Of a stretch of DNA of 64,000 bases, positions 1 to 64,000 are shown in pieces (positions within the stretch are counted from its first letter, which is position 1; each line of letters begins with the position of its first letter). The stretch lies in contig NZ_JBGCUS010000001.1 in NCBI RefSeq assembly GCF_041415945.1, positions 1,364,001 through 1,428,000 of the forward strand. The letters are read 5' to 3'. This DNA comes from Ancylobacter sp. IITR112 (GTDB taxonomy: Bacteria > Pseudomonadota > Alphaproteobacteria > Rhizobiales > Xanthobacteraceae). Under the pieces are notes generated by a model, which ran no database searches, was not told the DNA's origin, and saw nothing but the letters and a program-made list of their open reading frames with translations. The position numbers and the translations under genes were made by a program.

Positions 1-141
1 GGCGATCTTCTGCAGCGTCTTGTCGGAGGGGAGGGCGTCGATGTCGGCGGCGCGGGTGATGAGCTCGCGCTGCTCGGCCAGCAGCCGGTTGCGCAGGGTC
101 TTCAGCTTGGTGGCGAGGGAATCGGTGGCGGCGGCGGGCAT
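1..141 (-). CDS. Hypothetical protein, N-terminal 47 residues (runs off window)
   Basis: Reverse-strand reading frame opening at an ATG whose complement ends at 141 and staying open to the window edge. The visible residues begin MPAAATDSLATKLKTLRNRL and continue with a charged, probably helical segment (AEQRELITRAADIDALPSDK). It starts 16 bp after the stop of the next upstream small gene, so the two may be co-transcribed. The family is not recognised and the C-terminus lies outside the window. Confidence 0.55.
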   Translation of the reverse strand, partial: MPAAATDSLATKLKTLRNRLLAEQRELITRAADIDALPSDKTLQKIA

Positions 142-157
142 GGCGGCTTTCAGCAGG

Positions 158-376
158 CTAACGCTTGGGGAGGCGGCGGGCGGGTTTGGCGGCGGGCGCG
201 GCGTCGGCAGCGGCTTCCTGGGCGAGGCGCGCGGCACGCAGCCGGGCGATCTTGGCGTCGCGGGCCAGCGTATCGCTCTCGATCATCGACATGGCGATAC
301 GCGAGACCGTCTCGGCCTTGCTCTCGGATTGCGACAGCTTGGGGACGAAGGGGGATTCCGGGGCTTTTCTCGGCAT
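158..376 (-). CDS. Small conserved-type hypothetical protein, 72 aa
   Basis: Basic small protein starting MPRKAPESPFVPKLSQSES with an Ala/Lys-rich end (AAKPARRLPKR). The frame is open further upstream to 430, but that part would cross the terminator of the cold-shock gene, so the internal ATG at 376 is preferred. The middle (SKAETVSRIAMSMIESDTLA) looks helical. It lies in the same direction as the partial gene before the window edge. No domain is recognised; function unknown. Confidence 0.55.
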   Translation of the reverse strand: MPRKAPESPFVPKLSQSESKAETVSRIAMSMIESDTLARDAKIARLRAARLAQEAAADAAPAAKPARRLPKR

Positions 377-400
377 GATCAACGTCCCAGTGTAAACGCG

Positions 401-425
401 AAAAAGGCCGGGTCGCCCCGGCCTT
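401..425 (-). terminator. Rho-independent terminator of the cold-shock gene
   Basis: On the minus strand a GC-rich stem (arms at 406-412 and 417-423, loop around CGA) is followed directly by a run of five T (complement of 401-405). It lies about 60 bp after the stop of the cold-shock gene and before the start of the next minus-strand gene, as expected for an intrinsic terminator. Confidence 0.8.
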
Positions 426-487
426 CCCACGTTCGCCTCAACGGTCCGCGCCAGTACATCCGTGGTCGCCGACCGGAAGCCGTCTCG

Positions 488-697
488 TCACGCAGCCTTG
501 AGGCTGCCGGCCGAGCTCTTGCCGCTGCGGCGGTCGGTCTCGAGCTCGTAGGAGATCTTCTGGCCCTCATTGAGGCCCATCATGCCCGCGCGCTCAACCG
601 CCGAGATGTGCACGAACACATCCGGGCCGCCATTGTCCGGCTGAATGAAACCAAAGCCCTTCTGGCCGTTGAACCACTTCACAGTACCTGTCGCCAT
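488..697 (-). CDS. Cold-shock protein, CspA family
   Basis: A 69-residue single cold-shock domain, the usual length. It opens MATGTVKWFNGQKGFGFIQP, containing the RNP1 motif (KGFGFI, about residues 13-18), and RNP2 follows (VFVHIS, about residues 27-32). Such proteins bind single-stranded RNA and DNA in the cytoplasm and act as RNA chaperones. The gene stands alone: a strong terminator follows and the ribosomal S21 gene lies upstream on the same strand with a roughly 180-bp spacer that can hold its own promoter and 5' leader. Alphaproteobacterial genomes usually carry several paralogues, so no specific csp letter is given. Confidence 0.95.
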   Translation of the reverse strand: MATGTVKWFNGQKGFGFIQPDNGGPDVFVHISAVERAGMMGLNEGQKISYELETDRRSGKSSAGSLKAA

Positions 698-881
698 GAC
701 TAAATCCTTTCAGTCGACATAGAGATTTGATGGTGCGCCGGGGCGCACGCATCAGGTTGACATCGATTTGAGAGGAAGTTCGCTACGGCGCAAGACTGCG
801 CAAAACAAAGTTCAACGTCCAAGATCGATATCTTATCGTACCGGGGTTGTGGACATCTCACAACCCCCGGCCGATCTATTT

Positions 882-1178
882 TTACTCGGCAGCCGGAGCG
901 GCCGGAGCGCCGGGGCGGGGGGCGCCGCGGCCGACGATCGGCTTCTTCTTCGGGGCGGCGATGAGACCCTCGCGGATCGCCTGCTTGCGCGCGGCCTTCT
1001 TGCTGCGGCGCACCGCCTCGGCATCCTCGCGCACGCGGCGCTCGGACGGCTTCTCATAGGAGCGGCGGGCTTTCATCTCGCGGAAGATGCCTTCGCGCTG
1101 CATCTTCTTCTTCAGCACGCGCATGGCTTGTTCGACATTGTTGTCGCGAACGAGGACCTGCAATTCTTGTCCGATCAC
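882..1178 (-). CDS. rpsU: 30S ribosomal protein S21
   Basis: A 98-residue protein whose first part matches bS21: [20 protein letters not shown] followed by the conserved [11 protein letters not shown]. After about residue 75 it has an Ala/Pro/Lys-rich tail ([15 protein letters not shown]), longer than the roughly 70-residue enterobacterial form but usual in alphaproteobacteria. S21 binds the 30S platform near the anti-Shine-Dalgarno region of 16S rRNA. The start gives five residues before LQVLVRDNN; no later in-frame Met fits. A stem-loop without a T-run follows the stop at about 841-870. Confidence 0.95.
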
Positions 1179-1465
1179 ATGCAGCCGGGGCTGCTGGTTG
1201 GGCGGTTCGGGAGAACCGGCGCGGTCGCCTGTCGTGGAACGACGGGCGCGGGAACACGCGGCCCCGAAGGGGCGCGGGATTGAATCAGCCTACATAGCCC
1301 CATCGGACCCGGCCCGACAAGCGCGATCATCGCCCCAGTCTCGGCGCCGGCAGGCGGGCCGCCGTGTCACGAAAATGTGGTACGGCGGCGATGGGATCAT
1401 TTTTAGCCATGCCGCGTTGCCGCTCACCAAGGCACTATGCCCTTGGGGGTACCGGGGTCGAGACT

Positions 1466-1831
1466 ATGTCAATCGCAGTGCTGGTGGTGGAGGACGAGGC
1501 CCTGGTGCGCTTCGACATCGCCGACTATCTGGCCGAGCAGGGCTTCGACGTGCACGAAGCCGCCAATGCCGACCAGGCGCTGGCGGTACTGGAATCCGTC
1601 CCCGGCATCCGGCTGGTGTTCACCGATATCGACATGCCCGGCAGCATGGACGGGCTGAAACTCTCGGCCGCCGTGCGCAAGCGCTGGCCGCCGGTGCGGA
1701 TCATCGTTACGTCAGGCAACCGCCTCGCCGACGCGGCGGACATGCCCGATGGAAGCCTGTTCGTCGCCAAGCCCTACAGCCCCGCCGCCATCGCCCGCTC
1801 GATGCAAGGGCTGCTGGCGGGGCCGCAGTGA
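1466..1831 (+). CDS. Single-domain response regulator (receiver only)
   Basis: A 121-residue CheY-like receiver domain starting MSIAVLVVEDEALVRFDIAD. The acidic pair lies near residues 8-10, the phosphoacceptor Asp in TDIDMPG near residue 53, then a T/S switch (TSGN) and the conserved Lys in VAKPYS. There is no output domain, so it probably acts by protein contact or phosphotransfer. The open frame extends upstream to 1364, but that part is unlike a receiver, so the ATG at 1466 is chosen. Its last 54 bp are part of a perfect 73-bp repeat that recurs at 4250-4322, just before the convergent GTPase gene. No cognate kinase is adjacent. Confidence 0.85.
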   Translation: MSIAVLVVEDEALVRFDIADYLAEQGFDVHEAANADQALAVLESVPGIRLVFTDIDMPGSMDGLKLSAAVRKRWPPVRIIVTSGNRLADAADMPDGSLFVAKPYSPAAIARSMQGLLAGPQ

Positions 1832-1850
1832 GTCGGCCGGGTCAGGCCGG
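1778..1850 (+). repeat. 73-bp direct repeat, left copy (bounds AT-rich insertion)
   Basis: Identical base for base to 4250-4322. This copy holds the last codons and stop of the response regulator plus 19 bp beyond. The right copy keeps the end of the GTPase gene in frame, so together they reconstruct an ancestral junction between two convergent genes. The 2,399 bp between them are foreign in composition. Confidence 0.95.
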
Positions 1851-1979
1851 GATGTGCCAAGGCCCCCGGGGGGCGGGGTGTGCTTGGCTGTGTCTTCTGG
1901 AGATGTTGTTGATCGCCCGCGAGCGCCCGAAGGTGGCTGTGCGACCCGACCGATCGCAGGGCACGAGGATCAACAACCA

Positions 1980-2130
1980 GCATCGGAATGCGCGAATGAC
2001 GCCACTTGGTCGAGCCGTGTCGAGCGGGTGATGACCGACAATGGGCCGGCTATATCGCCAGGCTGTTCGGCAAGGGGGGCAGCGGAGGTCGGGCATCCAG
2101 CATATCCGCATCACGCCCCTATCACAGGCA
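1980..2130 (+). pseudogene. Decayed transposase/integrase-core fragment (IS481/IS3-like)
   Basis: The translation of about 1995-2045 reads ATWSSRVERVMTDNGPA, close to the RVxRVMTDNGSAYRS segment of DDE integrase-core transposases of the IS481/IS3 type. Downstream, in shifted frames, come YIARLFGKG (about 2050-2076) and GIQHIRITP (about 2090-2117), which match the next conserved parts (the LGIKHIRTRPYTPQ region). At least two frameshifts and no complete ends are visible. This is a remnant from pattern recognition only; the boundaries are approximate. The flanks (1851-1980 and 2130-2335) hold no recognisable gene. Confidence 0.5.
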
Positions 2131-2335
2131 GCTTTGACTTCCGTGCCGGCGACAGCTGGAAACGAGAACGACAGCGGGGTATCGTCGGCGTGCGAATGCA
2201 ATGTTGCCTGGCGAGTTTGAGTAACGGGCCACCTCGAACATCAACTCATAGTTTCATGCTGCGTTTGAATGCATCAGGATTATGCTCGGGTGATTGAGGC
2301 AAATCGGGTCGCTCAGAAGGACAAGTGTGCCTATT

Positions 2336-3091
2336 ATGATCAGGAAAATTACAAAATATCTCACCCTTAGGTCCATTTCTAAGGGTTTAAGACTACCACA
2401 AAGCATGATCTCCAGAACGGTTGAGCTAATTTATTTAAGAGATCTTATTTTTGATCTTAAAATTAACTGCGTACTCGATGTCGGTGCCAACCAGGGACAA
2501 TATGCTAAAGAATTGCGGGCGATCGGTTACAAAGGGCTTATAGTATCATTTGAGCCGTTAGCTCGAGAATTTAGTAATTTAGAGGCGGCATTTAAGAATG
2601 ACTCCAACTGGATCGGTTATAACGTCGCGCTCGGCAGTTTAAACGAAACAAGATCAATTAATATTCCAAAGCTGACCGTCATGAGCTCCTTGTTGGAGCC
2701 GGTGGTGAATAAAGTTAAGTATGAAACTGAAAGTGTTGAAATTGTAAGGCTTGATGAAATCATTAATAAAATAGGAAAAATAAATGACGGATCGCGAATT
2801 TTTTTGAAAATGGATACACAAGGCTTCGATGTTGAGGTTTTTAAGGGCGCTGCTGGGTGTATGAGTAGGATATTTGGTCTCCAAAGTGAGCTGTCTGTAT
2901 TTCCATTGTATAAGAATATGCCAGACTACAGGGAGTCTCTTGATGTTTACGAGTCTGCTGGATTTGCTCTTTACAATTTGTCCGTCGTGAATCGAACGGA
3001 TATAAATAGTTTGCTTGAATTAAACTGCTTTATGCACAACAGGAGACATATGAACAGCTCAATAGATAAGCTTAATTTGTTTAATGGCTGA
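2336..3091 (+). CDS. FkbM-family SAM-dependent methyltransferase
   Basis: A 251-residue protein with the FkbM fold. The SAM-binding motif VLDVGANQGQYAKEL lies at residues 46-60 and is followed by SFEPL near 71-75; a second characteristic segment, FLKMDTQGFDVEVFKGA, appears later. FkbM enzymes O-methylate sugars or polyketides, and in bacterial surface-glycan loci they commonly methylate polysaccharides. The frame could start at a TTG at 2294, but the ATG at 2336 with AGAAGGA about 13 nt upstream is preferred. The gene is very AT-rich compared with every neighbour outside the insertion, indicating transfer. It is followed by a glycosyltransferase gene with a short spacer. Confidence 0.85.
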   Translation: MIRKITKYLTLRSISKGLRLPQSMISRTVELIYLRDLIFDLKINCVLDVGANQGQYAKELRAIGYKGLIVSFEPLAREFSNLEAAFKNDSNWIGYNVALGSLNETRSINIPKLTVMSSLLEPVVNKVKYETESVEIVRLDEIINKIGKINDGSRIFLKMDTQGFDVEVFKGAAGCMSRIFGLQSELSVFPLYKNMPDYRESLDVYESAGFALYNLSVVNRTDINSLLELNCFMHNRRHMNSSIDKLNLFNG

Positions 3092-3110
3092 CGTTCTGGA
3101 GGAAGGAGGC

Positions 3111-4004
3111 ATGAAGAGGCATGCTTATCTTATTGCTGCGCATGATAACTATTCATGTGTAAGGGCGGCAATCAAGATAATTGATGACCCTCGTAATGAC
3201 ATATTTATACATATAGACGCGGATTCAGATAATTTTGATGGTTCGGAATTTTTATCTATTCCAATTTTTTCGAATTTATATTTTATCGAGCGCATTTCAG
3301 TTAGGTGGGGGCATCATAGTCAAATAAAAGTGACATTGAATCTCCTAGATGCAGCGATCATGAAGGGGGACTACGAATACTATCATTTTTTGCAAGGGGC
3401 TGATCTTCCAATAAAGAATCAAGATGCAATCCACGCATTTTTTCAGAATAATTGTGGCGTGGAGTTTGTGGAAATAAAAGATCACGCGCGAAATTTTGCT
3501 GATTATAAGGCGAATTACTTTCATATATTTACCGCACTTAAAAATTATAGAAGAAGCAGGTTTCTTAGATACGCGAATCATGCGTTCGCTAAATTGCAGA
3601 AGTTTTTTCGACTTAAGAGAAGCGATGATTTTCATTATCTTGGATCTGCGCTTTTTTCTATAACTGATGCCACCGCGAAAATGCTGGTGAGAGCGCGGAG
3701 TTATATTTTTAATAAGTACTGGCTAACGTTGGCTTGTGATGAGGTATTTTTGCAGACAGAAATAAAAAGGATACAGTCAGAGAAAAACATAGTGGTTGAT
3801 AATGAAAATAGAAATCTGAGATTTATCGACTGGAGGAATGGGATAGGAAATTCGCCTAAGACATTTAAAATTGAGGATTATGATTTTCTTATGGGGCTGT
3901 CGGATGATTATATGTTTGCTCGAAAATTTGATGAAAAAGTAGATATAAATATAATTATTAAAATTGGAGAGTCCTTATCGGGGAATCGTGTTCAACAGAG
4001 TTAG
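3111..4004 (+). CDS. GT14-like beta-1,6-N-acetylglucosaminyltransferase (core-2/I-branching family)
   Basis: A 297-residue cytoplasmic-type glycosyltransferase. Family features are the opening KRHAYLIAAHDNYSCV, the acidic FIHIDADSD, SVRWGHHSQIKVTLNLL, and YYHFLQGADLPIKNQ with the D/LP motif of this family. These enzymes transfer a sugar, often GlcNAc or xylose, in branching linkages. The ATG at 3111 has an excellent Shine-Dalgarno GGAGGAAGGAGG; an earlier ATG at 3084 overlaps the methyltransferase stop and is less likely. With the FkbM gene it forms a two-gene AT-rich cassette, probably decorating a surface glycan. The acceptor is unknown. Confidence 0.8.
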   Translation: MKRHAYLIAAHDNYSCVRAAIKIIDDPRNDIFIHIDADSDNFDGSEFLSIPIFSNLYFIERISVRWGHHSQIKVTLNLLDAAIMKGDYEYYHFLQGADLPIKNQDAIHAFFQNNCGVEFVEIKDHARNFADYKANYFHIFTALKNYRRSRFLRYANHAFAKLQKFFRLKRSDDFHYLGSALFSITDATAKMLVRARSYIFNKYWLTLACDEVFLQTEIKRIQSEKNIVVDNENRNLRFIDWRNGIGNSPKTFKIEDYDFLMGLSDDYMFARKFDEKVDINIIIKIGESLSGNRVQQS

Positions 4005-4313
4005 GTTGTTTCTTGGGTGAATAGGAATGTGGCTGCCGATACCCTTGCGGTTCCGCGGACGCCAACGATGGCTGACCGGTCCGCAAGGCGGGCGCGCATT
4101 CCATCCGCACCACGCTTGAGTTGCACGGCGCCGGGAAACGCCCTTCGATCCTCGACCGGCGGCATTCCGGGTTGCTTTAGGTGCAACGCGGCGCGCGCGC
4201 CGCGCATGATTGATCTGAGATTTGGAACAACCAAGACGGCATTTGTTAAAGCCCCGCCGCCATCGCCCGCTCGATGCAAGGGCTGCTGGCGGGGCCGCAG
4301 TGAGTCGGCCGGG
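4005..4313. other. Intergenic right end of the insertion; no gene
   Basis: The GC content returns to the genomic level here although the sequence is still inside the repeat-bounded segment up to 4249. No coding region is convincing. An 18-bp perfect palindrome of alternating G and C lies at 4187-4204. The last part (4250-4313) is the right copy of the 73-bp repeat, which still encodes the terminal codons of the response regulator without a start. Confidence 0.6.
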
Positions 4314-4322
4314 TCAGGCCGG
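4250..4322 (+). repeat. 73-bp direct repeat, right copy
   Basis: Perfect duplicate of 1778-1850. It carries a severed 3' end of the response regulator gene (stop at 4301-4303) and the last 9 bp of the convergent GTPase gene, whose stop codon lies at 4314-4316. Sequence identity ends abruptly on both sides. Confidence 0.95.
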
Positions 4323-5528
4323 CACGCGCTCCCAGGCCGGGAAGGGGTCCGGCAGATGCTTGAGCGGTTCGGGATCGAACAGGGTCGGCCGCAGCGGGCC
4401 GACGAGGCAGTCGTCCAGCGCCGCGCGGATGGCGGCCTCATCCAGATTGACGCCGATGAACACGAGTTCCTGCCGCCGGTCGCCATAGCCGGGCGTCCAG
4501 TGCTGGCGCAGCCAGGAGCGCCAGTCGGGCTGTGTCGGCCAGTGCTCGGTCGGGATCGCCGCCCACCATTGGCCGATGGAGCCGGTGCGGCAGATGGCGC
4601 CGGCAAGCGACATCTCGCCGACGCGGCGCGGGCGGGTCGCCAGCCAGAACAGGCCCTTGGCGCGCACCAGCCCCGGCCAGGTGCGGGCGAGGAAGGCGTT
4701 GAATTTCTCGGGGTGGAACGGCCGGCGGGCGCGGTAGACGAAGCTGGAGATGCCGTATTCCTCGGTTTCCGGCACATGGTCCTTGAAGCCGTTCAGCTCC
4801 TTGAACCAGGTCGGGTGCTCATGCGCCCGCTCGAAATCGAAGCGGCCGGTGCCGAGGATGTGCTTCAGCGGCACATTCGCCTGATCGGTTTCGATGATCA
4901 GCGCGTCCGGATTCAGCGCCTTGACCACGGCGCGAACCTCCTTGCGGCGGGCGGGCGCGACATCGGACACCTTGTTGAGCACGATCACATCGGCAAATTC
5001 GATCTGGTCGGTGAGCAGGTCGACCAGCGTGCGGCTGTCCTCGTCGCCGGCGACCTCGCCCCGGTCGCGCAGGAAGTCGCGCGAGCCGAAATCCCTCAGG
5101 AGGTTCGCCGCGTCCACCACCGTCACCATGGTGTCGAGCCGGGCGACATCCGAGAGTGAGAAGCCATCCTCGTCGCGGAACTCGAAGGTGGCGGCGACGG
5201 GGAGCGGCTCGGCGATGCCGGTCGATTCGATGAGGAGATAATCGAACCGGCCTTCGTCGGCGAGGCGCTTCACCTCGGCGAGGAGATCGTCGCGCAGGGT
5301 GCAGCAGATGCAGCCATTGGTCATTTCGACCAGCTTTTCCTGCGTGTGCGAGAGATTGGCGTCGCCCGCCCGCACCAGCTCGGCGTCGATGTTCACCTCC
5401 GACATGTCGTTGACGATCACCGCGACGCGCATCCCCTCGCGATTCGCCAGCACATGATTGAGCAGGGTGGTCTTGCCGGCGCCGAGAAAGCCGGAAAGGA
5501 CCGTGACCGGAAGGCGGGTGTCGGACAT
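4314..5528 (-). CDS. CobW/COG0523-family GTPase (zinc metallochaperone-like)
   Basis: A 404-residue G3E GTPase. Walker A GFLGAGKT lies at residues 13-20, the metal-binding CICC motif ([12 protein letters not shown]) at about 71-82, ESTGIAEP follows as switch II, and NKVSD is the guanine-specificity motif. The C-terminal CobW-C domain includes WSLATRPR-like text and ends with acidic stretches typical of ZigA/YeiR proteins. COG0523 members deliver zinc or other metals to client enzymes, and many are zinc-starvation genes. The ATG at 5528 is chosen over an upstream ATG at 5543 that lies inside a long palindrome. That palindrome covers the promoter and ribosome-binding region and suggests metal-responsive control. 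Confidence 0.88.
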
Positions 5529-5534
5529 GGCTAG

Positions 5535-5578
5535 GCTCCACATACAAACTGATACAATGTATCATTTGCATGTGGAGC
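5535..5578. promoter_or_regulatory. 44-bp near-perfect palindrome upstream of the CobW-family GTPase
   Basis: The outer arms GCTCCACAT and ATGTGGAGC enclose a 15-bp core TGATACAATGTATCA (5550-5564). The arms pair throughout except for one extra base. The left arm covers the GGAG ribosome-binding site of the GTPase gene. Zinc-responsive (Zur) sites of comparable dyad form precede many COG0523 genes, so a Zur-type operator is the first guess; the exact consensus was not matched. Confidence 0.55.
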
Positions 5579-5609
5579 GCTGCGGAGCAAGCCCGGTCGA
5601 GGCGTGGGT

Positions 5610-6959
5610 CTACGCCTCGATGTCGATATCGCGCGTCTCTTTACCGAGCAGCAGCGCCAGCAAGGTCAGGCTCGCCATCGCGGTGAGATAGACGCCGACC
5701 CAGAACGGGCTGCCGCCGCCCCACGCCCATAGCGTGACGGCGATAAAGGGCGCGACTGCCGCGCCGAGGATGGAGGAGACGTTGTAGGCGATGCCCGAGC
5801 CGGTGTAGCGCATATTGGCCGGGAACAGCTCCGGCAGGAGCGCCCCCATCGGGCCGAAGGTCATGCCCATCAGGCTGAAGCCGAGGATGAGCCACGCCAT
5901 CACCCCGAACGTGCCGCCGGCGAGCATCGGCACCCAGAGAAGGCCGAACACCATGATGGCCAGCGTCACCCCGATGAGCGTGCGGCGGCGGCCCCAGCGC
6001 TCCGCCCACGGGCCCGACACCATGGTGAAGACGCCGAAGAACACCACGCCGATGATCATCATCAGCACGAAGGTGGTGTAGTCATAACCGAGGCCGGGCA
6101 GGGACGCGCCGGTGCCGGCGCGGCCATAGCTCAGCGAGAAAGTGGTCATCAGGTAAAACAGCACATAGGTCGCCAGCATGTAGAAGGTGCCGAGCACCAA
6201 TTGGCGGAAATGCGTGCGGAACACTGAGGCGAGCGGCAGCTTGTGCACCTTGCCGGCGCTTACCGTCTTGGTGAAGGCAGTGCTTTCCACGAGGTGCAGC
6301 CGCACCCACAGCCCGACCGCCACCATGACGATGGAGAACAGGAAGGGGATGCGCCAGCCCCAGTCGAGGAAGGCGTCGGACGGGCGCGTCGGGTCCTCCG
6401 AGGGCATCAGCGCGGCGATGATGAGGAACAGCCCGTTGGCGAGGATGAAGCCGAGCGGCGCGCCGAGCTGGGGGAAGGTGCCATAGACCGCACGCTTGCC
6501 GGGCGGCGCGTTCTCCGTTGCCACCAGCGCGGCGCCGCTCCATTCCCCGCCAATGGCGAAGCCCTGGGCGAGGCGCATCACCACCAGCAGCGCCGGGGCG
6601 AACCAGCCGGCCTGGTGGAAGGTGGGCAGCAGGCCGATGAGGAAGGTGGCGACGCCCATGGTGAGCAGGGCGCCGACCAGCGTCACCTTGCGCCCGCGCC
6701 TGTCGCCGAGATGGCCGAAGAAGATCGCCCCGAGCGGGCGCGCCACCATGGCGGCGCCGAAAATGGCGAAGGAGGCAAGCAGCGCCGTCGTCTCGTTGCC
6801 GGCCGGGAAAAACAGGTGCGGAAACACCAGCACCGCCGCCGTGGCGTAAACGTAGAAATCATAGAACTCGATGGTGGTACCGATCAGGCTGGCGAGAATG
6901 ACGCGCGAGCGGGGATTGGCGACCGCGCCGGCGGGCCCGGCGGCAAGGGTGGACGACAT
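5610..6959 (-). CDS. MFS transporter, metabolite:H+ symporter (MHS) family
   Basis: A 449-residue inner-membrane transporter with about 12 predicted helices. MHS signatures are visible: the start ILASLIGTTIEFYDFYVYAT, then FGHLGDRRGRK (loop 2-3 motif, about residues 83-93), RLAQGFAIGGEWSGAAL (helix 5), and the second-half WAERWGRRRT repeat of the loop motif. The family imports organic acids and osmolytes with protons (ShiA, KgtP, ProP, citrate). The substrate cannot be told from sequence. The gene precedes the GTPase on the same strand, but the large palindrome between them argues for separate transcription. Confidence 0.9.
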   Translation of the reverse strand: MSSTLAAGPAGAVANPRSRVILASLIGTTIEFYDFYVYATAAVLVFPHLFFPAGNETTALLASFAIFGAAMVARPLGAIFFGHLGDRRGRKVTLVGALLTMGVATFLIGLLPTFHQAGWFAPALLVVMRLAQGFAIGGEWSGAALVATENAPPGKRAVYGTFPQLGAPLGFILANGLFLIIAALMPSEDPTRPSDAFLDWGWRIPFLFSIVMVAVGLWVRLHLVESTAFTKTVSAGKVHKLPLASVFRTHFRQLVLGTFYMLATYVLFYLMTTFSLSYGRAGTGASLPGLGYDYTTFVLMMIIGVVFFGVFTMVSGPWAERWGRRRTLIGVTLAIMVFGLLWVPMLAGGTFGVMAWLILGFSLMGMTFGPMGALLPELFPANMRYTGSGIAYNVSSILGAAVAPFIAVTLWAWGGGSPFWVGVYLTAMASLTLLALLLGKETRDIDIEA

Positions 6960-7027
6960 GACGGCACTCCGAACGGCAGCGTGAAGCGCCGGGACCGGCG
7001 CGGCTGGGGGGATGTCGGAGGCGCTTG

Positions 7028-7127
7028 TAGAGCGTTTTCGGGCGAAGTGGACCGGTTCGCGTGAAGAAAACGTGACAAACGGACAATTGGATCATTTCGC
7101 TGTTTCCGCGAAACGGGGAAATGATCG
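7028..7127 (+). repeat. Mosaic intergenic repeat, copy A
   Basis: Begins TAGAGCGTTTTCGG, contains GGTTCGCGTGAAGAAAACG and ends in a palindrome with perfect outer arms GATCATTTC and GAAATGATC (7090-7126). The middle and terminal parts recur in copies at 31485-31690 and 33579-33745. Elements of this type are scattered between genes in many Hyphomicrobiales genomes. Confidence 0.75.
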
Positions 7128-7194
7128 GGAGCATCGGCCGGTGAAAAGCGGCGGGGCGCCGGCAGAGGTGCCATGCGCCCCGTGGGCGGGCGGC

Positions 7195-7338
7195 TCAGCC
7201 CGGCGGGTCGACCTTCACGCCCTGCGGCCCGACTTCGATCTGCAGCGAGTTCTGGTCGCGCTCATAGGCGCGATAGGCGAAGAAGCCGGCCACGCAGGCG
7301 AGCACGATGACGGCGACGATCAGCACAGTTCGGTTCAT
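7195..7338 (-). CDS. Small single-pass membrane protein, 47 aa
   Basis: Starts MNRTVLIVAVIVLACVAGFF, a hydrophobic helix from about residue 4 to 21, followed by a charged linker and a short beta-like tail (SLQIEVGPQGVKVDPPG). The ATG at 7338 follows GGGGA at good spacing. The longer frame to 7437 lacks support. It is probably anchored in the inner membrane with the tail in the periplasm. Function unknown. Confidence 0.65.
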   Translation of the reverse strand: MNRTVLIVAVIVLACVAGFFAYRAYERDQNSLQIEVGPQGVKVDPPG

Positions 7339-7997
7339 GATTTTCCCCGTTGGTCCCGCCCTGCCGGCAAGGGACCGACAGGCGGGGCGGTAACGGAACG
7401 CGGCAGCCCGCCCTCCGGTTCCGCGCCGCAGGTTCACGCCTCCGCCGGAGCACGCCTCCGCCGGGACGGGCGGCGGCGCGGCCTTCCTCTGCGGCGTCGG
7501 CCGCGAAGTCCTGGCGGAAGGCGCGCCCCACGGCCCGGCGCCAGCGGATCGGCTGAAGAAAGCCGGCCTTACAGCACGAAGACGTTACGGCAGAGAGGCG
7601 GTTATGCCCGGGCGACGGCGTGGCTCTTCGGTCGTCATCCTGGCTGAGCCGGCGCGACGTTTCGCGTATTCCATCTTTATTTGCGTGTTATTGATCGTGT
7701 TGTCACTGTTTCACTCCTTGGCGTTACGTCAATATACCTTGGTATATTTCATGTTGAATCCAGTTGTGAGAATGATATCTATCATATCAATCTCATGACA
7801 GCGTGCGCTGACGCCGATGTTAGTGACCGTGCGTCAAGAGATTACGTTCGGTAACAGTCGATCGCGCGCGTTTATCTTGGGGATGACGCAGCGGCTCTTG
7901 CGCCGGAAGGCGGCGAGGGCGGCGCGGCCGACCGAACCGGCAGGCACGAAGCAGCCGCGAAGAGCTGCGCGGCATTCATCAGGTTGAGGAAACGTCA
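7339..7997. other. 659-bp intergenic region; promoter region of the OFA transporter
   Basis: No convincing gene. The part from about 7660 to 7860 is clearly richer in A/T than its surroundings and holds an 18-bp dyad (listed separately). A 64-codon plus-strand frame (7604-7798) with hydrophobic residues exists but has no ribosome-binding site or recognisable family. The rest is GC-rich and shows nothing I can name. Confidence 0.6.
7731..7748. promoter_or_regulatory. Perfect 8-bp-arm dyad AATATACC-TT-GGTATATT
   Basis: An inverted repeat in the AT-rich part of the spacer, about 250 bp upstream of the oxalate/formate-type transporter gene. The symmetry and size suit a dimeric repressor or activator site. 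No regulator gene is adjacent. Confidence 0.4.
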
Positions 7998-9305
7998 ATG
8001 GACAGCAAGACGACGGCGGTTCGGCCGTGGGAGCCCTGGTTCCAGCTCGGCTGCGGCATTCTCTGCATGGCGATGATCGCCAATCTTCAATATGGCTGGA
8101 CCCTGTTCGTCGATCCGATCGACCAGGCGCATGGCTGGGGCCGAGCGGCGATCCAGACCGCGTTCACGCTGTTCGTGCTGACCGAAACCTGGCTGGTGCC
8201 GGTCGAGGCCTGGTTCGTCGACCGCTACGGCCCGCGCGTGGTGCTGAGCTTTGGCGCGGTGATGATCGCGCTGGCCTGGGTGATCAATTCCTATGCCGGC
8301 TCGCTCACCATGCTCTATGTCGGCGCCGTGTGCGGCGGCATCGGCGCGGGCTCGGTCTATGGCACCTGCGTCGGCAATGCGCTGAAATGGTTCCCCTATC
8401 GGCGCGGCCTCGCCGCCGGGGCGACGGCGGCCGGCTTTGGCGCCGGCGCCGCGCTCACCGTGGTGCCGATCGCCAATACCATCGCCGCGCATGGCTACCA
8501 GACGGCGTTCTTCTGGTTCGGTCTCGGGCAGGGGCTGGTCGTGCTGATCGCGGCCCAGTTCCTCTACCCCCCGGCGTTCAAGATCGCGCCGCCGAAGAAG
8601 GCGCTGCGCATTCCGCAGAGCAAGGTCGACTATCCGCCGTCGCAGACGCTCGGCAAGCCGGTGTTCTGGCTGCTCTACCTCATGTTCGTCATGGTGGCCT
8701 CCGGCGGCCTGATGGCGGCGGCGCAGATCGGCCCCATCGCGCATGACCTCGGCGTCGCCGATACGCCGGTGAGCATCTTCGGTATCTCGGCCGCCGCGCT
8801 GACGCTCGCCATCTCGCTCGACCGCATCTTCGACGGCTTCGGCCGCCCGATCTTCGGCTATGTCTCCGACCGCATCGGCCGCGAGAACACCATGTTCATC
8901 GCCTTCGGCACGGCGGCGGCGATGCTGCTGGTGATGGTGTTCCACGGGTCTAACCCGGTGGTGTTCGTGGTCGCCACGGCCTGCTTCTTCGGCGTGTTCG
9001 GCGAGATCTACTCGCTGTTTCCCGCGACCTGCGGCGACACGTTCGGCTCGAAATTCGCCGCGACCAATGCCGGCATGCTCTACACCGCCAAGGGCACGGC
9101 GGCGTTGCTGGTGCCGCTCGCCAGTGTGGTGGCCTCGATCTATGGCTGGTACGCGGTGTTCGCCATCGCGGTCGGGCTCAACGCCACGGCCGCGCTGCTG
9201 GCCCTGTTCGTGCTGAAGCCTCTACGGGCCCGGCTGATCGCCCGCAGCGCGGTGGAGGCGGAAGCGGCGCCGGTCGCGGTCGGCCGTGAGCAACCGGCGC
9301 ACTGA
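7998..9305 (+). CDS. MFS transporter, oxalate/formate antiporter (OFA) family
   Basis: A 435-residue inner-membrane protein with about 12 helices. OFA-type features are the early FQLGCGILCMAMIANLQYGW, TLFVDPIDQAHGW, DRYGPR in the loop 2-3 motif, and GAGSVYGTCVGNALKWFPYR with the KWFP(Y/D)RRG loop typical of OxlT relatives. The second half carries GYVSDRIGREN. Members exchange oxalate, formate or related carboxylates. It stands alone, downstream of a long regulatory spacer and before a strong hairpin. The actual substrate is not determined. Confidence 0.88.
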   Translation: MDSKTTAVRPWEPWFQLGCGILCMAMIANLQYGWTLFVDPIDQAHGWGRAAIQTAFTLFVLTETWLVPVEAWFVDRYGPRVVLSFGAVMIALAWVINSYAGSLTMLYVGAVCGGIGAGSVYGTCVGNALKWFPYRRGLAAGATAAGFGAGAALTVVPIANTIAAHGYQTAFFWFGLGQGLVVLIAAQFLYPPAFKIAPPKKALRIPQSKVDYPPSQTLGKPVFWLLYLMFVMVASGGLMAAAQIGPIAHDLGVADTPVSIFGISAAALTLAISLDRIFDGFGRPIFGYVSDRIGRENTMFIAFGTAAAMLLVMVFHGSNPVVFVVATACFFGVFGEIYSLFPATCGDTFGSKFAATNAGMLYTAKGTAALLVPLASVVASIYGWYAVFAIAVGLNATAALLALFVLKPLRARLIARSAVEAEAAPVAVGREQPAH

Positions 9306-9329
9306 CGCTGACAGGCAAGAACGAACGTC

Positions 9330-9360
9330 ATCCCGGACGGCCCCTGGGCCGCTCCGGGAT
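9330..9360. terminator. Strong hairpin between convergent genes
   Basis: Arms ATCCCGGA (9330-9337) and TCCGGGAT (9353-9360), with inner arms CGGCCC/GGGCCG, make a nearly uninterrupted stem. It is followed on the plus strand by TTGTTGTG, only weakly T-rich. It lies between the OFA transporter stop and the convergent amidase stop. Confidence 0.6.
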
Positions 9361-9418
9361 TGTTGTGTGAAGGGAGAGCGATCCCGGCGCGACCGTTTCG
9401 CCGTCGGCCGGGATGCGC

Positions 9419-10219
9419 CTAACGGCTCGACCGCCCGTAGACTTCCGGCCGCCGGTCGCCGAGATGGGTGCTGAGACGGCGGGCCTCGTTGAGCCGCGCC
9501 GGATCGAGATCGGCGAAGACGAGTTCCTCGCCATCGCCCGCCAAAACCAGATTGCCGCCCATGGGATCACCAACGCAGCTCAGGCCCATATAGTCGAGTT
9601 CGCCCTCGACGCCGCAGCGATTGGCATAGGCGATGAAGAGCTCATTCTCGAAGGCGCGGGCCGGCACGACATAGAGCGAGACGGCGTCATAGGGCTTCAT
9701 ATTGGCGGTCGGCACCAGAACGAGGTCGGCGCCGGCCAGGGCGAGAGCCCGCACCGCTTCGGGGAATTCCACGTCGTAGCAGATCAGCATGCCGATACTG
9801 TAGCCGGCGAAGCGCACCAGTTCCGCCGTGCCCTCGCCGGGCGCGAACATCGCCCGGTCGAGATCGCCGAACAGATGTGTCTTGCGGAAATTGAGCAGCG
9901 TGCCGCCATCCTTGTCCAGCAGCAGGCAGGAATTATAGACCGCGCCGTCCGCCCCGCGCTCGGGATAGCCGTAGCACAGGCCGATATTATGGGCGCGGGC
10001 GATGGCCGCGGCGCGCCGGGCGCTGGGGCCGTCGGCCGGTTCGGCCGTCGCCTGCGCCGCCTCGTGGCCGATATTGTAGCCGGTGAGGAACATCTCCGGC
10101 GCCAGAAGGAGGTCCGCCCCGCCCGCCGCGGCCTGCGCGGCGGCGGCGTCGAGCCGGGCGAGATTGGCGGCGGGCGCGTTGAAGGGATCGCCCGCGGTCT
10201 GCAGCAGAGCCAGACGCAT
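9419..10219 (-). CDS. Carbon-nitrogen hydrolase (nitrilase superfamily amidase)
   Basis: A 266-residue protein with the complete catalytic triad: E42 in LLLAPEMFLTG, K113 in NFRKTHLFGD, C147 in GMLICYDVEFPE. The length and aliphatic-amidase/carbamoylase-like motifs suggest hydrolysis of an amide or N-carbamoyl compound. Its ATG overlaps the TAA of the upstream ureohydrolase by one base (TAATG), so the two are translationally coupled. The amidase may therefore process a product of guanidino-compound breakdown, for example an omega-amino amide or a carbamoyl amine. The substrate is inferred from context only. Confidence 0.87.
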   Translation of the reverse strand: MRLALLQTAGDPFNAPAANLARLDAAAAQAAAGGADLLLAPEMFLTGYNIGHEAAQATAEPADGPSARRAAAIARAHNIGLCYGYPERGADGAVYNSCLLLDKDGGTLLNFRKTHLFGDLDRAMFAPGEGTAELVRFAGYSIGMLICYDVEFPEAVRALALAGADLVLVPTANMKPYDAVSLYVVPARAFENELFIAYANRCGVEGELDYMGLSCVGDPMGGNLVLAGDGEELVFADLDPARLNEARRLSTHLGDRRPEVYGRSSR

Positions 10220-11274
10220 TACGCCCCCTTGCGCGCCTTGTGCGCCGTCACCGACATGCAGAAGATTTCGAACAGCACCTGCGCCGCCGCATGGGCGGTG
10301 TTGGAGGTGGCGTCATATTGCGGGGCGATCTCCACCACGTCGCCGCCGATCACGTCGAGCCCGTTGAGGCCGCGCAGCAGTTCCAGCACCTCGCGCGAGG
10401 TGAGGCCGCCGATCTCCGGCGTGCCGGTGCCGGGGGCGAAGGCGGGGTCGAGGCTGTCGACATCGAAGGAGACATAGACCGGCCCGTCGCCCAGCACCGC
10501 TTTCGCCTTGGCAATGATGGCGGGCACGCCCATGCCGGTGACCTCCTCGGCGTGGATGACCGTCATCCCGCTTTCATAAGAGAACTCCCACAGGAATTCG
10601 GCGCCGCCGCGAATGCCGATCTGGATGGTGCGTTGGGGGTCCAGAACGCCGTCGAGCACCGCGTTGCGGAACGGGCCGCCATGATGGAACTTGGCGCCCT
10701 CATAGGTGCCGGACGTGTCGCAATGGGCGTCGATGTGCAGCATGCCGACCGGGCGCTTCTCACCCAAGGCGCGCAGGATCGAGCCGGTGATCGAATGATC
10801 GCCCCCGACCGAGAGCGGAATCACCCCGGCGGCGACGATCTTCCTGTAGAAGGCCTCAATATCCTCATGGCAGGAATCGAGGCTGAAGCGCGAGCGGAAC
10901 GGCACGTCGCCAATGTCCGCCACCTTCACCTCGGCGGCGGGAACCATGTTCAGCACATGCTCATAAGGCCCGACCCGCTCGATGGCGCGGACCGCGCGCG
11001 GGCCGAGGCGGGCGCCGGCGCGGTTGGTGACGCCGAGATCCATCGGCACGCCGATCAGCGCCATGTCGAGACCTGCGAAATCGGCGTGCTCCTGCGCGTC
11101 CGGGCGGTAGGGCGCGTCGAGCAGGGTGGCGGCGCCGGCCCAGGGCCAGACGCGCTTCTCGCCATCCTTGAACTGCAGTTCGGCGACGCGCTTGAAGGTT
11201 TCGTCATAGACGACGCCGCCGCCAACGCCGGCATATTTCGCCCGCAGCGCGGCGAGCTTTTCCTGATCGGACAT
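10219..11274 (-). CDS. Agmatinase-type ureohydrolase (guanidino-acid/amine hydrolase)
   Basis: A 351-residue arginase-fold enzyme. The Mn-binding residues are all visible: H160 (SVGGDHS), D182, H184 and D186 (HIDAHCDTS), D271 and D273 (SFDVDSLDPAFAPG). The reaction removes urea from a guanidino compound. It is longer than E. coli agmatinase (306 aa) because of an N-terminal extension of about 40 residues, as in guanidinobutyrase/guanidinopropionase-type enzymes, so agmatine is not assured as substrate. It is the first gene of a two-gene operon with the amidase. Confidence 0.87.
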   Translation of the reverse strand: MSDQEKLAALRAKYAGVGGGVVYDETFKRVAELQFKDGEKRVWPWAGAATLLDAPYRPDAQEHADFAGLDMALIGVPMDLGVTNRAGARLGPRAVRAIERVGPYEHVLNMVPAAEVKVADIGDVPFRSRFSLDSCHEDIEAFYRKIVAAGVIPLSVGGDHSITGSILRALGEKRPVGMLHIDAHCDTSGTYEGAKFHHGGPFRNAVLDGVLDPQRTIQIGIRGGAEFLWEFSYESGMTVIHAEEVTGMGVPAIIAKAKAVLGDGPVYVSFDVDSLDPAFAPGTGTPEIGGLTSREVLELLRGLNGLDVIGGDVVEIAPQYDATSNTAHAAAQVLFEIFCMSVTAHKARKGA

Positions 11275-11397
11275 TCGTGCCTCTTGTGAGCCTTGTGGCT
11301 TCTGGAAGTCCGCTCAGGCTAGCGGCTGCCGGCGCCGGGGGGAAAGGGGGCACGCGCCTTTCCCCGCCGGATGCGGGCCGGGTGTGGCCCGGCGGGC

Positions 11398-12141
11398 TCA
11401 GCGGATGTTCAATAGCAGCTCCGCCACCGCCTCCGGCGCGCTGAAGAAGGGCGAATGGCCGGTGTCGAGCGCATGCACCTTCGCCCCCGGCACCGCCGCC
11501 TGCATCTCCCGCTGCACGGCGAGGGGCAGGCCGCGATCCTGCAGGCACTCGATGTAATGGCGGCGCAGGCGGCCGAACCGATGCGGGGTGATGGTCGAGA
11601 CCGTCGCGAAGGGGGCGTGCGGGGTGAGGCGCACGAGATTGGGCAGCGCGCGGTCGATGTCATGCGCGCTGCAGTCCGAATAGAGCGAACGGGCGATGAG
11701 GTCGCGTCGCGACAGGTCGAGGCCGAGCCCGTCCTTGCCCAGCCGCAGCATGCCCTGCGTCTCCACGATCGCCGGGTCCTTGAGATAGGTCGGCGTCATC
11801 ACGAAGTCGCGCGCGCTCTTGCCGTTGGGCGCCATGAAGCCGGTGAGATAGACCAGCGCCTCGATGCGCTCCGGCATCTCTTCGCCGAGCCAGGTGCAGG
11901 TGGCGCCGCCGACGGAATGGCCGACGAGGATCGCCTTGCCCTCGATCGCTTCCAGCGCCGCCCGCACCGGGGCGGCATAGACCGATAGATCGGTGACGGC
12001 GGCGGTGGGGGTGGGGTCGAAGCCGTGGCTGGCGAGATCGGGTGCGATCACCGCATGGCCGGCGGCGCCGAGCAGGTTCGCCACCTTCTGGAAGCAGCCG
12101 CCCCAATGCCAGGAGCCGTGGATGAGAATGAAGGTTGCCAT
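11398..12141 (-). CDS. Alpha/beta hydrolase (plant-esterase/HNL-like small hydrolase)
   Basis: A 247-residue hydrolase starting MATFILIHGSWHWGGCFQKV, with the oxyanion-hole HGSWHWG at about 8-14, the nucleophile elbow GHSVGG around residue 77-82, and a final catalytic His in LDTGHSPFFSAPE. This arrangement (short loop after HGxWHG, cap of about 100 residues) resembles salicylate-binding-protein/hydroxynitrile-lyase-like esterases. The ATG at 12141 has GGAGGAAACGCC upstream, so the longer frame to 12315 is rejected. It is divergent from eutBC. Substrate unknown. Confidence 0.82.
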   Translation of the reverse strand: MATFILIHGSWHWGGCFQKVANLLGAAGHAVIAPDLASHGFDPTPTAAVTDLSVYAAPVRAALEAIEGKAILVGHSVGGATCTWLGEEMPERIEALVYLTGFMAPNGKSARDFVMTPTYLKDPAIVETQGMLRLGKDGLGLDLSRRDLIARSLYSDCSAHDIDRALPNLVRLTPHAPFATVSTITPHRFGRLRRHYIECLQDRGLPLAVQREMQAAVPGAKVHALDTGHSPFFSAPEAVAELLLNIR

Positions 12142-12313
12142 GGCGTTTCCTCCGAGAATTTCCGGCGCGTGGTAACGACCGGCGCGGGCCGCGTCCAGCC
12201 TGGCATGCCAGGCCGGGGAGGGAGCGGGCGAGGTGGCCCTTGCCGCCCGGTGGCGAGCGGGTACATTTTCACCATGGCGCCGCGTTGAGCAGGGCGCCGC
12301 AGGGATTCTGCCC

Positions 12314-13702
12314 ATGGCCTATCGCACCACTGCCGGATCGCACAGCTACGCCTTCGCGGATCTGAAGGACTTGATGGCGAAGGCGACGCCGCCGCGCTCC
12401 GGCGACATGCTGGCCGGCATCGCCGCCGCCACGGCGGAGGAGAATGTCGCCGCGCGCATGTGCCTCGCCGATGTGCCGCTCGCCACCTTCCTCACCGAGG
12501 TGCTGGTGCCTTATGAGGAGGACGAGGTTACCCGCCTCATCATCGACACCCATGATGCCGCCGCGTTCCGCCCGATCGCGCATATGACGGTGGGCGCGTT
12601 CCGCGATTTCCTGCTGTCGGATGGCGCCACCAGCGAGGTTTTGGCCGCGCTGGCGCCGGCGGTGACGCCGGAAATGGCGGCGGCAGTGTCCAAGCTGATG
12701 CGCAACCAGGACCTGATCGCGGTTGCCAAGAAGTGCCGGGTGGTGACGCGGTTCCGCAACACGATCGGCCTGCCCGGCACCATGGCGGTGCGGCTGCAGC
12801 CCAACCATCCGACCGACGACCCGGCGGGCGTCACCGCCTCCATCCTCGACGGGCTGCTCTATGGCTGCGGCGATGCGGTGATCGGCATCAATCCGGCCTC
12901 CGACAGCGTGCCTGTGCTGAGCGAACTGCTGAAGTTGATCGACGGCATCATCCAGCGCTTCGAGATACCCACGCAGGCCTGCGTGCTCACCCATGTCACC
13001 ACCTCCACCGAGGTGATCAATCGCGGCGTGCCGGTCGATCTGGTGTTCCAGTCGGTGGCGGGCACGCAGAAGGCCAACGCCTCCTTCGGCATCGACCTCG
13101 CCACGCTGGCGGAGGGGCGCGAGGCGGCGCTGTCGCTCAATCGCGGCACGCTCGGCGACAATGTGATGTATTTCGAGACCGGGCAGGGCTCGGCGCTGTC
13201 CGCCAACGCCCATCACGGCGTCGACCAGCAGACGCTGGAAGCGCGCGCCTATGCGGTGTGCCGGCCGTTCAAGCCGCTTCTGGTGAACACGGTGGTCGGC
13301 TTCATCGGGCCGGAATATCTCTATGACGGCAAGCAGATCATCCGCGCCGGGCTGGAGGATCATTTCTGCGGCAAGCTGATGGGCGTGCCGCTCGGCTGCG
13401 ATGTCTGCTACACCAACCATGCCGAGGCCGACCAGGACGACATGGACACGCTGATGACGCTGCTCGGCGCGGCGGGCGTCACCTATATCATGGGTATTCC
13501 CGGCTCGGACGACGTGATGCTGAACTACCAGTCCACTTCGTTTCACGACCAGCTCTATCTGCGCGAGGTGCTGGGGCTGAAGCGGGCGCCGGAATTCGAG
13601 GCGTGGCTGCAGCGCATGGGCATCACCGAGCCGAACGGAAGGCTGCGCCGGCAGCACGGCCCGCACCCGCTGCTCGCCGCCGCCAAGGATCTCGCGGCAT
13701 GA
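12314..13702 (+). CDS. eutB: Ethanolamine ammonia-lyase, large subunit
   Basis: A 462-residue catalytic subunit of the adenosylcobalamin-dependent enzyme that turns ethanolamine into acetaldehyde and ammonia. Family sequence is continuous: [14 protein letters not shown] at the start, [35 protein letters not shown], the [14 protein letters not shown] segment, and a C-terminal [13 protein letters not shown]. The length is close to E. coli EutB (453). The ATG at 12314 matches the family N-terminus; the longer frame is rejected. The stop overlaps the start of eutC (ATGA). No reactivase, aldehyde dehydrogenase or microcompartment shell gene is nearby, so this is a minimal cytosolic route. Confidence 0.95.
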
Positions 13703-14538
13703 GCGAGGCCCGGGACGCGGCCGCGCCGGCCGATATGCCGATCGAGGAGACGGTGATCGAGGAGACGGTGATCGAGGATGGCTGGCGGCGGCTTGCCGGC
13801 GTCACCCCGGCGCGCATTGCCCTCGGGCGCGCGGGCACCGGCCTGCCGACCCGCGAGGTGCTGCGCTTCGCGCTGGCCCATGCGCAGGCGCGCGATGCGG
13901 TGCATCTTCCCTTCGAGGCCGCACGCATGGCGAGGGAAATCGCGGGGCTTGGCTTCGAGACGGTGGAAGTGACCTCCGCCGCCCCGGCGCGCGACGCCTA
14001 TCTGCGCCGCCCCGATCTCGGCCGGCGGCTGTCGGATGAGAGCCGGGCGCGGCTGGCGGCGCGGGCGGGCGCGCCGGTCGACCTCGCCCTCGTGGTGGCG
14101 GACGGCCTGTCTTCTACCGCCATTCACGCGCAGGCGGTGCCGTTCCTCGCGGCGTTCAAAGCGCGGATCGCGGAGGCGGGATGGAGCCTCGCGCCGGTCT
14201 GCGTCGCCAGCCAGGCGCGGGTGGCGCTCGGCGACGAGGTCGGCGAGGCGCTCAACGCCAGCGCCTGCGTGGTGCTGATCGGCGAGCGGCCGGGCCTGTC
14301 CTCGCCGGACAGTCTCGGCCTCTACCTCACCTTCGCCCCGCGCGCCGGCCGCTCGGATGCCGAACGCAACTGCATTTCCAATGTGCGCGGCGAGGGGCTC
14401 TCGCACGAACACGCCGCCTTCAAGCTGGCCTGGCTGCTCAAGGAGGCGCTGGCGCGGCGCCTCACCGGCGTGACGCTGAAGGACGAGAGCGACCTTCTGC
14501 TGGTGGACGGGCAGCCGCCGCGACCACGGATCGGCTGA
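13699..14538 (+). CDS. eutC: Ethanolamine ammonia-lyase, small subunit
   Basis: A 279-residue partner of EutB that completes the B12-binding interface. Recognisable parts are [51 protein letters not shown], the [19 protein letters not shown] segment and the terminal [14 protein letters not shown]. The ATG at 13699 overlaps the eutB stop by 4 bp, showing translational coupling. Close to the N-terminus there is a 15-bp tandem duplication (13741-13770) giving [13 protein letters not shown], probably in a disordered lead segment. The 3' end stops only 3 bp before the convergent hypothetical gene. Confidence 0.95.
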
Positions 14539-14541
14539 GCG

Positions 14542-14925
14542 CTATTTCTTGCGGCCGTATTCGCTGTCGAGCCAGCTATCGGTCGCCGCCATGCGCTGGA
14601 AGATGTAGGGCACGGCGCGCAGGCGCTTCACCGTCGGCCCGATTTCCCATGTCTCTCCATGCTCGAACCCCATAAGGATCACGTAGCGCGGCAGGGTGAG
14701 GAAGGGCAGGCGCAGCCGTACCTCCTTCACCACCACGAACTCCATATGGAGCGAGGGCGCGGCGAGATAGTACAGACCCTCGGCAGGCTCGTATTTCGCC
14801 GACAGCTTCGGCGCCACGGCCGGCGTGCCGGAGCGGATGAGCGCGAGTTCCGCCTCGGTGAAGGGCAGGCGCTTGAGATGGCGGGCGGTGGCCAGCATCT
14901 CGTTCGGGGTCATTCGGGTCGCCAT
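14542..14925 (-). CDS. Hypothetical protein, 127 aa
   Basis: Starts MATRMTPNEMLATARHLKRL; contains FTEAELALIRSGTPAVAPKL and a beta-rich middle (LHMEFVVVKEVRLRLPFL). No signal peptide or membrane helix. The family is not recognised. It converges on eutC and stands next to the L,D-transpeptidase gene on the same strand, about 70 bp downstream of that gene's stop. The coding character is good across the full length. Confidence 0.6.
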   Translation of the reverse strand: MATRMTPNEMLATARHLKRLPFTEAELALIRSGTPAVAPKLSAKYEPAEGLYYLAAPSLHMEFVVVKEVRLRLPFLTLPRYVILMGFEHGETWEIGPTVKRLRAVPYIFQRMAATDSWLDSEYGRKK

Positions 14926-14993
14926 GTCGCCTCATGCAAATGGATGAGACGCCTATCTGCCGCAAAGCGGCGGCAGGGGGAAGACGGCGGCGC

Positions 14994-16022
14994 TCAGTTG
15001 GCGCTGTCGCCCTCTTCCACCTCCGGCGCGGAGCCGGGATAGGGATCGGCGAGGGCGGCGGTGGGCTCGCTGACCGGGACCTTGCCGCCCGAGGTCATCG
15101 CCGCCAGCTTCTGCGGGCCCGAGCGGCGCAGAATGTCGCGGAAGCTCGCATGCATGCCGCCATCGACATAGGACGCTTCGGCCGGCGGGCGGGTGGCGGC
15201 GAGCGCGGCGACGGCCTGCTCGTCCTGCGCCTGCTTGCTGGCGGCAGCGATCAGAGCCGCATCGGGCGCCAGCGGCGGGCAGGGGGCGAGCGGATTCGCC
15301 ACCACCGGCGCCGGCTCATTGCCCGGGGTGAAACGGTAGCGCCCGCCACAGGCCGCGACATTCGGCGGCACGCGGGTGACGGCGAACAGGTCCGTGCCTT
15401 CCTTCAGATTGCGCCAATAAGGCATGTTCGGATTGCCGCGGTGCCGGGCAAGATTGGCTGGCGTCATGCGGAAGGGCAGGGACTGCACCTGGAAGCCCGG
15501 CTGGCCGGCGGCGAGCGCGTCGCGCGCCAGCGCATAGACCTCGCCGACGCCGTCATTGGTCATGGCGTAGCAGCCGGCGGAGGTGCAGGCGCCGTGCACC
15601 ATCAGCGCGCTACCACTGTAGCCGAGCGCCTGTTCCAGCGCGTTGGGGTAGCCGAGATTGAAGGAGAGGTAATATTGCGAGCGCGGATTCAACTGGCCGC
15701 GCGTGACGGTGTAGAAGCCTTCCGGCGCCTGCCGGTCGCCCTCGCGAGTCTTCGGCCCGAGCTTGCCCGACCAGCGGCACAGCGGATAGGTCTTGAGCAG
15801 CGCGTAGCGGCCGGAGCGGGTGCGCTTCCACACCTCCAGCTCGCTCTCCTGCTTGTAGATGCGCACCATGATCGGGTCGTCGGGCGTCATGCCCTTGGCC
15901 GCCATCTCCTGCATCAGCTTCTGCGGAATGGGAATCGAGCCGCGATCGTCGCCGTCCATGCTCGCGCAGCCGGCGAGAAGGAGGGCGAAACCGAGCAGAA
16001 AGACGGTGCGCAACAGGTTCAT
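14994..16022 (-). CDS. L,D-transpeptidase (YkuD) lipoprotein
   Basis: A 342-residue exported lipoprotein. The signal peptide ends in the lipobox LLAGC with C19 as the lipidated residue. The YkuD catalytic motif VHGACTSAGCYAMT gives H143 and the nucleophile C151. The upstream part PEGFYTVTRGQLNPRSQYYL is typical of murein L,D-transpeptidases that make 3-3 cross-links or attach proteins to peptidoglycan. The C-terminal 100 residues after the domain are low-complexity and Pro/Ala-rich. It acts in the periplasm, anchored to a membrane. Upstream spacer of about 150 bp to the CDF gene. Confidence 0.9.
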   Translation of the reverse strand: MNLLRTVFLLGFALLLAGCASMDGDDRGSIPIPQKLMQEMAAKGMTPDDPIMVRIYKQESELEVWKRTRSGRYALLKTYPLCRWSGKLGPKTREGDRQAPEGFYTVTRGQLNPRSQYYLSFNLGYPNALEQALGYSGSALMVHGACTSAGCYAMTNDGVGEVYALARDALAAGQPGFQVQSLPFRMTPANLARHRGNPNMPYWRNLKEGTDLFAVTRVPPNVAACGGRYRFTPGNEPAPVVANPLAPCPPLAPDAALIAAASKQAQDEQAVAALAATRPPAEASYVDGGMHASFRDILRRSGPQKLAAMTSGGKVPVSEPTAALADPYPGSAPEVEEGDSAN

Positions 16023-16168
16023 GGCAGCTCGGCTAGCGGGGCAACAAGGCGGTTCGACGGCAGCGGCGCTGCAGCGCGGCTTTCCACCGCCGATGCGGTC
16101 GGATTAACGCGTTTATGGTTTCCAGAACGTTAGTCCGCCAGGCCGTCGCGACGCTGTGGCCGACCGGC

Positions 16169-17122
16169 TCAGGCCGGCGGGCGGCACTCCACCGTCACAT
16201 GCTGCAGCTCATGCACCGGCGCCAGCCGCGCGCGGATGGCTTCGCCGGATACGCCCGGCGGGGCGATCACGCTGACGATGGCGGCATGCGCCTGCGGGCC
16301 GACACGCCAGACATGCAGATCGCAGATGCGGGCATCGCCCGGACCTTCGACCGCCTGCGTCACCTCGGCGGCGAGGCCGGCATCGGTCTCGTCGAGTAGC
16401 ACCGAGGCGGTGTCGCGCATCAGGTTCCACGCCCAGCGGGCGATCACCAGCCCGCCGATGACGCCCATGGCGGGATCGAGCCACACCCAGCCCAGGCTGC
16501 CGCCGGCGATCAGGGCGATGATGGCCAGTACCGAAGTCAGCGCGTCGGCCAGCACATGCAGATAGGCGCCGCGCAGATTATTGTCGCCGCCGCCGACCGC
16601 GTGATGATGCGGGTGATCGTGGTCGTGCGCATGGCCATGAGAGTGACCGTGTGCGTGAGCGTGGCCGCCGCCGAGCAGGAAGGCGCTGACCAGATTGACG
16701 ATCAGCCCCAGCACCGCCACCAGCGTGGCCTCGCCGAACGCCACCTCCTCCGGCTGGTAAAGCCGCAGCAGCGATTCGAACGCCATAACGGCGGCGACGA
16801 TGGCGAGGATCGCCGCCGAGGCGAATCCGGCGAGGTCGCCGACCTTGCCGGTGCCGAAACTGTAGCGGGCATCCGCCGCATGCCGGCGCGCATAGCCATA
16901 GGCGAGGGCGGCGATGCCGAGCGCGCCGGCATGGGTCGCCATGTGAAACCCGTCGGCCAGCAGGGCCATGGAGCCGGTGGTGAACCCGGCGGCGATCTCT
17001 CCGACCATCATCACCGCCGTCAGCAGCACGACGAGGCGGGTGCGCCGCGAATTCTCGTCATGGCCGGCGCTTAGGAAATCATGGGGATGGGTGAAGGTCG
17101 AAATGTCCGGCGGCGGGTTCAT
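16169..17122 (-). CDS. dmeF: CDF-family divalent metal efflux pump (DmeF-like)
   Basis: A 317-residue inner-membrane cation diffusion facilitator. Helix motifs are SMALLADGFHMATHAGALG (residues 51-69, HxxxH) and LHVLADALTSVLA (H189, D193). Between helices IV and V lies a His-rich loop (154-174, alternating H with A/G/D), which gathers metal on the cytosolic side. The His-rich loop and the RcnR-like regulator immediately upstream point to cobalt/nickel export as in dmeRF of rhizobia. The start MNPPPDISTF lies 8 bp after the regulator stop; the longer out-of-family extension is rejected. Confidence 0.88.
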   Translation of the reverse strand: MNPPPDISTFTHPHDFLSAGHDENSRRTRLVVLLTAVMMVGEIAAGFTTGSMALLADGFHMATHAGALGIAALAYGYARRHAADARYSFGTGKVGDLAGFASAAILAIVAAVMAFESLLRLYQPEEVAFGEATLVAVLGLIVNLVSAFLLGGGHAHAHGHSHGHAHDHDHPHHHAVGGGDNNLRGAYLHVLADALTSVLAIIALIAGGSLGWVWLDPAMGVIGGLVIARWAWNLMRDTASVLLDETDAGLAAEVTQAVEGPGDARICDLHVWRVGPQAHAAIVSVIAPPGVSGEAIRARLAPVHELQHVTVECRPPA

Positions 17123-17130
17123 GGCGGCAC

Positions 17131-17406
17131 CTAGCGGGTGTAGCGGCGGATGGCGTCCATCAGGTCGCGCGCGCCCTCGGCCCGGGCGGCGGGGGTGAGA
17201 TCCGGATCGGCGACATGGGCATGGAGATGCTCCTCGACGATCTTCTCCATCAGGCCGCTGATCGCCCCTTTGGTGGCCGCCACGAGATGAAGCAGGTCGG
17301 CGCAATCGGCGCCGCCGGCAAGGCTGCGCTCGATGGCGGCCACCTGCCCGGCAATGCGCTGGACGCGGGCGAGCAGGGCGGGATTGGGTGTGGATAGGTG
17401 CGACAT
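17131..17406 (-). CDS. dmeR: RcnR/CsoR-family metal-responsive repressor (DmeR-like)
   Basis: A 91-residue all-helical repressor. The metal ligands of the Ni/Co sensor RcnR are conserved at identical positions: H3 in MSHLS, C35 in GGADCADLLH, H60 and H64 in EEHLHAHVAD. That pattern separates it from copper-sensing CsoR and formaldehyde-sensing FrmR. It likely represses its own operon with the CDF pump and is released by Co or Ni. The start codon is only 3 bp from the operator-like G-tract, so the transcript may be leaderless or have a very short leader. Confidence 0.9.
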   Translation of the reverse strand: MSHLSTPNPALLARVQRIAGQVAAIERSLAGGADCADLLHLVAATKGAISGLMEKIVEEHLHAHVADPDLTPAARAEGARDLMDAIRRYTR

Positions 17407-17409
17407 AGG

Positions 17410-17426
17410 ATAGGGGGGTACCCTAT
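17410..17426. promoter_or_regulatory. RcnR/DmeR-type operator (G6 tract with ATA/TAT flanks)
   Basis: On the plus strand ATA-G6-TA-CCC-TAT: a six-G tract inside an imperfect inverted repeat, the layout known for RcnR-family sites. It touches the dmeR start region, so binding would block transcription of dmeRF. Confidence 0.65.
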
Positions 17427-17564
17427 GGGGCGCGGGCGTGCAAGAGGCGCCTCGCCCTCATGCGTAGGGCTCTGCCGGCAGCCTCGGCATGAGCGTCAGG
17501 CGGCACGGCGCTGCCACCGCCGGCCGGTTCGACGGCACTGTCGGCGGCACTGTTGGCGGGCAGC

Positions 17565-17870
17565 CTAAAGCTCGCTGAGCGGAAGCTGCAGTTTCAGGTC
17601 GAGGTCGGCATCCTCAAGGCCGAAATGCTGGCGCAACTCGGCCATCTTTTCTTCCAGCCGCAGCAAGGCGAGCCCGAGGCGCTCGGTTTCGTCCTCGGAC
17701 AACGTGCCACCCTCCACCCGACGGATCGCCTGCCGCTCGATAACCTGGCGCAGCGTCTCCACCAGCATCAGCACCAGCTTGACGAGGCCCTGCTCGACTT
17801 TCTCCGGGTCGATGTCGATCCGGCCGCGCAGCGCCTTCTCCAGGGCTTCGGCGGACAGGGGCGCGGTCAT
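17565..17870 (-). CDS. gvpK: Gas vesicle protein GvpK
   Basis: A 101-residue protein matching the GvpK core: RIDIDPEKVEQGLVKLVLML, then VIERQAIRRVEGGTLSEDE and RLGLALLRLEEKMAELRQHF. It is mostly helical and a required minor assembly factor in known gvp sets. The ATG at 17870 overlaps the stop of the upstream gvpF/L gene by 4 bp, so the longer frame to 17918 is rejected. It is the last gene of the 16-gene operon; no clear intrinsic terminator follows. Confidence 0.95.
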   Translation of the reverse strand: MTAPLSAEALEKALRGRIDIDPEKVEQGLVKLVLMLVETLRQVIERQAIRRVEGGTLSEDETERLGLALLRLEEKMAELRQHFGLEDADLDLKLQLPLSEL

Positions 17871-18562
17871 TCGGGGCCTCCGGACAGATCGGGATCGGAA
17901 AAGGAATAGGGCGGCCACGGGCCGGTGACGGTGATGCCGAGATCCGGCCGCAGGCGCTGCAGCGCGGTGACATCATCGAGAAAGGCCGAGGCGCTGCCGC
18001 GCGGGACGAGGAAGGAAGCGCGCAGGTCCGGCTGCGAGGGCGAGCGCGCCCACAGCAGCCGGGAGCGGGCATGGGCGGCCAGGGCGTCATGCGGGAAGGC
18101 GGCGCTGGACGGTGGCCAGCCACGCTCGCGCCGGACCAGCGTGCGCAGATGCGAGGCGCCGGGACCGAGCCCGGGCGCTCCGGCGGCGGGCACCGGGCTG
18201 GGATCGTCCCCTTCGGCCAGACCGGCCACGCGCAGCGCAAATTCGACGCAGTGCCGCACCCGGTCGATCTGGGCCCGCAACTCGGTGTGATAGCGCGCCA
18301 GCAGGCGCAGGCAGGCGGCGCTGTCCTCCACCACCGTCCCGAAGCGCAGCGGAAGCACCGGCCGCCCGTCCGACAGCGCGGCCACCACCTCCTGATGACG
18401 CCATATCTGCGAGGGCTCCGGCGCCACCGTCGCATCCGCCGCTTCGCTCGCGGCGCAGGCGAGGCCGTTGGTTTCCTCAAAGAACGGTGCCGCCCCGCCA
18501 ATGCCCGGCGGAAGCGGTATCTTCGGCGGCGGAGATTCGAGGATGGCGTAGAGGTACAGCAT
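17867..18562 (-). CDS. GvpF/GvpL-family gas vesicle protein (third paralogue)
   Basis: A 231-residue GvpF/L protein with the family start MLYLYAILESP, the middle RPVLPLRFGTVVEDSAACLR and the C-terminal TGPWPPYSFSDPD. GvpF/L proteins bind GvpA and help nucleate the shell. This copy is shorter than the two standard GvpF/L of the operon and has a Pro/Ala-rich linker at about 118-135. It is coupled to gvpK by an ATGA overlap and lies 10 bp after the GvpM/S-like gene. Confidence 0.9.
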   Translation of the reverse strand: MLYLYAILESPPPKIPLPPGIGGAAPFFEETNGLACAASEAADATVAPEPSQIWRHQEVVAALSDGRPVLPLRFGTVVEDSAACLRLLARYHTELRAQIDRVRHCVEFALRVAGLAEGDDPSPVPAAGAPGLGPGASHLRTLVRRERGWPPSSAAFPHDALAAHARSRLLWARSPSQPDLRASFLVPRGSASAFLDDVTALQRLRPDLGITVTGPWPPYSFSDPDLSGGPE

Positions 18563-18572
18563 GGGCGTTGCC

Positions 18573-18809
18573 CTAATCGGCGTTAAGGTCCCGCGCGTCC
18601 GGCGGAGAAAGGGCCGCCTCGCGCATCCGATTGACCGTATCGGTCGAGGTGAGAAGCAGCTTGAGGCCGAGATAGACCAGATCGATGCCGGCCACCGAGA
18701 TCGTCGCCTCGCCCCAGATCACCAGCCCCTTGTGCAGGGCGCGATCGAGCAGATCGGCGACGGCGATCTCGCCGGAATGGCGCGACGGCATGGGGGGAAG
18801 TTCAGACAA
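18573..18809 (-). CDS. Gas vesicle GvpA-like minor protein (GvpM/GvpS type)
   Basis: A 78-residue member of the GvpA/J/M/S superfamily. The conserved core LLDRALHKGLVIWGEATISV then AGIDLVYLGLKLLLTSTDTV has the two-strand, two-helix pattern. The WGE...DLVYLGL variant is closer to GvpM/GvpS than to the main shell protein. It probably caps or nucleates the vesicle. The start overlaps the upstream gvpL by 8 bp. Confidence 0.88.
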   Translation of the reverse strand: MSELPPMPSRHSGEIAVADLLDRALHKGLVIWGEATISVAGIDLVYLGLKLLLTSTDTVNRMREAALSPPDARDLNAD

Positions 18810-19599
18810 GCCCGCCTCCAGTGAAATGATAGGGCGCCCAGGGGCCGGTCAGCACGTAGCGGGCGCCCAGATGGGCATGCGCCCGCTCCAGTTCCGCCAG
18901 ACTGGCCCGCCATGCCGCGTCGTCCTCCGTCGCGACGAGGTAGGCGCCGTTGAGCGCCATCGTCGCGGCCTGCCCGTGCAGCTCCGGCGGCTGCAGCGGA
19001 TTTGCGACCGCCGCCCGTGCCCCGGCGGCGAGACGTTGATGGCTGAGGCTGACGCAGTGGTCGAGCGCGGCCTCGGCGGCGGCGCGGGCTTCCTGTTCCT
19101 CCTTCTTGCGGCGGAAGAACGCCAGACCCGCACCTGCCCCGATCGGTTCGGCGGTGCGGGCGGTGCGCGGGGCAGGGTCGAGGAACAGCTTCACCCCCCA
19201 TTCCCGGGCGCCGCGCAGCCGGGCGACGCTTGCCTCCAGCTCCTCCCGCCGCGCCAGCAGCGCCTTGGCCACGGACACGGGCGACGCGAACAGGGTGCAG
19301 AATTTCAGCGGCAGCACGGTCGCCACCGGCAGCAGCGCCGATACGACGTGCTGATGGGCGAGCACGCAGGCGCGGCTCCAGGTGGCATCGGCAAGATGCG
19401 CGCGCAGCGGCTCCTGGCCGAAGACGTTCTCCGGCACCGCGCTCGCCAGCACCGCCAGGCTGCAATCCGCCAACGCGGGTTCGCCGAGCGCCGCCGCCGG
19501 GAGTTGCGCGACCGATATGCCGGGCAGGATGCCTTCCGGCGGCAGAAAGCGTTCGGCCTCCGCCGTGTGGTCGGCCGTGATGGCATAGACATAGAGCAT
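18802..19599 (-). CDS. gvpL: GvpL/GvpF-family gas vesicle protein
   Basis: A 265-residue GvpF/L protein. Family features are the start MLYVYAITADHTAEA, VVSALLPVATVLPLKFCTLF in the N-terminal ferredoxin-like half, and the terminal LTGPWAPYHFTGGG. The middle contains a lysine/glutamate-rich insertion (FFRRKKEEQEARAAAEAAL). It likely chaperones GvpA or forms part of the nucleation complex. A 114-bp spacer separates it from the J-domain fusion gene upstream, the longest gap in this half of the operon; AAGGGGG serves as the ribosome-binding site. Confidence 0.9.
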   Translation of the reverse strand: MLYVYAITADHTAEAERFLPPEGILPGISVAQLPAAALGEPALADCSLAVLASAVPENVFGQEPLRAHLADATWSRACVLAHQHVVSALLPVATVLPLKFCTLFASPVSVAKALLARREELEASVARLRGAREWGVKLFLDPAPRTARTAEPIGAGAGLAFFRRKKEEQEARAAAEAALDHCVSLSHQRLAAGARAAVANPLQPPELHGQAATMALNGAYLVATEDDAAWRASLAELERAHAHLGARYVLTGPWAPYHFTGGGLV

Positions 19600-19713
19600 G
19601 CTTGCCCCCTTCGCGCCTTCGCAAGGCCCTTCGTCGTCACTCCGCGCCTGCTGCGGCCGCTTGCGACGGCTCTCTTTCTGCTCGCCCGGCCGCTGCCGTC
19701 GGGCGACGGCCCG

Positions 19714-20727
19714 TCAGTCGAGCGGGAGCGTCTCCTGCCGGCGCAGCGACACCGGCGCGCCTTCGCTCTCCAGCACACGCAACGCCTCGGACAGCGCGAT
19801 GAAGCGCGTCGCTTCCGTGTCCGATCCGCCCCCCGGCTCGGCATCGTCGCGTCCCGCACCCCCCATGGGCACCAGATCGGGATGTGTCTCGCGCGCGGCC
19901 CGGCGATAGGCCGCGCGTACCGTCGCGGCGTCCGCGCCAGCCGGCACGCCGAGCATCGTGCGCGCCTCGGCGACACGCGCTCTCGGGGCGAGATCAACCT
20001 GCACCGAGGCGAAGCTGTAGGGCGGCAGGGGGCCGACGAGGCGGAAGGTGAGGGCGCCGGCGCCGTCGGCGTCGAGCGACTCCAGCGCCGCGCCCAGTTC
20101 CGCCTCCGCCGCCCGATCGACCAGCAGCGCCATTTCGACCACGCCAGCGGGATCGGCCGGTTCGCGCACCGTGATATCCCGTGTCGCCCGGCGCAGCCGG
20201 TCGATCACCCGGCTCCGCAGCCGGCTCCGTTCGGCCGCGACGAGCCCGGCGAGGAGGGCGCCCAGCGCCTTGCGCTCGCTCTCACCCCCCTCCGCCGCCG
20301 CGCGCACCAGCTCGGCGGAGACGCCGGGAAGCAGCCGCGCCACCACCGTGTCGAGCTGCCAGGTGACGGACAGGCTCATCTCGATGCTGTCGCCCACCTC
20401 CTGCAGGCCCCCTGCCAGCACGGCGCCGCCCGCTTCCAGCAGATGGCGCACGCGGCTTTCATCCTCGATCACCGTGCCCAGGGCGACCGGAAGCACCGGC
20501 GCCCGCGCCAGCAGCCGCTCCATCACCTTCTGGCTCGCCAGCAGCCACGGCAGCAGCGCGCTGCGCTCCCGCCCTTTCAGCCCGCCTTCCGGTGCCGCAC
20601 CGACCACGGCGGCGAGCGCGCCGGCGGCGATGGCGCGCAGCCCCGGCGGCAGCCCTTCGCCCTCGTCGAGCAGGGCCGGGTCGAGCCGGTGGGCCGGCAC
20701 GACGGCGAAAACGAGAAGACCGTTCAT
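19714..20727 (-). CDS. GvpF/L protein fused to a C-terminal J-domain
   Basis: A 337-residue two-part protein. Residues 1-245 are GvpF/L-like (start MNGLLVFAVVPAHRL; PVLPVALGTVIEDESRVRHL; ending RLVGPLPPYSFASVQVDL). Residues about 253-325 form a DnaJ-type J-domain: AEARTMLGVPAGADAATVRA, then AAYRRAARETHPDLVP with the HPD tripeptide at 282-284, and a final helix RFIALSEALRVLES. The HPD motif implies stimulation of a DnaK-type Hsp70, so the protein may recruit Hsp70 to GvpA folding intermediates. The start at 20727 overlaps the AAA+ ATPase stop by 4 bp. No break between the halves is seen. Confidence 0.9.
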   Translation of the reverse strand: MNGLLVFAVVPAHRLDPALLDEGEGLPPGLRAIAAGALAAVVGAAPEGGLKGRERSALLPWLLASQKVMERLLARAPVLPVALGTVIEDESRVRHLLEAGGAVLAGGLQEVGDSIEMSLSVTWQLDTVVARLLPGVSAELVRAAAEGGESERKALGALLAGLVAAERSRLRSRVIDRLRRATRDITVREPADPAGVVEMALLVDRAAEAELGAALESLDADGAGALTFRLVGPLPPYSFASVQVDLAPRARVAEARTMLGVPAGADAATVRAAYRRAARETHPDLVPMGGAGRDDAEPGGGSDTEATRFIALSEALRVLESEGAPVSLRRQETLPLD

Positions 20728-22850
20728 GCCGCGGGCTCCCGCTTCATGGCCAATAGCGCGCCGGTGAAATGCTCCGCCGTCACCGCGAGGCTGGCGGGCT
20801 CGGGGGCGGAGCCCGAACCTGTCGTCACCAGCGCGCGGATGGCGGCGACGCCGGCCTGCCGGCACAGCGCCTCGATCTCGGCGCCCACCATGCCCTCGGT
20901 CGCTCCCGCGAGCGCGTCGAGGTCGACATCCGGCGCGAGCGGCATGCGCCCGGCGTGAACGTCGAGGATGGCCCGGCGGCTGGTATGGTCCGGCGCGTGG
21001 AACTCGACCAGAAAGTCGAAGCGCCCGGGCCGCAGCAGCGCGGCGTCGATCTGGTCGAGCCGGTTGGTGGCGGCGAGCACGGTGACGCCGCGCAGCTCTT
21101 CGACACCGTCGATTTCGGTCAGCAACTGCGCCACCACGCGGTCGGTGAGGGCGCCGCCAGTGCCGCCGCGATTGGGGGTGAGCGTGTCGATCTCGTCAAA
21201 GAAGATGATGCAGGGCGCGGTCTGGCGCGCCTTGCGGAACACCTCGCGCACGCCGCGCTCGGATTCGCCGGCCCACATGGACAGGAGCTGCGGGCCCTTC
21301 ACCGCGATGAAATTGGCGCCGCTCTCGCCGGCCAGCGCCTTGGCGAGCAGCGTCTTGCCGGTGCCGGGAGCGCCATAGAACAGGATGCCCTTGGGCGGCT
21401 GGATGCCGGCCGCGGCGTAGAGCGCGCCATGGCGGGTCGGCCATTGCACTGCCTCGACCAGCAATTGCTTGATGGCGTCGAGCCCGCCCACATCCGACCA
21501 TCGCTTGTGCGAGGGCTGGGTGACGATCTCGCGCAGCGCGCTCGGCTGGGTGCCGGCCTGGGCGGCGATGAAATCCTCCGCCGTGACCACCAGCGCGGCG
21601 AGCTTTTCGTCCGGGACGCGGCCATCGGCGAAATTTATGTCGGGGATCAGCCGGCGCAGGGCGCTCATCGCCGCTTCCCGGCACAGCGCCGCGAGGTCGG
21701 CACCGACGAAGCCCGGCGTGCGGAAGGCGAGACGGGCGAGGTCGACATCCCCGGCCAGCGGCATGCCGCGCGTGTGGATCTCCAGTATCTCGCGGCGCCC
21801 GCCCTCATCCGGCACACCGACCAGGATCTCGCGGTCGAACCGGCCCGGCCGGCGCAGGGCGGGGTCGATGGCGTTGGGAATATTGGTGGCGGCGATGACG
21901 ATGACCTGGCCGCGCGACTGCAGCCCGTCCATCAGTCCCAGAAGCTGGGCGACGACGCGGCGCTCGACCTGGCGGTCGCCGCTCATCTCCTCGCGCTTGG
22001 GAGCGATGGCGTCGAGCTCGTCGACGAAGATGATCGACGGGGCGTTCTTCTCCGCCTCGTCGAACAGGCGGCGTAGCTGCGCCTCGCTGGCTCCGTACAT
22101 CTTGTCGATGATCTCGGGGCCGTTGACATGGATGAAATGGACATTGGCCTCGCGCGCCACGGCGCGGGCGATCAGCGTCTTGCCGGTGCCGGGCGGGCCG
22201 CACAGCAGCACCCCCTTGGGCGGGTCGATGCCGAGATGCTGGAACACTTCCGGGTGCTTCAGCGGCAGTTCGATCATCTCGCGGATGCGGCGCACCTCGT
22301 TGGAGAGCCCGCCGACATCCTCATAGGTGACCGCGTTGCCTTCGCTGCCGCTGACGAGGCAGCGAAGCTGGGTGTCCGGGCCGATCATCACCGGGCCCGG
22401 CGGATCGGAGCTTTCGACGGTGAATTCGCGGGTCTGGGCTCCGATCAGCGAGGCGCGGACCCGGTCGCCGGCCAGCATGGGAATGCCGTCGAGCAGGCGC
22501 CGCAAGGTGCGCGTATCCGGCGCGCGGGCGCCGCTGCCAACCTGCGTCAGGCTGACGGCGCGCGCCGGCGCCACAAGGGCCGGGTGCAGCGTGACCTGCT
22601 CGTCGAGGCTCGCGCCGGCATTGACGCGGGCGAGCCCGTCCATCTGCACCAGGTTCTGGCGCCGCATGCCGGCATGGGCCGGCATCACCCGGGCGACGGT
22701 GGTGCGGCGGCCGATGATGGACACCACGTCGCCCGTCTCCACGCCCAGCCGTGCCATGTCTTCGGGATCGAGACGGACCAGTCCCCGGCCGACATCGCGG
22801 GTCGGGGCCTCGCAGACGCGAAAACTGGCGGCGGCAGGGTCATCGGCCAT
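20724..22850 (-). CDS. CDC48/VAT-type two-ring AAA+ ATPase
   Basis: A 708-residue protein with an N-terminal double-psi-barrel substrate domain (about 5-165: RVCEAPTRDVGRGLVRLDPE, DVVSIIGRRTTVARV) and two AAA+ modules. D1: Walker A GPPGTGKT 218-225, Walker B IIFVDELD 273-280. D2: Walker A GAPGTGKT 493-500, Walker B IIFFDEID 548-555. Arginine-finger segments RRPGRFDR and LRPGRFDF are present, so both rings look active. CDC48/VAT proteins unfold or extract proteins. The position in the middle of the gvp operon with overlaps at both ends implies a role in gas vesicle assembly, quality control or disassembly. Confidence 0.93.
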   Translation of the reverse strand: MADDPAAASFRVCEAPTRDVGRGLVRLDPEDMARLGVETGDVVSIIGRRTTVARVMPAHAGMRRQNLVQMDGLARVNAGASLDEQVTLHPALVAPARAVSLTQVGSGARAPDTRTLRRLLDGIPMLAGDRVRASLIGAQTREFTVESSDPPGPVMIGPDTQLRCLVSGSEGNAVTYEDVGGLSNEVRRIREMIELPLKHPEVFQHLGIDPPKGVLLCGPPGTGKTLIARAVAREANVHFIHVNGPEIIDKMYGASEAQLRRLFDEAEKNAPSIIFVDELDAIAPKREEMSGDRQVERRVVAQLLGLMDGLQSRGQVIVIAATNIPNAIDPALRRPGRFDREILVGVPDEGGRREILEIHTRGMPLAGDVDLARLAFRTPGFVGADLAALCREAAMSALRRLIPDINFADGRVPDEKLAALVVTAEDFIAAQAGTQPSALREIVTQPSHKRWSDVGGLDAIKQLLVEAVQWPTRHGALYAAAGIQPPKGILFYGAPGTGKTLLAKALAGESGANFIAVKGPQLLSMWAGESERGVREVFRKARQTAPCIIFFDEIDTLTPNRGGTGGALTDRVVAQLLTEIDGVEELRGVTVLAATNRLDQIDAALLRPGRFDFLVEFHAPDHTSRRAILDVHAGRMPLAPDVDLDALAGATEGMVGAEIEALCRQAGVAAIRALVTTGSGSAPEPASLAVTAEHFTGALLAMKREPAA

Positions 22851-23181
22851 GATGGTCTCCCGGCGCCGCGACCGCTTCCTCGCCCGGCGGCAGGACGCTG
22901 GCTTCAAGCCGGTCCAGCCGCTCGCGCAGCAGCCGGTTCTCCTCCGCAAGCTGGCGCGCCTGGGAATTGAGATGCGGGTCGCTCTGCCACCAGTTGATGC
23001 CCATCGACATCGCCCGGTCGACGGAGGCGACCACCAGCCGCAGGCGGATGTTGAGCAGTTCCACCTCGACCAGCGAAATGGTGATGTCGCCCGCGATCAC
23101 GATGCCCTTGTCCAGCACGCGCTCGAGAATATCCGCCAGTCCGACGGCCTGGAGGGAATGCTCCATGCGCTGTTCGTTCAT
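22840..23181 (-). CDS. gvpJ: Gas vesicle protein GvpJ
   Basis: A 113-residue GvpA-superfamily minor shell protein. The core LADILERVLDKGIVIAGDIT then SLVEVELLNIRLRLVVASVD is followed by the GvpJ-specific GINWWQSDPHL. After it a C-terminal coiled-coil-like extension (QARQLAEENRLLRERLDRLE) ends in a disordered tail. GvpJ is thought to sit at vesicle tips and start assembly. Its 3' end overlaps the AAA+ ATPase start by 11 bp, so the ATPase is translated in coupling with it. Confidence 0.92.
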   Translation of the reverse strand: MNEQRMEHSLQAVGLADILERVLDKGIVIAGDITISLVEVELLNIRLRLVVASVDRAMSMGINWWQSDPHLNSQARQLAEENRLLRERLDRLEASVLPPGEEAVAAPGDHHGR

Positions 23182-23212
23182 TCCGGTGCACTCCGGCCGG
23201 CGCCGCAGCGGC

Positions 23213-23476
23213 TCACGGCGCGTCCTCCATCACCTGGTCGCGCAGATAGCGGCGCATACGGTGATAGCTGGTCACATTGCCGTCCGGATCGAGCGTGATG
23301 CGGTAGGCAGCCAGCAGGTCGGTGGAGGAGGGGATGCGCTTCAGTTCCAGCAGGTTGACCGTCATCTCCCAGCCTCCGTCGGTGGCATTGAATTCGGAGA
23401 CGCTGTCGGCGGAAAAGCCCGTCAGTTCCTGAACCTGCGTCTTCACCTTGCGGATCAGTTCCAATGTCGTCGCCAT
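23213..23476 (-). CDS. gvpO: Gas vesicle protein GvpO
   Basis: An 87-residue protein with the GvpO pattern: ELTGFSADSVSEFNATDGGW, MTVNLLELKRIPSSTDLLA, and YRITLDPDGNVTSYHRMRRY ending in RYLRDQ. GvpO is an accessory factor needed for vesicle formation in haloarchaea and actinobacteria. It lies 31 bp before gvpJ in transcription order. Confidence 0.9.
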   Translation of the reverse strand: MATTLELIRKVKTQVQELTGFSADSVSEFNATDGGWEMTVNLLELKRIPSSTDLLAAYRITLDPDGNVTSYHRMRRYLRDQVMEDAP

Positions 23477-23572
23477 GCCTCGTCTCCTGCTCCGCGGCCA
23501 AACCGCTTGTGTCGCCTGTGCCGTGGATCGCCGCGCCCGGCGGAGCGGCGCCCCACGCGGACGGCTGGGTCG

Positions 23573-23824
23573 CTAGAGCCCGCTGCGCATGCGTTCCCGG
23601 GCGATCTTGAGCCGCTGCAGCAGGACGGTTTCCTGCGCCTCATAGGTGTCCTCGTCGATCGCGCCGGCTTCCAGCCGCTGTTCGAGATCCAGCAGCGCGG
23701 CGCGGATATTGCTCTCGTCATAGAGGGTGCGTTCGGCCTGGTCGGCGATGAGGCGGGCGAGCCAGAGCACGCCCTTGAGCGGCCCCACGGCCGGCGCGAA
23801 CACGACATCGGTCAGTACGCCCAT
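23573..23824 (-). CDS. gvpG: Gas vesicle protein GvpG
   Basis: An 83-residue protein starting MGVLTDVVFAPAVGPLKGVL followed by the helical WLARLIADQAERTLYDESNI and LEQRLEAGAIDEDTYEAQE, the usual GvpG form. GvpG is a minor assembly protein that interacts with GvpF/L. The ATG at 23824 is chosen; the frame extension to 23914 overlaps gvpF and is not family-like. A 96-bp spacer follows before gvpO. Confidence 0.93.
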   Translation of the reverse strand: MGVLTDVVFAPAVGPLKGVLWLARLIADQAERTLYDESNIRAALLDLEQRLEAGAIDEDTYEAQETVLLQRLKIARERMRSGL

Positions 23825-23835
23825 GGTGATTGCCC

Positions 23836-24636
23836 CTACCAGTGAATGGTGATGGTCACGAAATTGTAGGGCGGTACCGGGCCGACATATTTGAAGGTGA
23901 GCCGGTGGCCCCACTCCTCATCCATGGCGCGGATGGCGGCATCGAGCCGGGCTTCGACCGCCTCGTCGACCAGAAAGGCGGCGTTGACGATCATCCGGTC
24001 GCCGATCACCTTGTTGAGGCGCGTCTTGTGCACGAAGGGGCGCACCCGCTCCAGAATGCGCTCCTCGTCCTCCTGCCGCTTGCGCTGCAGCGCCTGGCCG
24101 ATCAGTTCGCCGAGCTGGACACGCTCGTAATGGCTCTGTTCCGGCGAGCGGCCGACCAGCGAATCGCGCAGCCGGCGAATGGCGGGATTTTCCGCCAGCA
24201 CCTCGTCGAAGATCGTCTCCTCGCGCCACGATACTTTCAGCCCGAGCTCCATCCGCCCGTGCATCTGGCCGAGCAGGCCGGCGAGCTCGTCCCGGCGCGC
24301 CCGCAGGATCTTCTCGACGATCGTCTCCGCATCCGAGCCCACCGTGCCGAAGCAGACGGGAAGCAGCGTATGCCGCGCCATCACTGTTTCCAGCACCCGT
24401 GTATGGGCGAGCATGTTGCGCCGGCTATTGTCATATTCGATGCGCGGTGAGTTGCTCACCACCGCCGCCAGCCGGCCGAGGGTGATCGTGTGCACCTCGT
24501 CACCGCGCCCGCCGATCGCCGGGACATCGAAGCTGTCCGGTGCCGGCGCCTCGATGATGCCATAGAGATATTTGCCGTCGCCGGTCGCTGCGTCGGCGGA
24601 TTGGGCGGTGCCGGGGGCGGAGAGAGTGGCGCTCAT
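23836..24636 (-). CDS. gvpF: Gas vesicle protein GvpF
   Basis: A 266-residue, most canonical GvpF/L of the operon: GKYLYGIIEAPAPDSFDVPA, MARHTLLPVCFGTVGSDAET, GLKVSWREETIFDEVLAENP (the F-type middle), and the C-terminal LTFKYVGPVPPYNFVTITIHW. GvpF contacts GvpA and forms part of the nascent vesicle complex. The start overlaps the upstream gene's stop by 4 bp. About 20 disordered residues precede the domain. Confidence 0.93.
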   Translation of the reverse strand: MSATLSAPGTAQSADAATGDGKYLYGIIEAPAPDSFDVPAIGGRGDEVHTITLGRLAAVVSNSPRIEYDNSRRNMLAHTRVLETVMARHTLLPVCFGTVGSDAETIVEKILRARRDELAGLLGQMHGRMELGLKVSWREETIFDEVLAENPAIRRLRDSLVGRSPEQSHYERVQLGELIGQALQRKRQEDEERILERVRPFVHKTRLNKVIGDRMIVNAAFLVDEAVEARLDAAIRAMDEEWGHRLTFKYVGPVPPYNFVTITIHW

Positions 24637-25646
24637 GGCGGGCTTTCAGCGTTGAGCGGCACAGCGGCCAGCCGCAGGCTCAGCGGCGTGCCGCCGGCGG
24701 AAAGGAAGTCGGACAGGCGCCGCAGGATGCGGGTGCACCAGGCTGCAATGGCCTCGCCGCTCCATTCCGGCCGCAGGTGGAGAAAACAGGCGTGCAGATC
24801 GCGGTAAATGCCGGTGATTTCGCCCGCCATGCGCGCCATCAGCCCGTCGACCAGCAGCCCATCCAGTTCGGCCGCCTCCGTCGACCGGCCGGCCTGGACG
24901 AAGGGCGCCACCTCCAGAGCGAAGGGGAGCGCGATCTGCGCGTCGGCGAGGCGCAGCAGCGGGCGGAGCTGGTCCTTCGGCAGCGTCCCCGCGGCCAGCG
25001 CGGCGTCCGCCCGCCGTTCCAGCTCGGCACGCTGCGGCAGGTTGTTCACCGCCCGCGCCAGGGTGATGCGGTCGAGGTGGCGCAGCGCATCGGCGAAGCC
25101 ATGGGCGATGCAGAAGCCGTTGGCGAGCAGTTCCGTCACCGCGCCGGTCGACAGCGTGCGGCCGAGTTCCGCCGCCAGCGGGGCCAGCGCCGCCGGCCCG
25201 TCGGCTTCCACCGTCAGCACGCGCGCCGCCGTCGTCGCCGGGGCCTCCGACAGCGGATGGGCATGCTCATGCGCCAGCAGCGCCTCGGCGGCGAGGCCAT
25301 CGTCCCAGAAGCCTTCCGCCACCATGATCGGCCGGTTGACGAAGACGAAGCACTCATCGGCGTGACGCGGATCGTAGAGATTGACCATCGGCCGCTGCGG
25401 CAGCCGCATCAGATCGTCGGCCAGCAGACGCTGCGTGCGCGCCAACTGCCCGACCAGCGGCGCCAGATCGTCGAGCACGAACAGCGTCACCGTCCCGTGC
25501 GGCCACACGCCCTGCTCCGCAAGACGGCGCACGACACGTTCCTCCGCCTGCACCACGGTCGATATGTCGACCGCGCAGTCGGTGACGACCCGGATGCGGG
25601 TGCTCCCGACATGGAACGTGCCGATGCCCTCCGCGACACCGCTCAT
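24633..25646 (-). CDS. Unrecognised protein with HExxH motif in the gas vesicle operon
   Basis: A 337-residue cytoplasmic-type protein without signal peptide. The only recognisable motif is LLAHEHAHPLSE with H126-E127-x-x-H130, the zinc-metallopeptidase signature, on a helix (AAEALLAHEHAH). A preceding beta-rich part (HGTVTLFVLDDLAPLVGQLA, VNLYDPRHADECFVFVNRP) resembles the edge of a metzincin-like sheet. The third metal ligand is not obvious: E143 or a later acidic residue could serve. The second half is helical. The context between gvpH and gvpF, with an ATGA overlap to gvpF, ties it to vesicle biogenesis. A degenerate, non-catalytic fold is equally possible. Confidence 0.75.
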   Translation of the reverse strand: MSGVAEGIGTFHVGSTRIRVVTDCAVDISTVVQAEERVVRRLAEQGVWPHGTVTLFVLDDLAPLVGQLARTQRLLADDLMRLPQRPMVNLYDPRHADECFVFVNRPIMVAEGFWDDGLAAEALLAHEHAHPLSEAPATTAARVLTVEADGPAALAPLAAELGRTLSTGAVTELLANGFCIAHGFADALRHLDRITLARAVNNLPQRAELERRADAALAAGTLPKDQLRPLLRLADAQIALPFALEVAPFVQAGRSTEAAELDGLLVDGLMARMAGEITGIYRDLHACFLHLRPEWSGEAIAAWCTRILRRLSDFLSAGGTPLSLRLAAVPLNAESPP

Positions 25647-25650
25647 CGGC

Positions 25651-26250
25651 TCAGACCTTCCGCAGCTTGACCTGGAGGATGCCGTTGCGGTGGCTGCGCT
25701 CCAGCGAGGCCGGGTCGACGGGGGCGGGCAGCGTCACCGTCTTGGCGTAGAGATGCCGGCCGGTCGTCGCCAGAGCGAGCCGGTCGCCGTCCAGCGACAG
25801 CGAGATTTCGCTTTCCGCCACGCCCGGTATTTCGGCGGTGACGATCACCTGCTCGTCCTCGTCAAACACATCGACCAGCGGCTCGCGCACATCCTCGACC
25901 ACCGGACCCTTGGCGGTCGGGTTGAGATTGCCGAAGCGCCGCACCTGCGGAACGCCGCCAATCCCGGTGCGCAGGCTGAAGCCATAGACGCCACGGGCCT
26001 GATCGCCGAGGCCCTTGACCCTGAACTCGCCTTCGCGCTGAACCTCTTCGGCCTTCTCCACCAGCGAGCCGAGCATTTCGACCAGCCCGCCAAGGCCGCG
26101 AAAGGCAGCGCCGAGATCGGCCATCGCCTCGGAACGCGGCGCGCCTTCCGGCCGGGCGCCCGGCTTACGGTGCGCGGCCCCATCCTTGCCGCCGGCGTCC
26201 TGGCCCCCCTCGTCCTTGCTGCCGTCCCTGCTGTCGTCCTGGCCGGTCAT
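25651..26250 (-). CDS. gvpH: Hsp20/alpha-crystallin-type gas vesicle chaperone (GvpH-like)
   Basis: A 199-residue protein with a hydrophilic N-terminal half (many D, G, K) and a C-terminal alpha-crystallin domain from about residue 108: PLVDVFDEDEQVIVTAEIPG, then ESEISLSLDGDRLALATTG and the ending HRNGILQVKLRKV. In haloarchaeal operons GvpH is the Hsp20-like member that keeps Gvp proteins soluble. The ATG at 26250 is chosen because upstream frame sequence is Arg/Pro-rich and unlike the family. It is 28 bp after the coiled-coil gene and 4 bp before the HExxH gene. Confidence 0.88.
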   Translation of the reverse strand: MTGQDDSRDGSKDEGGQDAGGKDGAAHRKPGARPEGAPRSEAMADLGAAFRGLGGLVEMLGSLVEKAEEVQREGEFRVKGLGDQARGVYGFSLRTGIGGVPQVRRFGNLNPTAKGPVVEDVREPLVDVFDEDEQVIVTAEIPGVAESEISLSLDGDRLALATTGRHLYAKTVTLPAPVDPASLERSHRNGILQVKLRKV

Positions 26251-26278
26251 GGTGGCGTCCCTCTGCTGGGCCTGAGAC

Positions 26279-26632
26279 CTAGTATTCGATGAGCGCATGC
26301 GACGGCGCCGCCGGGGCGGCGGCGGGCTTCTGTCTTTGCCGGGACCGGCGCGGTGCCGGCGTCTGGGGCTGCGGGGAGGGCGGAGCGTCGAGGAGAAGCA
26401 CCCGCATCGAGGCGAGTTCCTCATCCACCTTCGCCAGCATCCGCTCGGCCTCGGCCTGCCGGGCGCTCCACGCTTCCAACTCGCGCAGCAGGCGGGTGCG
26501 TTCGTTCTCCAGCCGCGCGAATCGGCTGACCGCCTGCGTCCGGTTGGCCGGGGCGGAGCGGGTCAGCCGGGTCTGCACCGTCGCCACGTCGCGCAGGCCG
26601 CGTGTGCGGGCGGTTTTCTTGTCGCTGTTCAT
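26279..26632 (-). CDS. Small coiled-coil protein of the gas vesicle operon
   Basis: A 117-residue protein. The centre (FARLENERTRLLRELEAWSA, then RQAEAERMLAKVDEELASMR) has a heptad-like hydrophobic pattern over about 50 residues. The N-terminus is basic (NSDKKTARTRGL) and the C-terminus is Pro/Gln/Arg-rich. The ATG overlaps the gvpN stop by 4 bp. I do not recognise the family; it could be an adaptor or structural accessory protein. Confidence 0.7.
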   Translation of the reverse strand: MNSDKKTARTRGLRDVATVQTRLTRSAPANRTQAVSRFARLENERTRLLRELEAWSARQAEAERMLAKVDEELASMRVLLLDAPPSPQPQTPAPRRSRQRQKPAAAPAAPSHALIEY

Positions 26633-27687
26633 GCCGGCGTCCCCTGCGCTGCGGGCTTGGCGCCGGCGCGGCCCGGGCGGGCCAGGGAGGGGCAATGCGT
26701 CTGGATCAGCGCGTAGAGCGCGGCGCGCCGCTGGTCGCGCGCCTCCGTCTCGGCGCGCTGGCCGGAGAAGATGCGCGATTCCAGCGCGTCGGAGCAGAGC
26801 TGAACGAAGCGGGGATCGTCGACCGACACCTCAAAGCCCTCCTGCGCCGCCACCCGGGCGATCATCAGGCTGGCGCGCAAGGTCGGCGTCTGCTGGTAGT
26901 CGCCGGAAGCCCGGAACGCCCGTACCAGATCAATGATCCGGGCGGCGCTCTTCTCGGGCAGTCCGGTGCGGGCGGCGGCGACCGCCAGTTCCATCGCCCG
27001 GTCGGGATAGTCCACGTCGATGGTGGCGAGGCGGTCGGCGAGCGCGTCCTGGCTCGCATGCACGCCGGCATATTCCTGCGGGTTGCTGGTGAAGATCGCC
27101 CGGAACTCGGGGTGAACCTTGATGTAGCATTCCTCGCGCGCCTGGGCGGGGAGGAACAGCATCCGTTCCTCGAACACGCCGAGCAGCACGTTGTGGGTCT
27201 CGGGCCGCGAGCGGGTGAACTCGTCATAGACCAGCGTGAAGCCCTCGCGGCAGGCGGTGGTCAGCCGGTGGTCGGTCCAGTGCTGGTTGGCCGTCTCTTC
27301 CAGCTTGGTGACGTTGTGAATGAACTGGTCCACCACCTTGCGGTAATGATAGCCGCGCTGCGAGCCGACGAGATCGGCGGTGCCGAGTTCGTTGTCGCCG
27401 GTGATGATGATGACCGGCCGGCCCATCTGCGCCGCCACATGAAGCGCCAATGTGGTCTTGCCGGTGCCCGCAGGCCCGCGGAAATGCAGGGGGTAGCCGG
27501 CATTGAGGAAGGCAAGCCCGCGCCGGGTGAGGTCACGCACCTGTTCGGTCTCGACGAACCCGCTGCGCGGCCGTGGAGTCAGCGCGGATGGGGCGGAGCG
27601 TCCGCCGGCCTTTGGCTGGCCCGAACCTTCTCCCGCCCCAAACCCGGGAAGAACCGAAATCGGCTCCTTCGATGTGGCCTCAACCAT
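26629..27687 (-). CDS. gvpN: Gas vesicle AAA+ ATPase GvpN
   Basis: A 352-residue MoxR-related AAA+ protein. Walker A GPAGTGKT 71-78, GDNELGTADLVGSQRGYHYR, Walker B TLVYDEFTRSRPE (D155, E156), and sensor 1 AIFTSNPQEYAG. GvpN ATPases promote growth of gas vesicles. The start MVEATSKEPISVLPGF at 27687 is preceded by AAGGAG. The C-terminal 50 residues are Ala/Pro-rich, longer than usual. About 100 bp separate it from the upstream GvpC-like gene. Confidence 0.95.
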   Translation of the reverse strand: MVEATSKEPISVLPGFGAGEGSGQPKAGGRSAPSALTPRPRSGFVETEQVRDLTRRGLAFLNAGYPLHFRGPAGTGKTTLALHVAAQMGRPVIIITGDNELGTADLVGSQRGYHYRKVVDQFIHNVTKLEETANQHWTDHRLTTACREGFTLVYDEFTRSRPETHNVLLGVFEERMLFLPAQAREECYIKVHPEFRAIFTSNPQEYAGVHASQDALADRLATIDVDYPDRAMELAVAAARTGLPEKSAARIIDLVRAFRASGDYQQTPTLRASLMIARVAAQEGFEVSVDDPRFVQLCSDALESRIFSGQRAETEARDQRRAALYALIQTHCPSLARPGRAGAKPAAQGTPA

Positions 27688-27787
27688 GCCGAAACTCCTT
27701 GTCCTTGCCGAACGCGCCATTGCCGCCAGTGACCCGGCGCCGGCGTGGTGACGACGCCGGCGCTCGCTCTTGATCGCCCCGGGCCGG

Positions 27788-28627
27788 TCACATGGACTTG
27801 GCGGAGGGGCCCTTGTCGCCCGCCGGCTTGGAACCGCCCGACTTGCCGGTGTCAGCCTTCGCGACATCGACCTTGGCGGGTTCGACCTTGGCGGGTTCAA
27901 CCTTGGCGGTTTCGACCTTGACCGGCTCGGCCTTGGCGGTTTCGCTCTTGGCGATCTCAGCCTTGGCCGGTTCGGCGGGGACGGCGGCTGCCGGTACGGG
28001 CTTGGCCGGCTCCTCGACGGCCGCCACGACTTCCGTCGGGGCCGCGGTCTTCTCAGTTTCGGCCTTTGCCGGCTCGACCTTGGGAGGCTCGGCCTTAACA
28101 GGGGTGCTCGCGGCGACGACCGACGAGGCGCGCCCGAGCCACAGGCTGGCGGCCTGCTGGCGGTCCTTGGTGAGCGCCGCCAGGAAGGCGAGATTGTCCG
28201 CCGTCAGTTCCTGCACCTCGCGGCCGAGGGCGGCACGGTCCTGCTGGCGCTGGCGCAGCGCCTTGGCAGCCTCCGCGCCGCGCAGCGCGGACTGGGTGCC
28301 GAGCCATTTGCGCGTGGTGCCACGCAGCGCGGCGAAGCCATCGGCGAGGGCGCGGTCGAGCCGCGCGGCTTCCTGGGCGCGGGCCTTGCGGTAGCGGTCA
28401 ATCCGCTCATCCGCCTCGCCGAGCAGAATGGCGGTGCCCAGCTTGATGCTGCGCAGGGCCTCGTCGAGGCGCTGCTGCTGTTCCGAGGCCATCCGCCGCC
28501 GCGCGGCCTGGGCCTCGCTGAGGTGGCGGGCGGTATCCTTGCGAATGCGACCGAGCGCCCCGTGGCGCGCGTCGCGCGTGGCGGCAAGGGTCGCGACGGT
28601 ATCTGAAATCTGGCCAGCCAAAGACAT
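27788..28627 (-). CDS. Helical repeat protein, candidate GvpC (outer-surface gas vesicle protein)
   Basis: A 279-residue protein directly after gvpA. Residues 1-165 are almost all helical with recurring segments: HLSEAQAARRRMAS (35-48), LLGEADERIDRYR (68-80), WLGTQSALRGAEA (108-120), FLAALTKDRQQAA (148-160). The conserved Leu positions are spaced 33, 40 and 40 residues. Cyanobacterial GvpC has 33-residue helical repeats with a similar FLSxTxxxRxxxA pattern. Residues 175-260 form a Lys/Ala/Glu/Pro/Val-rich tail with AKVEP-type repeats, not known from classic GvpC. The likely role is binding the outside of the shell and stiffening it. Similarity is from pattern only. Confidence 0.7.
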   Translation of the reverse strand: MSLAGQISDTVATLAATRDARHGALGRIRKDTARHLSEAQAARRRMASEQQQRLDEALRSIKLGTAILLGEADERIDRYRKARAQEAARLDRALADGFAALRGTTRKWLGTQSALRGAEAAKALRQRQQDRAALGREVQELTADNLAFLAALTKDRQQAASLWLGRASSVVAASTPVKAEPPKVEPAKAETEKTAAPTEVVAAVEEPAKPVPAAAVPAEPAKAEIAKSETAKAEPVKVETAKVEPAKVEPAKVDVAKADTGKSGGSKPAGDKGPSAKSM

Positions 28628-28723
28628 GCTCGGATGCTCCTTGCCCTCGTTGACGGTTGCTGTCATCGCCGCCGGGCAGCGAACGGCGCTGCGGCCATGT
28701 CGGCCGGCGGAGAGTGCCGAAGT

Positions 28724-28756
28724 CACCGATCAGCCCGGCGGGCAAGCTGATCGGTG
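28724..28756 (-). promoter_or_regulatory. Stem-loop between gvpA and the gvpC-like gene
   Basis: A perfect 11-bp stem CACCGATCAGC/GCTGATCGGTG with an 11-nt loop. A second weaker hairpin lies at 28771-28798, closer to gvpA. Neither is followed by a T-run on the minus strand, so stabilisation or partial termination is more likely than full termination. This would allow far more gvpA mRNA than downstream mRNA. Confidence 0.6.
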
Positions 28757-28855
28757 CCCGGCTTGCGGATCCTGCCGGCGACGAGCCCCGTCGGCAGGCA
28801 GGTCCAGTCCGGGAGGCGGTGCCGAGCGGGGCGAAGGCGTCCGCCCGGCCGCGCC

Positions 28856-29068
28856 TCACGCCGCCTGGGCGCTCGCGGTGAGCCCGACGGCCTCGGCGTA
28901 CTTCAGGTAGGTGTCGACGCCGGCGACGACGACGCGGGCCTCGACGGCCAGCAGTTCGATACCGACCAGCGAAACGCGCACCCAGGCATCGACCACCACG
29001 CCCTTGTCGAGGATGCGATCCACGACTTCGGCCAGGCTGCTCGAGGCGTTGATCTTCTCTACGGCCAT
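28856..29068 (-). CDS. gvpA: Gas vesicle main structural protein GvpA
   Basis: A 70-residue shell protein, usual length. The near-invariant core is present: [20 protein letters not shown], then [20 protein letters not shown] and [15 protein letters not shown]. GvpA polymerises into the ribbed, gas-permeable wall. The ATG at 29068 has GAGGAGG upstream; the long frame extension to 29320 is not used. It is the first gene of the operon and is followed by a 228-bp spacer with stem-loops, which fits its need for very high expression. Cells with this locus should float or appear bright in phase contrast. Confidence 0.97.
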
Positions 29069-29608
29069 TTGAACCTCCTCAGAATGAAAGCTGGATATTC
29101 CCCGAATGTCCGAACGAGCTCCGCAGAGCTTCCAACGGAGCCTTCGAGCGGCGCCACACTGCGATGGACACCCCCCGGAACGAAAGGCGCCTGATCCCGC
29201 TGTCTCATGCGGCAAACCCGGCCGTTTCGGCGGGAGAGCAGAATACCGCTGAGGGTGATCCCCTACCTGCTTAGGGAAAACCTTGCCGGCAGTGGGGGAA
29301 CGCCATGTGCAACCGACCAAGAACCGCTTTCGCCTGCAACAGGAGGTGGTATCATTAGGTAGTACTCTGCGGCCTCGCAGCCGTATTCCACACCGACGGA
29401 GGGTGGTTAAACTGCCCCCGCCACTCGCGATGTGACCCGACTTTCCCTCATTTCACGGTATTCGCCCTGCCATCATGTCGCATGCGCTAAAGAATCATTT
29501 GCATAAATTCGAATGCAGTTGTACCGAATTGGCTGATCGGTCATCTTAATTACCCAAACGTCTAGCGATAAACGGTCTCGGGGGCGAGAGTTTATTGGGA
29601 AAATTGAA
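29069..29608. other. 540-bp divergent promoter region between gvpA and the sensor kinase
   Basis: No gene. The sequence becomes more AT-rich towards 29480-29600, next to the kinase gene. Near gvpA there is an inverted repeat GGATATTC-CCC-GAATGTCC (29093-29111; 7 of 8 positions pair), about 25 nt before the start codon, a candidate operator or leader hairpin. No clear sigma-54 pair was found. The length suggests a complex promoter with upstream binding sites. Confidence 0.6.
29093..29111. promoter_or_regulatory. Inverted repeat in the gvpA leader
   Basis: Arms GGATATTC and GAATGTCC around CCC, immediately upstream of the gvpA ribosome-binding site. It could be a protein site or an mRNA hairpin. 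Confidence 0.35.
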
Positions 29609-30802
29609 ATGAAAGCTTATGTACTACGCAGCGGAGAAGTGGACTCAGCCTCTTCTCCGGCGAAATGCCATGGGCGATTGCGGGCGAGAAGGCTGACGCA
29701 GGATAGTGCGGTCGACGCGGTGCTGGCCAATTTCCCGGAAGCGGTGATCAGTTTCCGGCGCGGCGCCATACGGTCGGCCAACATCGCTTTTTGCCGGCTG
29801 TTCGGGCTGGCCCGCGCCCAGGTGGTCGGGCGCTCGGCGCAGGCTGTGCTGGCCCGCCTCTCCTTTGCGCCCGTCGACATTGCGGCGCTGCTGGCGGAGG
29901 CACCCGGCCAAGCCGACGATGTCGATCTCGTGCGAGGCGCGCCCGGCCGGCCGCCGCAGGACCTCCGCGTCCGGCGCTTCGCCATTGAGGGCGAGGGTCA
30001 AGGCGCACTGCGGGCGCTGGCCTTCATCGACGAGACCTCGTGGCGGAGCTCCCAGCGCGCGACCGAGGTTCTGGTGGAAGAGCTGTTGCGTGCCGATCGC
30101 CAGGCCGCGCTCGGCGAGATGGCGATGGCGCTGGCACATGAGATCAACCAGCCGCTGGGCGCCATCGTCAATTTCGCCGGGGCTGCCCGCCGTTCCCTGA
30201 ACGGCCGGTCGGTGCGGGCCGGCGAACTGGACGAGGTGCTGATCAACATCGGCGCCGAGGCGGCCCGCGCGGGCGACGTGGTCAAGAGCCTGCGCTCCTT
30301 CCTCAAGGGCGCGCCGCAACCCTCCAGCGATGCCTGTGTCAATGCGGCGGTGAAAGTAGTGCTCGGTTTCGCCGAGCCGGCGATGCGCGAACAGTGCATC
30401 GACTTCAGGCTGCATCTGGCAACGGAACTGCCAGCGGTGCGAGGCGACCAGATCATTCTTCAGCAGATCATCCTCAATCTGGTCACCAACGCCATACAGG
30501 CGATGGGGAGCCAGCCCCTCGGCCGGCGCCGGCTCGACATACGCACGCTGCGCGAGGGCACCACAAAGGTCCGGGTCGATGTGCGCGACACCGGCATCGG
30601 CCTGCCGGCGGAACTCGGGGAGCGGATATTCGAGCCCTTCATCACCACCAAGGTCAATGGTTCCGGCCTGGGCCTGTCCATCGCCCGCACGCTGGCCCAG
30701 CGCCTCGGCGGTAGCATCGAGGCGGCAGCGGAGGCCGGGGAGGGCAGCCGCTTCACCATTCGCCTGCCGTGCCGTGGCGACGACGAGATGACCGATGCGT
30801 GA
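29609..30802 (+). CDS. Sensor histidine kinase (PAS, FixL/DctB-like), soluble
   Basis: A 397-residue kinase with no membrane helix. Residues about 32-145 form a PAS-like sensor domain (AVLANFPEAVISFRRGAIRS). The HisKA dimer has H177 in ALAHEINQPLGAIVNFAGAA, the QPL form found in FixL/DctB/TodS kinases. N-box LVTNAIQAM, G1 DTGIGLP and G2 GSGLGLSIARTL complete the ATPase. Haem-ligand residues typical of FixL were not identified, so the signal is unknown. It is divergent from gvpA and overlaps the next regulator gene by 8 bp, so the pair likely controls the gas vesicle operon. Confidence 0.88.
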   Translation: MKAYVLRSGEVDSASSPAKCHGRLRARRLTQDSAVDAVLANFPEAVISFRRGAIRSANIAFCRLFGLARAQVVGRSAQAVLARLSFAPVDIAALLAEAPGQADDVDLVRGAPGRPPQDLRVRRFAIEGEGQGALRALAFIDETSWRSSQRATEVLVEELLRADRQAALGEMAMALAHEINQPLGAIVNFAGAARRSLNGRSVRAGELDEVLINIGAEAARAGDVVKSLRSFLKGAPQPSSDACVNAAVKVVLGFAEPAMREQCIDFRLHLATELPAVRGDQIILQQIILNLVTNAIQAMGSQPLGRRRLDIRTLREGTTKVRVDVRDTGIGLPAELGERIFEPFITTKVNGSGLGLSIARTLAQRLGGSIEAAAEAGEGSRFTIRLPCRGDDEMTDA

Positions 30803-31487
30803 GGCGGCGGTTTACATCGTCGACGACGATCCCGGTCTCAATGCTTCTCTCGCGGCGCTTTTCCGGTCCGTCGGCCTGCGAACCGAGCTGTTTCAGCATC
30901 CCCAGCCCTTTCTGGAACTCGCCCATGTCAGCCGGCCTTCCTGCCTGCTGCTCGATGTGCGGCTGCCCGGCATCAACGGCATCGACGTGCTGGAACAGGT
31001 CGGGCGGATCGGCTGGACCATGCCGGTGGTGATGATCAGCGGCCATGCGGATGTGGTGATGGCGGTGAGGGCGCTGCATGCGGGCGCGCGCGACTTCCTG
31101 GAGAAGCCGGTCAACGACACGGTCCTGCTTCAACTGGTGCAGCACTGGATACGCTGGGACTCGCAGAACTATTCCTGCGAACTGATCTGCGACAACATCC
31201 GCGCCAAGCTGGCGACGCTGACGGAGCGCGAATATTCGGTGCTGCAATGCATGCTGCGCGGCCAGCCCAACAAGGTGGCGGCGCATGCGCTGAGCCTCAG
31301 TGTCAAGGCCGTCGAGGGGCATCGCATCAACCTGCTGCACAAGATGGGCGTGCAATCGCCGGTCGAACTGGTGCGCATGGTGAGTTCCTGCCCGAAGGCG
31401 ACCTACAACCCGATGCGCTGTTCGCGCGACCATGGCGGGCGGGGCGGGGCTGAATATGGTTGTCCGCTGCTGCGCAAACCCCGGTAG
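30795..31487 (+). CDS. FixJ/NarL-type response regulator
   Basis: A 230-residue receiver plus LuxR-type HTH regulator. Acidic pocket D10-D12 (YIVDDDPG), phosphoacceptor D54 in LLLDVRLPGIN, switch MISGHAD, Lys in LEKPVND. The HTH is LTEREYSVLQCMLRGQPNKV then AAHALSLSVKAVEGHRINLL. It shares transcription with the PAS kinase. The C-terminal 30 residues after the HTH are unusual (KATYNPMRCSRDHGGRGG), and the stop TAG is supplied by the TAGAGC edge of an adjacent mosaic repeat, so the original C-terminus may have been replaced. Confidence 0.88.
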   Translation: MREAAVYIVDDDPGLNASLAALFRSVGLRTELFQHPQPFLELAHVSRPSCLLLDVRLPGINGIDVLEQVGRIGWTMPVVMISGHADVVMAVRALHAGARDFLEKPVNDTVLLQLVQHWIRWDSQNYSCELICDNIRAKLATLTEREYSVLQCMLRGQPNKVAAHALSLSVKAVEGHRINLLHKMGVQSPVELVRMVSSCPKATYNPMRCSRDHGGRGGAEYGCPLLRKPR

Positions 31488-31690
31488 AGCGCTTTGGAGC
31501 TAGAGCATTTCCGGTGAATTCACATTCACCGGAATTGCTCTAGCCCTCTGATCATACGCAATTCCTATCGCAAAACCGCCATGCACTTTTGCGGGAATTG
31601 CTCTGAGTGGATAGCGGTTCGCGTGGAGAAAACGCGATGAAAAAATTGGAGCGCTCTCTTCACCGTTTCGCGGAAGCGGTGAGATGATCC
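31485..31690 (+). repeat. Mosaic intergenic repeat, copy B
   Basis: Composite element filling most of the 333-bp gap 31488-31820. It starts TAGAGC at the stop of the regulator gene, has a strong inverted repeat at 31502-31541 (AGAGC...TTCCGGTGAAT/ATTCACCGGAA...GCTCT), a segment 31541-31603 that matches the reverse complement of 33584-33648, then GGTTCGCGTGGAGAAAACGCG and a palindromic end as in copy A. The remaining 31691-31820 shows no gene and holds the phnX upstream region. Confidence 0.75.
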
Positions 31691-31820
31691 AGACGTGCGT
31701 TGGTGCCGCCCAGGGTGCCGGCGGCACGGTCTTGCGCGCGACATGAAACGGCGGGATAGCGTTACGCGCGCACCGTCCGACCTGTAGGCGGCGCCGGATG
31801 CCTCCAACTGGATCAACGCC

Positions 31821-32630
31821 ATGTCACTTTCCCGCCTCAAGGCCGTCGTCTTCGACTGGGCCGGCACCGTTGTCGACTTCGGCTCACTGGCGCCGATGGG
31901 CGCCTTTGTCGACGCCTTCGCCGCTTTCGATGTCGCGATCAGCATCGACGAGGCGCGGGTGCCGATGGGCATGGCCAAGCGCCCGCATGTCGCCGCGCTG
32001 CTGGCCATGCCGCGCATCGCCGCCGAATGGGAGCGCGTGCATGGCCATGCGCCGGGCGAGGGGGATATCGACGCGGTCTATGAGGTGTTCGTGCCGAAGA
32101 ATATCGCGGTCGCGGCGGACTATGCCGACCTCATCCCCGGTGCGGCCGAGACGGCGGCGGCGCTGCGGGCGCAGGGGCTGAAGATCGGCAGCACCACCGG
32201 CTACACCCGCGAGATTATGGCCCGGATCACGCCGATTGCCGCCGCGCAGGGCTTCGTCGCTGACGCCATGGCCTGCACCGGGGATGTGCCGGACGGGCGG
32301 CCGACACCCTTCCTGATTTGGAAGGTGCTCACCGAGCTGCAGGTCTACCCGCCCTCCGCCGTGGTCAAGGTCGACGACACCGAGGTCGGTATCGCGGAGG
32401 GGCTGAATGGCGGCGCCTGGACGGTGGGCGTCGCTGTGACCGGCAATGTGTTCGGCCTGTCCAAAGCCGATACCGAGGCGCTGTCGCCGGCCGAATTCGC
32501 GGCGCGGCGCGCGGCCGCGGCCGACAAACTCACCGCCGCCGGGGCGCATTATGTGATCGACGGCGTCGCCGACCTGCTGCCGGTGCTGGCCGCCATCAAT
32601 GGCCGCCTCGCGCGCGGCGAGATGCCCTGA
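31821..32630 (+). CDS. phnX: Phosphonoacetaldehyde hydrolase
   Basis: A 269-residue HAD-superfamily enzyme that cleaves the C-P bond of phosphonoacetaldehyde to acetaldehyde and phosphate. Nucleophile D12 in VVFDWAGTVVDFGS; the Schiff-base lysine K53 in MGMAKRPHV, at the same number as in the Bacillus enzyme; motif II STTGYTREIM; motif III/IV PDGRPTPFLIWK and VKVDDTEVGIAEG. The length is typical. No phnW aminotransferase is next to it, so the 2-aminoethylphosphonate transaminase must be elsewhere. The spacer to the next gene is about 63 bp and the two may be co-transcribed. Confidence 0.93.
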   Translation: MSLSRLKAVVFDWAGTVVDFGSLAPMGAFVDAFAAFDVAISIDEARVPMGMAKRPHVAALLAMPRIAAEWERVHGHAPGEGDIDAVYEVFVPKNIAVAADYADLIPGAAETAAALRAQGLKIGSTTGYTREIMARITPIAAAQGFVADAMACTGDVPDGRPTPFLIWKVLTELQVYPPSAVVKVDDTEVGIAEGLNGGAWTVGVAVTGNVFGLSKADTEALSPAEFAARRAAAADKLTAAGAHYVIDGVADLLPVLAAINGRLARGEMP

Positions 32631-32693
32631 GGAGCCGTGCCGGCGGGCCCGGCGGGGGCATGGCGTGACCGGTGCAGAGGAGGGATGGAGCAT

Positions 32694-33581
32694 ATGTGGC
32701 GGGAGATCGAGCCGCGGGAGCGGCGGGACATACAGGTCGGCACGCACCGTGTCGTCGCCTATCTCTTCGGCGAGGGCGAGGAGACGGTGTTCCTGCTCAA
32801 TGGCGGGCCGGGCCTGCCCTGCGACTATCTGCGCGAGGCGCATTCCTGCCTGATCGACCATGGCTACCGCGTGGTCGCCTTCGACCAACTGGGCACTGGC
32901 GCCTCGGACCGGCCGACCGATCCGGCATTGTGGACCATCGCGCGCTATGTCGAGGAAACCGAGGCGGTGCGCACCGCGCTGGGGCTCGGCAAGGTGCATC
33001 TGCTCGGCCATAGCTGGGGCGGCTGGCTCGCCATCGACTATGCGCTGACCTATCCCGAGGCGTTGAAGAGCCTCATTCTCGCCGACACGGTCGCCGACAT
33101 GCCGCATCTGGCGAGCGAGCTGGAAAAGCTGCGCGCCGCGCTGGGGCCGGAAACGGTGGCGATGATGCAGAAGCACGAGGCCGCCGGCACGTTCGATCAC
33201 CCTGAATATCAGGCGGCGATCACCCTGCTGAACTACCGCCATGTCTGCCGCCTGCCGGAATGGCCGGCGCCGGTGCTGCGCTCGCTCGGCGACTGGAACA
33301 TGGGCCCCTACATGACCATGCAGGGGCCTAATGAGTTTCTCTATATCGGCAATCTCAAGGACTGGAACCGCATTCCGGACCTGCCGCGCATCACCGTTCC
33401 CAGCTTCATCGTGGTGGGCGAGCGCGACGAACTCACCCCGGCCTGCGCGATGCGGATGAAACACGCGCTGCCCGATGCCGGCATCAACGTGGTCGCCAAT
33501 GCGAGCCACATGCCGTTCTACGAGAATCCGGCCGGCTATTACCCGCCGCTGCTGGATTTTCTCGCCCGCACTGCAGGCTAG
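32694..33581 (+). CDS. Alpha/beta hydrolase, proline iminopeptidase family
   Basis: A 295-residue hydrolase. Family motifs are FLLNGGPGLPCDYL (oxyanion loop HGGPG-like), VAFDQLGTGASDRP, the nucleophile elbow LLGHSWGGWLAIDYALTYP, and a final His in ASHMPFYENP. Such enzymes remove N-terminal proline or hydrolyse small amides or lactones. The start at ATG 32694 has GAGGAGGG at ideal spacing; ATGs at 32637 and 32685 are less good. The stop codon TAG is the first triplet of the TAGAGC repeat edge (copy C). Its presence after phnX may be incidental. Confidence 0.85.
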   Translation: MWREIEPRERRDIQVGTHRVVAYLFGEGEETVFLLNGGPGLPCDYLREAHSCLIDHGYRVVAFDQLGTGASDRPTDPALWTIARYVEETEAVRTALGLGKVHLLGHSWGGWLAIDYALTYPEALKSLILADTVADMPHLASELEKLRAALGPETVAMMQKHEAAGTFDHPEYQAAITLLNYRHVCRLPEWPAPVLRSLGDWNMGPYMTMQGPNEFLYIGNLKDWNRIPDLPRITVPSFIVVGERDELTPACAMRMKHALPDAGINVVANASHMPFYENPAGYYPPLLDFLARTAG

Positions 33582-33745
33582 AGCCATTTCCGCAAAAGTG
33601 CGTAGCGGTTTTGCGGCAGGAATTGCGTATAATCACAGAGTTAGAGCATTTCGTGCTCTACATCATGGCACTGTTTCACGTAAACAATGACATGATCTAA
33701 TTCTTTGTTTCATCGCGTTGTCTTCACGCGAACTGGTGTCTGTTT
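33579..33745 (-). repeat. Mosaic intergenic repeat, copy C (inverted relative to B)
   Basis: Starts TAGAGC at the hydrolase stop. Positions 33584-33648 match the reverse complement of 31541-31603 at most bases, and 33660-33740 on the minus strand reads CCAGTTCGCGTGAAGACAACGCG followed by a palindrome related to copies A and B. Copies B and C therefore flank phnX and the hydrolase in inverted orientation. Confidence 0.75.
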
Positions 33746-33776
33746 CGTTCGAAAACGCTGTCGTTGACGCCCGCTC

Positions 33777-33805
33777 GAAAAGGGGAGGGCCGGCTGGCCC
33801 TCCCC
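33777..33805 (-). terminator. Intrinsic terminator of the polyamine transporter operon
   Basis: Perfect 10-bp arms GGGGAGGGCC and GGCCCTCCCC around a 4-nt loop, followed on the minus strand by TTTT. It lies 22 bp after the potF-type stop. Confidence 0.85.
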
Positions 33806-33826
33806 CTCGTTTGGTGACCGCCGGTC

Positions 33827-34861
33827 TTACTTGTTGATGTCGGTCCAGATGCGGGCATAGAGCTGGGAGACCTCCGGCGAGCAGGTTTCCAGGAACTGGC
33901 CGGCCTTCTCGAACTGCGGCGGCACGTTGAGTTCCGGTGCACCCTTCATGTCGGCGGGGAAGAAGGCTTCCGAACCCTTGATGCCGTTCGCGTATTTGGC
34001 GAAGGCCGAGATCATCGCGGCGTTTTCCGGCTCCATGATGAAGTTCATGAACGCCTTGGCGTTCTCGGGATTCTTGGCGTCCTTGAGGATCGCCACGCTG
34101 TCCATGAACAGCGGATAGCCTTCCTTGGGATAGCCGAAGGCGACATCCGGGTTCTTCAGCCGCGCGCGCAGGATGGCGCCGTTCCAGTAGTAGACGCCGG
34201 CATAATCGCCCGAGGGCAGCTTCTCGGTGACGGAATAGTCCATCGCCAGCCATTTCGGCTTGGCTTCCAGCAGCTTGTCGCGCACCTGCTTCAGCAGCGC
34301 CTTGTCGGTGGTGCACCAGTCGCCTCCGAGATATTTGATGGTAGCGTAGAGCACGTCATTCATTTCCGGCTCGACATTGATCTTGCCGACCAGTTCCTTC
34401 GGCGGATCGAGGAAGATCGCCGAGGTGTTGATGTCGCCGCCATAGACCTTGGTGTTGACGCCGATGCCGCTGAGGCCCCACTGCCACGGCACCGAATAGT
34501 GCCGGCCCGGATCCCACGGCACATTCACCCAGCGCTCATCGACATTCTTGAAATTCGGCATCTGGTCGGGGCGGGCTTCCAGCAGCAGCCCTTCCTTGAT
34601 CCAGATCGGCATGTAATTGGCGGAGGGCACCACGATGTCGAAGCCATGGCCGCCCGCGCGGATCTTGGCCAGCGCGGTGTCATTGGAATCGTAGTCGGTG
34701 ACGGTCACCTTGACCTTATGGGTCTCCTCGAACTTCTTGATCAGTTCGGGGCTGGTATAGTCGCCCCAGTTATAAATGTTGAGCTGCCCTTCGGCGCAGG
34801 CCGCGCCCGCGCTGACGAGAAGGGCGAGCGCCGCCGCCAGCGTCGTCGATTTCAGTGTCAT
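33827..34861 (-). CDS. potF: Polyamine ABC transporter substrate-binding protein (PotF-like)
   Basis: A 344-residue periplasmic binding protein. Signal peptide (MTLKSTTLAAALALLVSAGA, cleavage after ACA near residue 23), then the PotD/PotF start GQLNIYNWGDYTSPELIKKF. Further family parts: TVTDYDSNDTALAKIRAGGH, DIVVPSANYMPIWIKEGLL and WQWGLSGIGVNTKVY. It captures putrescine, spermidine or a related amine and delivers it to the two permeases. It is the last gene of a four-gene minus-strand operon (ATPase, two permeases, binder). Confidence 0.92.
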   Translation of the reverse strand: MTLKSTTLAAALALLVSAGAACAEGQLNIYNWGDYTSPELIKKFEETHKVKVTVTDYDSNDTALAKIRAGGHGFDIVVPSANYMPIWIKEGLLLEARPDQMPNFKNVDERWVNVPWDPGRHYSVPWQWGLSGIGVNTKVYGGDINTSAIFLDPPKELVGKINVEPEMNDVLYATIKYLGGDWCTTDKALLKQVRDKLLEAKPKWLAMDYSVTEKLPSGDYAGVYYWNGAILRARLKNPDVAFGYPKEGYPLFMDSVAILKDAKNPENAKAFMNFIMEPENAAMISAFAKYANGIKGSEAFFPADMKGAPELNVPPQFEKAGQFLETCSPEVSQLYARIWTDINK

Positions 34862-34902
34862 GGTTCCACTCCGTCCGGTCCGTTTGGTTCAGGCGTGTCG
34901 GG

Positions 34903-35706
34903 TTAGGACTTCTTGCGGTTGATAAAGAAGAACACGGTTACCAGAGCAACCGACAGCACCAGGAAGGCGGCGGCGATGGCGTTGATCTCCGGCGTCACGG
35001 CGCGGCGCAACTGGCCCAGCATGTAGGTCGGCAGCGTGTCCTGTCCGCCTGACTTGACGAATTCGGAGATCACCACATCGTCCAGCGAGATGACGAAAGC
35101 CAGCATGAAGCCGGCGATGATGCCGGGCCGCAGCAGCGGCAGCGTCACCCGCCGGAACACCTGCCAGGGCGGGGCGTAGAGATCCGCCGCCGCGCGCTCC
35201 AGCGATTCGTCCATCCCTTCCAGCCGCGCCCGGATGGGCAGATAGGCGAAGGGGATGCAGAAGGCGGTGTGGGCCAGGATGAGATAGCCAAGCCCGTTAT
35301 AGCCGGTCCACACCTTGACCTTGGCGAAGACGATGAGCAGCGCCACCGCGGTGACGATTTCCGGCACCATCAGCGGCAGGTTGATGAAGGCGTATTTGAA
35401 CGACAGGCCGCGATAGGGCGCGGTGCGCGTGGTGGCGATGGCGGCCATGGTGGCGGCTATGGTCGCCATGCTCGCCGCGCTCAGGGCGATGATGAGCGAG
35501 CGCCAGGCCGCATCCTGCACAGACCTGTTCTCCGCCGCCTCGTAGAACCAGCGCAGCGAGAATCCGCCCCAGTCCGACAGCGAGTCGCTGGCGTTGAAGG
35601 CGTAGGCCACCAGCGTGACGATCGGCAGGTAGAGCAGGGCGAAGGTGAACAGCGCGACGATGCCGAAGCCCGGCTGCGAACGTATGTCGAAGCGTGCCCT
35701 AGCCAT
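34903..35706 (-). CDS. potI: Polyamine ABC transporter permease (PotI-like)
   Basis: A 267-residue inner-membrane permease with six predicted helices. The start is MARARFDIRSQPGFGIVALF, and the EAA loop that docks with the ATPase is visible as ESLERAAADLYAPPWQVFRR followed by VTLPLLRPGII. Its ATG at 35706 overlaps the stop of the preceding permease gene by 8 bp. It forms the channel with the PotH-like subunit. Confidence 0.92.
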   Translation of the reverse strand: MARARFDIRSQPGFGIVALFTFALLYLPIVTLVAYAFNASDSLSDWGGFSLRWFYEAAENRSVQDAAWRSLIIALSAASMATIAATMAAIATTRTAPYRGLSFKYAFINLPLMVPEIVTAVALLIVFAKVKVWTGYNGLGYLILAHTAFCIPFAYLPIRARLEGMDESLERAAADLYAPPWQVFRRVTLPLLRPGIIAGFMLAFVISLDDVVISEFVKSGGQDTLPTYMLGQLRRAVTPEINAIAAAFLVLSVALVTVFFFINRKKS

Positions 35707-36622
35707 GGCCGGATCCCGAGCGTGTCGCGTTGCGCACATAAACCAGCATGGCGACCAGAACCAGCAGCATCAGCGCGATCGACAGGGCCGCGCCGAGCGG
35801 CCAGTTGCGACCGGCGCCGAACTGCAGCTCGATAAGATTGGCGAGCATCAGATTCTTGCCGCCGCCGAGCACACGCGGAATGACATAGGCGCCGAGCGAG
35901 GGGATGAAGACGAGGATGGAGCCGGCGACGATGCCGGGCTTCACCAGCGGCAGGATGATGCGCCGGAGCACGGCGAGCCGGCCGGCATAGAGGTCGTAGC
36001 CGGCCTCGACCAGGCGAAAATCGAGCTTTTCCATACTGGCATAGAGCGGCAGCACCATCAGCGGCAGGTAGACATAGACCATGCCGAACAGGATGGCCCA
36101 GTCCGTGTACATGATCGGGATCGGCTCGTTGATCACGCCGAGCCACATCAGCAGCGTGTTCAGCACGCCCTCATTGCGGATCACCTGCTGCATGGCGAAG
36201 GTACGGATCAGCAGATTGGTCCAGAACGGGATGGTGATGAGGAACACCCAGACCTCGCGGGTCTGGCGCGGGCGCGTGGCGATGAAATAGGCGGTGGGAA
36301 AGCCGAGCGCCAGCGTCGCCAGCGTGGTGATGATCGACAGCCGCACCGAACGCCACAGAATCGACAGATGTGCGTCGGCGAGGGTGATGGTGTCGTCGAA
36401 AATATCGCGCTGAAGGAACACCGAGAACCAGCCGTCGAGCGAGAACTGGTCCGGCTTCACATCGCCATAATCGCCCTTGGCCATGAAGGAATAGGCCAGC
36501 ATGACGAAGAGCGGGCCGATGGCGGCGATGAACACGATGAACAGGGCCGGCGCCGAAAGCAGCCAGCGGGTGCGGGTTTTCGACTGTTCGTCGCGTCGGG
36601 CGATCTCGGCCGCGCTCGCCAT
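35699..36622 (-). CDS. potH: Polyamine ABC transporter permease (PotH-like)
   Basis: A 307-residue inner-membrane permease with a cytoplasmic lead of about 18 residues and six helices. The EAA loop reads FRLVEAGYDLYAGRLAVLRR then IILPLVKPGIVAGS. FWTNLLIRTFAMQQVIRNEG is typical of PotB/PotH proteins. The gap to the ATPase gene is only 3 bp and it overlaps potI, showing one operon. Confidence 0.92.
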   Translation of the reverse strand: MASAAEIARRDEQSKTRTRWLLSAPALFIVFIAAIGPLFVMLAYSFMAKGDYGDVKPDQFSLDGWFSVFLQRDIFDDTITLADAHLSILWRSVRLSIITTLATLALGFPTAYFIATRPRQTREVWVFLITIPFWTNLLIRTFAMQQVIRNEGVLNTLLMWLGVINEPIPIMYTDWAILFGMVYVYLPLMVLPLYASMEKLDFRLVEAGYDLYAGRLAVLRRIILPLVKPGIVAGSILVFIPSLGAYVIPRVLGGGKNLMLANLIELQFGAGRNWPLGAALSIALMLLVLVAMLVYVRNATRSGSGHG

Positions 36623-36625
36623 GGC

Positions 36626-37732
36626 TCAGTCCCGCAGCACTTGCGCCGCGTCCGGCGCGATGTCGATGCCAACCCGTTCGCCGACACTGGCGCCGCAGGA
36701 CTGGCTGCGCGAATTCTGCTGGCGCACCATGAAGCTGAGGCCCTGGTCTAGCTTCACATGAATATGCGTGTCCGTGCCGAAATAGACGACATTCTCAACC
36801 ACGCCGGCGAGGTGCCCGCCGCTGGCGACGAGGCGCGCATGTTCCGGCCGCACCACGATGGTGGCGTCGCCGGCCGGCCGGTAATCCTCGGCGAGGCTGG
36901 CGGAAATCTCGATGCCGGAGGGCAGCCGCACCCGCGCCAGCCCGGCCTCGATACCGACCATGGCGGCGGGAAGGAAATTGGTCTCGCCGATGAAGTCGGC
37001 GACGAAGCGCTCGGCCGGCTTGTCGTAAATGTCCCAGGGCGTGCCGATCTGCAGCACCCGGCCCTTCGACATGACCGCGATGCGGTCGGACATGGTGAGC
37101 GCTTCTTCCTGGTCGTGGGTGACGAAGATGAAGGTGATGCCGGTCTCGCTCTGCATGCGCTTGAGCTCGATCTGCATCTCCTTGCGCAGCTTGTAGTCGA
37201 GCGCGGAGAGCGGCTCGTCCAGCAGCAGCACCTTGGGAGCCGGGGCAAGTGCACGGGCGAGGGCGACGCGCTGGGCCTGGCCGCCGGAAATCTGGTCGGT
37301 GCGGCGCCGCGCCAGCTCCTCCATATGGACGAGCTTGAGCATCTCGGCCACGCGCGCCTCTATCGCCGCCTTGGGCCGCCCAAGCATCTGCAGCCCGAAC
37401 GCCACGTTCTCCGACACGGTGAGGTGCGGGAAGAGCGCATAGCTCTGGAACACCGTATTGATGGGCCGCTTGAACGGCGGCAGGCCAGCAATGTCCTCGC
37501 CATGCAGCCGGATCGACCCTTCGGTTGGGTATTCGAACCCGGCGATCATCCGCAGCAAGGTCGTCTTGCCGCAGCCGGAAGGCCCTAGCAATGTAAAGAA
37601 TTCATTTTCGCGAATAGCGACCGAAACATTGTCGAGTGCCCGAAGGGCGCGCGGACCCTCGCCAAATTGCTTGACGATACCCGTGCATTCGACAGCGATG
37701 CGGGCGTCCGGTACAGCGGCAGGCTCCGGCAT
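36626..37732 (-). CDS. potG: Polyamine ABC transporter ATPase (PotG-like)
   Basis: A 368-residue ATP-binding subunit: Walker A GPSGCGKT (about 49-56), Q-loop [13 protein letters not shown], signature [15 protein letters not shown] (Ile in place of the usual Leu), Walker [14 protein letters not shown]-loop VTHDQEEAL. The C-terminal TOBE domain (about 280-365) is complete. It is the first gene of the operon; its promoter lies in the 140-bp spacer before the amidase gene. Confidence 0.93.
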
Positions 37733-37873
37733 TATTCACCCGTTGCTAGATACAGGCCCCGTGGAGGGCGGCGAACACACCAAGCTAGGTGTCATTCGCC
37801 GCCAGCCTAAGTGAGGGTTCGGCATCCGGCAAGCGGGGCCGGTGCAATGTGATCAAATTTTTGGCCGGTCCTG

Positions 37874-39319
37874 TTAACAGGCAATCGGCGGGCGGCGACC
37901 GGCCCAGGGAGAGGCTTCCTCGAGGCGGGCGCAGAGGCCGAGGAGGGCTTCGTCGTGGCCGAAGGGAGCGGCGAGGTGGATACCGACCGGCAGCCCGTCC
38001 GCCGTCCAGTGCAGCGGCAGCGAGGCGGCGGGCTGGCCGGAAGCGTTGAAGGCGGCGGTGAAGGGCGAATAGGCGAACACCCCGTCCGGCCCCATGCGGT
38101 AGGCGAGATAGTCGCGGCCGGCATGGTCGAAGCGCCCGAGCTTGGCCGGCGGCTCGGCCAGGGTGGCGGTCAGCAGGAAGTCGGCGCGCTGGAAGAACGC
38201 GGCCATTTCCCGGCCATAAGCGTGCACCTTGTTGACCGCGTTGAGATAATCGGCGCCGCTGATGCCGCGCGCATACTCCACCGCCGAACGGGCGACGCTT
38301 TCGATCTCGTCGTCGCCCAGCGGACGGCCGCGCCGGCGAACCGCGCTTTCCACCGTCAGCGCCGTGCCGCAGCCGACAATCTTGGTCCAGGCCTCCATCA
38401 TGCCGGCGGTATCGGCCTCGGGGCGCGCCTCCACCAGATGATGGCCGAGGCTCTCCAGCAGCCGCGCCGCCGCCTCCACCGCCGCCCGGCATTCCGGTGC
38501 GATGGGAGCGCCAGTGAGGGTAGTGAGGGTGAAGGCGATGGTGAACGGCCCGTCGCGCCGCGCCAGCGCCGTGGTGAAGGAGGCTTCCAGCGGCGGGGCG
38601 ACATAGGGGGCGCCGAGGTCCGGGCCCTGGGTGATGTCGAGCAGCGCCGCCGTGTCGCGCACCGAACGGGTGAGGAAGCCGTCGATCGCCATGCCGGCCC
38701 AGCCTTCGCCGACATAGGGTCCGTCCGGGGTACGGGCGCGGGTCGCCTTGAAGCCGAACAGCCCGCAGGAGGAGGCGGGAATCCGCACCGAGCCGCCGCC
38801 ATCCGACCCATGCGCCGCCGGCAGGATGCCCGCGGCCACCGCCGCCGCCGCGCCGCCGGAGGAGCCGCCGGGCGTATGGTCGAGATTCCACGGATTGCGC
38901 GTCGGCCCGCCATAGACCGCCGCCTCGGTGGTCGGGCCGACACCGCCTTCCGGCGAGGTGGTGCGGCCGAAGGTGACAAGGCCGGCGGCGCGCAGCCGGG
39001 CATAGATCGCCGAATCCTGGCCGTAGCGCGTATCGGCGAAGAGGCGCGAGCCATTATTGGAGGGGAAATCCACCGCCTCGGCGCCGAGATCCTTGAGCAG
39101 GAATGGCACGCCGCGCAGCGGCCCTTCCGGCAGTCCCTCCTCGATCAGCCGGCGCGCCACGTCCTCGCGCAGCATCGTCACGGCGTTGATCCGGGGATTG
39201 CGGGCGGCGACGCGCGCCAGCGCCTCGTCCAGCAATTCGCCGGGGGTCACGTCGCGCCGGGCGACATGTTCGGCCAGGGCGACGGCGTCGCTCGAATCGT
39301 AGAGTTCGCTGATATCCAT
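37874..39319 (-). CDS. Amidase (amidase-signature family)
   Basis: A 481-residue amidase-signature enzyme with the Ser-cisSer-Lys triad: Lys in [10 protein letters not shown] (about residue 77), cis-Ser in [17 protein letters not shown], and the nucleophile Ser in [20 protein letters not shown]. It resembles 6-aminohexanoate-cyclic-dimer hydrolases and related broad amidases. The start [20 protein letters not shown] at 39319 is preferred to the longer frame. It is upstream of the pot operon on the same strand with a 141-bp spacer. Substrate unknown; the pot neighbour may be chance. Confidence 0.87.
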
Positions 39320-39401
39320 GAGGCGTGTCCGCTTCCGAGGGGGAGGCATGTATCACCCCCCGGCCCGGCGACGCGCAAGGGGCCGGCGCTCCGCGCCGTC
39401 G

Positions 39402-39710
39402 CTAGCGCAGGGGCGGCGCGGCGGGCCCGGCGCGATGACCGGCCGCAACTTCCGGGAGAGGCGCGCCGTCTCTGGCCAGCCGCTCGCGATAGGCCGGCAG
39501 CACCTGCAGCGCGAAGGCGACGAGCTTCGTCTCGTCCCGTTCGCCCAGGCCGATCGCCTCCATCAGGGCCGAGGCGAGGCGCATCCGCATGACCTCGTCG
39601 ACCCCGTCGCGGTTGAGCCGTGTGGCGGCGTCCTGGGCCTGGGCGATACAGCGGTCGAGCAGGCGGACGGTTTCCGGATCAAGGCGAAGATGACGCGACG
39701 ACATACTCAT
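39402..39710 (-). CDS. Hypothetical protein, 102 aa
   Basis: A helical acidic/basic protein starting MSMSSRHLRLDPETVRLLDR, with the motif MRLASALMEAIGLGERDETK in the middle and a Pro/Ala-rich end. A second ATG lies two codons further in. No signal peptide. The family is not recognised. It lies 82 bp upstream of the amidase on the same strand. Confidence 0.6.
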   Translation of the reverse strand: MSMSSRHLRLDPETVRLLDRCIAQAQDAATRLNRDGVDEVMRMRLASALMEAIGLGERDETKLVAFALQVLPAYRERLARDGAPLPEVAAGHRAGPAAPPLR

Positions 39711-39872
39711 TCCCCAAGCGGCCATTTGCGGCCCGCGCGGCAGATGTAGGAGGCCCGGACTCGCCGGCAAGGGGTGGGTGCGCATCTGTTGGCGGGGCGC
39801 GACAGATGTGCGCATGCGCGGAAGGGCGCGGACCCGACGGTCCGCGCCCATGCAACTGGTGATGGAAGCTCG

Positions 39873-40148
39873 TCAGCGGGTTGAACGGGCGTTCTGCTCG
39901 ATCGAACGCTGGATGTAGGGCTCGACATTCTGCGTCGAGGGGGTGCCGACATAGGCGTTGCGGCCCTCGACGATGCGGGCATCGTACCCGCCATTGGCAC
40001 GGGCCTCGCCGGCGCTGCGCACGGCGGCGTCATAGCCGGCCTTTTCCTGCGCGTCGCGGCCATCCGCCACAGCGGTATTGACCAGGCCGGCGGCCGACAG
40101 GGAAAGGATGGTCGCGGTGCAGAGCATCTTCCAGTTGAAAGCGGTCAT
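39873..40148 (-). CDS. Small exported protein, 91 aa
   Basis: The signal peptide MTAFNWKMLCTATILSLSAA with cleavage likely after TAVA near residue 28. The mature part is short and hydrophilic (DGRDAQEKAGYDAAVRSAGE) with a Gly/Tyr repeat (NGGYDARIVEGRNAYVG). Periplasmic or secreted; function unknown. The spacer to the divergent two-component system (40149-40424, 276 bp) carries the promoters of both. Confidence 0.7.
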   Translation of the reverse strand: MTAFNWKMLCTATILSLSAAGLVNTAVADGRDAQEKAGYDAAVRSAGEARANGGYDARIVEGRNAYVGTPSTQNVEPYIQRSIEQNARSTR

Positions 40149-40424
40149 GATAGTCTCTCCTGTTTGGCTGTCGTGCTTCCGGCGCCGCCGGAAGGCTTTG
40201 GAACGACGTTAAAGATCGCGAATAATTCGCTTTACTCATCTGTCCGGCGCGGCGCGGGGTTGCCGTCGTCCGATGAAGCCAAGATAGGGGGAAGTTGTCG
40301 CAGATATTCTTCAGCCAAGCGGCCGGATTGTCTCTGCCTGTCGCAACCGGAACCCGGCTATACGCTTTGTTACAATTTTTCCCAGCGCGGAAAGCACGAT
40401 GGCAGTATGTAAAAGGCGTGGAGC

Positions 40425-41150
40425 ATGCCTATGGACGCCGTACCGCACATCGCCATCGTCGACGATCATCGCGATATTCGCGATCTCGTCGGCAAATATC
40501 TGCACCGCCACGGCTACCGCACCTCGCTGGCGGAAAACGCGGCCGCGTTCCGCCGGCTGATGGAGCGCAACGCCTTCGATCTGGTGGTGCTCGATGTCAT
40601 GATGCCGGGCGAGGACGGGCTGTCGCTCTGCCGCTATCTGCGTGAATCGACGCAACTGCCCATCATCATGCTGACCGCCATGGCGGAGGAGACCGACCGC
40701 ATCGTCGGGCTCGAACTCGGCGCCGACGATTATCTCTCCAAGCCGTTCAACCCGCGCGAACTGCTCGCCCGCATAAAGGCGGTGCTGCGCCGGGTGCAGA
40801 GTCTGCCGCCGCAGCGCGGCCAGCTTAAGGCGAAAGAGCTGCGCTTCGACCGCTGGGCGCTCAATGTCGGCCGGCGCGAACTGATCGACCAGGACGGCCT
40901 CACCGTGCCGCTGAGCACGGCGGAGTTCCGGCTGCTGAGCGTGTTTCTCGATCATGCCGGGCTGGTTCTGAGCCGCGACCAGTTGCTCGATCTCACCGTC
41001 GGCCGCAGCGCCGAGCCCTTCGACCGCGCCATCGACAATCAGGTGAGCCGGCTGCGCAAGAAGATCGAGACCGATCCGAAATCGCCCGTGCTGATCAAGA
41101 CGCATTGGGGCGGCGGCTACAGCTTCTCGGCGGAGGTCGAGGGCCAATGA
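40425..41150 (+). CDS. OmpR/PhoB-family response regulator
   Basis: A 241-residue regulator. Receiver: IAIVDDHRDIRDLVGKYLHR, phosphoacceptor Asp in LVVLDVMMPGEDGL, switch MLTAMAEE, Lys in LSKPFNPREL. The winged helix ends TAEFRLLSVFLDHAGLVLSR and NQVSRLRKKIETDPKSPVLI followed by THWGGGYSF. Its stop overlaps the ATG of the kinase gene by 4 bp. It is divergent from the small exported protein and likely activates or represses it together with other targets. Confidence 0.92.
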   Translation: MPMDAVPHIAIVDDHRDIRDLVGKYLHRHGYRTSLAENAAAFRRLMERNAFDLVVLDVMMPGEDGLSLCRYLRESTQLPIIMLTAMAEETDRIVGLELGADDYLSKPFNPRELLARIKAVLRRVQSLPPQRGQLKAKELRFDRWALNVGRRELIDQDGLTVPLSTAEFRLLSVFLDHAGLVLSRDQLLDLTVGRSAEPFDRAIDNQVSRLRKKIETDPKSPVLIKTHWGGGYSFSAEVEGQ

Positions 41151-42703
41151 TCGGGATATGGAATCGCAGCCTCACGGCCCGCTTCGTCGCGGTGGTGCTG
41201 ATGGCGCTCGCGATTTCGCAGGGCATCAGCTTCCTGCTGTTCACCGACGAGATGGGCGGCGTGCTGCTGCGCGCGGCCAAGGCCGAATTCCTCAGCCGCA
41301 GCGCCTCGGTGGCGCAGGTGCTGGAGACCACCCCGCCCGGGGTGCAGGCGGACATCCTGCAGGCCAGCGGCACCAGCTATACACGCTTCTGGGTGACGCC
41401 GAGCTTTCCCGGCGATGTCGATGGCTGGCGCCGCGAGGCCAAGCAGCGCCTCGCCGAGCCGCTGCCGACGCTCGCCAATCTCGCCGGCACGGAATCCGGG
41501 AGCGCGGAGGCTGGCGCGCGGCAGGCGGCGGCCCCGCCCGCGCCGCTGCTCGCGCCGCAGCCGGTGAGCACGGCCGGCACCGCCGCCACGCCGGCGGCGG
41601 CGGGCGCGCCCTACACCACCTGGCTGGAGCTTCCCGCCCATGCCTGGCCGCTCTCGCGGGCGGCCAAGTTCATGTATTGGGGCGATGCCGGCGGCATGGG
41701 CCTCGCGGTGCAACTGAAAGACGGCTCCTGGCTCAACAGCGCCTTCTCGAAGAAGATGGCGAACAGCATGTGGAGCGCCCGCTCGCTCATCTCGCTGGCG
41801 GTGACGGCTCTCGTGCTCTCGCTCTGCGCGGCCTTCATCGCCCGCACCATGACCAAGCCGATGCGGCGGCTGGCGGCGGCGGCGGAAGCGCTGGGCCGAG
41901 GCGAAAGCGTGCCGCCGCTGGAGGAAAAGGGCCCGGACGATCTGCGCCACACCGCGGTGGCGTTCAACCTGATGCAGTCGCGGCTGCAGCGCTTTGTCGA
42001 GGACCGCACCCGCCTGCTGGCGGCGATCGGCCATGACCTGCGCACGCCGATCACCTCGCTGCGGCTGCGGGCGGAATTCGTCGCCGATGACGAGACGCGC
42101 GAGAAGATGCTCGACACGCTGGACGAGCTGCGCGCCATGACCGAGGCGACGCTGGCCTTCTCGCGCGAGCAGGCGACCGAGGAGGTCACGCGCAATGTCG
42201 ACCTCACCGCGCTGGTGGGCAGCCTGTGCGACGACCTGGTGGAACTCGGCCATGATGTGGACTGCGCCGAGGGGCCGAAGATCAGCTATCGCTGCCGGCC
42301 TGATGCGCTCAAAAGGGCGGTGCGCAATCTCGTGGAGAACGCGGTGCGCTATGGCGAGCGCGCCCGCGTCCGCCTGAACGCCACGCCGCAGGCGATCGAG
42401 ATCGTGATCGAGGATGACGGGCCGGGCATTCCGCCCGACATCGCCGAAAAGGTGTTCGAGCCGTTCTTCCGCATGGAGCATTCGCGCAACCGCGAGACCG
42501 GCGGCATCGGGCTCGGGCTGTCCATCTCGCGCAACATGGTGCGCCATCATGGCGGCGACATCATCCTCGCCAATACCGGCCATGGCCTGCGCGCCACCAT
42601 CAGCCTGCCCCATGCCGCGCTGCCGGGCGCGGAGGCGAAGGGGCCGGGGCGGGCCCCGGCGCGGGCGGGATCTGCCGGCCTGGCCCGGACGCCGGCGGAA
42701 TGA
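41147..42703 (+). CDS. Membrane sensor histidine kinase (EnvZ-like)
   Basis: A 518-residue inner-membrane kinase. Helix 1 about 11-32, a periplasmic domain of about 180 residues with an Ala/Pro-rich stretch (120-155), helix 2 about 211-232, then HAMP, HisKA with H296 in IGHDLRTPITSLRLRAEFV, and the ATPase with NLVENAVRYG, DDGPGIPP and GGIGLGLSISRNMVRHHGGD. The low-complexity periplasmic insert is unusual. It is coupled to the regulator by an ATGA overlap. Signal unknown. It converges on the sox-like operon. Confidence 0.92.
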   Translation: MIGIWNRSLTARFVAVVLMALAISQGISFLLFTDEMGGVLLRAAKAEFLSRSASVAQVLETTPPGVQADILQASGTSYTRFWVTPSFPGDVDGWRREAKQRLAEPLPTLANLAGTESGSAEAGARQAAAPPAPLLAPQPVSTAGTAATPAAAGAPYTTWLELPAHAWPLSRAAKFMYWGDAGGMGLAVQLKDGSWLNSAFSKKMANSMWSARSLISLAVTALVLSLCAAFIARTMTKPMRRLAAAAEALGRGESVPPLEEKGPDDLRHTAVAFNLMQSRLQRFVEDRTRLLAAIGHDLRTPITSLRLRAEFVADDETREKMLDTLDELRAMTEATLAFSREQATEEVTRNVDLTALVGSLCDDLVELGHDVDCAEGPKISYRCRPDALKRAVRNLVENAVRYGERARVRLNATPQAIEIVIEDDGPGIPPDIAEKVFEPFFRMEHSRNRETGGIGLGLSISRNMVRHHGGDIILANTGHGLRATISLPHAALPGAEAKGPGRAPARAGSAGLARTPAE

Positions 42704-42718
42704 GGCGTCCGCGCCGTC

Positions 42719-43492
42719 TCAGGGGCGAATGGCGGGGGTCTCCAGCGCCATGCCGGCGGCGCGCTGCATGAGATAGAGTTCCAGCGCGATGAACTCGGCT
42801 GAACCCGGCGCGAAGGGGTCGGCCCGCACGCCGACCATGCAGTTGCGCAGGCGGCGCTGCAGCGAGCCCACGCCCTGCCATTCCAGCCGGTAGAGAGGGT
42901 AGCCGGTCGGGTGCGCCTGTGTCACCGCGCTGCCGGCGAGACGCCCCTGCCAGTTCTGGTCATGGCAATTGGCGCAGGACAGGTCGAGCTGGCCGAGGCG
43001 GGTGGTGAAGATCCGCCGGCCCTCGTCACGGGCGGGCGCGAGGCGCGGATCGTCCGGCGGCGTGATGGGCAGGCCGCGCGACTGATGCGCGACCAAGGTG
43101 GTGAGGGCGAGCAGGTCGTCGCTCTCGCGCTCAAGCGCGGGTGCACGCTGGCGGACGCTGCGGCATTGATTGATGCGGCCGGCGAGGTCGATCGGCCGGC
43201 CGCTGGCCGTGTCGAAGGCGGGATAGCGGGCGGCGACGCCGCGCAGGCTTGCCGGCGCGCCGTGGCAATCGGCGCAGGACCGGCCGGCCGCGCCGGTCTT
43301 CTCCTGCCACAGCGCCTCGCCCTGCAGCACCCAGAGCATGCCGGGATTGCTGGTGTCGTCCGCCTGCATGGCCTGCGTCGCCGGCGCCATGAAGTCGCGC
43401 CCGGAGCGACGCTCGGCGGGCGGGATGTCCTGCGCCGCGGCGGGGGCGGTGAGCAGGGCGAGGGCGAGGAGTCCCGCAGCCGGGCGCGGCAT
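42719..43492 (-). CDS. soxA: SoxA-family di-haem cytochrome c
   Basis: A 257-residue periplasmic cytochrome. Signal peptide LLALALLTAPAAAQ. Two haem sites CADCH (73-77) and CANCH (173-177), C110 as a possible axial ligand, and C218 in RNCMVGVRAD as the catalytic Cys-persulfide position. With SoxX it joins a sulfane sulfur to the SoxY cysteine in canonical systems. The start at 43492 overlaps the soxZ stop by one base. The operon lacks SoxB in this window, so the substrate may differ from thiosulfate. Confidence 0.9.
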   Translation of the reverse strand: MPRPAAGLLALALLTAPAAAQDIPPAERRSGRDFMAPATQAMQADDTSNPGMLWVLQGEALWQEKTGAAGRSCADCHGAPASLRGVAARYPAFDTASGRPIDLAGRINQCRSVRQRAPALERESDDLLALTTLVAHQSRGLPITPPDDPRLAPARDEGRRIFTTRLGQLDLSCANCHDQNWQGRLAGSAVTQAHPTGYPLYRLEWQGVGSLQRRLRNCMVGVRADPFAPGSAEFIALELYLMQRAAGMALETPAIRP

Positions 43493-43812
43493 CAGCTCAC
43501 CACGATCTCGGCGCTGGCGGTCTCGCTCTGGCCACCGTCGCCGGTCCATTCGAAGGTGAGAGTGCCGCTTTCGGTCGCGACCAGGCTGAACGACACGAAC
43601 GGATTGGCCGAGATGGCGGGGAAGAAATCGGCGGCGAAGACCTCCTCGCCATTATAGCTGCAGGTGAGGCGGGTGAGGATGTTGCGCGGGATCGCCACGC
43701 CGTTCGGCCCCATGCGGTGGCCGGTTTCCATGGGGTGGGCGGTCATGGCGCGGATGTCGACGACCTCGCCCGTCTTCGCCGTCTTCGGCACGCTGATCAG
43801 GGAACGGCTCAT
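43492..43812 (-). CDS. soxZ: SoxZ-family carrier subunit
   Basis: A 106-residue beta-sandwich protein: SRSLISVPKTAKTGEVVDIR, then AMTAHPMETGHRMGPNGVAI and a final FEWTGDGGQSETASAEIVVS. It pairs with SoxY to form the carrier complex. No own signal peptide is visible, so export together with SoxY through Tat is expected. Overlaps: ATGA with soxY and TGATG with soxA. Confidence 0.92.
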   Translation of the reverse strand: MSRSLISVPKTAKTGEVVDIRAMTAHPMETGHRMGPNGVAIPRNILTRLTCSYNGEEVFAADFFPAISANPFVSFSLVATESGTLTFEWTGDGGQSETASAEIVVS

Positions 43813-44294
43813 GACAGATCCTCGATGCAGGCGGCGAGGGTGACGATGACGCTGGCCTCGCTCGACCAGTAGGTGCCGTCGCTCAGTTCCGCGACGGCGA
43901 CAACGGTCTGGGAGGTGGCGAGACGGATGCGGGTGGCGAGGCGGGCGCGACCATTGCGCGGGCCGAGATGGAACACCGCGATATCGGCCTGCGGGTTCTT
44001 CTCGTTGAACAGGCCGATGCGGCGGACATGGTCGGCCGGGCTCATCGGGCTGTCCACCTCCACCGTGACGCCGACCGCATTGCCGTTCTCCACCAGCGGC
44101 GGCACGGTAAGAGTGACGCGACCGGCCTCGACCGGCTTCCCGCCGGTAAAGCCGGCGACCGCCTCGCTGAGCGAAGGGCGCGCGAGCGCGCGCAGCGGCA
44201 GGCTCATCACCACGAGCCCGACGCCGGCCGCGAGCACCGCGCGGCGGCCGAGGACTGGCGCGGGGCAGGGTGCGTCATGGTGAGGCGCGGTCAT
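43809..44294 (-). CDS. SoxY-related carrier with AACIE arm instead of GGCGG
   Basis: A 161-residue exported protein with a twin-arginine lead (GRRAVLAAGVGLVVMSLPLR). The SoxY beta-sandwich follows: VEAGRVTLTVPPLVENGNAV, DHVRRIGLFNEKNPQADIAV. It ends TLAACIEDLS, where SoxY normally has the mobile GGCGG arm with a carrier cysteine. I recall a SoxY paralogue family named for the AACIE arm, and this ending fits it exactly. The cysteine remains, so sulfur loading is possible, but the flexible glycines are absent. Coupled to soxZ by ATGA. Confidence 0.9.
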   Translation of the reverse strand: MTAPHHDAPCPAPVLGRRAVLAAGVGLVVMSLPLRALARPSLSEAVAGFTGGKPVEAGRVTLTVPPLVENGNAVGVTVEVDSPMSPADHVRRIGLFNEKNPQADIAVFHLGPRNGRARLATRIRLATSQTVVAVAELSDGTYWSSEASVIVTLAACIEDLS

Positions 44295-44298
44295 CGGC

Positions 44299-44766
44299 TC
44301 ACTCCTTCAAGGTCACGAGATAGGCGACGAGATGTTCGATCTCCGCCGCGCCGAGCACCGGCCGGCCCTGCCAGGCGGGAGCGATCCGGGCGCCGGCGGA
44401 GGGGGCGTGATAGCTCGGCATGATGCTTTCCGGGTTGAGCCGCTTCATGTCGACAACGCGCAGGCGGATCTGCCCCTCGGTGAGCCGCGCGCCGATGCCG
44501 GCGAGGCCGGGCGCCAGCGTGCCCTGCAAGGCGGGCGCGCCATCGGGGACCGCGTGGCAGAGGATGCACAGGCTGCGGTGACGCTCGCCGATCAGCTCCC
44601 GCCCCCGCGCCGGGTCGCCGCGCACGCCGCCGAGCGGCGCGACGATGGCGTCGCCGCGGACGACATAGGGCACGAAACCCGCCTCCTGCGTCTGCGCCCG
44701 CGCGGCCGGAGCGGGCGCGGCGAGGAGCGCCAGCGCGCCCATGCCGAATGCCCGCGCCGGGCTCAC
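44299..44766 (-). CDS. soxX: SoxX-family mono-haem cytochrome c
   Basis: A 155-residue periplasmic cytochrome. Starting at the GTG at 44766 gives a signal peptide ([20 protein letters not shown] ending ARAQ) and a GTGA overlap with the flavoprotein gene, preferred to the inner ATG at 44742. Haem site CILCH in [13 protein letters not shown]; then [32 protein letters not shown] with the axial Met. SoxX partners SoxA as electron-accepting subunit. Four bases separate it from the SoxY-like gene. Confidence 0.88.
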
Positions 44767-46088
44767 CCGAACGCCTCGCCGGTGATGGTGGCGAACCACG
44801 CCTCGCCATAGGCGGCTTCCTCGGCCCGCACCCCCGCCGGCGCGTCGAGCGGCGAGGTGCCGCCGGCGCCTTCCACCTCGGCGAGAAGGCCGTTCTGCGG
44901 CGTGTACACGCCGGCGATCGAGATGCCGTAATCCGGCGCCAGCAGGCTGTAGCAGGTGTTGATCAGCTTTGGCTCCGCGGGTTCGCGCCCGCGCAGCAAG
45001 GCGATGATTGCGCTGGCGCCGGCCTTCGCCTGAGCATTGGCGGTGAAGGCGGATTTCGGCATCGCCCCGCCAATCGCGGCATCGCCGATGACATGGACAT
45101 GCGGCACCAGGCGGGATTCGAAGGTGACGGGGTCGATCGGGCACCAGCCGGTGCGGTCGGCGACGCCGGCCAGCGCCGCGATGGCGCCGGCCCGCTGCGG
45201 CGGGATGACATTGGCCACCGCCGCGCGATGCTCGCCGAACTCGGTGCGCAAGGTGCGGGTCGCCGCGTCGACTTCTGTCACCCGGCCGCCGAAGGACAGG
45301 CCGACCCATTCGATCATGCCGGGATAGAGCGCCGCCCAGCCGGCCTCGAACAGGCGCTGCTTGGAGAAAGCGTCCTTGGAATCGAGGATCAGGATTTTCG
45401 AGCGCGGCTTGTGCGCCTTGAGATAATGGGCGATCAGGCTGGCGCGTTCATAAGGTCCCGGCGGGCAGCGGAACGGATTGGCCGGCGCGGCGATGACCAC
45501 CAGCCCGCCATCCTCCATCGCCTCCAATTGCCGGCGCAGCAGCCGCGTCTGCTCGCCGGCCTTCCAGGCATGCGGCATCAGTTCGGCCGCCGCGTTGTCA
45601 TAGCCGGGCAGGGCGTCGACGTTGAGGTCGATACCCGGCGCGACGACGAGCCGGTCATAGCTGAGCCGCACCTCGTCGGCGAGGACGACGCGCCGCTGTT
45701 CCGCCTCGATCCGCACCGCCCGTTGCGGCACATGGGTGATGCCCTCCGCCGCCAGCCCGGCATAGCCGAAATGCTGTTGCGCCATGTCGCGCAGCCCGGC
45801 GATCACGGCATTGCTGAGCGGGCAGGCAGTGTAGTGTCCGTTCGGCTCGACCAGCGCGACCGCAATGCCCGGATCCTCGCGCTTGAGCGTGCGGGCAAGG
45901 CTGGCGCCGCCGAAGCCGCCGCCGATCACCACCACCCGCGGCGCCGCCTGCGCCCGCACGGCCGGGCAGGCGAGGGCGCAGGCTCCCGCCGCGAAGGCGG
46001 CAAGCACCCGCCTACGGCTGAGCCGGGGCGTTGCCGGCTGCGGCGAAATGGGCGGCAAAGTATTCGGCAATGGCCCGTGTTTCCTCAT
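44763..46088 (-). CDS. soxF: Flavocytochrome c sulfide dehydrogenase-type flavoprotein (SoxF/FccB-like)
   Basis: A 441-residue Tat-exported flavoprotein. Tat motif [23 protein letters not shown]-binding [20 protein letters not shown], redox-active cysteines in HYTACPLSN and [29 protein letters not shown] near the end, and a C-terminal FCSD domain ([20 protein letters not shown]). It oxidises sulfide or a bound sulfur species and passes electrons to a cytochrome c. The ATG at 46088 would overlap the cytochrome gene by 77 bp; a TTG at codon 11 is an alternative start that still keeps the Tat motif. Confidence 0.88.
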
Positions 46089-46326
46089 CGGTGAAACCCT
46101 TGGCGATGCGCGTCATGACGGTGGAGGGCCGCTCGCCGGAACGGAACGCCAACATTGCCGCGACGATCTGGCCGGCCGGCTGCCCGTCCAGGCTCGGCAC
46201 GGGTCCATTGGTGGCGCTGCGCGGATGGCAGCCGGTGCAGGACGCCGCCCCGGGCGGCGGCGCGGCAGCCGCTGGCGCTGCATGGAGCAGCGCCAGCGCC
46301 GGCAATATCACATGAGCCCGCCGCAT
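46012..46326 (-). CDS. Mono-haem cytochrome c (FCSD/molybdo-hydroxylase electron acceptor)
   Basis: A 104-residue periplasmic c553-type cytochrome: signal peptide [17 protein letters not shown], haem site CTGCH in [10 protein letters not shown], axial Met probably in [17 protein letters not shown]. It could be the cytochrome subunit of the following flavoprotein (FccA/SoxE-like) or the electron acceptor of the preceding molybdenum hydroxylase. The start overlaps the latter's stop (TGATG), so both links are plausible and the cytochrome may serve both. Confidence 0.9.
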
Positions 46327-48518
46327 CAGGCCAGCTCGTGGTTCTTCAGCGGCATGGTGCGGTAGCGCTTGCCGGTGGCCGCGAACAGGGCGTTGAGCAC
46401 CGCCGGCGCGGCGACCGCGATGGTAGGCTCGCCCACCCCGCCCCAGAAGCCGCCGGAAGGCAGCATGATGGTCTCCACGGCCGGCATCTGCGCCATGCGC
46501 AGCACCTCATAGGTGTCGAAATTGGTCTCGGCGATCTGGCCGCCCTCGACGGTGCACTCGCCATAGAGGCAGGCGGAAAGGCCATAGACGAAGGAGCCTT
46601 CCACCTGCCGCTCGACCTGGGCCGGGTTAACGACATGGCCGGGATCGGTGGCGGCGACGATGCGGTGGATCTTGAGTTCGCCCTTCTCGACCGACACTTC
46701 GGCAGCGGCGGCGACATAGGAGCCGAAGCCCATGATCTGGCCGAGGCCGCGATAGCGGCCTGGCGCCGGCGGCGTGTCCCAGCCGATACCGTTGGCGGCG
46801 GCTTCCAGCACGGCGAGGTGCTTGGGGTGGTTCGCCATCAGCTTGCGGCGGAAGGCGAGCGGTTCCGTTCCTGCGGCATGCGCCAGCTCGTCGATGAAGC
46901 ATTCGACATAGATGGCGTTCTGGTTGAGGTTCACCCCGCGCCAGAAGCCGGGCGGCACCGGCGGGTTGCGCATGGCGTGGTCGATCAGGAGGTTAGGCAC
47001 GCTATAGGCGAGATGGCCCTCGGGCAAATCCGCCGTCAGCCCCTGGAACACCACCGGGTCCATGCCGCCCTGCATGCCCTGCGGGCGCACGGCGGCGAGG
47101 ATGGACTGGCCGGAAATGCGCAGATGCAGGGCGGTGAGATTGCCCTCGGCATCCAGCGCGCCGGTGAGCTTCGCCTGGGTGGTCGGGTGATAGGCGCCGT
47201 GCAGCATGTCCTCTTCGCGCGTCCATAGCAGCTTCACCGGCGTGCCGGGCATCTGCCTGGCGATGCTGACCGCCTGACGCACATAATCCTGGAAATTGCC
47301 GCGCCGGCCGAAGCCGCCGCCGAGATGGATCTTGTACACCTCGCACTGCCCGACCGGCAGGCCGGCGGCTTCCGCCGCCGCGGCGAGGCTGGCTTCGCCA
47401 TTCTGCGTCGGCACCCACACCTCGCATTTGTCCGCCGTCCAGCGCGCGGTGGCGTTCATCGGCTCCATGGTGGCGTGGTTCTGATAGGGGAAGGCGTAGG
47501 TGGCGGTGATGACCTTGCCGCCGGCAGCGGCGACGCGGGCGATTTCCGCCCTGGCGTCGCCCTGCCGGTTGCCGATGAAGGCTTCTTCCGCCTCCAGCCC
47601 CTCCGCCAGCATGGCGCGAATGGCGTCGCTGGAAAGCTCGCTGTTGGGCCCCTCGTCCCAGGTGATCGGCAGGGCGTCGAGCGCGGTCTTGGCGCGCCAC
47701 CAGGTGTCGGCGACGACGGCGACGGAGCGGTCATCCACCCGCACCACTTTCTTCACGCCCGGCATGTTCCCGATTGCCGCCGCGTCGAAGCTGACCAGCG
47801 TGCCGCCGAAGACGGGGCAGGCCTTGATGGCGGCGTTCAGCATGCCGGGCAGGATGAGATCGGCGCCGTAGACCTGCTTGCCGGTGAGTTTGTCCACCGT
47901 GTCGAGGCGGGGCAGGGGCTGACCGGCGATGGTCCAGTCCTTTGCGTCCTTCAGCGTCACCTCGGATGGCGGGGTCTGCCGGCCGGCGGCGTCCGCCACC
48001 TCGCCGAAGCGCAGGGTGCGCCCGCTGGGTGTGTGGGTGATGACGCTCTTGGCCGCCGTGCAGTCACCGGCGGGCACGCCCCACTGCTCGGCGGCGGCGG
48101 CGATGAGCATGTGGCGCGCGGCGGCGCCGCCCTTGCGGACATAGTCATGCGAATCGCGGATGCCGCGCGAGCCGCCGGTGGAATAGCTGCCCCAGACGCG
48201 GTTGCGGCGCAGATTCTCGCCCGGAGGCGGATATTCGGTCGTCACTTTCGACCAGTCGCCCTCCAGCTCCTCGACCACGAGCTGGGCAAGGCCGGTGAGG
48301 GTGCCCTGGCCCATTTCCGAGCGGGCGATGCGCACGACGATGGTGTCGTCCGGCTTCACCACCACCCAGGCGTTGATTTCAGGCGGCAGGGTGGCTCCCG
48401 CCTCCTGCGCCGTGGCGTAGGCCAGGAAGGGCACATGGAAGCCGAGCGAGAGCCCGCCCAGCGTGGCGGCGGAACCGACGATGAAATTGCGGCGCGAGAC
48501 CGATTGGACACTGCTCAT
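46326..48518 (-). CDS. Molybdenum hydroxylase large subunit, IorB-like, Tat-exported
   Basis: A 730-residue xanthine dehydrogenase-family molybdopterin subunit. Tat lead VSRRNFIVGSAATLGGLSLG. Cofactor segments are SEMGQGTLTGLAQLVVEELE, GGGFGRRGNFQDYVRQAVSI, and the catalytic Glu in GGVGEPTIAVAAPAVLNALF. The architecture (single large chain with split ancient duplication) matches isoquinoline 1-oxidoreductase/aldehyde dehydrogenase beta subunits. It pairs with the small [2Fe-2S] subunit upstream and probably works in the periplasm after co-export. Substrate unknown; translational coupling to a cytochrome and a sulfur flavoprotein is unusual. Confidence 0.9.
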   Translation of the reverse strand: MSSVQSVSRRNFIVGSAATLGGLSLGFHVPFLAYATAQEAGATLPPEINAWVVVKPDDTIVVRIARSEMGQGTLTGLAQLVVEELEGDWSKVTTEYPPPGENLRRNRVWGSYSTGGSRGIRDSHDYVRKGGAAARHMLIAAAAEQWGVPAGDCTAAKSVITHTPSGRTLRFGEVADAAGRQTPPSEVTLKDAKDWTIAGQPLPRLDTVDKLTGKQVYGADLILPGMLNAAIKACPVFGGTLVSFDAAAIGNMPGVKKVVRVDDRSVAVVADTWWRAKTALDALPITWDEGPNSELSSDAIRAMLAEGLEAEEAFIGNRQGDARAEIARVAAAGGKVITATYAFPYQNHATMEPMNATARWTADKCEVWVPTQNGEASLAAAAEAAGLPVGQCEVYKIHLGGGFGRRGNFQDYVRQAVSIARQMPGTPVKLLWTREEDMLHGAYHPTTQAKLTGALDAEGNLTALHLRISGQSILAAVRPQGMQGGMDPVVFQGLTADLPEGHLAYSVPNLLIDHAMRNPPVPPGFWRGVNLNQNAIYVECFIDELAHAAGTEPLAFRRKLMANHPKHLAVLEAAANGIGWDTPPAPGRYRGLGQIMGFGSYVAAAAEVSVEKGELKIHRIVAATDPGHVVNPAQVERQVEGSFVYGLSACLYGECTVEGGQIAETNFDTYEVLRMAQMPAVETIMLPSGGFWGGVGEPTIAVAAPAVLNALFAATGKRYRTMPLKNHELA

Positions 48519-48529
48519 GGCGCGCTCCC

Positions 48530-48988
48530 TCAGCCGGCCTTGCCGTCGGCCGCCATGTGGATGGCGGCGCGGACGCGGTTATAGGTGCCGCAGCGGCAGA
48601 TATTGGTGATCTCGGCGTTGATGTCGTCGTCGCTGGGCGTGGGGTTGGAGTCCAGCAGGCTTGCCGCCGCCATGATCATGCCGGTCTGACAATAGCCGCA
48701 TTGCGGCACGTCGAGCGCCAGCCACGCCTTTTGCAGCGGGTGCGAGCCATCCGGCGACAGCCCCTCGATGGTGACGATCTTCTGGCCCGGCTCAAGGGCG
48801 GCGAGCGGCATGACGCAGGAGCGTGTCGCCACGCCGTCGATGTGCACGGTGCAGGCGCCGCACATGGCGATGCCGCAGCCGAACTTGGTTCCGGTGAGGC
48901 CGATCTGCTCGCGCAGCACCCACAGCAGCGGCGTATCCGGCTCGGCGTCGATGTCGTGCGTCTGCCCGTTGACGGTGATCTGGACCAT
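48530..48988 (-). CDS. Molybdenum hydroxylase [2Fe-2S] small subunit, IorA-like
   Basis: A 152-residue electron-transfer subunit with two [2Fe-2S] clusters. Plant-type cluster [16 protein letters not shown] plus a later Cys (SCVMPL), and the helical-bundle cluster CGYCQTGM and [11 protein letters not shown]. No signal peptide, so it would leave the cell bound to the Tat-tagged large subunit. The start [15 protein letters not shown] at 48988 is the family start; GGAGG lies upstream. First gene of the eight-gene sox-like operon. Confidence 0.92.
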
Positions 48989-49182
48989 GGAGGCCTCCCG
49001 GCTGGAGAAACAGGCGTGCCGCCGGACCGGGCACATGCGCGCGGCACCGGCGGCTGGCGATGGTCGACCGGTTGAGGCTAGGCAAAGCGTGTCGCAGAAG
49101 CGTGCCGCCCGTCCGCTGGATTGTCGCGAACTGTCGCAGACGGGCGTACTGATAAGAATTGATACAAACTGGCCGGCGACGC

Positions 49183-50088
49183 TCAGCCGGTGGCGACAGC
49201 GAAATAGCCGGCGTCACGCATGTCCGCCAGCAAGGTGGGGCCGGTGGGGAGCCAGCCGAGAAGATCGCGGGTGCGGTCGGTCGCGGTGGGCTGGTCGATG
49301 CGGGCGAACTCGCTGAACCAGCCGAAATGCGCGCGCGCCGTCTCCCCGTCCAGCGACACGCAGGGCAGGCCGAGCCCGTCCGCGATCGCCTGCGCGATCT
49401 CCCGGAAAGCGATGCCGCGTTCTCCCGCAGCGTGAAACGTCTCGCCGGACGGTTCCTGTTCGATGGCGAGACGATAGGCGCGGGCGGCATCGCTCACATG
49501 CACTGCCGGCCACGCATTGTCGCCCGCGCCGATATAGGCGGAGCGGCCCTGCGCCCGCGCCATCGCGATCAGGATCGGCACGAAGCCATGGTCGCCCGCC
49601 CCATGCACCGAGGGGGGCAGCCGCATGATCATGGTGGGGATGCCGCGTGCCGACAGCCCCCGCGCGGCGGCGTCGGAGGCGCGGGGATAGAGTTCGCTCG
49701 GCGGCGGCGCGACATCGGCCTCGGTTACCTCGCGGCCGGAGGTGCCGAGGCCGGCAAGGCCGGCGGTGACGATGAAGGGCTTGCCCGTGCCGGCGATCGC
49801 CGCGCCGAGCGCCTCGATGGCGGCGCGGTCGATGGCGCAGCATTGCGCGAAGCGGGCGAAATCATGCACGAAACCGGTGTGGATGATGGCGTCGCTGGCC
49901 TGCGCGCCGGCGCGCAGCGTCTCCACCGCTTCGAGGTCGCCGCGCAGCACCTGCGCCCCGGCCCTGCGAAGCTGTTCCTCCGCGCGGTCGGAGCGGGCGA
50001 GGCCGAGGACGCTATGGCCGTTCGCCAGCAGTTCGGCCGTCACGGCCGCGCCGATAAAGCCCGTGGCGCCGGTCACGAATACGTGCAT
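49183..50088 (-). CDS. NAD-dependent epimerase/dehydratase-type SDR
   Basis: A 301-residue extended SDR. Rossmann motif [20 protein letters not shown] (GxxGxxG at about 7-13), [20 protein letters not shown], and [12 protein letters not shown]. The classical YxxxK is replaced by a loose YPRASDAAA segment, so it belongs to the atypical group, similar to proteins annotated as 3-beta-HSD or epimerase. It is divergent from an MmyB-type regulator, a frequent pairing that suggests direct control. Substrate unknown. Confidence 0.85.
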
Positions 50089-50153
50089 GACAGTTCTCCT
50101 TGCTTGTCGGAAAGGAGAATGAAGGCGACCCTGATGGGGGTAAAAGACGAGAG

Positions 50154-50169
50154 TTTATACAGGTATAAA
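50154..50169. promoter_or_regulatory. Dyad TTTATAC-AG-GTATAAA in the SDR/regulator intergenic region
   Basis: Perfect 7-bp arms located 7 bp before the start of the MmyB-type regulator gene and 65 bp before the divergent SDR gene. The position fits an autoregulatory operator or overlapping promoter elements. Confidence 0.45.
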
Positions 50170-50176
50170 AACCACC

Positions 50177-51001
50177 ATGCCCCGGGTCGACGAAAGCCTG
50201 CACCAGCTCGGAGCGTTTCTGAAGGACCGGCGGCAGCGCCTCGATGCCGCCTCGCTGGGGTTTGGCGGGCGCCGGCGCACGTCCGGCCTGCGGCGTGAGG
50301 AAGTGGCGCAGCGCGCCCATATCAGCACTACCTGGTACACCTGGCTGGAACAGGGCCGGGGCGGGGCGCCCTCGGCCCGCGTGCTCGACAGCCTCGCCCG
50401 GGCGCTGCTGCTGACCGAGGCCGAGCGCGAGCACCTGTTTCTCGTTGGCATCGGCCATCGGCCGAAGGTACGCCCCGCGGCGCTGGAGGGGATTACCGCG
50501 CGGCTGCAGCGGCTGCTCGACGCCATGGGGCCGATCCCGGCCACGGTCGCCACCGCCACCTGGGACATTATCGGCTGGAACCGGGCGGCGCGGCTCGTGC
50601 TGGCGGATTATGAGGCGATGGCGCCGGAGGAGCGCAATATTCTCCGGCGCATGTTCCTCGATCCCAGCACCCGTGCAGCGCAGGCGGACTGGGAGGCGGT
50701 GGCCCGTTTCCTGGTGGCGACCTTTCGGGCCGAAAGCGCCCGGGCCGGAGCGGATGCGCGGGCGGCCGAGCTGGTCGCCGAACTCTCCACGCAGAGCCCG
50801 GATTTCGTCCGGCTCTGGGCCGAGAACGACGTGCGGATGACCGGGGAGGGCGCCAAGACCATCCGTCATCCGCGGCTTGGCGAGATCGGCCTGGAGTTTT
50901 CCTCCTTCACTATAGATGGCCGGCCGGATCTGCGGCTGATGACCTATGTGCCGTCCTGCGATGCCGATGCGGAAAAAATAAGCCGGCTACTGAATAGATG
51001 A
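50177..51001 (+). CDS. HTH regulator with MmyB-like ligand-binding domain
   Basis: A 274-residue regulator. XRE-type HTH at about 35-90 (GRRRTSGLRREEVAQRAHIS, TTWYTWLEQGRG), followed by the MmyB-like PAS-type domain: PIPATVATATWDIIGWNRAA, MFLDPSTRAAQADWEAVA and HPRLGEIGLEFSSFTIDG. The latter binds small hydrophobic ligands in relatives. It is divergent from the SDR gene and probably controls it. Confidence 0.9.
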   Translation: MPRVDESLHQLGAFLKDRRQRLDAASLGFGGRRRTSGLRREEVAQRAHISTTWYTWLEQGRGGAPSARVLDSLARALLLTEAEREHLFLVGIGHRPKVRPAALEGITARLQRLLDAMGPIPATVATATWDIIGWNRAARLVLADYEAMAPEERNILRRMFLDPSTRAAQADWEAVARFLVATFRAESARAGADARAAELVAELSTQSPDFVRLWAENDVRMTGEGAKTIRHPRLGEIGLEFSSFTIDGRPDLRLMTYVPSCDADAEKISRLLNR

Positions 51002-51098
51002 GCCCGTTGTCGCCGACTCCGTTCGGCCGCTCTACCCGATAGTCCTGTGCCGGCTATGTAACTGGCCAACCACCGTTGAGTGGCCGCTCCGATCGCGT

Positions 51099-51626
51099 CT
51101 ACGGCGCCACGGCGGCGGGAACGCGGCGCAGCACCTCGTCATAGGCGGGCAGATCGAGGAAGGCGGTAACTTCCACCGCGCGGCCATCCTGCATCCGCAG
51201 GATCCAGGCATAGCGGTTGACATAGGGTTGCCCGTCGCGCGCGGTGGCGACACCTTCCCAGCGCACGATCACATGATCGCCATCTGCCCACACGGTTTTT
51301 TCCACCGGCCGGATCGGCCCGGCGAGGCGCGCCACCAGCGGGCGCACGGCGCGCTCGACCAGCGCCTCGCGGCCCTCATAGCGGCCGGCGCTGGGACCGG
51401 AGCCTTCGATGGTCCAGACCACATCGGGCGACAGAACATCCTGAAAAAAGGTCGTGCCGCCCGCCTGCCAGCGCTCGAAAGCCTCGGTGACGATCTGTCG
51501 GTTGCGGGCCTCCGTCTCGGGCGAGGCCATGGCAAGGCCGGGCAGGGCGGAAAGGACACAGGTGGCGACGAGGGCGCAGCTGGCGACATGGCGCAGTGCG
51601 GGCTTTAGGCGTTGGGTCGGCATCAT
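51099..51626 (-). CDS. Exported SnoaL/NTF2-like protein
   Basis: A 175-residue protein with a signal peptide (ASCALVATCVLSALPGLAMA) and an NTF2-like fold: ETEARNRQIVTEAFERWQAG, FQDVLSPDVVWTIEGSG, and WADGDHVIVRWEGVATARDG. SnoaL-like proteins act as isomerases or ligand binders; the role here is unknown. The following 293 bp up to 51919 hold no recognisable gene. Confidence 0.75.
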   Translation of the reverse strand: MMPTQRLKPALRHVASCALVATCVLSALPGLAMASPETEARNRQIVTEAFERWQAGGTTFFQDVLSPDVVWTIEGSGPSAGRYEGREALVERAVRPLVARLAGPIRPVEKTVWADGDHVIVRWEGVATARDGQPYVNRYAWILRMQDGRAVEVTAFLDLPAYDEVLRRVPAAVAP

Positions 51627-51919
51627 CTGTCTCTCGCTTTGGGGGGGAGGGCGAAAGCGCCGAGGCGCGCGGTTCCGGCGAACTGGGGGCTAACGGCTCT
51701 CACTGACGTAAGGTCAGGTTAGTTCAGGGCAGCTTGGGCAACAATTTGCCGAGTGATTGCCAGCCTGTTCAGCCGAACTAACCAATCCGGCTGACCCGGC
51801 CGTGCCGCGTGCCACGTCGCACCCCCTCAAGCCGGAGCCCGGCCGGCTTCACGACAGACGCGGAGCTGATCCGCCGCTGGCAGCGTCGCGTAATGCGAGC
51901 GAACGCTGCGGAGGTATCA

Positions 51920-52423
51920 ATGAAGCGGATGCTCTTTTTCGCCGGGCTCTTCGCCTTTGCCGGATGCGGCGCGTCGACCGTTCAGGCGCGCGACCTGGTG
52001 CTGGAACAGTATTTTGCCGGCCCCACTGTGGCCGAGGGGTCGTTCTCGGCCATCAATGGCGTCAAGCGCAGCTTCACCGTGCAACTGAACGGCCGCTGGA
52101 ACGGAGACGTGCTGACGCTGGTGGAGGATTTCCGCTTCGCCGATGGCGAGAAGGACCGCAAGACCTGGCGGTTCCAGAAGCTCGCCCCCGGCCGCTATCT
52201 CGGCACGCGCGAGGATGTGCGCGGCGCGACCGAGGTGTCCGTGAAGGGCAACACCGCCACTTTCAGCTATCTCGTCGATCTCGATTCCGGTCCGGGCGAG
52301 AACCTCGTGCGCTTCCACGACAAGATGGTGCTGCGCGACGACGGTACGGTGCTCAACACCGCCTGGGTCACCAAATTCGGCTTCCCCGTCGCGCTGACGC
52401 GGGTCGAGTTCCGCCGCCCGTAA
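51920..52423 (+). CDS. DUF3833-family putative lipoprotein
   Basis: A 167-residue protein with a lipoprotein-type signal (MKRMLFFAGLFAFAGCGAST, Cys16). The mature part fits DUF3833: LVLEQYFAGPTVAEGSFSAI, VEDFRFADGEKDRKTWRFQK, and VLNTAWVTKFGFPVALTRVE. The ATG at 51920 has GGAGG at good spacing; the longer frame is rejected. Such genes occur in operons with MFS and lipid-modifying genes. Here it leads a three-gene operon with a small exported protein and an MFS transporter. Confidence 0.8.
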   Translation: MKRMLFFAGLFAFAGCGASTVQARDLVLEQYFAGPTVAEGSFSAINGVKRSFTVQLNGRWNGDVLTLVEDFRFADGEKDRKTWRFQKLAPGRYLGTREDVRGATEVSVKGNTATFSYLVDLDSGPGENLVRFHDKMVLRDDGTVLNTAWVTKFGFPVALTRVEFRRP

Positions 52424-52448
52424 TCCCCCACTTATCCAGGAGGACTGC

Positions 52449-52838
52449 ATGCGTATTCGTGAGACGATTGCCGCGTTCGCCCTGCCGCTCGCCCTCACCG
52501 CCACGCCGGCTGCCGCCCAGCCGCTGAGTGGCCCGGAGATCCGTGAGAAGATCGGTGGTGAACTGGTGCGGCTGAGCACGCCCTATGGTCTCACCCTGCC
52601 GCTTGTCTATCGCGACGACGGGGTGGTGGCGGGCGATATTTCCGGCTTTTCCATCGGCGCGCTGCTGGCGCCGAGCGAGGAGGGGCGCTGGTGGGTGAAG
52701 GATGACCGGCTGTGCCAGAAATGGCCGACCTGGTATGATGGGCGCACCTATTGCTTCACCATCACCGCGCTCGGCCCCAACAGGATCGCCTGGACCCGCG
52801 ACGACGGTCTCTCCGGCACCGCCACCATGGGGCGGTGA
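52449..52838 (+). CDS. Small exported protein, 129 aa
   Basis: Signal peptide MRIRETIAAFALPLALTATP ending AAAQ. The mature part is beta-rich with WWVKDDRLCQKWPTWYDGRT and YCFTITALGPNRIAW, reminiscent of small lipocalin-like DUF995-type proteins with a Cys-Lys-Trp segment. The function is not known. It has GGAGG upstream and lies 25 bp after the DUF3833 gene; its stop overlaps or nearly touches the MFS start. Confidence 0.7.
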   Translation: MRIRETIAAFALPLALTATPAAAQPLSGPEIREKIGGELVRLSTPYGLTLPLVYRDDGVVAGDISGFSIGALLAPSEEGRWWVKDDRLCQKWPTWYDGRTYCFTITALGPNRIAWTRDDGLSGTATMGR

Positions 52839-52839
52839 G

Positions 52840-54198
52840 ATGGCGCCGGCGCCGGAAGGGCCGGCGGTTCCCGCCCGCCGGCTCGCGCTCTATGCCCTGC
52901 CGGCGCTGCCGCTCGCCGCGCTGGCGCTGCCCTTCTATGTCATCGTCCCGAGCTATTATGCCGAGACGCTGGGGCTTTCGCTGGCGGCCGTCGGCACGGC
53001 GCTGCTGGCGGTCCGCTGCCTCGACGCCCTTGCCGATCCGCTGCTCGGCTGGGTGGCCGACCGGTGGGCGCCGCGCCTGGGGCGGCGGCGGGCGCTGATG
53101 CTGGCGGCGGCGCCGGTGACGGCGCTGTGCGCCTTCATGCTGTTCTGGCCCGGCGCCGGGGCGGGCATCGCCCATCTCGTCCTGTGGGCGCTGGGCCTCT
53201 CGCTCGGCTACACCGCGCTCACCCTCAGCTACACCGCCTGGGGGGCGGAGATGACCGCCGATTATCGCGGCCGCGCCCGGGTGGCGGCGGCCCGCGAAGG
53301 GGTGACGCTGCTCGGCACGCTGGTCGCCATCGCGCTGCCCTTCGCGGTTGGGCTCGGGGATGGAGGCGGCCATTTTGACGGGCTGGCGGCGATGGGGGTG
53401 TTCGTGCTGGTCAGCCTGCCGCTGCTGTGCGGGGCGTGCGTCCTCGGGGTGCCGGAACCGGCCAACCGCACGCGGGAGCGGCTGCGGCTCGGGACCGGGC
53501 TGCGCCATCTGCGGGCGAACCGGCCGTTTCTGCGGCTGATCGCGGCCTTTCTGCTCAACGGTATCGCCAACGCGATTCCCGCCACGCTGTTTCTCTATTT
53601 CGTCGCCGACCGCATCGGGGCGGCGGCGCTGCAAGGGCCGCTGCTGTTTGTCTATTTCCTTTGCGCCGTCGCCGGGCTGCCGCTGGCGCTGGCCTGCGCC
53701 GGCCGTTTCGGCAAGCATCAAGCCTGGTGCGGGGCGATGCTGCTGGCGTGCCTCGTCTTCGCCGGCGCCGGCTGGCTGGGGCCGGGAGATGTCGTGCCCT
53801 TCGCACTCATCTGCGTGGCGACGGGAATCCTGTTGGCCTTCGATGTGGCGCTGCCGCCGGCGATCCAGGCGGATGTCATCGACGTGGATACCGCCGCCTC
53901 CGGCGAGCAGCGCTCGGGGCTGTATTTCGCCCTCTGGGCGCTCGCCACCAAGCTCGCTCTCGCGCTGGCGGTCGGGGTGACGTTTCCGCTGCTGGATTGG
54001 GCCGGCTACCGGCCGGGCGCGGGCGCGCCCTCGGCGGAGGCCGGGGCGGCGCTGGCCATGCTCTATGCCTGGCTGCCGATCCCGGCCAAGCTGGCGGCGA
54101 TCGCGCTGATGTGGGGGTTTCCCGTCGATGAGGCGGCGCAGCGTCGGCTGCGGGAGGCGATCGAGGCGGGAGAGGGCCGAGCGGCAGGCGCGCGCTGA
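52840..54198 (+). CDS. MFS transporter, GPH-like family
   Basis: A 452-residue inner-membrane protein with about 12 helices. GPH/MFS_2 features: YALPALPLAALALPFYVIVP, RCLDALADPLLGWVADRW and RLGRRRALM, then SYTAWGAEMTADYRGRARVA. Family members import sugars or lipids (for example lysophospholipid or melibiose carriers). The neighbours suggest a lipid-related cargo, but this is only context. The ATG at 52840 follows the previous stop by one base. Confidence 0.87.
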   Translation: MAPAPEGPAVPARRLALYALPALPLAALALPFYVIVPSYYAETLGLSLAAVGTALLAVRCLDALADPLLGWVADRWAPRLGRRRALMLAAAPVTALCAFMLFWPGAGAGIAHLVLWALGLSLGYTALTLSYTAWGAEMTADYRGRARVAAAREGVTLLGTLVAIALPFAVGLGDGGGHFDGLAAMGVFVLVSLPLLCGACVLGVPEPANRTRERLRLGTGLRHLRANRPFLRLIAAFLLNGIANAIPATLFLYFVADRIGAAALQGPLLFVYFLCAVAGLPLALACAGRFGKHQAWCGAMLLACLVFAGAGWLGPGDVVPFALICVATGILLAFDVALPPAIQADVIDVDTAASGEQRSGLYFALWALATKLALALAVGVTFPLLDWAGYRPGAGAPSAEAGAALAMLYAWLPIPAKLAAIALMWGFPVDEAAQRRLREAIEAGEGRAAGAR

Positions 54199-54219
54199 GC
54201 GCTCCTGCCCGGCGGCGGG

Positions 54220-54345
54220 TCAGCCGATCTGTTCGATGATGATGGCGCGGATCTGCTCGCGCGTGAGACCGCAGGGCTCCGGCTTCCACTCCGGGCTGGA
54301 GCGGATGATGGCGGGAGCGGTCGGGGTGTGGATGTGGGTCGACAT
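54220..54345 (-). CDS. Small protein, 41 aa
   Basis: MSTHIHTPTAPAIIRSSPEW then KPEPCGLTREQIRAIIIEQIG. GAGGA lies 5-6 nt before the ATG. The end is helical with a single Cys. It resembles small conserved rhizobial proteins but I cannot name one. Just upstream of it is the TRAP terminator. Confidence 0.5.
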   Translation of the reverse strand: MSTHIHTPTAPAIIRSSPEWKPEPCGLTREQIRAIIIEQIG

Positions 54346-54406
54346 ATATCCTCTTGGCCGCTGCGGCCCGTGGCCGGCGGCTGACGCAGGTGCGTCCATG
54401 TTGGGG

Positions 54407-54438
54407 TAAAGAAATGCCCGGCCTCTGACCGGCCGGGC
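54407..54438 (-). terminator. Intrinsic terminator of the malonate TRAP operon
   Basis: Stem GCCCGGCC/GGCCGGGC (54416-54423 and 54431-54438) with a 7-nt loop, followed on the minus strand by ATTTCTTTA. It lies about 65 bp after the large-permease stop. Confidence 0.75.
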
Positions 54439-54504
54439 GGGTCGCACATTGGCGACGGTTGCAGGTCTAATCCCGCAATGCGTTGCGAATAAGGCGAGGG
54501 GCCC

Positions 54505-55827
54505 TCACAGCGGACCCATCACATAGTTTGGCAGCCAGGTGGCGATTTCCGGGAACAGGCAGAGGATGACGATGCCCATAAGCATCAGCACCACATAAGG
54601 CACCGCGCCTCCCAGTACCTGCTGCGCCGGCACCTGCGGCGCGATGGCCTTGACCACGAACAGGTTGAGCCCGACCGGCGGGGTGATCAGGCCGATCTCC
54701 ATATTGATGGTCAGCACCACGGCGAACCAATAGGGGTCGAAGCCCGAGGAGACGATGATCGGGTAGAGCAGCGGCGCCGACATGACGATGATGGCGACCG
54801 GCGGCAGGAACATGCCGGACACCAGCAGGAACAGGTTGATCAGCGCCATCAGCACCCAGCGGTTCACCTCCAGCCCGGCAATGGTGGCGGCGACCGTCTG
54901 GGTGATGAACAGCGAGGACAGCGCGAAGGCGAACAGTTCCGCCGACGCCATGATCATCATGATCATCACGCTTTCGCGCAGTGTCGAGGAGAAGATGTCG
55001 AAGATCGGCTTCGGCTGGAACAGCCGGTACATGATGATGACGACGCCCAGCGTCAGGAAGGCGCCGGCGCCCGCCGCCTCGGAGGGCGTGGCGACGCCGC
55101 CATAAAGCACATAGAGCGTGCCCAGGATGATGATGAGGAAGGGCGTCACCTTGGGCAGCGCGGCGAGTTTCTCGCCGAAGCTGAAGCGATTGCCGCTGAT
55201 GTCGAAGGAGAAGTTCTTGCGCCGGCAGTCGAACAGCGCCCAGGCCATGAACATGGCGGTGAGCATCAGCCCCGGCATGACGCCGGCGAGGAACAGGCGG
55301 CCGATCGAGGTTTCGGTGGCGATGCCATAGACGATCATCGTCACCGAGGGCGGAATGAGGATGCCGAGCGTGCCGCCGGCGCAGATCGAGCCGGTGGCGA
55401 CCGAGGCGGGATAGCCGCGCTTCAGCATCTCCGGAATGCCCATCTTGCCGATGGCGGCGCAGGTCGCCGGGCTGGAGCCGGTCATGCCGGCGAAGATGGC
55501 GCAGGCGCCGATATTGGACAGCACCAGCCCGCCCGGCACCCGGTTCAGCCAGCGGTCCAGCGCCTCATAGAGATCGCGCCCGGCGGGGGTGGCGGCGACC
55601 GCCGCGCCCATCAGCACGAACATCGGGATCGAGACATAGGCGAGGTTGGCGATGCCGGCGAACATGGTTTCGGCCAGCACCTCGAACACGCCGATGCCAT
55701 TGGCCAGCAACAGCCCGCCAATGGCGGTCAGGCCAAGCGCGAAGGCGATCGGCATGCCGGTGGCGAGCAGCACGAAAAGCAGGCCGATGATGAGCGCGCC
55801 TGACGAAGTGGGAGAAAGGCTCATCAT
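54505..55827 (-). CDS. matM: TRAP transporter large permease (DctM type; malonate)
   Basis: A 440-residue inner-membrane subunit with about 12-13 helices. DctM signatures are YVSIPMFVLMGAAVAATPAG, NIGACAIFAGMTGSSPATCA, GGTLGILIPPSVTMIVYGIA, and LFLAGVMPGLMLTAMFMAW. It carries out Na+- or H+-coupled uptake with the small subunit and the periplasmic binder. The start MMSLSPTSSGALIIGLLFVL overlaps the small-subunit stop (ATGA). The malonate assignment comes from adjacent matB/matA/matR. Confidence 0.88.
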   Translation of the reverse strand: MMSLSPTSSGALIIGLLFVLLATGMPIAFALGLTAIGGLLLANGIGVFEVLAETMFAGIANLAYVSIPMFVLMGAAVAATPAGRDLYEALDRWLNRVPGGLVLSNIGACAIFAGMTGSSPATCAAIGKMGIPEMLKRGYPASVATGSICAGGTLGILIPPSVTMIVYGIATETSIGRLFLAGVMPGLMLTAMFMAWALFDCRRKNFSFDISGNRFSFGEKLAALPKVTPFLIIILGTLYVLYGGVATPSEAAGAGAFLTLGVVIIMYRLFQPKPIFDIFSSTLRESVMIMMIMASAELFAFALSSLFITQTVAATIAGLEVNRWVLMALINLFLLVSGMFLPPVAIIVMSAPLLYPIIVSSGFDPYWFAVVLTINMEIGLITPPVGLNLFVVKAIAPQVPAQQVLGGAVPYVVLMLMGIVILCLFPEIATWLPNYVMGPL

Positions 55828-56330
55828 GCGTGACCCTGGAATTCGAAGGTGCTGCTCAGGCGGCGGATCAGCTCGGCGACATATTGCAGGGAGAGCAGGG
55901 CGAAGCTGACCGGCAGCGGCAGAAGCGGAATCCACAGCGTGATGGCGGCCACCGTCGAGGTCCGCCATTCATTCACATAGGCCTCGTGAAAGAAGATGGT
56001 GCTGGCGATGGTCATCAGCACCGCGAACAGCAGGCCGAGCAGCGCGCCGAGGATGCCCAGCACCCGCCGCGGCCGCGGCGCCAGCGACAATTCGATCACG
56101 TCGACGCCGACATGGCCGCGGGTCTTCAGCACATAGGGCGCGCCGAGGAACATGGCGGCCGTGGCGGTGAAGACGACGAAATCCGTCTGCCAGATCGTCG
56201 GGGCACGAAAGACGTAGCGCAGGAAGATCATCTCGCAGATCACCAGCATCGCCGCGATGAGCAGCAGCCCGGCAAGCAGGGCAGCGACCTTGGAGAGGAG
56301 ATCGACCGCTCGTAGGAACAGGCTGACCAT
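55824..56330 (-). CDS. matQ: TRAP transporter small permease (DctQ type; malonate)
   Basis: A 168-residue four-helix membrane protein: ALLAGLLLIAAMLVICEMIF, LRYVFRAPTIWQTDFVVFTA, LGAPYVLKTRGHVGVDVIEL, the last being the family's R-G-H-V motif. It pairs with the large permease. The start at 56330 is preferred; the extended frame contains Arg/Pro-rich non-family sequence. Gap of about 130 bp from the binder gene. Confidence 0.88.
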   Translation of the reverse strand: MVSLFLRAVDLLSKVAALLAGLLLIAAMLVICEMIFLRYVFRAPTIWQTDFVVFTATAAMFLGAPYVLKTRGHVGVDVIELSLAPRPRRVLGILGALLGLLFAVLMTIASTIFFHEAYVNEWRTSTVAAITLWIPLLPLPVSFALLSLQYVAELIRRLSSTFEFQGHA

Positions 56331-56461
56331 GGGGGGCTTTCGTTCGTCGAAGGGAGGGGGCGCGGCGCGCGGGCGACACCCCCGTCTCATCGCGGGGGCG
56401 CGCCGTCGCAGGTCGGAGGCCAACGTCCCGCGCGCCCGGCCAGGGCCGCGGGACGGGCAGG

Positions 56462-57484
56462 TTACTGCACCGCCAGTGCCTTCTTGATCAGTTCGTCGCC
56501 GCCCTTCACCTTCTCGGCGAAGTTCTTGTAGGAGCTTTCCTGCGCCACCTTGAGCCAGGCGTCGTAATCGGCGGCGGACATTTCCACCACCTCGACGCCC
56601 GCCTTCTTGTAGGTGTCGATCAGCTTCTGGTCGCCCTTGCGCACTTCGCCGGCGAACCAGGCCTGCGCCTTCTTGCCGGCGTCGAGAAGGGCCTTCTGCT
56701 GCGCCGAGTTGAGGCGGTCGAAGGACTGCTTGGACATCAGCACCGGCTCATACATGAACCAGATGGCGTTCTCGCCCGGCGCGGTGAGGCACTTGACCTG
56801 CTCGTAGAGGCGATAGGAGACAAAGCTTTCCGACGAGGTATTGGTGGCGTCGAGCACGCCGGTCTGCATGCCGGAATAGATTTCCGATGAGGGCATGGAG
56901 GCAATGGAGGCGCCGGCGGCGGCCAGCATCTGCTCGAAGGCCGGGCCGGCGGCGCGGGTCACCTGACCCTTGATGCTGTCCGGGCCGGTGATGCAGCCCT
57001 TCTTGGAGGCGAAGGCGCCGGAGAGCCACGCATCGGCGAGGACGATGGCGCCGTTCTTTTCAATCAGCGCCTTGATCTCCTGCATGAAGGGCGAGTCGTT
57101 GAGGCGCTCGGCGCGGTCGAAATTGCGCACCAGCCCAGGCATCAGCGTCGCCGAGAACTGCGGCACACGGCCGGAGGCGTAGTCGAGCGGGAAGGAGGTG
57201 ATGTCGAGCTGGCCCTTGGTGACGGCCCCCCACTGCTCATTCGCCTTGAACAGCGAGGAACCCGGGAAGACCTGGATCTTCAACCCGACATTGGCCGCCT
57301 CGACATCGCGGGCGATCATCTGCACCATCTCGTCGCGCGGATCGCCCTTGCCGCCGGGGAACTGGTGCGAGGCGCGCAGGGTGATGTCCTGCGCGAGCGA
57401 GGGCACCGCGAGGCCGATGCCTCCGGCGAGTGTGAGGGCGCAGCCAAGGGTCAGGGCGCGCATGATGCGTCGCGTGGCGTTCAT
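56462..57484 (-). CDS. matP: TRAP transporter substrate-binding protein (DctP type; malonate)
   Basis: A 340-residue periplasmic binder. Signal peptide ALTLGCALTLAGGIGLAVPS ending LAQ. The mature start DITLRASHQFPGGKGDPRDE, then GLKIQVFPGSSLFKANEQWG, and the conserved SSEIYSGMQTGVLDATNTSS with the ligand-binding Arg region before it. The ATG at 57484 has AGGAAACC upstream. It lies between the permeases and matB in a minus-strand array. Confidence 0.88.
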   Translation of the reverse strand: MNATRRIMRALTLGCALTLAGGIGLAVPSLAQDITLRASHQFPGGKGDPRDEMVQMIARDVEAANVGLKIQVFPGSSLFKANEQWGAVTKGQLDITSFPLDYASGRVPQFSATLMPGLVRNFDRAERLNDSPFMQEIKALIEKNGAIVLADAWLSGAFASKKGCITGPDSIKGQVTRAAGPAFEQMLAAAGASIASMPSSEIYSGMQTGVLDATNTSSESFVSYRLYEQVKCLTAPGENAIWFMYEPVLMSKQSFDRLNSAQQKALLDAGKKAQAWFAGEVRKGDQKLIDTYKKAGVEVVEMSAADYDAWLKVAQESSYKNFAEKVKGGDELIKKALAVQ

Positions 57485-57605
57485 GGTTTCCTCCGTGTCG
57501 CCGCCTCCCGGCGGACTGTTGGCGTTTCCTCGATGCGGGTGCGCCGGGGCGGTTGGTCCGCCACCTTGGCGCAGAGTACAGGGCGCCGACCGATGGTCGA
57601 TCAGC

Positions 57606-59129
57606 TCAGGCGCTCCGGCGGAAAATGTCCTTGTAACTGTCACGCAGGACGTTCTTCTGCACCTTGCCCATGGTGTTGCGCGGCAGTTCATCCACAAAGA
57701 ACACGCGCTTGGGTTGCTTGAACTTCGCCAGCCGGCCCTCAAGCGCCTGCAAGATGGACTGCTCGGTGAGCGGCGTGGTCTTGTCCGCCACCACCACGGC
57801 GGTGACGCCCTCGCCGAAATCGGGATGCGGCACGCCGATGACGGCACTCTCCACCACGCCGTCAATGGCGTCGATCTCGCCCTCGACTTCCTTGGGGTAG
57901 ACGTTGAATCCGCCGGAGATGACGAGATCCTTGCCGCGCCCGACAATGCTGAGATAGCCCTTGGCGTCGATGCGGCCGAGATCGCCGGTGACGAAGAACC
58001 CGTCATGGAACTCGCTCGCCGTCTTTTCCGGCATGCGCCAATAGCCCTTGGTGACGTTCGGGCCCTTGACCTCCACCATGCCGATCTCGCCGGCCGGCAG
58101 TTCCGCCCCCGTCGCCGGATCGGTGATGCGCACGCTCACCCCCGGCAGCGGAAAGCCCACCGTGCCGGCGAGGCGCTCACCCTCATAAGGGTTGGAGGTG
58201 TTCATGCAGGTCTCGGTCATGCCGTAGCGTTCAAGGATGGCATGGCCGGTGCGCTCGTAGAAGGCCCGGTGCGTCTCCTCCAGCAGCGGCGCCGAGCCGG
58301 AGACGAACAGGCGCATATGCGCGGTCGCCTCGCGCGTCAGCCCCGGCTGGTCGAGCAGGCGGGTGTAGAAAGTGGGCACGCCCATCAGGCAGGTGGCGCG
58401 GTCCATCAAGGTGATGGCCTCGCGCGGGTCGAACTTGGCGCGGAAGAACATCGACGCCCCGCTCAGCAGAACGAGGTTCGCCGCCACGAACAGGCCGTGG
58501 GTGTGGAACAGCGGCAGGGCGTGGATCAGCACATCTGCCTGGGTGAACCGCCAGCACTGTTTCAGCACCTGCGCGTTGGAGAGCAAATTGCCATGGGTGA
58601 GCATGGCCCCCTTGGCGCGGCCGGTGGTGCCCGAGGTGTAGAGGATGGCGGCCAGATCATCCGCCGTCCGCGGCACGTCGGCGAACGTCGCGGGAAAGGA
58701 CGCGGCGGCGTCCGTCAGCGATCCCACCCCGTCCGCATCCAGCGTCTCGACGCCGGCGACGCCAAGCTCGCGCGCCAGCGCCCGCCCCTCATCAGCGATT
58801 TCCGGCCGGCAGACGAACAGCGTCGGCTCGGCATCGCCGAGGAAATAGCGCACCTCGTTGACGGTATAGGCAGTGTTGAGCGGCAGATAGACCGCTCCCG
58901 CGCGCACCGTGGCCAGGTAGAGCGCCAGGCCGGGCAGGGATTTCTCCACCTGCACCGCCACCCGGTCACCCGGCTTCACCCCGCGCGCGACCAGCAGCCC
59001 GGCGAGCCGGGCGGACAGGGCGAAAAGCTCGCCATAGGTGACGCCCGAACCGTCCGCCAGCAGGGCCAGGGGCTTGTCGGGCGAGGGGATGGCGGCGGCA
59101 AGGGCGGTGAAGAGATGGTTGTCGGACAT
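57606..59129 (-). CDS. matB: Malonyl-CoA synthetase
   Basis: A 507-residue AMP-forming CoA ligase. P-loop ILYTSGTTGRAKGAMLTHGN, LPLFHTHGLFVAANLVLLSG, RYGMTETCMNTSNPYEGERL, GDLGRIDAKGYLSIVGRGKD, catalytic Lys in PRNTMGKVQKNVLRD. The TSNP...G pattern and the pairing with malonyl-CoA decarboxylase identify it as MatB, making malonyl-CoA from malonate, CoA and ATP in the cytoplasm. It starts 8 bp after the matA stop. Confidence 0.93.
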   Translation of the reverse strand: MSDNHLFTALAAAIPSPDKPLALLADGSGVTYGELFALSARLAGLLVARGVKPGDRVAVQVEKSLPGLALYLATVRAGAVYLPLNTAYTVNEVRYFLGDAEPTLFVCRPEIADEGRALARELGVAGVETLDADGVGSLTDAAASFPATFADVPRTADDLAAILYTSGTTGRAKGAMLTHGNLLSNAQVLKQCWRFTQADVLIHALPLFHTHGLFVAANLVLLSGASMFFRAKFDPREAITLMDRATCLMGVPTFYTRLLDQPGLTREATAHMRLFVSGSAPLLEETHRAFYERTGHAILERYGMTETCMNTSNPYEGERLAGTVGFPLPGVSVRITDPATGAELPAGEIGMVEVKGPNVTKGYWRMPEKTASEFHDGFFVTGDLGRIDAKGYLSIVGRGKDLVISGGFNVYPKEVEGEIDAIDGVVESAVIGVPHPDFGEGVTAVVVADKTTPLTEQSILQALEGRLAKFKQPKRVFFVDELPRNTMGKVQKNVLRDSYKDIFRRSA

Positions 59130-59137
59130 GATGCTTT

Positions 59138-60511
59138 TCAGGTGACGGGAACAAGGGCGCGGGAGGCGGGATCGACCTTCAGCAGCTTGCGTACCGGGGC
59201 GCTGGCGACGATCTCGCCCTTTCCGGCGAAGGCTTCGTGGTTCTTCTCGATATCGGCGGGGGTGTAGCGGTAATTGACCATCAGCCCCGCCGCCTGGGCG
59301 ATACCCTTGGGTGAGAGGTCGCCCATCGGGTTGATCCGCTCCAGCCGCGCGCCATTGCCGAGATGGAAGCGGGCGACGGGATCGACCGGCGCGCCCTTCG
59401 CGGTGCGGGCGGCCAGGAAATAATAGGCGGCGACGGGGGCGATCACGCCCGCCAGCTCCTCGCGGCGGGCCGGCTGTTCGGCCCAGTCAGGGGTGTCGAG
59501 CACCTCCAGCGCCTTGCGGTCGGCGGCGGAGAGGACGAGGCTCTGTTCCGCCCGCCGCTCGGCCTCCAGCCATTTGCGGAAGCCGGGCACCGGCGACAGG
59601 GTGACGAAGGTGGTGAGCGCGGGCAACTCGCGGGAAATTTCCTCCAGCACCTGCTTGATGAGGAAATTGCCGAACGAGACGCCGGCGAGGCCCTTCTGGC
59701 AATTGGAAATGGAATAGAACACCGCCGTCGTGGCGTCCTGCGGCCGCAGGAGCGGGCGGGCCGGGTCGAGAATCGGGGCGATGCCGCCGGGCGTCTCCTT
59801 CATCAGCGCGACCTCGACGAAGATCAGCGGCTCGTCCACCAGCGCGGGGTGGAAGAAGGCGTAGCAGCGCCGGTCGGGGCTATCGACGCGGGCGCGCAGA
59901 TCGTCCCAGTCGCGGATGGCGTGGACGGCTTCATAGCGGATGATCTTTTCCAGCACATTGGCCGGCGTCGACCAGTCGATGCGCCGGAGCATCAGAAAGC
60001 CCCGGTTGAACCAGGAGGCGAACAGATGCGCGAAATCGCGGTCGACCTCGGCAAGGTCGCGCCGGTGCACCATGGCCTCCATAAGCCGCTCGCGCATCCG
60101 CACCAGCGAGAGCGTGCCGCCCGGCGCCAGATTGAAGCGGCGGAAAAGCTCCTGCCGGCGCGGCTCACTGGCCCTGTGCAGATCGGCGGCGGCAGCGGTG
60201 CCTTCCTGGCCATAGGCCGCGATGGCCGCGGCGAGCCGCTCCGGATCGGGGCCGAATTTCTGCGCCAGCACCTCGAAGAACGCGATCGCCTCGCCGGTCT
60301 TCATATGCGCGTAGCGGTCGAGAATGTCGGCGGCGAGCGCGACGCCGGAGGCCTCGCCGCGCCCGGAGAGCAGCGTCTGGCAACGTTCGGCCAGCGTCTC
60401 CACCCGCGTCGCGCCGCTCACACGCTGCGAGCGGTCGAGCAGGGTGCGCCCGCGCTCGGCTATGGAGGCGAGCAGGTCTGCGACGAAGGAGGTGTTCGAT
60501 GCCATGGCCAA
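59138..60511 (-). CDS. matA: Malonyl-CoA decarboxylase
   Basis: A 457-residue MCD. The N-terminal helical domain (about 1-150) is followed by the GNAT-fold catalytic domain: RRCYAFFHPALVDEPLIFVE, STIxxxQKGLAG-type text as YSISNCQKGLAGVSFGNFLI, catalytic Ser in TLSPVPGFRKWL, and catalytic His in ARFHLGNGARLERINPMGD. It makes acetyl-CoA from malonyl-CoA. The start may be the ATG at 60511 or a second ATG two codons later. First gene of the minus-strand mat operon, divergent from the GntR regulator. Confidence 0.93.
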   Translation of the reverse strand: MAMASNTSFVADLLASIAERGRTLLDRSQRVSGATRVETLAERCQTLLSGRGEASGVALAADILDRYAHMKTGEAIAFFEVLAQKFGPDPERLAAAIAAYGQEGTAAAADLHRASEPRRQELFRRFNLAPGGTLSLVRMRERLMEAMVHRRDLAEVDRDFAHLFASWFNRGFLMLRRIDWSTPANVLEKIIRYEAVHAIRDWDDLRARVDSPDRRCYAFFHPALVDEPLIFVEVALMKETPGGIAPILDPARPLLRPQDATTAVFYSISNCQKGLAGVSFGNFLIKQVLEEISRELPALTTFVTLSPVPGFRKWLEAERRAEQSLVLSAADRKALEVLDTPDWAEQPARREELAGVIAPVAAYYFLAARTAKGAPVDPVARFHLGNGARLERINPMGDLSPKGIAQAAGLMVNYRYTPADIEKNHEAFAGKGEIVASAPVRKLLKVDPASRALVPVT

Positions 60512-60595
60512 TCCAGCGGTACGAACTGTGGATGAGCGCGCGGGAGCGCAGCCTCATTATGGGATGATGACGGATTTGCATCGTCCGTCAACCAT

Positions 60596-60607
60596 CAAGT
60601 ATACAAG
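60596..60607. promoter_or_regulatory. Candidate MatR operator in the matA/matR intergenic region
   Basis: CAAGTATACAAG, with a perfect GTATAC centre, lies midway between the two divergent starts (60511 and 60664). GntR/FCD repressors usually bind such short dyads. No second copy is obvious. Confidence 0.45.
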
Positions 60608-60663
60608 AAACCCGATCTTGCATTGCAGCACGGAAAATGGCTTGCTGCCGGCGGAGGTAAGCC

Positions 60664-61329
60664 GTGCGTGGTGAACAGACGCCGAGGCTTCGCGAAGCCC
60701 TTGAGGACGATATCGTCGCCGGCCGGCTGCGGCCGGGGCAGAGGCTTGACGAGGTCAGCCTCGCCGAGCGCTTCGGCGTATCGCGCACCCCGATCCGCGA
60801 GGCGCTGATCCAGCTTGCCGCCTCCGGCCTTGTCGAGATGCGCCCGCGGCGCGGCGCGTTCGTGACGCTGCTCGGCCCGCGCGAACTCGTCGAATCCTTC
60901 GAACTGATGGCGGAGATCGAAGCGTCCTGCGCGCGGCTGGCGGCGCAGCGTCTGGGGCCGACGGACCGCGCCGCGATCACCGAGGCGCATATCGCCTGCC
61001 AGGCCGCTGTCGCCGCCGGCGATGACGACGCCTATTATCCCGCCAATGCCCGTTTCCATGTCGCCATCTATGCCGCCACCGGCAACCGGGTTCTGCGCGC
61101 CGAGGCGGTGCGGCTGCAGACCGCTTTGCAGCCCTATCGCCGCCTGCAATTGAAGGTGCCGCGCCGCATCGCCAATTCGCTCGCCGAGCACGAGGCGATT
61201 CTGGCGGCGCTGCTCGCCGGCGATGGCGCCGCGGCCGCGGCCTGCATTCGCGCTCATGTTCTGGTGCAGGGCGAGCGCTTCATGTCGCTGCTCGCCGCCC
61301 TGCAGCAGGAAGCCGAACTGGCTGATTGA
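60664..61329 (+). CDS. matR: GntR-family (FCD) regulator, MatR
   Basis: A 221-residue regulator starting at GTG. The winged HTH: LREALEDDIVAGRLRPGQRL, LAERFGVSRTPIREALIQLA, GLVEMRPRRGAFVTLL. The all-helical FCD effector domain follows with the metal/ligand residues DAYYPANARFHVAIYAATGN and later LAEHEAILAALLAGD. Divergent to matA, as in known malonate loci, where the repressor releases DNA on binding malonate. Confidence 0.9.
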   Translation: MRGEQTPRLREALEDDIVAGRLRPGQRLDEVSLAERFGVSRTPIREALIQLAASGLVEMRPRRGAFVTLLGPRELVESFELMAEIEASCARLAAQRLGPTDRAAITEAHIACQAAVAAGDDDAYYPANARFHVAIYAATGNRVLRAEAVRLQTALQPYRRLQLKVPRRIANSLAEHEAILAALLAGDGAAAAACIRAHVLVQGERFMSLLAALQQEAELAD

Positions 61330-61586
61330 GCGATCGGGCGGCCCGCAGCGCGAGGGCCTTGTCAGCGCCACAGCCTGGGCAGGGGCCGTTCTTTTCCGCG
61401 CGCCCGCCGCCTGCATCTGGCCACCGACAGGGTTCAAAGAGGCGGCGAAAATGATGAATCGGTAATGGGTTAGGGCAATGCGCATCCCGCGGCGAGCGTC
61501 ACGCCGCTGTCAGGGCGCTGTAATAAGCACGCCGGGTGATTGGCTCCCCGGCCGGTCTGATTTTTTGACCAAAGAGCCCAATATCC

Positions 61587-63290
61587 ATGAAAGCCGCGCC
61601 CGCACCCGCCGCCTCCCCCGTCGCCGCCGCCTTTGCCTCCTGCCGGAGCGTGCTCATCGGCATCGGCGCGCTGAGCTGCGTGATCAACCTGCTGATGCTG
61701 ACCGGCCCATTCTTCATGTTGCAGGTCTATGACCGCGTGCTGGCGAGCCGAAGCCTCCCGACGCTGGTTGCGCTGCTGGTGCTCGCCGTCGTGCTCTATG
61801 CGTTTCAGGGCGTGCTGGATCTGCTGCGGGCCCGGGTGCTGGTCGGCCTCGGCATGCGGCTCGACGCCCGGTTGCGCCCACTCTCCTTCGACCTCATGTC
61901 CGCGCTCATGCTCAGGAGGGGGCGCGACGGCAACAGCCAGCAGCCGGTGCGCGATCTCGACCAGGTGCGCCAGTTCCTGTCGGGGCAGGGGCCGGTCGCC
62001 ATTTTCGACCTGCCATGGATGCCGCTTTATCTCGGCGTGCTGTTCCTGTTCCACCCGGTGTTCGGGCTGATCGGCCTCGCCGGCATCGTTGTGCTCTGCG
62101 CCTTCATGCTGGTGACCGACATCGCCACCCGCGCGCCGACCCGCATCGCCGCCCGCCGCTCCTCCACCCGTAACGGGCTGGCGGAATCCTATTGCCGCAA
62201 TATCGAGACCATCGCCGCGATGGGGCTGACCGCAACCATGCGGGCGCGCTGGTTCGAGGCGCATGCCGCCTATCTCGGTGACAACCAGCACGCGGTGAAT
62301 GTGGCGAGCGACCTGTCCGCGCTGAGCAAGGTGTTCCGCTTCCTGCTGCAGTCGCTGATGCTGGCGGCCGGGGCCTGGCTGGTCATCGAAGGCGAGGCCT
62401 CGTCCGGCGCGATGATCGCTTCCTCCATCCTGTCCTCGCGGGCGCTGGCGCCGGTGGAACTCGCCATTTCCAACTGGCGCGGCTTCATCGCTGCCCGCCA
62501 GTCCTATGACCGGCTGTCGGCGCTCTCCGCCGAATTCCCGCCCTCGCCCCCCACCATGCCGCTGCCAGCACCCACGGCGCGGCTCGATGTCGCCGGGCTC
62601 GCCGTCGCTCCGCCGGGCCAGAGCCGCCCGACCATTGCCGGCCTCGCTTTCGCAGTGGAGGCGGGCAGCGCCGTCGGTGTCATCGGCCCGAGCGGCTCGG
62701 GCAAGTCGACGCTCGCGCGCGGGCTGGTCGGCGCCTGGCCCAGCTCCAAGGGCAGCGTCCGCCTCGACAGCGCGGCGATCGAGCAATGGGACCGTGACGC
62801 GCTCGGCGCCCATATCGGCTATCTCCCGCAGGACATCGAGCTGTTCGACGGCACGGTGGCGGAGAACATCGCCCGTTTCCGTGGCGATGCCGCGCCCGCC
62901 GACATCATCGCCGCCGCCCAGCGCGCGGGGGTGCATGAGCTGATCCTGCGTCTGCCGAATGGCTACGACACGCGCCTGGGCGAGGGCGGTGTCGCGCTCT
63001 CCGGCGGCGAGCGCCAGCGCGTGGCGCTGGCCCGGGCGCTCTATGGTGAACCCTTCCTCATCGTGCTCGACGAGCCGAACTCCAATCTCGACGCCGATGG
63101 CGAAGCCGCGCTGACGCGGGCGATCATGTGGGCGCGCGAGGCCCGGCGGGTCGTGATCGTCGTCGCCCACCGGCCGAGTGCTCTGGCGGCGGTCGACCTG
63201 GTGCTGATGATGAACGCCGGCCAGCAACAGGCCTTCGGTCCGAAGGAGCAGGTTCTTGGCAAGGTACTCAAGACCCCGGTGGCGGCATGA
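61587..63290 (+). CDS. prtD: Type I secretion ABC transporter (PrtD-like)
   Basis: A 567-residue fused permease-ATPase. Membrane part about 20-310 (FMLQVYDRVLASRSLPTLVA, LPWMPLYLGVLFLFHPVFGL). ATPase: Walker A GPSGSGKS, Q-loop LPQDIELFDGTV, signature [17 protein letters not shown], Walker B LIVLDEPNSNLD, H-loop VAHRPS. It pumps a protein substrate with a C-terminal signal straight out of the cell together with the HlyD-like partner that overlaps its stop. No exported substrate gene is in the window. Confidence 0.92.
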   Translation: MKAAPAPAASPVAAAFASCRSVLIGIGALSCVINLLMLTGPFFMLQVYDRVLASRSLPTLVALLVLAVVLYAFQGVLDLLRARVLVGLGMRLDARLRPLSFDLMSALMLRRGRDGNSQQPVRDLDQVRQFLSGQGPVAIFDLPWMPLYLGVLFLFHPVFGLIGLAGIVVLCAFMLVTDIATRAPTRIAARRSSTRNGLAESYCRNIETIAAMGLTATMRARWFEAHAAYLGDNQHAVNVASDLSALSKVFRFLLQSLMLAAGAWLVIEGEASSGAMIASSILSSRALAPVELAISNWRGFIAARQSYDRLSALSAEFPPSPPTMPLPAPTARLDVAGLAVAPPGQSRPTIAGLAFAVEAGSAVGVIGPSGSGKSTLARGLVGAWPSSKGSVRLDSAAIEQWDRDALGAHIGYLPQDIELFDGTVAENIARFRGDAAPADIIAAAQRAGVHELILRLPNGYDTRLGEGGVALSGGERQRVALARALYGEPFLIVLDEPNSNLDADGEAALTRAIMWAREARRVVIVVAHRPSALAAVDLVLMMNAGQQQAFGPKEQVLGKVLKTPVAA

Positions 63291-64000
63291 TCGACACATT
63301 TCTCGACCGCCTGCGCGCCGGGCTCGCGCAGCTTGCGCGTCTCTTCCCCGCAGCCAGCGCCGCCGATGACGGCGTCGACCGGCATTTGCGGCTCGCCCTG
63401 ATCGTCGCGGTCTTTCTCGTGGTCGGCTGCGGCGGCTGGGCGGCAACCGCGGCGCTGAACGGGGCGGTGCTGGCCGCGGGCACGCTGGTGGTGGAAAGCC
63501 ACGCCAAGCGCGTTCAGCACCCCGAAGGCGGCGTGGTCGGCGACATCCTCGTGCGCAACGGCCAGAAGGTGGAAGCGTCCGACGTGCTGCTGCGCCTCGA
63601 CGATACCGTCACCCGCGCCAATCTCGCGGTGGTCGACACCCAATTGGTGGAACTGGCCGCGCGCCGCGCCCGGCTGGAGGCGGAACGCGATTCGCGCCCG
63701 TCCGTCGACGCCCCCGTCGGCCTGCCGGCCGGCCTTTCCGGCGAAAACGCCGCCCGGGCTATCGAGGGCGAGGTGAGCCTGTTCAACTCCCGCCGTGCCG
63801 CGCGGGAAGGGCAGGTGGCGCAGATGCGCGCGCGCATCGACCAACTCGCCGACGAGGCCGAGGGCCTTGCCGCCCAGATCGCCGCCAAGAGCGCGGAACT
63901 GGACTATATCGCCGAGGAGATCGCCGGCGCGACCGAACTGCATGGCAAGGGCCTGACGCCGCTGACCCGGCTGCGCTCGCTGCAGCGGGAAAAGGTTCGC
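63287..64000 (+). CDS. prtE: Type I secretion membrane-fusion protein (HlyD/PrtE-like), N-terminal part
   Basis: Begins MIDTFLDRLRAGLAQLARLF at ATG 63287, overlapping the ABC gene's stop (ATGA), and is open to the window end (238 residues seen). A membrane helix (LALIVAVFLVVGCGGWAATA, about 36-55) is followed by the lipoyl-like half VVESHAKRVQHPEGGVVGDI and LVRNGQKVEASDVLLRLDD. Long coiled-coil helices follow (QVAQMRARIDQLADEAEGLA). It bridges the inner membrane to TolC. The C-terminus lies outside. Confidence 0.9.
   Translation, partial: MIDTFLDRLRAGLAQLARLFPAASAADDGVDRHLRLALIVAVFLVVGCGGWAATAALNGAVLAAGTLVVESHAKRVQHPEGGVVGDILVRNGQKVEASDVLLRLDDTVTRANLAVVDTQLVELAARRARLEAERDSRPSVDAPVGLPAGLSGENAARAIEGEVSLFNSRRAAREGQVAQMRARIDQLADEAEGLAAQIAAKSAELDYIAEEIAGATELHGKGLTPLTRLRSLQREKVR

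Follow-up and report, generated by a model that had tools for sequence, protein, structure and literature searches.

The gas vesicle operon and its CDC48 gene

The window considered here is the whole analysed stretch of 64,000 nucleotides from Ancylobacter sp. IITR112, and in it a CDC48-family gene is surrounded by gvpA, gvpN, four gvpF/L genes, gvpG, a gvpO-like gene, gvpJ, gvpS and gvpK together with an Hsp20-like gene. All are on the minus strand and are given in descending order of coordinates. The gene for GvpA, the major shell protein, is at 28856..29068, and the gvpC position (27788..28627) is occupied by a gene for an unnamed protein without Pfam or NCBIfam match. Then come the GvpN AAA+ ATPase (26629..27720; TIGR02640, 428.6 bits), the small protein orf117 (26279..26632), which has the same position in related clusters, and a GvpH-like small heat-shock protein of Hsp20 type (25651..26250), scoring 137.4 bits with the NCBIfam archaeal Hsp20 profile (cut-off 140) and 20.6 with Pfam HSP20 (20.8). 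These are followed by M337, a putative gluzincin-like zinc metalloprotease of an unnamed family (24633..25646), by a GvpF/L protein (23836..24636) whose best NCBIfam match, to cyanobacterial GvpF, is at 135.3 bits below the cut-off of 350, by a GvpG-like protein (23573..23824) recognized from gene order and similarity to annotated gvpG, and by a GvpO-like protein (23213..23476) similar to the annotated gvpO of Octadecabacter. A GvpJ-like member of the GvpA family (22840..23181) directly precedes CDC48. Beyond CDC48 are a GvpF/L protein with a C-terminal J-domain (19714..20727; Pfam GvpL_GvpF, 146.6 bits), two further GvpF/L proteins identified with Pfam (18802..19599 and 17867..18562) flanking a GvpS-like GvpA-family protein (18573..18809), and GvpK (17565..17870), assigned by similarity to the annotated gvpK of Octadecabacter.

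The CDC48 gene (20724..22850) runs from an ATG at 22850 to a stop at 20724 and encodes 708 amino acids with a complete N-D1-D2 arrangement. The overlaps noted in the original prediction, 11 bp with gvpJ and 4 bp (ATGA) with the gene for the J-domain GvpF/L, are borne out by the coordinates. Its product scores 847.9 bits with TIGR01243 (CDC48 family AAA ATPase; cut-off 802.65), and Pfam finds CDC48_N once (87.8 bits) and then two stretches each of AAA and AAA_lid_3. Walker A and B and arginine-finger segments are kept in both rings, as had been claimed, and sensor 1 and the pore loops are also present (GPPGTGKT and GAPGTGKT, DE in both, LRRPGRF and LLRPGRF, with KMYG and MWAG as pore loops). 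The functional roles of the Walker, arginine-finger and pore-loop residues we take to be those generally assumed for the family. The closest solved structure by sequence is that of a VCP-like ATPase (PDB 5g4f; 668 bits over residues 10-673). In the whole genome this is the only CDC48 above the TIGR01243 cut-off, with three other matches (E<=1e-20) at 96 to 261 bits.

With archaeal Cdc48/VAT the protein shares the N domain, the two rings and the Walker, pore-loop and arginine-finger motifs, but its gene sits in a gvp operon, in the tree described below it does not group with the ordinary archaeal rows, and its N domain has M56, R63 and Q69 where the outside rows mostly have W, E or T, and R, respectively. 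It also ends without the PSV-type C-terminal motif, which is present in 2/47 rows of the gvp-linked clade as against 13/19 others; because that tail is absent, the window protein is not classed as a proteasome partner. For archaeal VAT an HbYX motif at the C-terminus has been described (PMC5070193). GvpN is likewise an AAA+ ATPase from the same operon, but it has one ring, its best Pfam match is AAA_5 and it is encoded by a separate gene; its profile TIGR02640 (cut-off 266.8 bits) is not among the best 25 NCBIfam matches of the CDC48 protein, which extend down to 27.5 bits.

A CDC48 branch linked to gas vesicle genes

CDC48s linked to gvp clusters across many phyla form a clade. The tree was made with LG+G4, without a mixture model, from 71 rows hand-picked from 132, and several of its forks are open. 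Its gvp-linked clade comprises 55 rows with support of 100/100: 47 are gvp-linked, six have no gvp gene nearby and two are of unknown linkage. Those 47 are all but one of the 48 linked rows in the tree; outside the clade just one row of 16 is linked, an archaeal CDC48 0.8 kb from gvpN (L175). Neither the ordinary CDC48s of archaea nor the Rhizobium and Methylobacterium proteins belong to the clade; the window protein is placed inside it (100/100). The original prediction had in advance named the absence of such a clade as refuting; the clade is there, and the linked rows of the tree come from 12 named phyla. Its existence at this support argues that the window CDC48 belongs to the vesicle system.

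How was the linkage acquired? In alphaproteobacteria, simple taxonomic inheritance would have six gvp-linked proteins group with their counterparts from Rhizobium, Methylobacterium and Sphingomonas; an AU test, chosen once a first tree had been made, rejects this grouping (p=2.8e-6). In that first tree (FastTree, 132 rows) the gvp label changes 20 times compared with 41 when labels are shuffled, so there have been several gains or losses of gvp linkage. Distances among the CDC48s are correlated with those among the GvpNs (r=0.85 over 59 loci, the best of 2000 permutations reaching 0.21). In one genome, G247, the placement of GvpN shows that another CDC48 stands in place of the expected one (AU p=0.0008), and the position of this CDC48 within the clade is unsupported (61/16). 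A viral origin of the branch was also considered and set aside, none of five pattern matches in viral_contigs encoding a relative. A scan with a relative from Nostoc gave 14 candidate loci at 29-46% identity.

Co-occurrence points the same way. Among Chloroflexota, Desulfobacterota and Acidobacteriota, CDC48 is present in 35 of 38 GvpN-positive genomes (42 minus four seeds) as opposed to 4/60 that are GvpN-negative, and where CDC48 and GvpN are on one contig they are always within 7 kb (27/27, four of them seeds; 23/23 without the seeds). In the window's family all nine over-cut-off CDC48s are among gvp genes versus none of five sub-cut-off ones, as judged from flanks of only ~1.5 kb. The gvp gene orders in which CDC48 is found are several and different. 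There are exceptions. Three Desulfobacterota genomes are without CDC48, two of them limited by their assemblies: the L163 contig breaks off within an ArsA gene, and in its sister cluster L189 that gene is followed by CDC48, while the L164 contig is only 3.7 kb. An alphaproteobacterium with a gvp cluster (G262) has no CDC48 that could be found in its whole genome, the gvp clusters of Octadecabacter arcticus and Spartinivicinus have none on their plasmids (the only replicons considered for these two), and in 16/24 GvpN-positive genomes of Halobacteriota no CDC48 lies within 15 kb of gvpN on the same contig. Since some gvp clusters do without it, CDC48 is not universally needed for vesicle making. 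One Nostoc gvp cluster has an N-less CDC48 relative, which falls in the gvp-linked clade.

Chaperone-like neighbours and comparable systems

Among 78 gvp loci an Hsp20 gene is upstream of CDC48 in 48, and a GvpF gene, often with a J-domain, is downstream in 55. In the window's GvpF/L-J protein the HPD is at residues 282-284 and Pfam DnaJ scores 26.3 bits, slightly below the cut-off of 27.8; HPD is invariant across 21 aligned homologues, rows that were chosen because they hold it. An AF2 model (pLDDT 91.9) has a helix-HPD-helix arrangement, with helix 267-281, a loop of pLDDT 55-69 and helix 302-323. J-domain GvpF also occurs without CDC48, on the Octadecabacter plasmid.

Hsp20, DnaJ/DnaK and ClpB act together in disaggregation as holdase, J-domain component and two-ring threading ATPase. 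In the vesicle system CDC48 would stand in for ClpB, and the J-domain is fused to GvpF. Split-GFP work is summarized as having GvpF as the sole Gvp protein interacting with GvpA, while GvpH prevents aggregation of GvpM and its absence weakens the vesicles (PMC9501494). In Halobacterium heat induces both cdc48d and hsp5 (PMC1971269); in the NRC-1 plasmid record (pNRC200) an Hsp20 gene is directly upstream of a CDC48 gene, and we read this pair as hsp5/cdc48d. An extra ATPase beside gvp genes and hsp20 has been described in several phyla (Castillo and Saier 2010, PMC2963123), namely a two-domain ArsA, and ArsA ORFs are also present in many of the loci studied here; it is of ArsA type and not an AAA unfoldase, and the term CDC48 does not occur in the main text of that paper.

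What the unfoldase may do

Many vesicle-building bacteria keep a special CDC48 branch among their vesicle genes, and it probably pulls apart or recycles misassembled vesicle proteins. The more specific reading that it is a vesicle-dedicated unfoldase or disaggregase for hydrophobic GvpA-family proteins, serving quality control and shell recycling, we regard as evenly balanced, and we infer that GvpA-family proteins are the substrate. The CDC48 hexamer would thread such clients (GvpA, GvpJ and GvpS), or their aggregates, through its central pore, with Hsp20 as holdase and J-domain GvpF as a docking factor that would hand clients over and may also recruit DnaK. The unfolded subunits would then be set free to refold and be used again rather than being fed to a proteasome, so that assembling shells would be kept under quality control and those that are misassembled or collapsed would be recycled. 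The suggestion in the original prediction that misassembled GvpA is extracted or unfolded, or vesicles dismantled, fits with what the genes appear to encode: an intact two-ring unfoldase, Hsp20 and J-domain partners, and no C-terminal tail.

Might CDC48 instead be required for vesicle construction, acting alongside GvpN, for example to pull GvpJ, GvpS, GvpK or GvpF out of a nucleation complex and thereby allow shell growth? The overlaps of gvpJ and gvpF with the CDC48 gene and the frequency of GvpF downstream are in keeping with this, and an Anabaena cluster counted as ending at gvpW gave irregular vesicles in E. coli (Cai 2020), with a related Nostoc cluster having a CDC48-like gene just beyond the gvpW end. 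However, the irregular Anabaena vesicles could be explained in many other ways, gvp clusters without CDC48 exist, and the vesicle-forming gene sets in the available part of a review (PMC9501494) omit it; we consider such a motor possible but rather unlikely. Less likely again is that CDC48 unfolds Gvp proteins for M337 as a vesicle-turnover protease. H126, E127, H130 and E172 of M337 are invariant in 30 rows, forming HExxH (invariantly HEHxH) and a downstream ExxxN (E172 to N176) whose glutamate would be a zinc ligand, and the predicted fold may be M1-like; all 13 M337-bearing loci found hold gvp genes, and the Octadecabacter plasmid lacks both M337 and CDC48. Very unlikely is a general stress pair of Hsp20 and CDC48 caught by chance in mobile gvp clusters and serving the whole cell: the pair does occur outside gvp clusters (pNRC200 and loci L013, L026 and L035), but the variety of gene orders, the rarity of CDC48 in GvpN-negative relatives (4/60 and 0/20) and the replacement of one CDC48 by another in G247 amount to a retention hardly expected without selection.

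With the vesicle-dedicated unfoldase as the preferred reading, a broader one is offered tentatively, at rather less than even confidence: that this branch is a standing and overlooked part of most bacterial gas vesicle systems, in N-less form in cyanobacteria, and that with Hsp20 and J-domain GvpF it takes collapsed or misassembled vesicles apart and returns their GvpA to use, as a bacterial segregase dedicated to one organelle. No report of the gvp-linked branch was found in the open-licence literature, which is a statement about that literature and not about print as a whole, and CDC48 does not figure in the available parts of the review (PMC9501494) and of the Anabaena cluster paper (Cai 2020). 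Gas vesicles have been studied, and engineered as ultrasound reporters, with clusters of haloarchaea, Bacillus, Serratia and cyanobacteria. If CDC48 is a normal partner of vesicles, a specific enzyme could be assigned to the correction and removal of their stable shells and studied with a trap mutant and in a heterologous host, and a branch of CDC48 spread through bacteria would be one whose business is probably a single cell structure.

The vesicle operon and its CDC48

The CDC48 gene (20724..22850, minus strand; start ATG at 22850, stop at 20724) encodes a 708-aa protein that scores 847.9 bits against the curated CDC48 model (cut-off 802.65), and no other CDC48 of the 4.99 Mb genome exceeds that cut-off. 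Its Pfam domains are CDC48_N, two AAA stretches and two lid stretches. As the original prediction had it, both AAA+ rings keep Walker A, Walker B and arginine-finger segments, and alignment adds sensor 1 and an aromatic pore loop in each; judged by sequence the motor is intact. The coordinates likewise bear out the predicted overlaps, of 11 bp with the gvpJ-like gene and of 4 bp with the gene for GvpF-J, a GvpF/L protein whose C-terminal end is a J-domain (19714-20727, minus strand). Sixteen co-directional genes run from gvpA (29068) to gvpK (17565), with gaps of -11 to 114 bp among the 14 operon genes from gvpN on.

A PSV-type C-terminal motif is absent from the window protein; it occurs in 2 of 47 gvp-clade CDC48 rows versus 13 of 19 others. 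The accessible text of PMC5070193 describes the HbYX motif of Cdc48 as a dock for the 20S proteasome. Three N-domain residues, M56, R63 and Q69, separate the gvp-linked CDC48 clade and may form part of the recognition site.

Linkage to gas vesicle genes

The 80 CDC48 loci nearest the window protein, a biased sample of at least 532 in GTDB genomes, include 62 with two or more gvp genes in the available flanks (up to 10 kb), six with one and 12 with none, with 8 kb of sequence on both sides in just four of the 12. The 62 represent 13 named phyla, plus two loci of no assigned phylum. A second sample was picked by GvpN (E<=1e-40) instead of CDC48, within the groups of the seed genomes (those drawn from CDC48 loci). 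GvpN-positive were 19/251 Chloroflexota, 17/218 Desulfobacterota and 6/199 Acidobacteriota genomes, and with presence set at E<=1e-180 CDC48 was found in 39 of these 42, or in 35 of 38 once four genomes from CDC48 loci were left out, versus 4 of 60 GvpN-negative genomes (the first 20 listed per phylum; two of the four over the cut-off; Fisher p=1.2e-18 for 35/38 against 4/60). Wherever the two genes shared a contig (27/27 genomes, 23 without seeds) they lay 0.8 to 6.7 kb apart; the remainder had them on separate contigs (12) or lacked CDC48 (3).

Closer to the window, none of 20 GvpN-negative genomes of its order gave a CDC48 match, and 14 of 238 genomes of its family did. All nine over-cut-off CDC48s of the family have gvp genes in 1.5 kb flanks, in three arrangements, and none of the five sub-cut-off matches does. 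Four of 17 listed genomes of the genus have CDC48, so distribution there is patchy. CDC48 is gvp-linked in 4 of 5 GvpN-positive alphaproteobacterial genomes and absent from one such genome, G262. GvpN is found in 24 of 216 Halobacteriota genomes; all 24 have CDC48, as do archaeal control genomes, within 15 kb of gvpN in just eight (one a seed). Among 25 records of plasmid-borne gvp clusters (16 from Halobacterium), CDC48 lies about 4 kb from gvpN in Methylocella and Methylosinus and 27 kb away on Halobacterium pNRC200, where it groups with haloarchaeal CDC48s; searches of the Octadecabacter and Spartinivicinus gvp plasmid sequences did not find it.

Descent of the gvp-linked CDC48s

Neighbourhoods and a tree, two of the checks suggested with the original prediction, reveal a gvp-linked clade: a fully supported (100/100) branch of an IQ-TREE phylogeny of 71 rows, our choice out of 132, splits 55 rows (47 gvp-linked, six not, two of unknown linkage) from 16, one of them linked. 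The clade includes archaeal gvp-linked CDC48s (L082, L176, L177). Its unlinked rows are three with adjoining Hsp20 but zero gvp genes (L013, L026, L035), two (L182, L183) that are second copies in genomes with gvp genes, and one, L165, whose genome is GvpN-negative. The sole linked outsider, L175 (G1226), is an ordinary-archaeal-type CDC48 0.8 kb from gvpN. Rhizobium, Methylobacterium and Sphingomonas CDC48s are among the 16; grouping them with six gvp-linked alphaproteobacteria was 193 log units worse (AU p=2.8e-6).

CDC48 and GvpN distances correlate (r=0.85, 59 loci). The GvpN tree makes genome G247 (L193) sister to the Octadecabacter plasmid cluster (L161; 100/100), which has neither CDC48 nor M337 (a putative protease, below), and puts both next to the window's group (98/89). 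G247's gvp cluster has CDC48 at its far end, and grouping this CDC48 with that of the window was rejected (AU p=0.0008). The simplest reading is that gvp-clade CDC48 was lost and then regained, which argues for function.

On Nostoc sphaeroides plasmid p4 (L195:9801-13584) the last annotated GvpL/GvpF gene is followed by a two-domain ArsA and a 613-aa tandem AAA, in which CDC48_N was not seen among the best 25 of 40 Pfam matches. Its 25 best matches among the compared loci (566-670 bits) are CDC48 ORFs wherever coordinates were compared, and it falls inside the gvp clade (100/100) on a long branch. Of 120 homologues listed, those named are mainly cyanobacterial (among them Nostoc, Anabaena, Microcystis, Planktothrix, Arthrospira, Nodularia); the gene neighbourhood comes from the one p4 record. 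The Anabaena gvp cluster ends at gvpW in the available text of Cai 2020.

Operon partners and a possible mode of action

CDC48 is co-inherited with gvp genes, with chaperone genes close by. Counting the nearest recognised same-strand gene within 1.5 kb at 78 gvp loci, Hsp20 (48) or GvpJ (17) lies upstream and GvpF downstream (55), with at least one such neighbour in 76. HPD occurs at a J-domain-like place of GvpF in 20 of 29 loci examined (matches read by eye; two further ones were judged spurious), and in the predicted GvpF-J structure it would sit between two helices. The GvpF/L–J-domain fusion recurs in gvp clusters from several phyla, mostly adjoining CDC48, and points to Hsp70 recruitment during vesicle assembly. 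J-domain GvpF is retained on the Octadecabacter plasmid without CDC48, and the J-domain is therefore not dependent on CDC48.

M337 (24633-25646, minus strand), two genes upstream of gvpG, has invariant HEHxH and E172/N176, an HExxH...ExxxN pattern. Its predicted structure (pLDDT 90) gives M1/M61 aminopeptidase-type matches of middling Z. The 31 members found by protein search are unnamed or 'hypothetical', and gvp genes are present at every locus where M337 was seen, making it a candidate vesicle protease. The gvpC position (27788-28627, minus strand) is taken by a 279-aa, by eye Lys/Ala-rich protein, a possible GvpC analogue, for which no family match was found. Further downstream than gvpK, the stretch 16169-17457 (minus strand) encodes a small protein along with a membrane protein, which look by eye like a metal-sensing regulator and a cation-efflux protein. 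Two-domain ArsA ORFs occur at many CDC48-bearing gvp loci (e.g. L009, L046, L040, L070, L062; 31 ORF matches over all loci, duplicates included), and the consulted portion of Castillo and Saier 2010 (PMC2963123) notes ArsA and hsp20 within gvp clusters.

GvpA-family proteins would be the clients, handed over by Hsp20 and GvpF-J; CDC48 would thread them and then let them go. Alphaproteobacteria are not known to have a 20S proteasome. The NCBI name, 'CDC48 family AAA ATPase', does not mention vesicles, and the accessible portions of open literature mentioning both terms yielded no CDC48–gas-vesicle link; the gene family is already known, and a new role is likely for its gvp-linked members.
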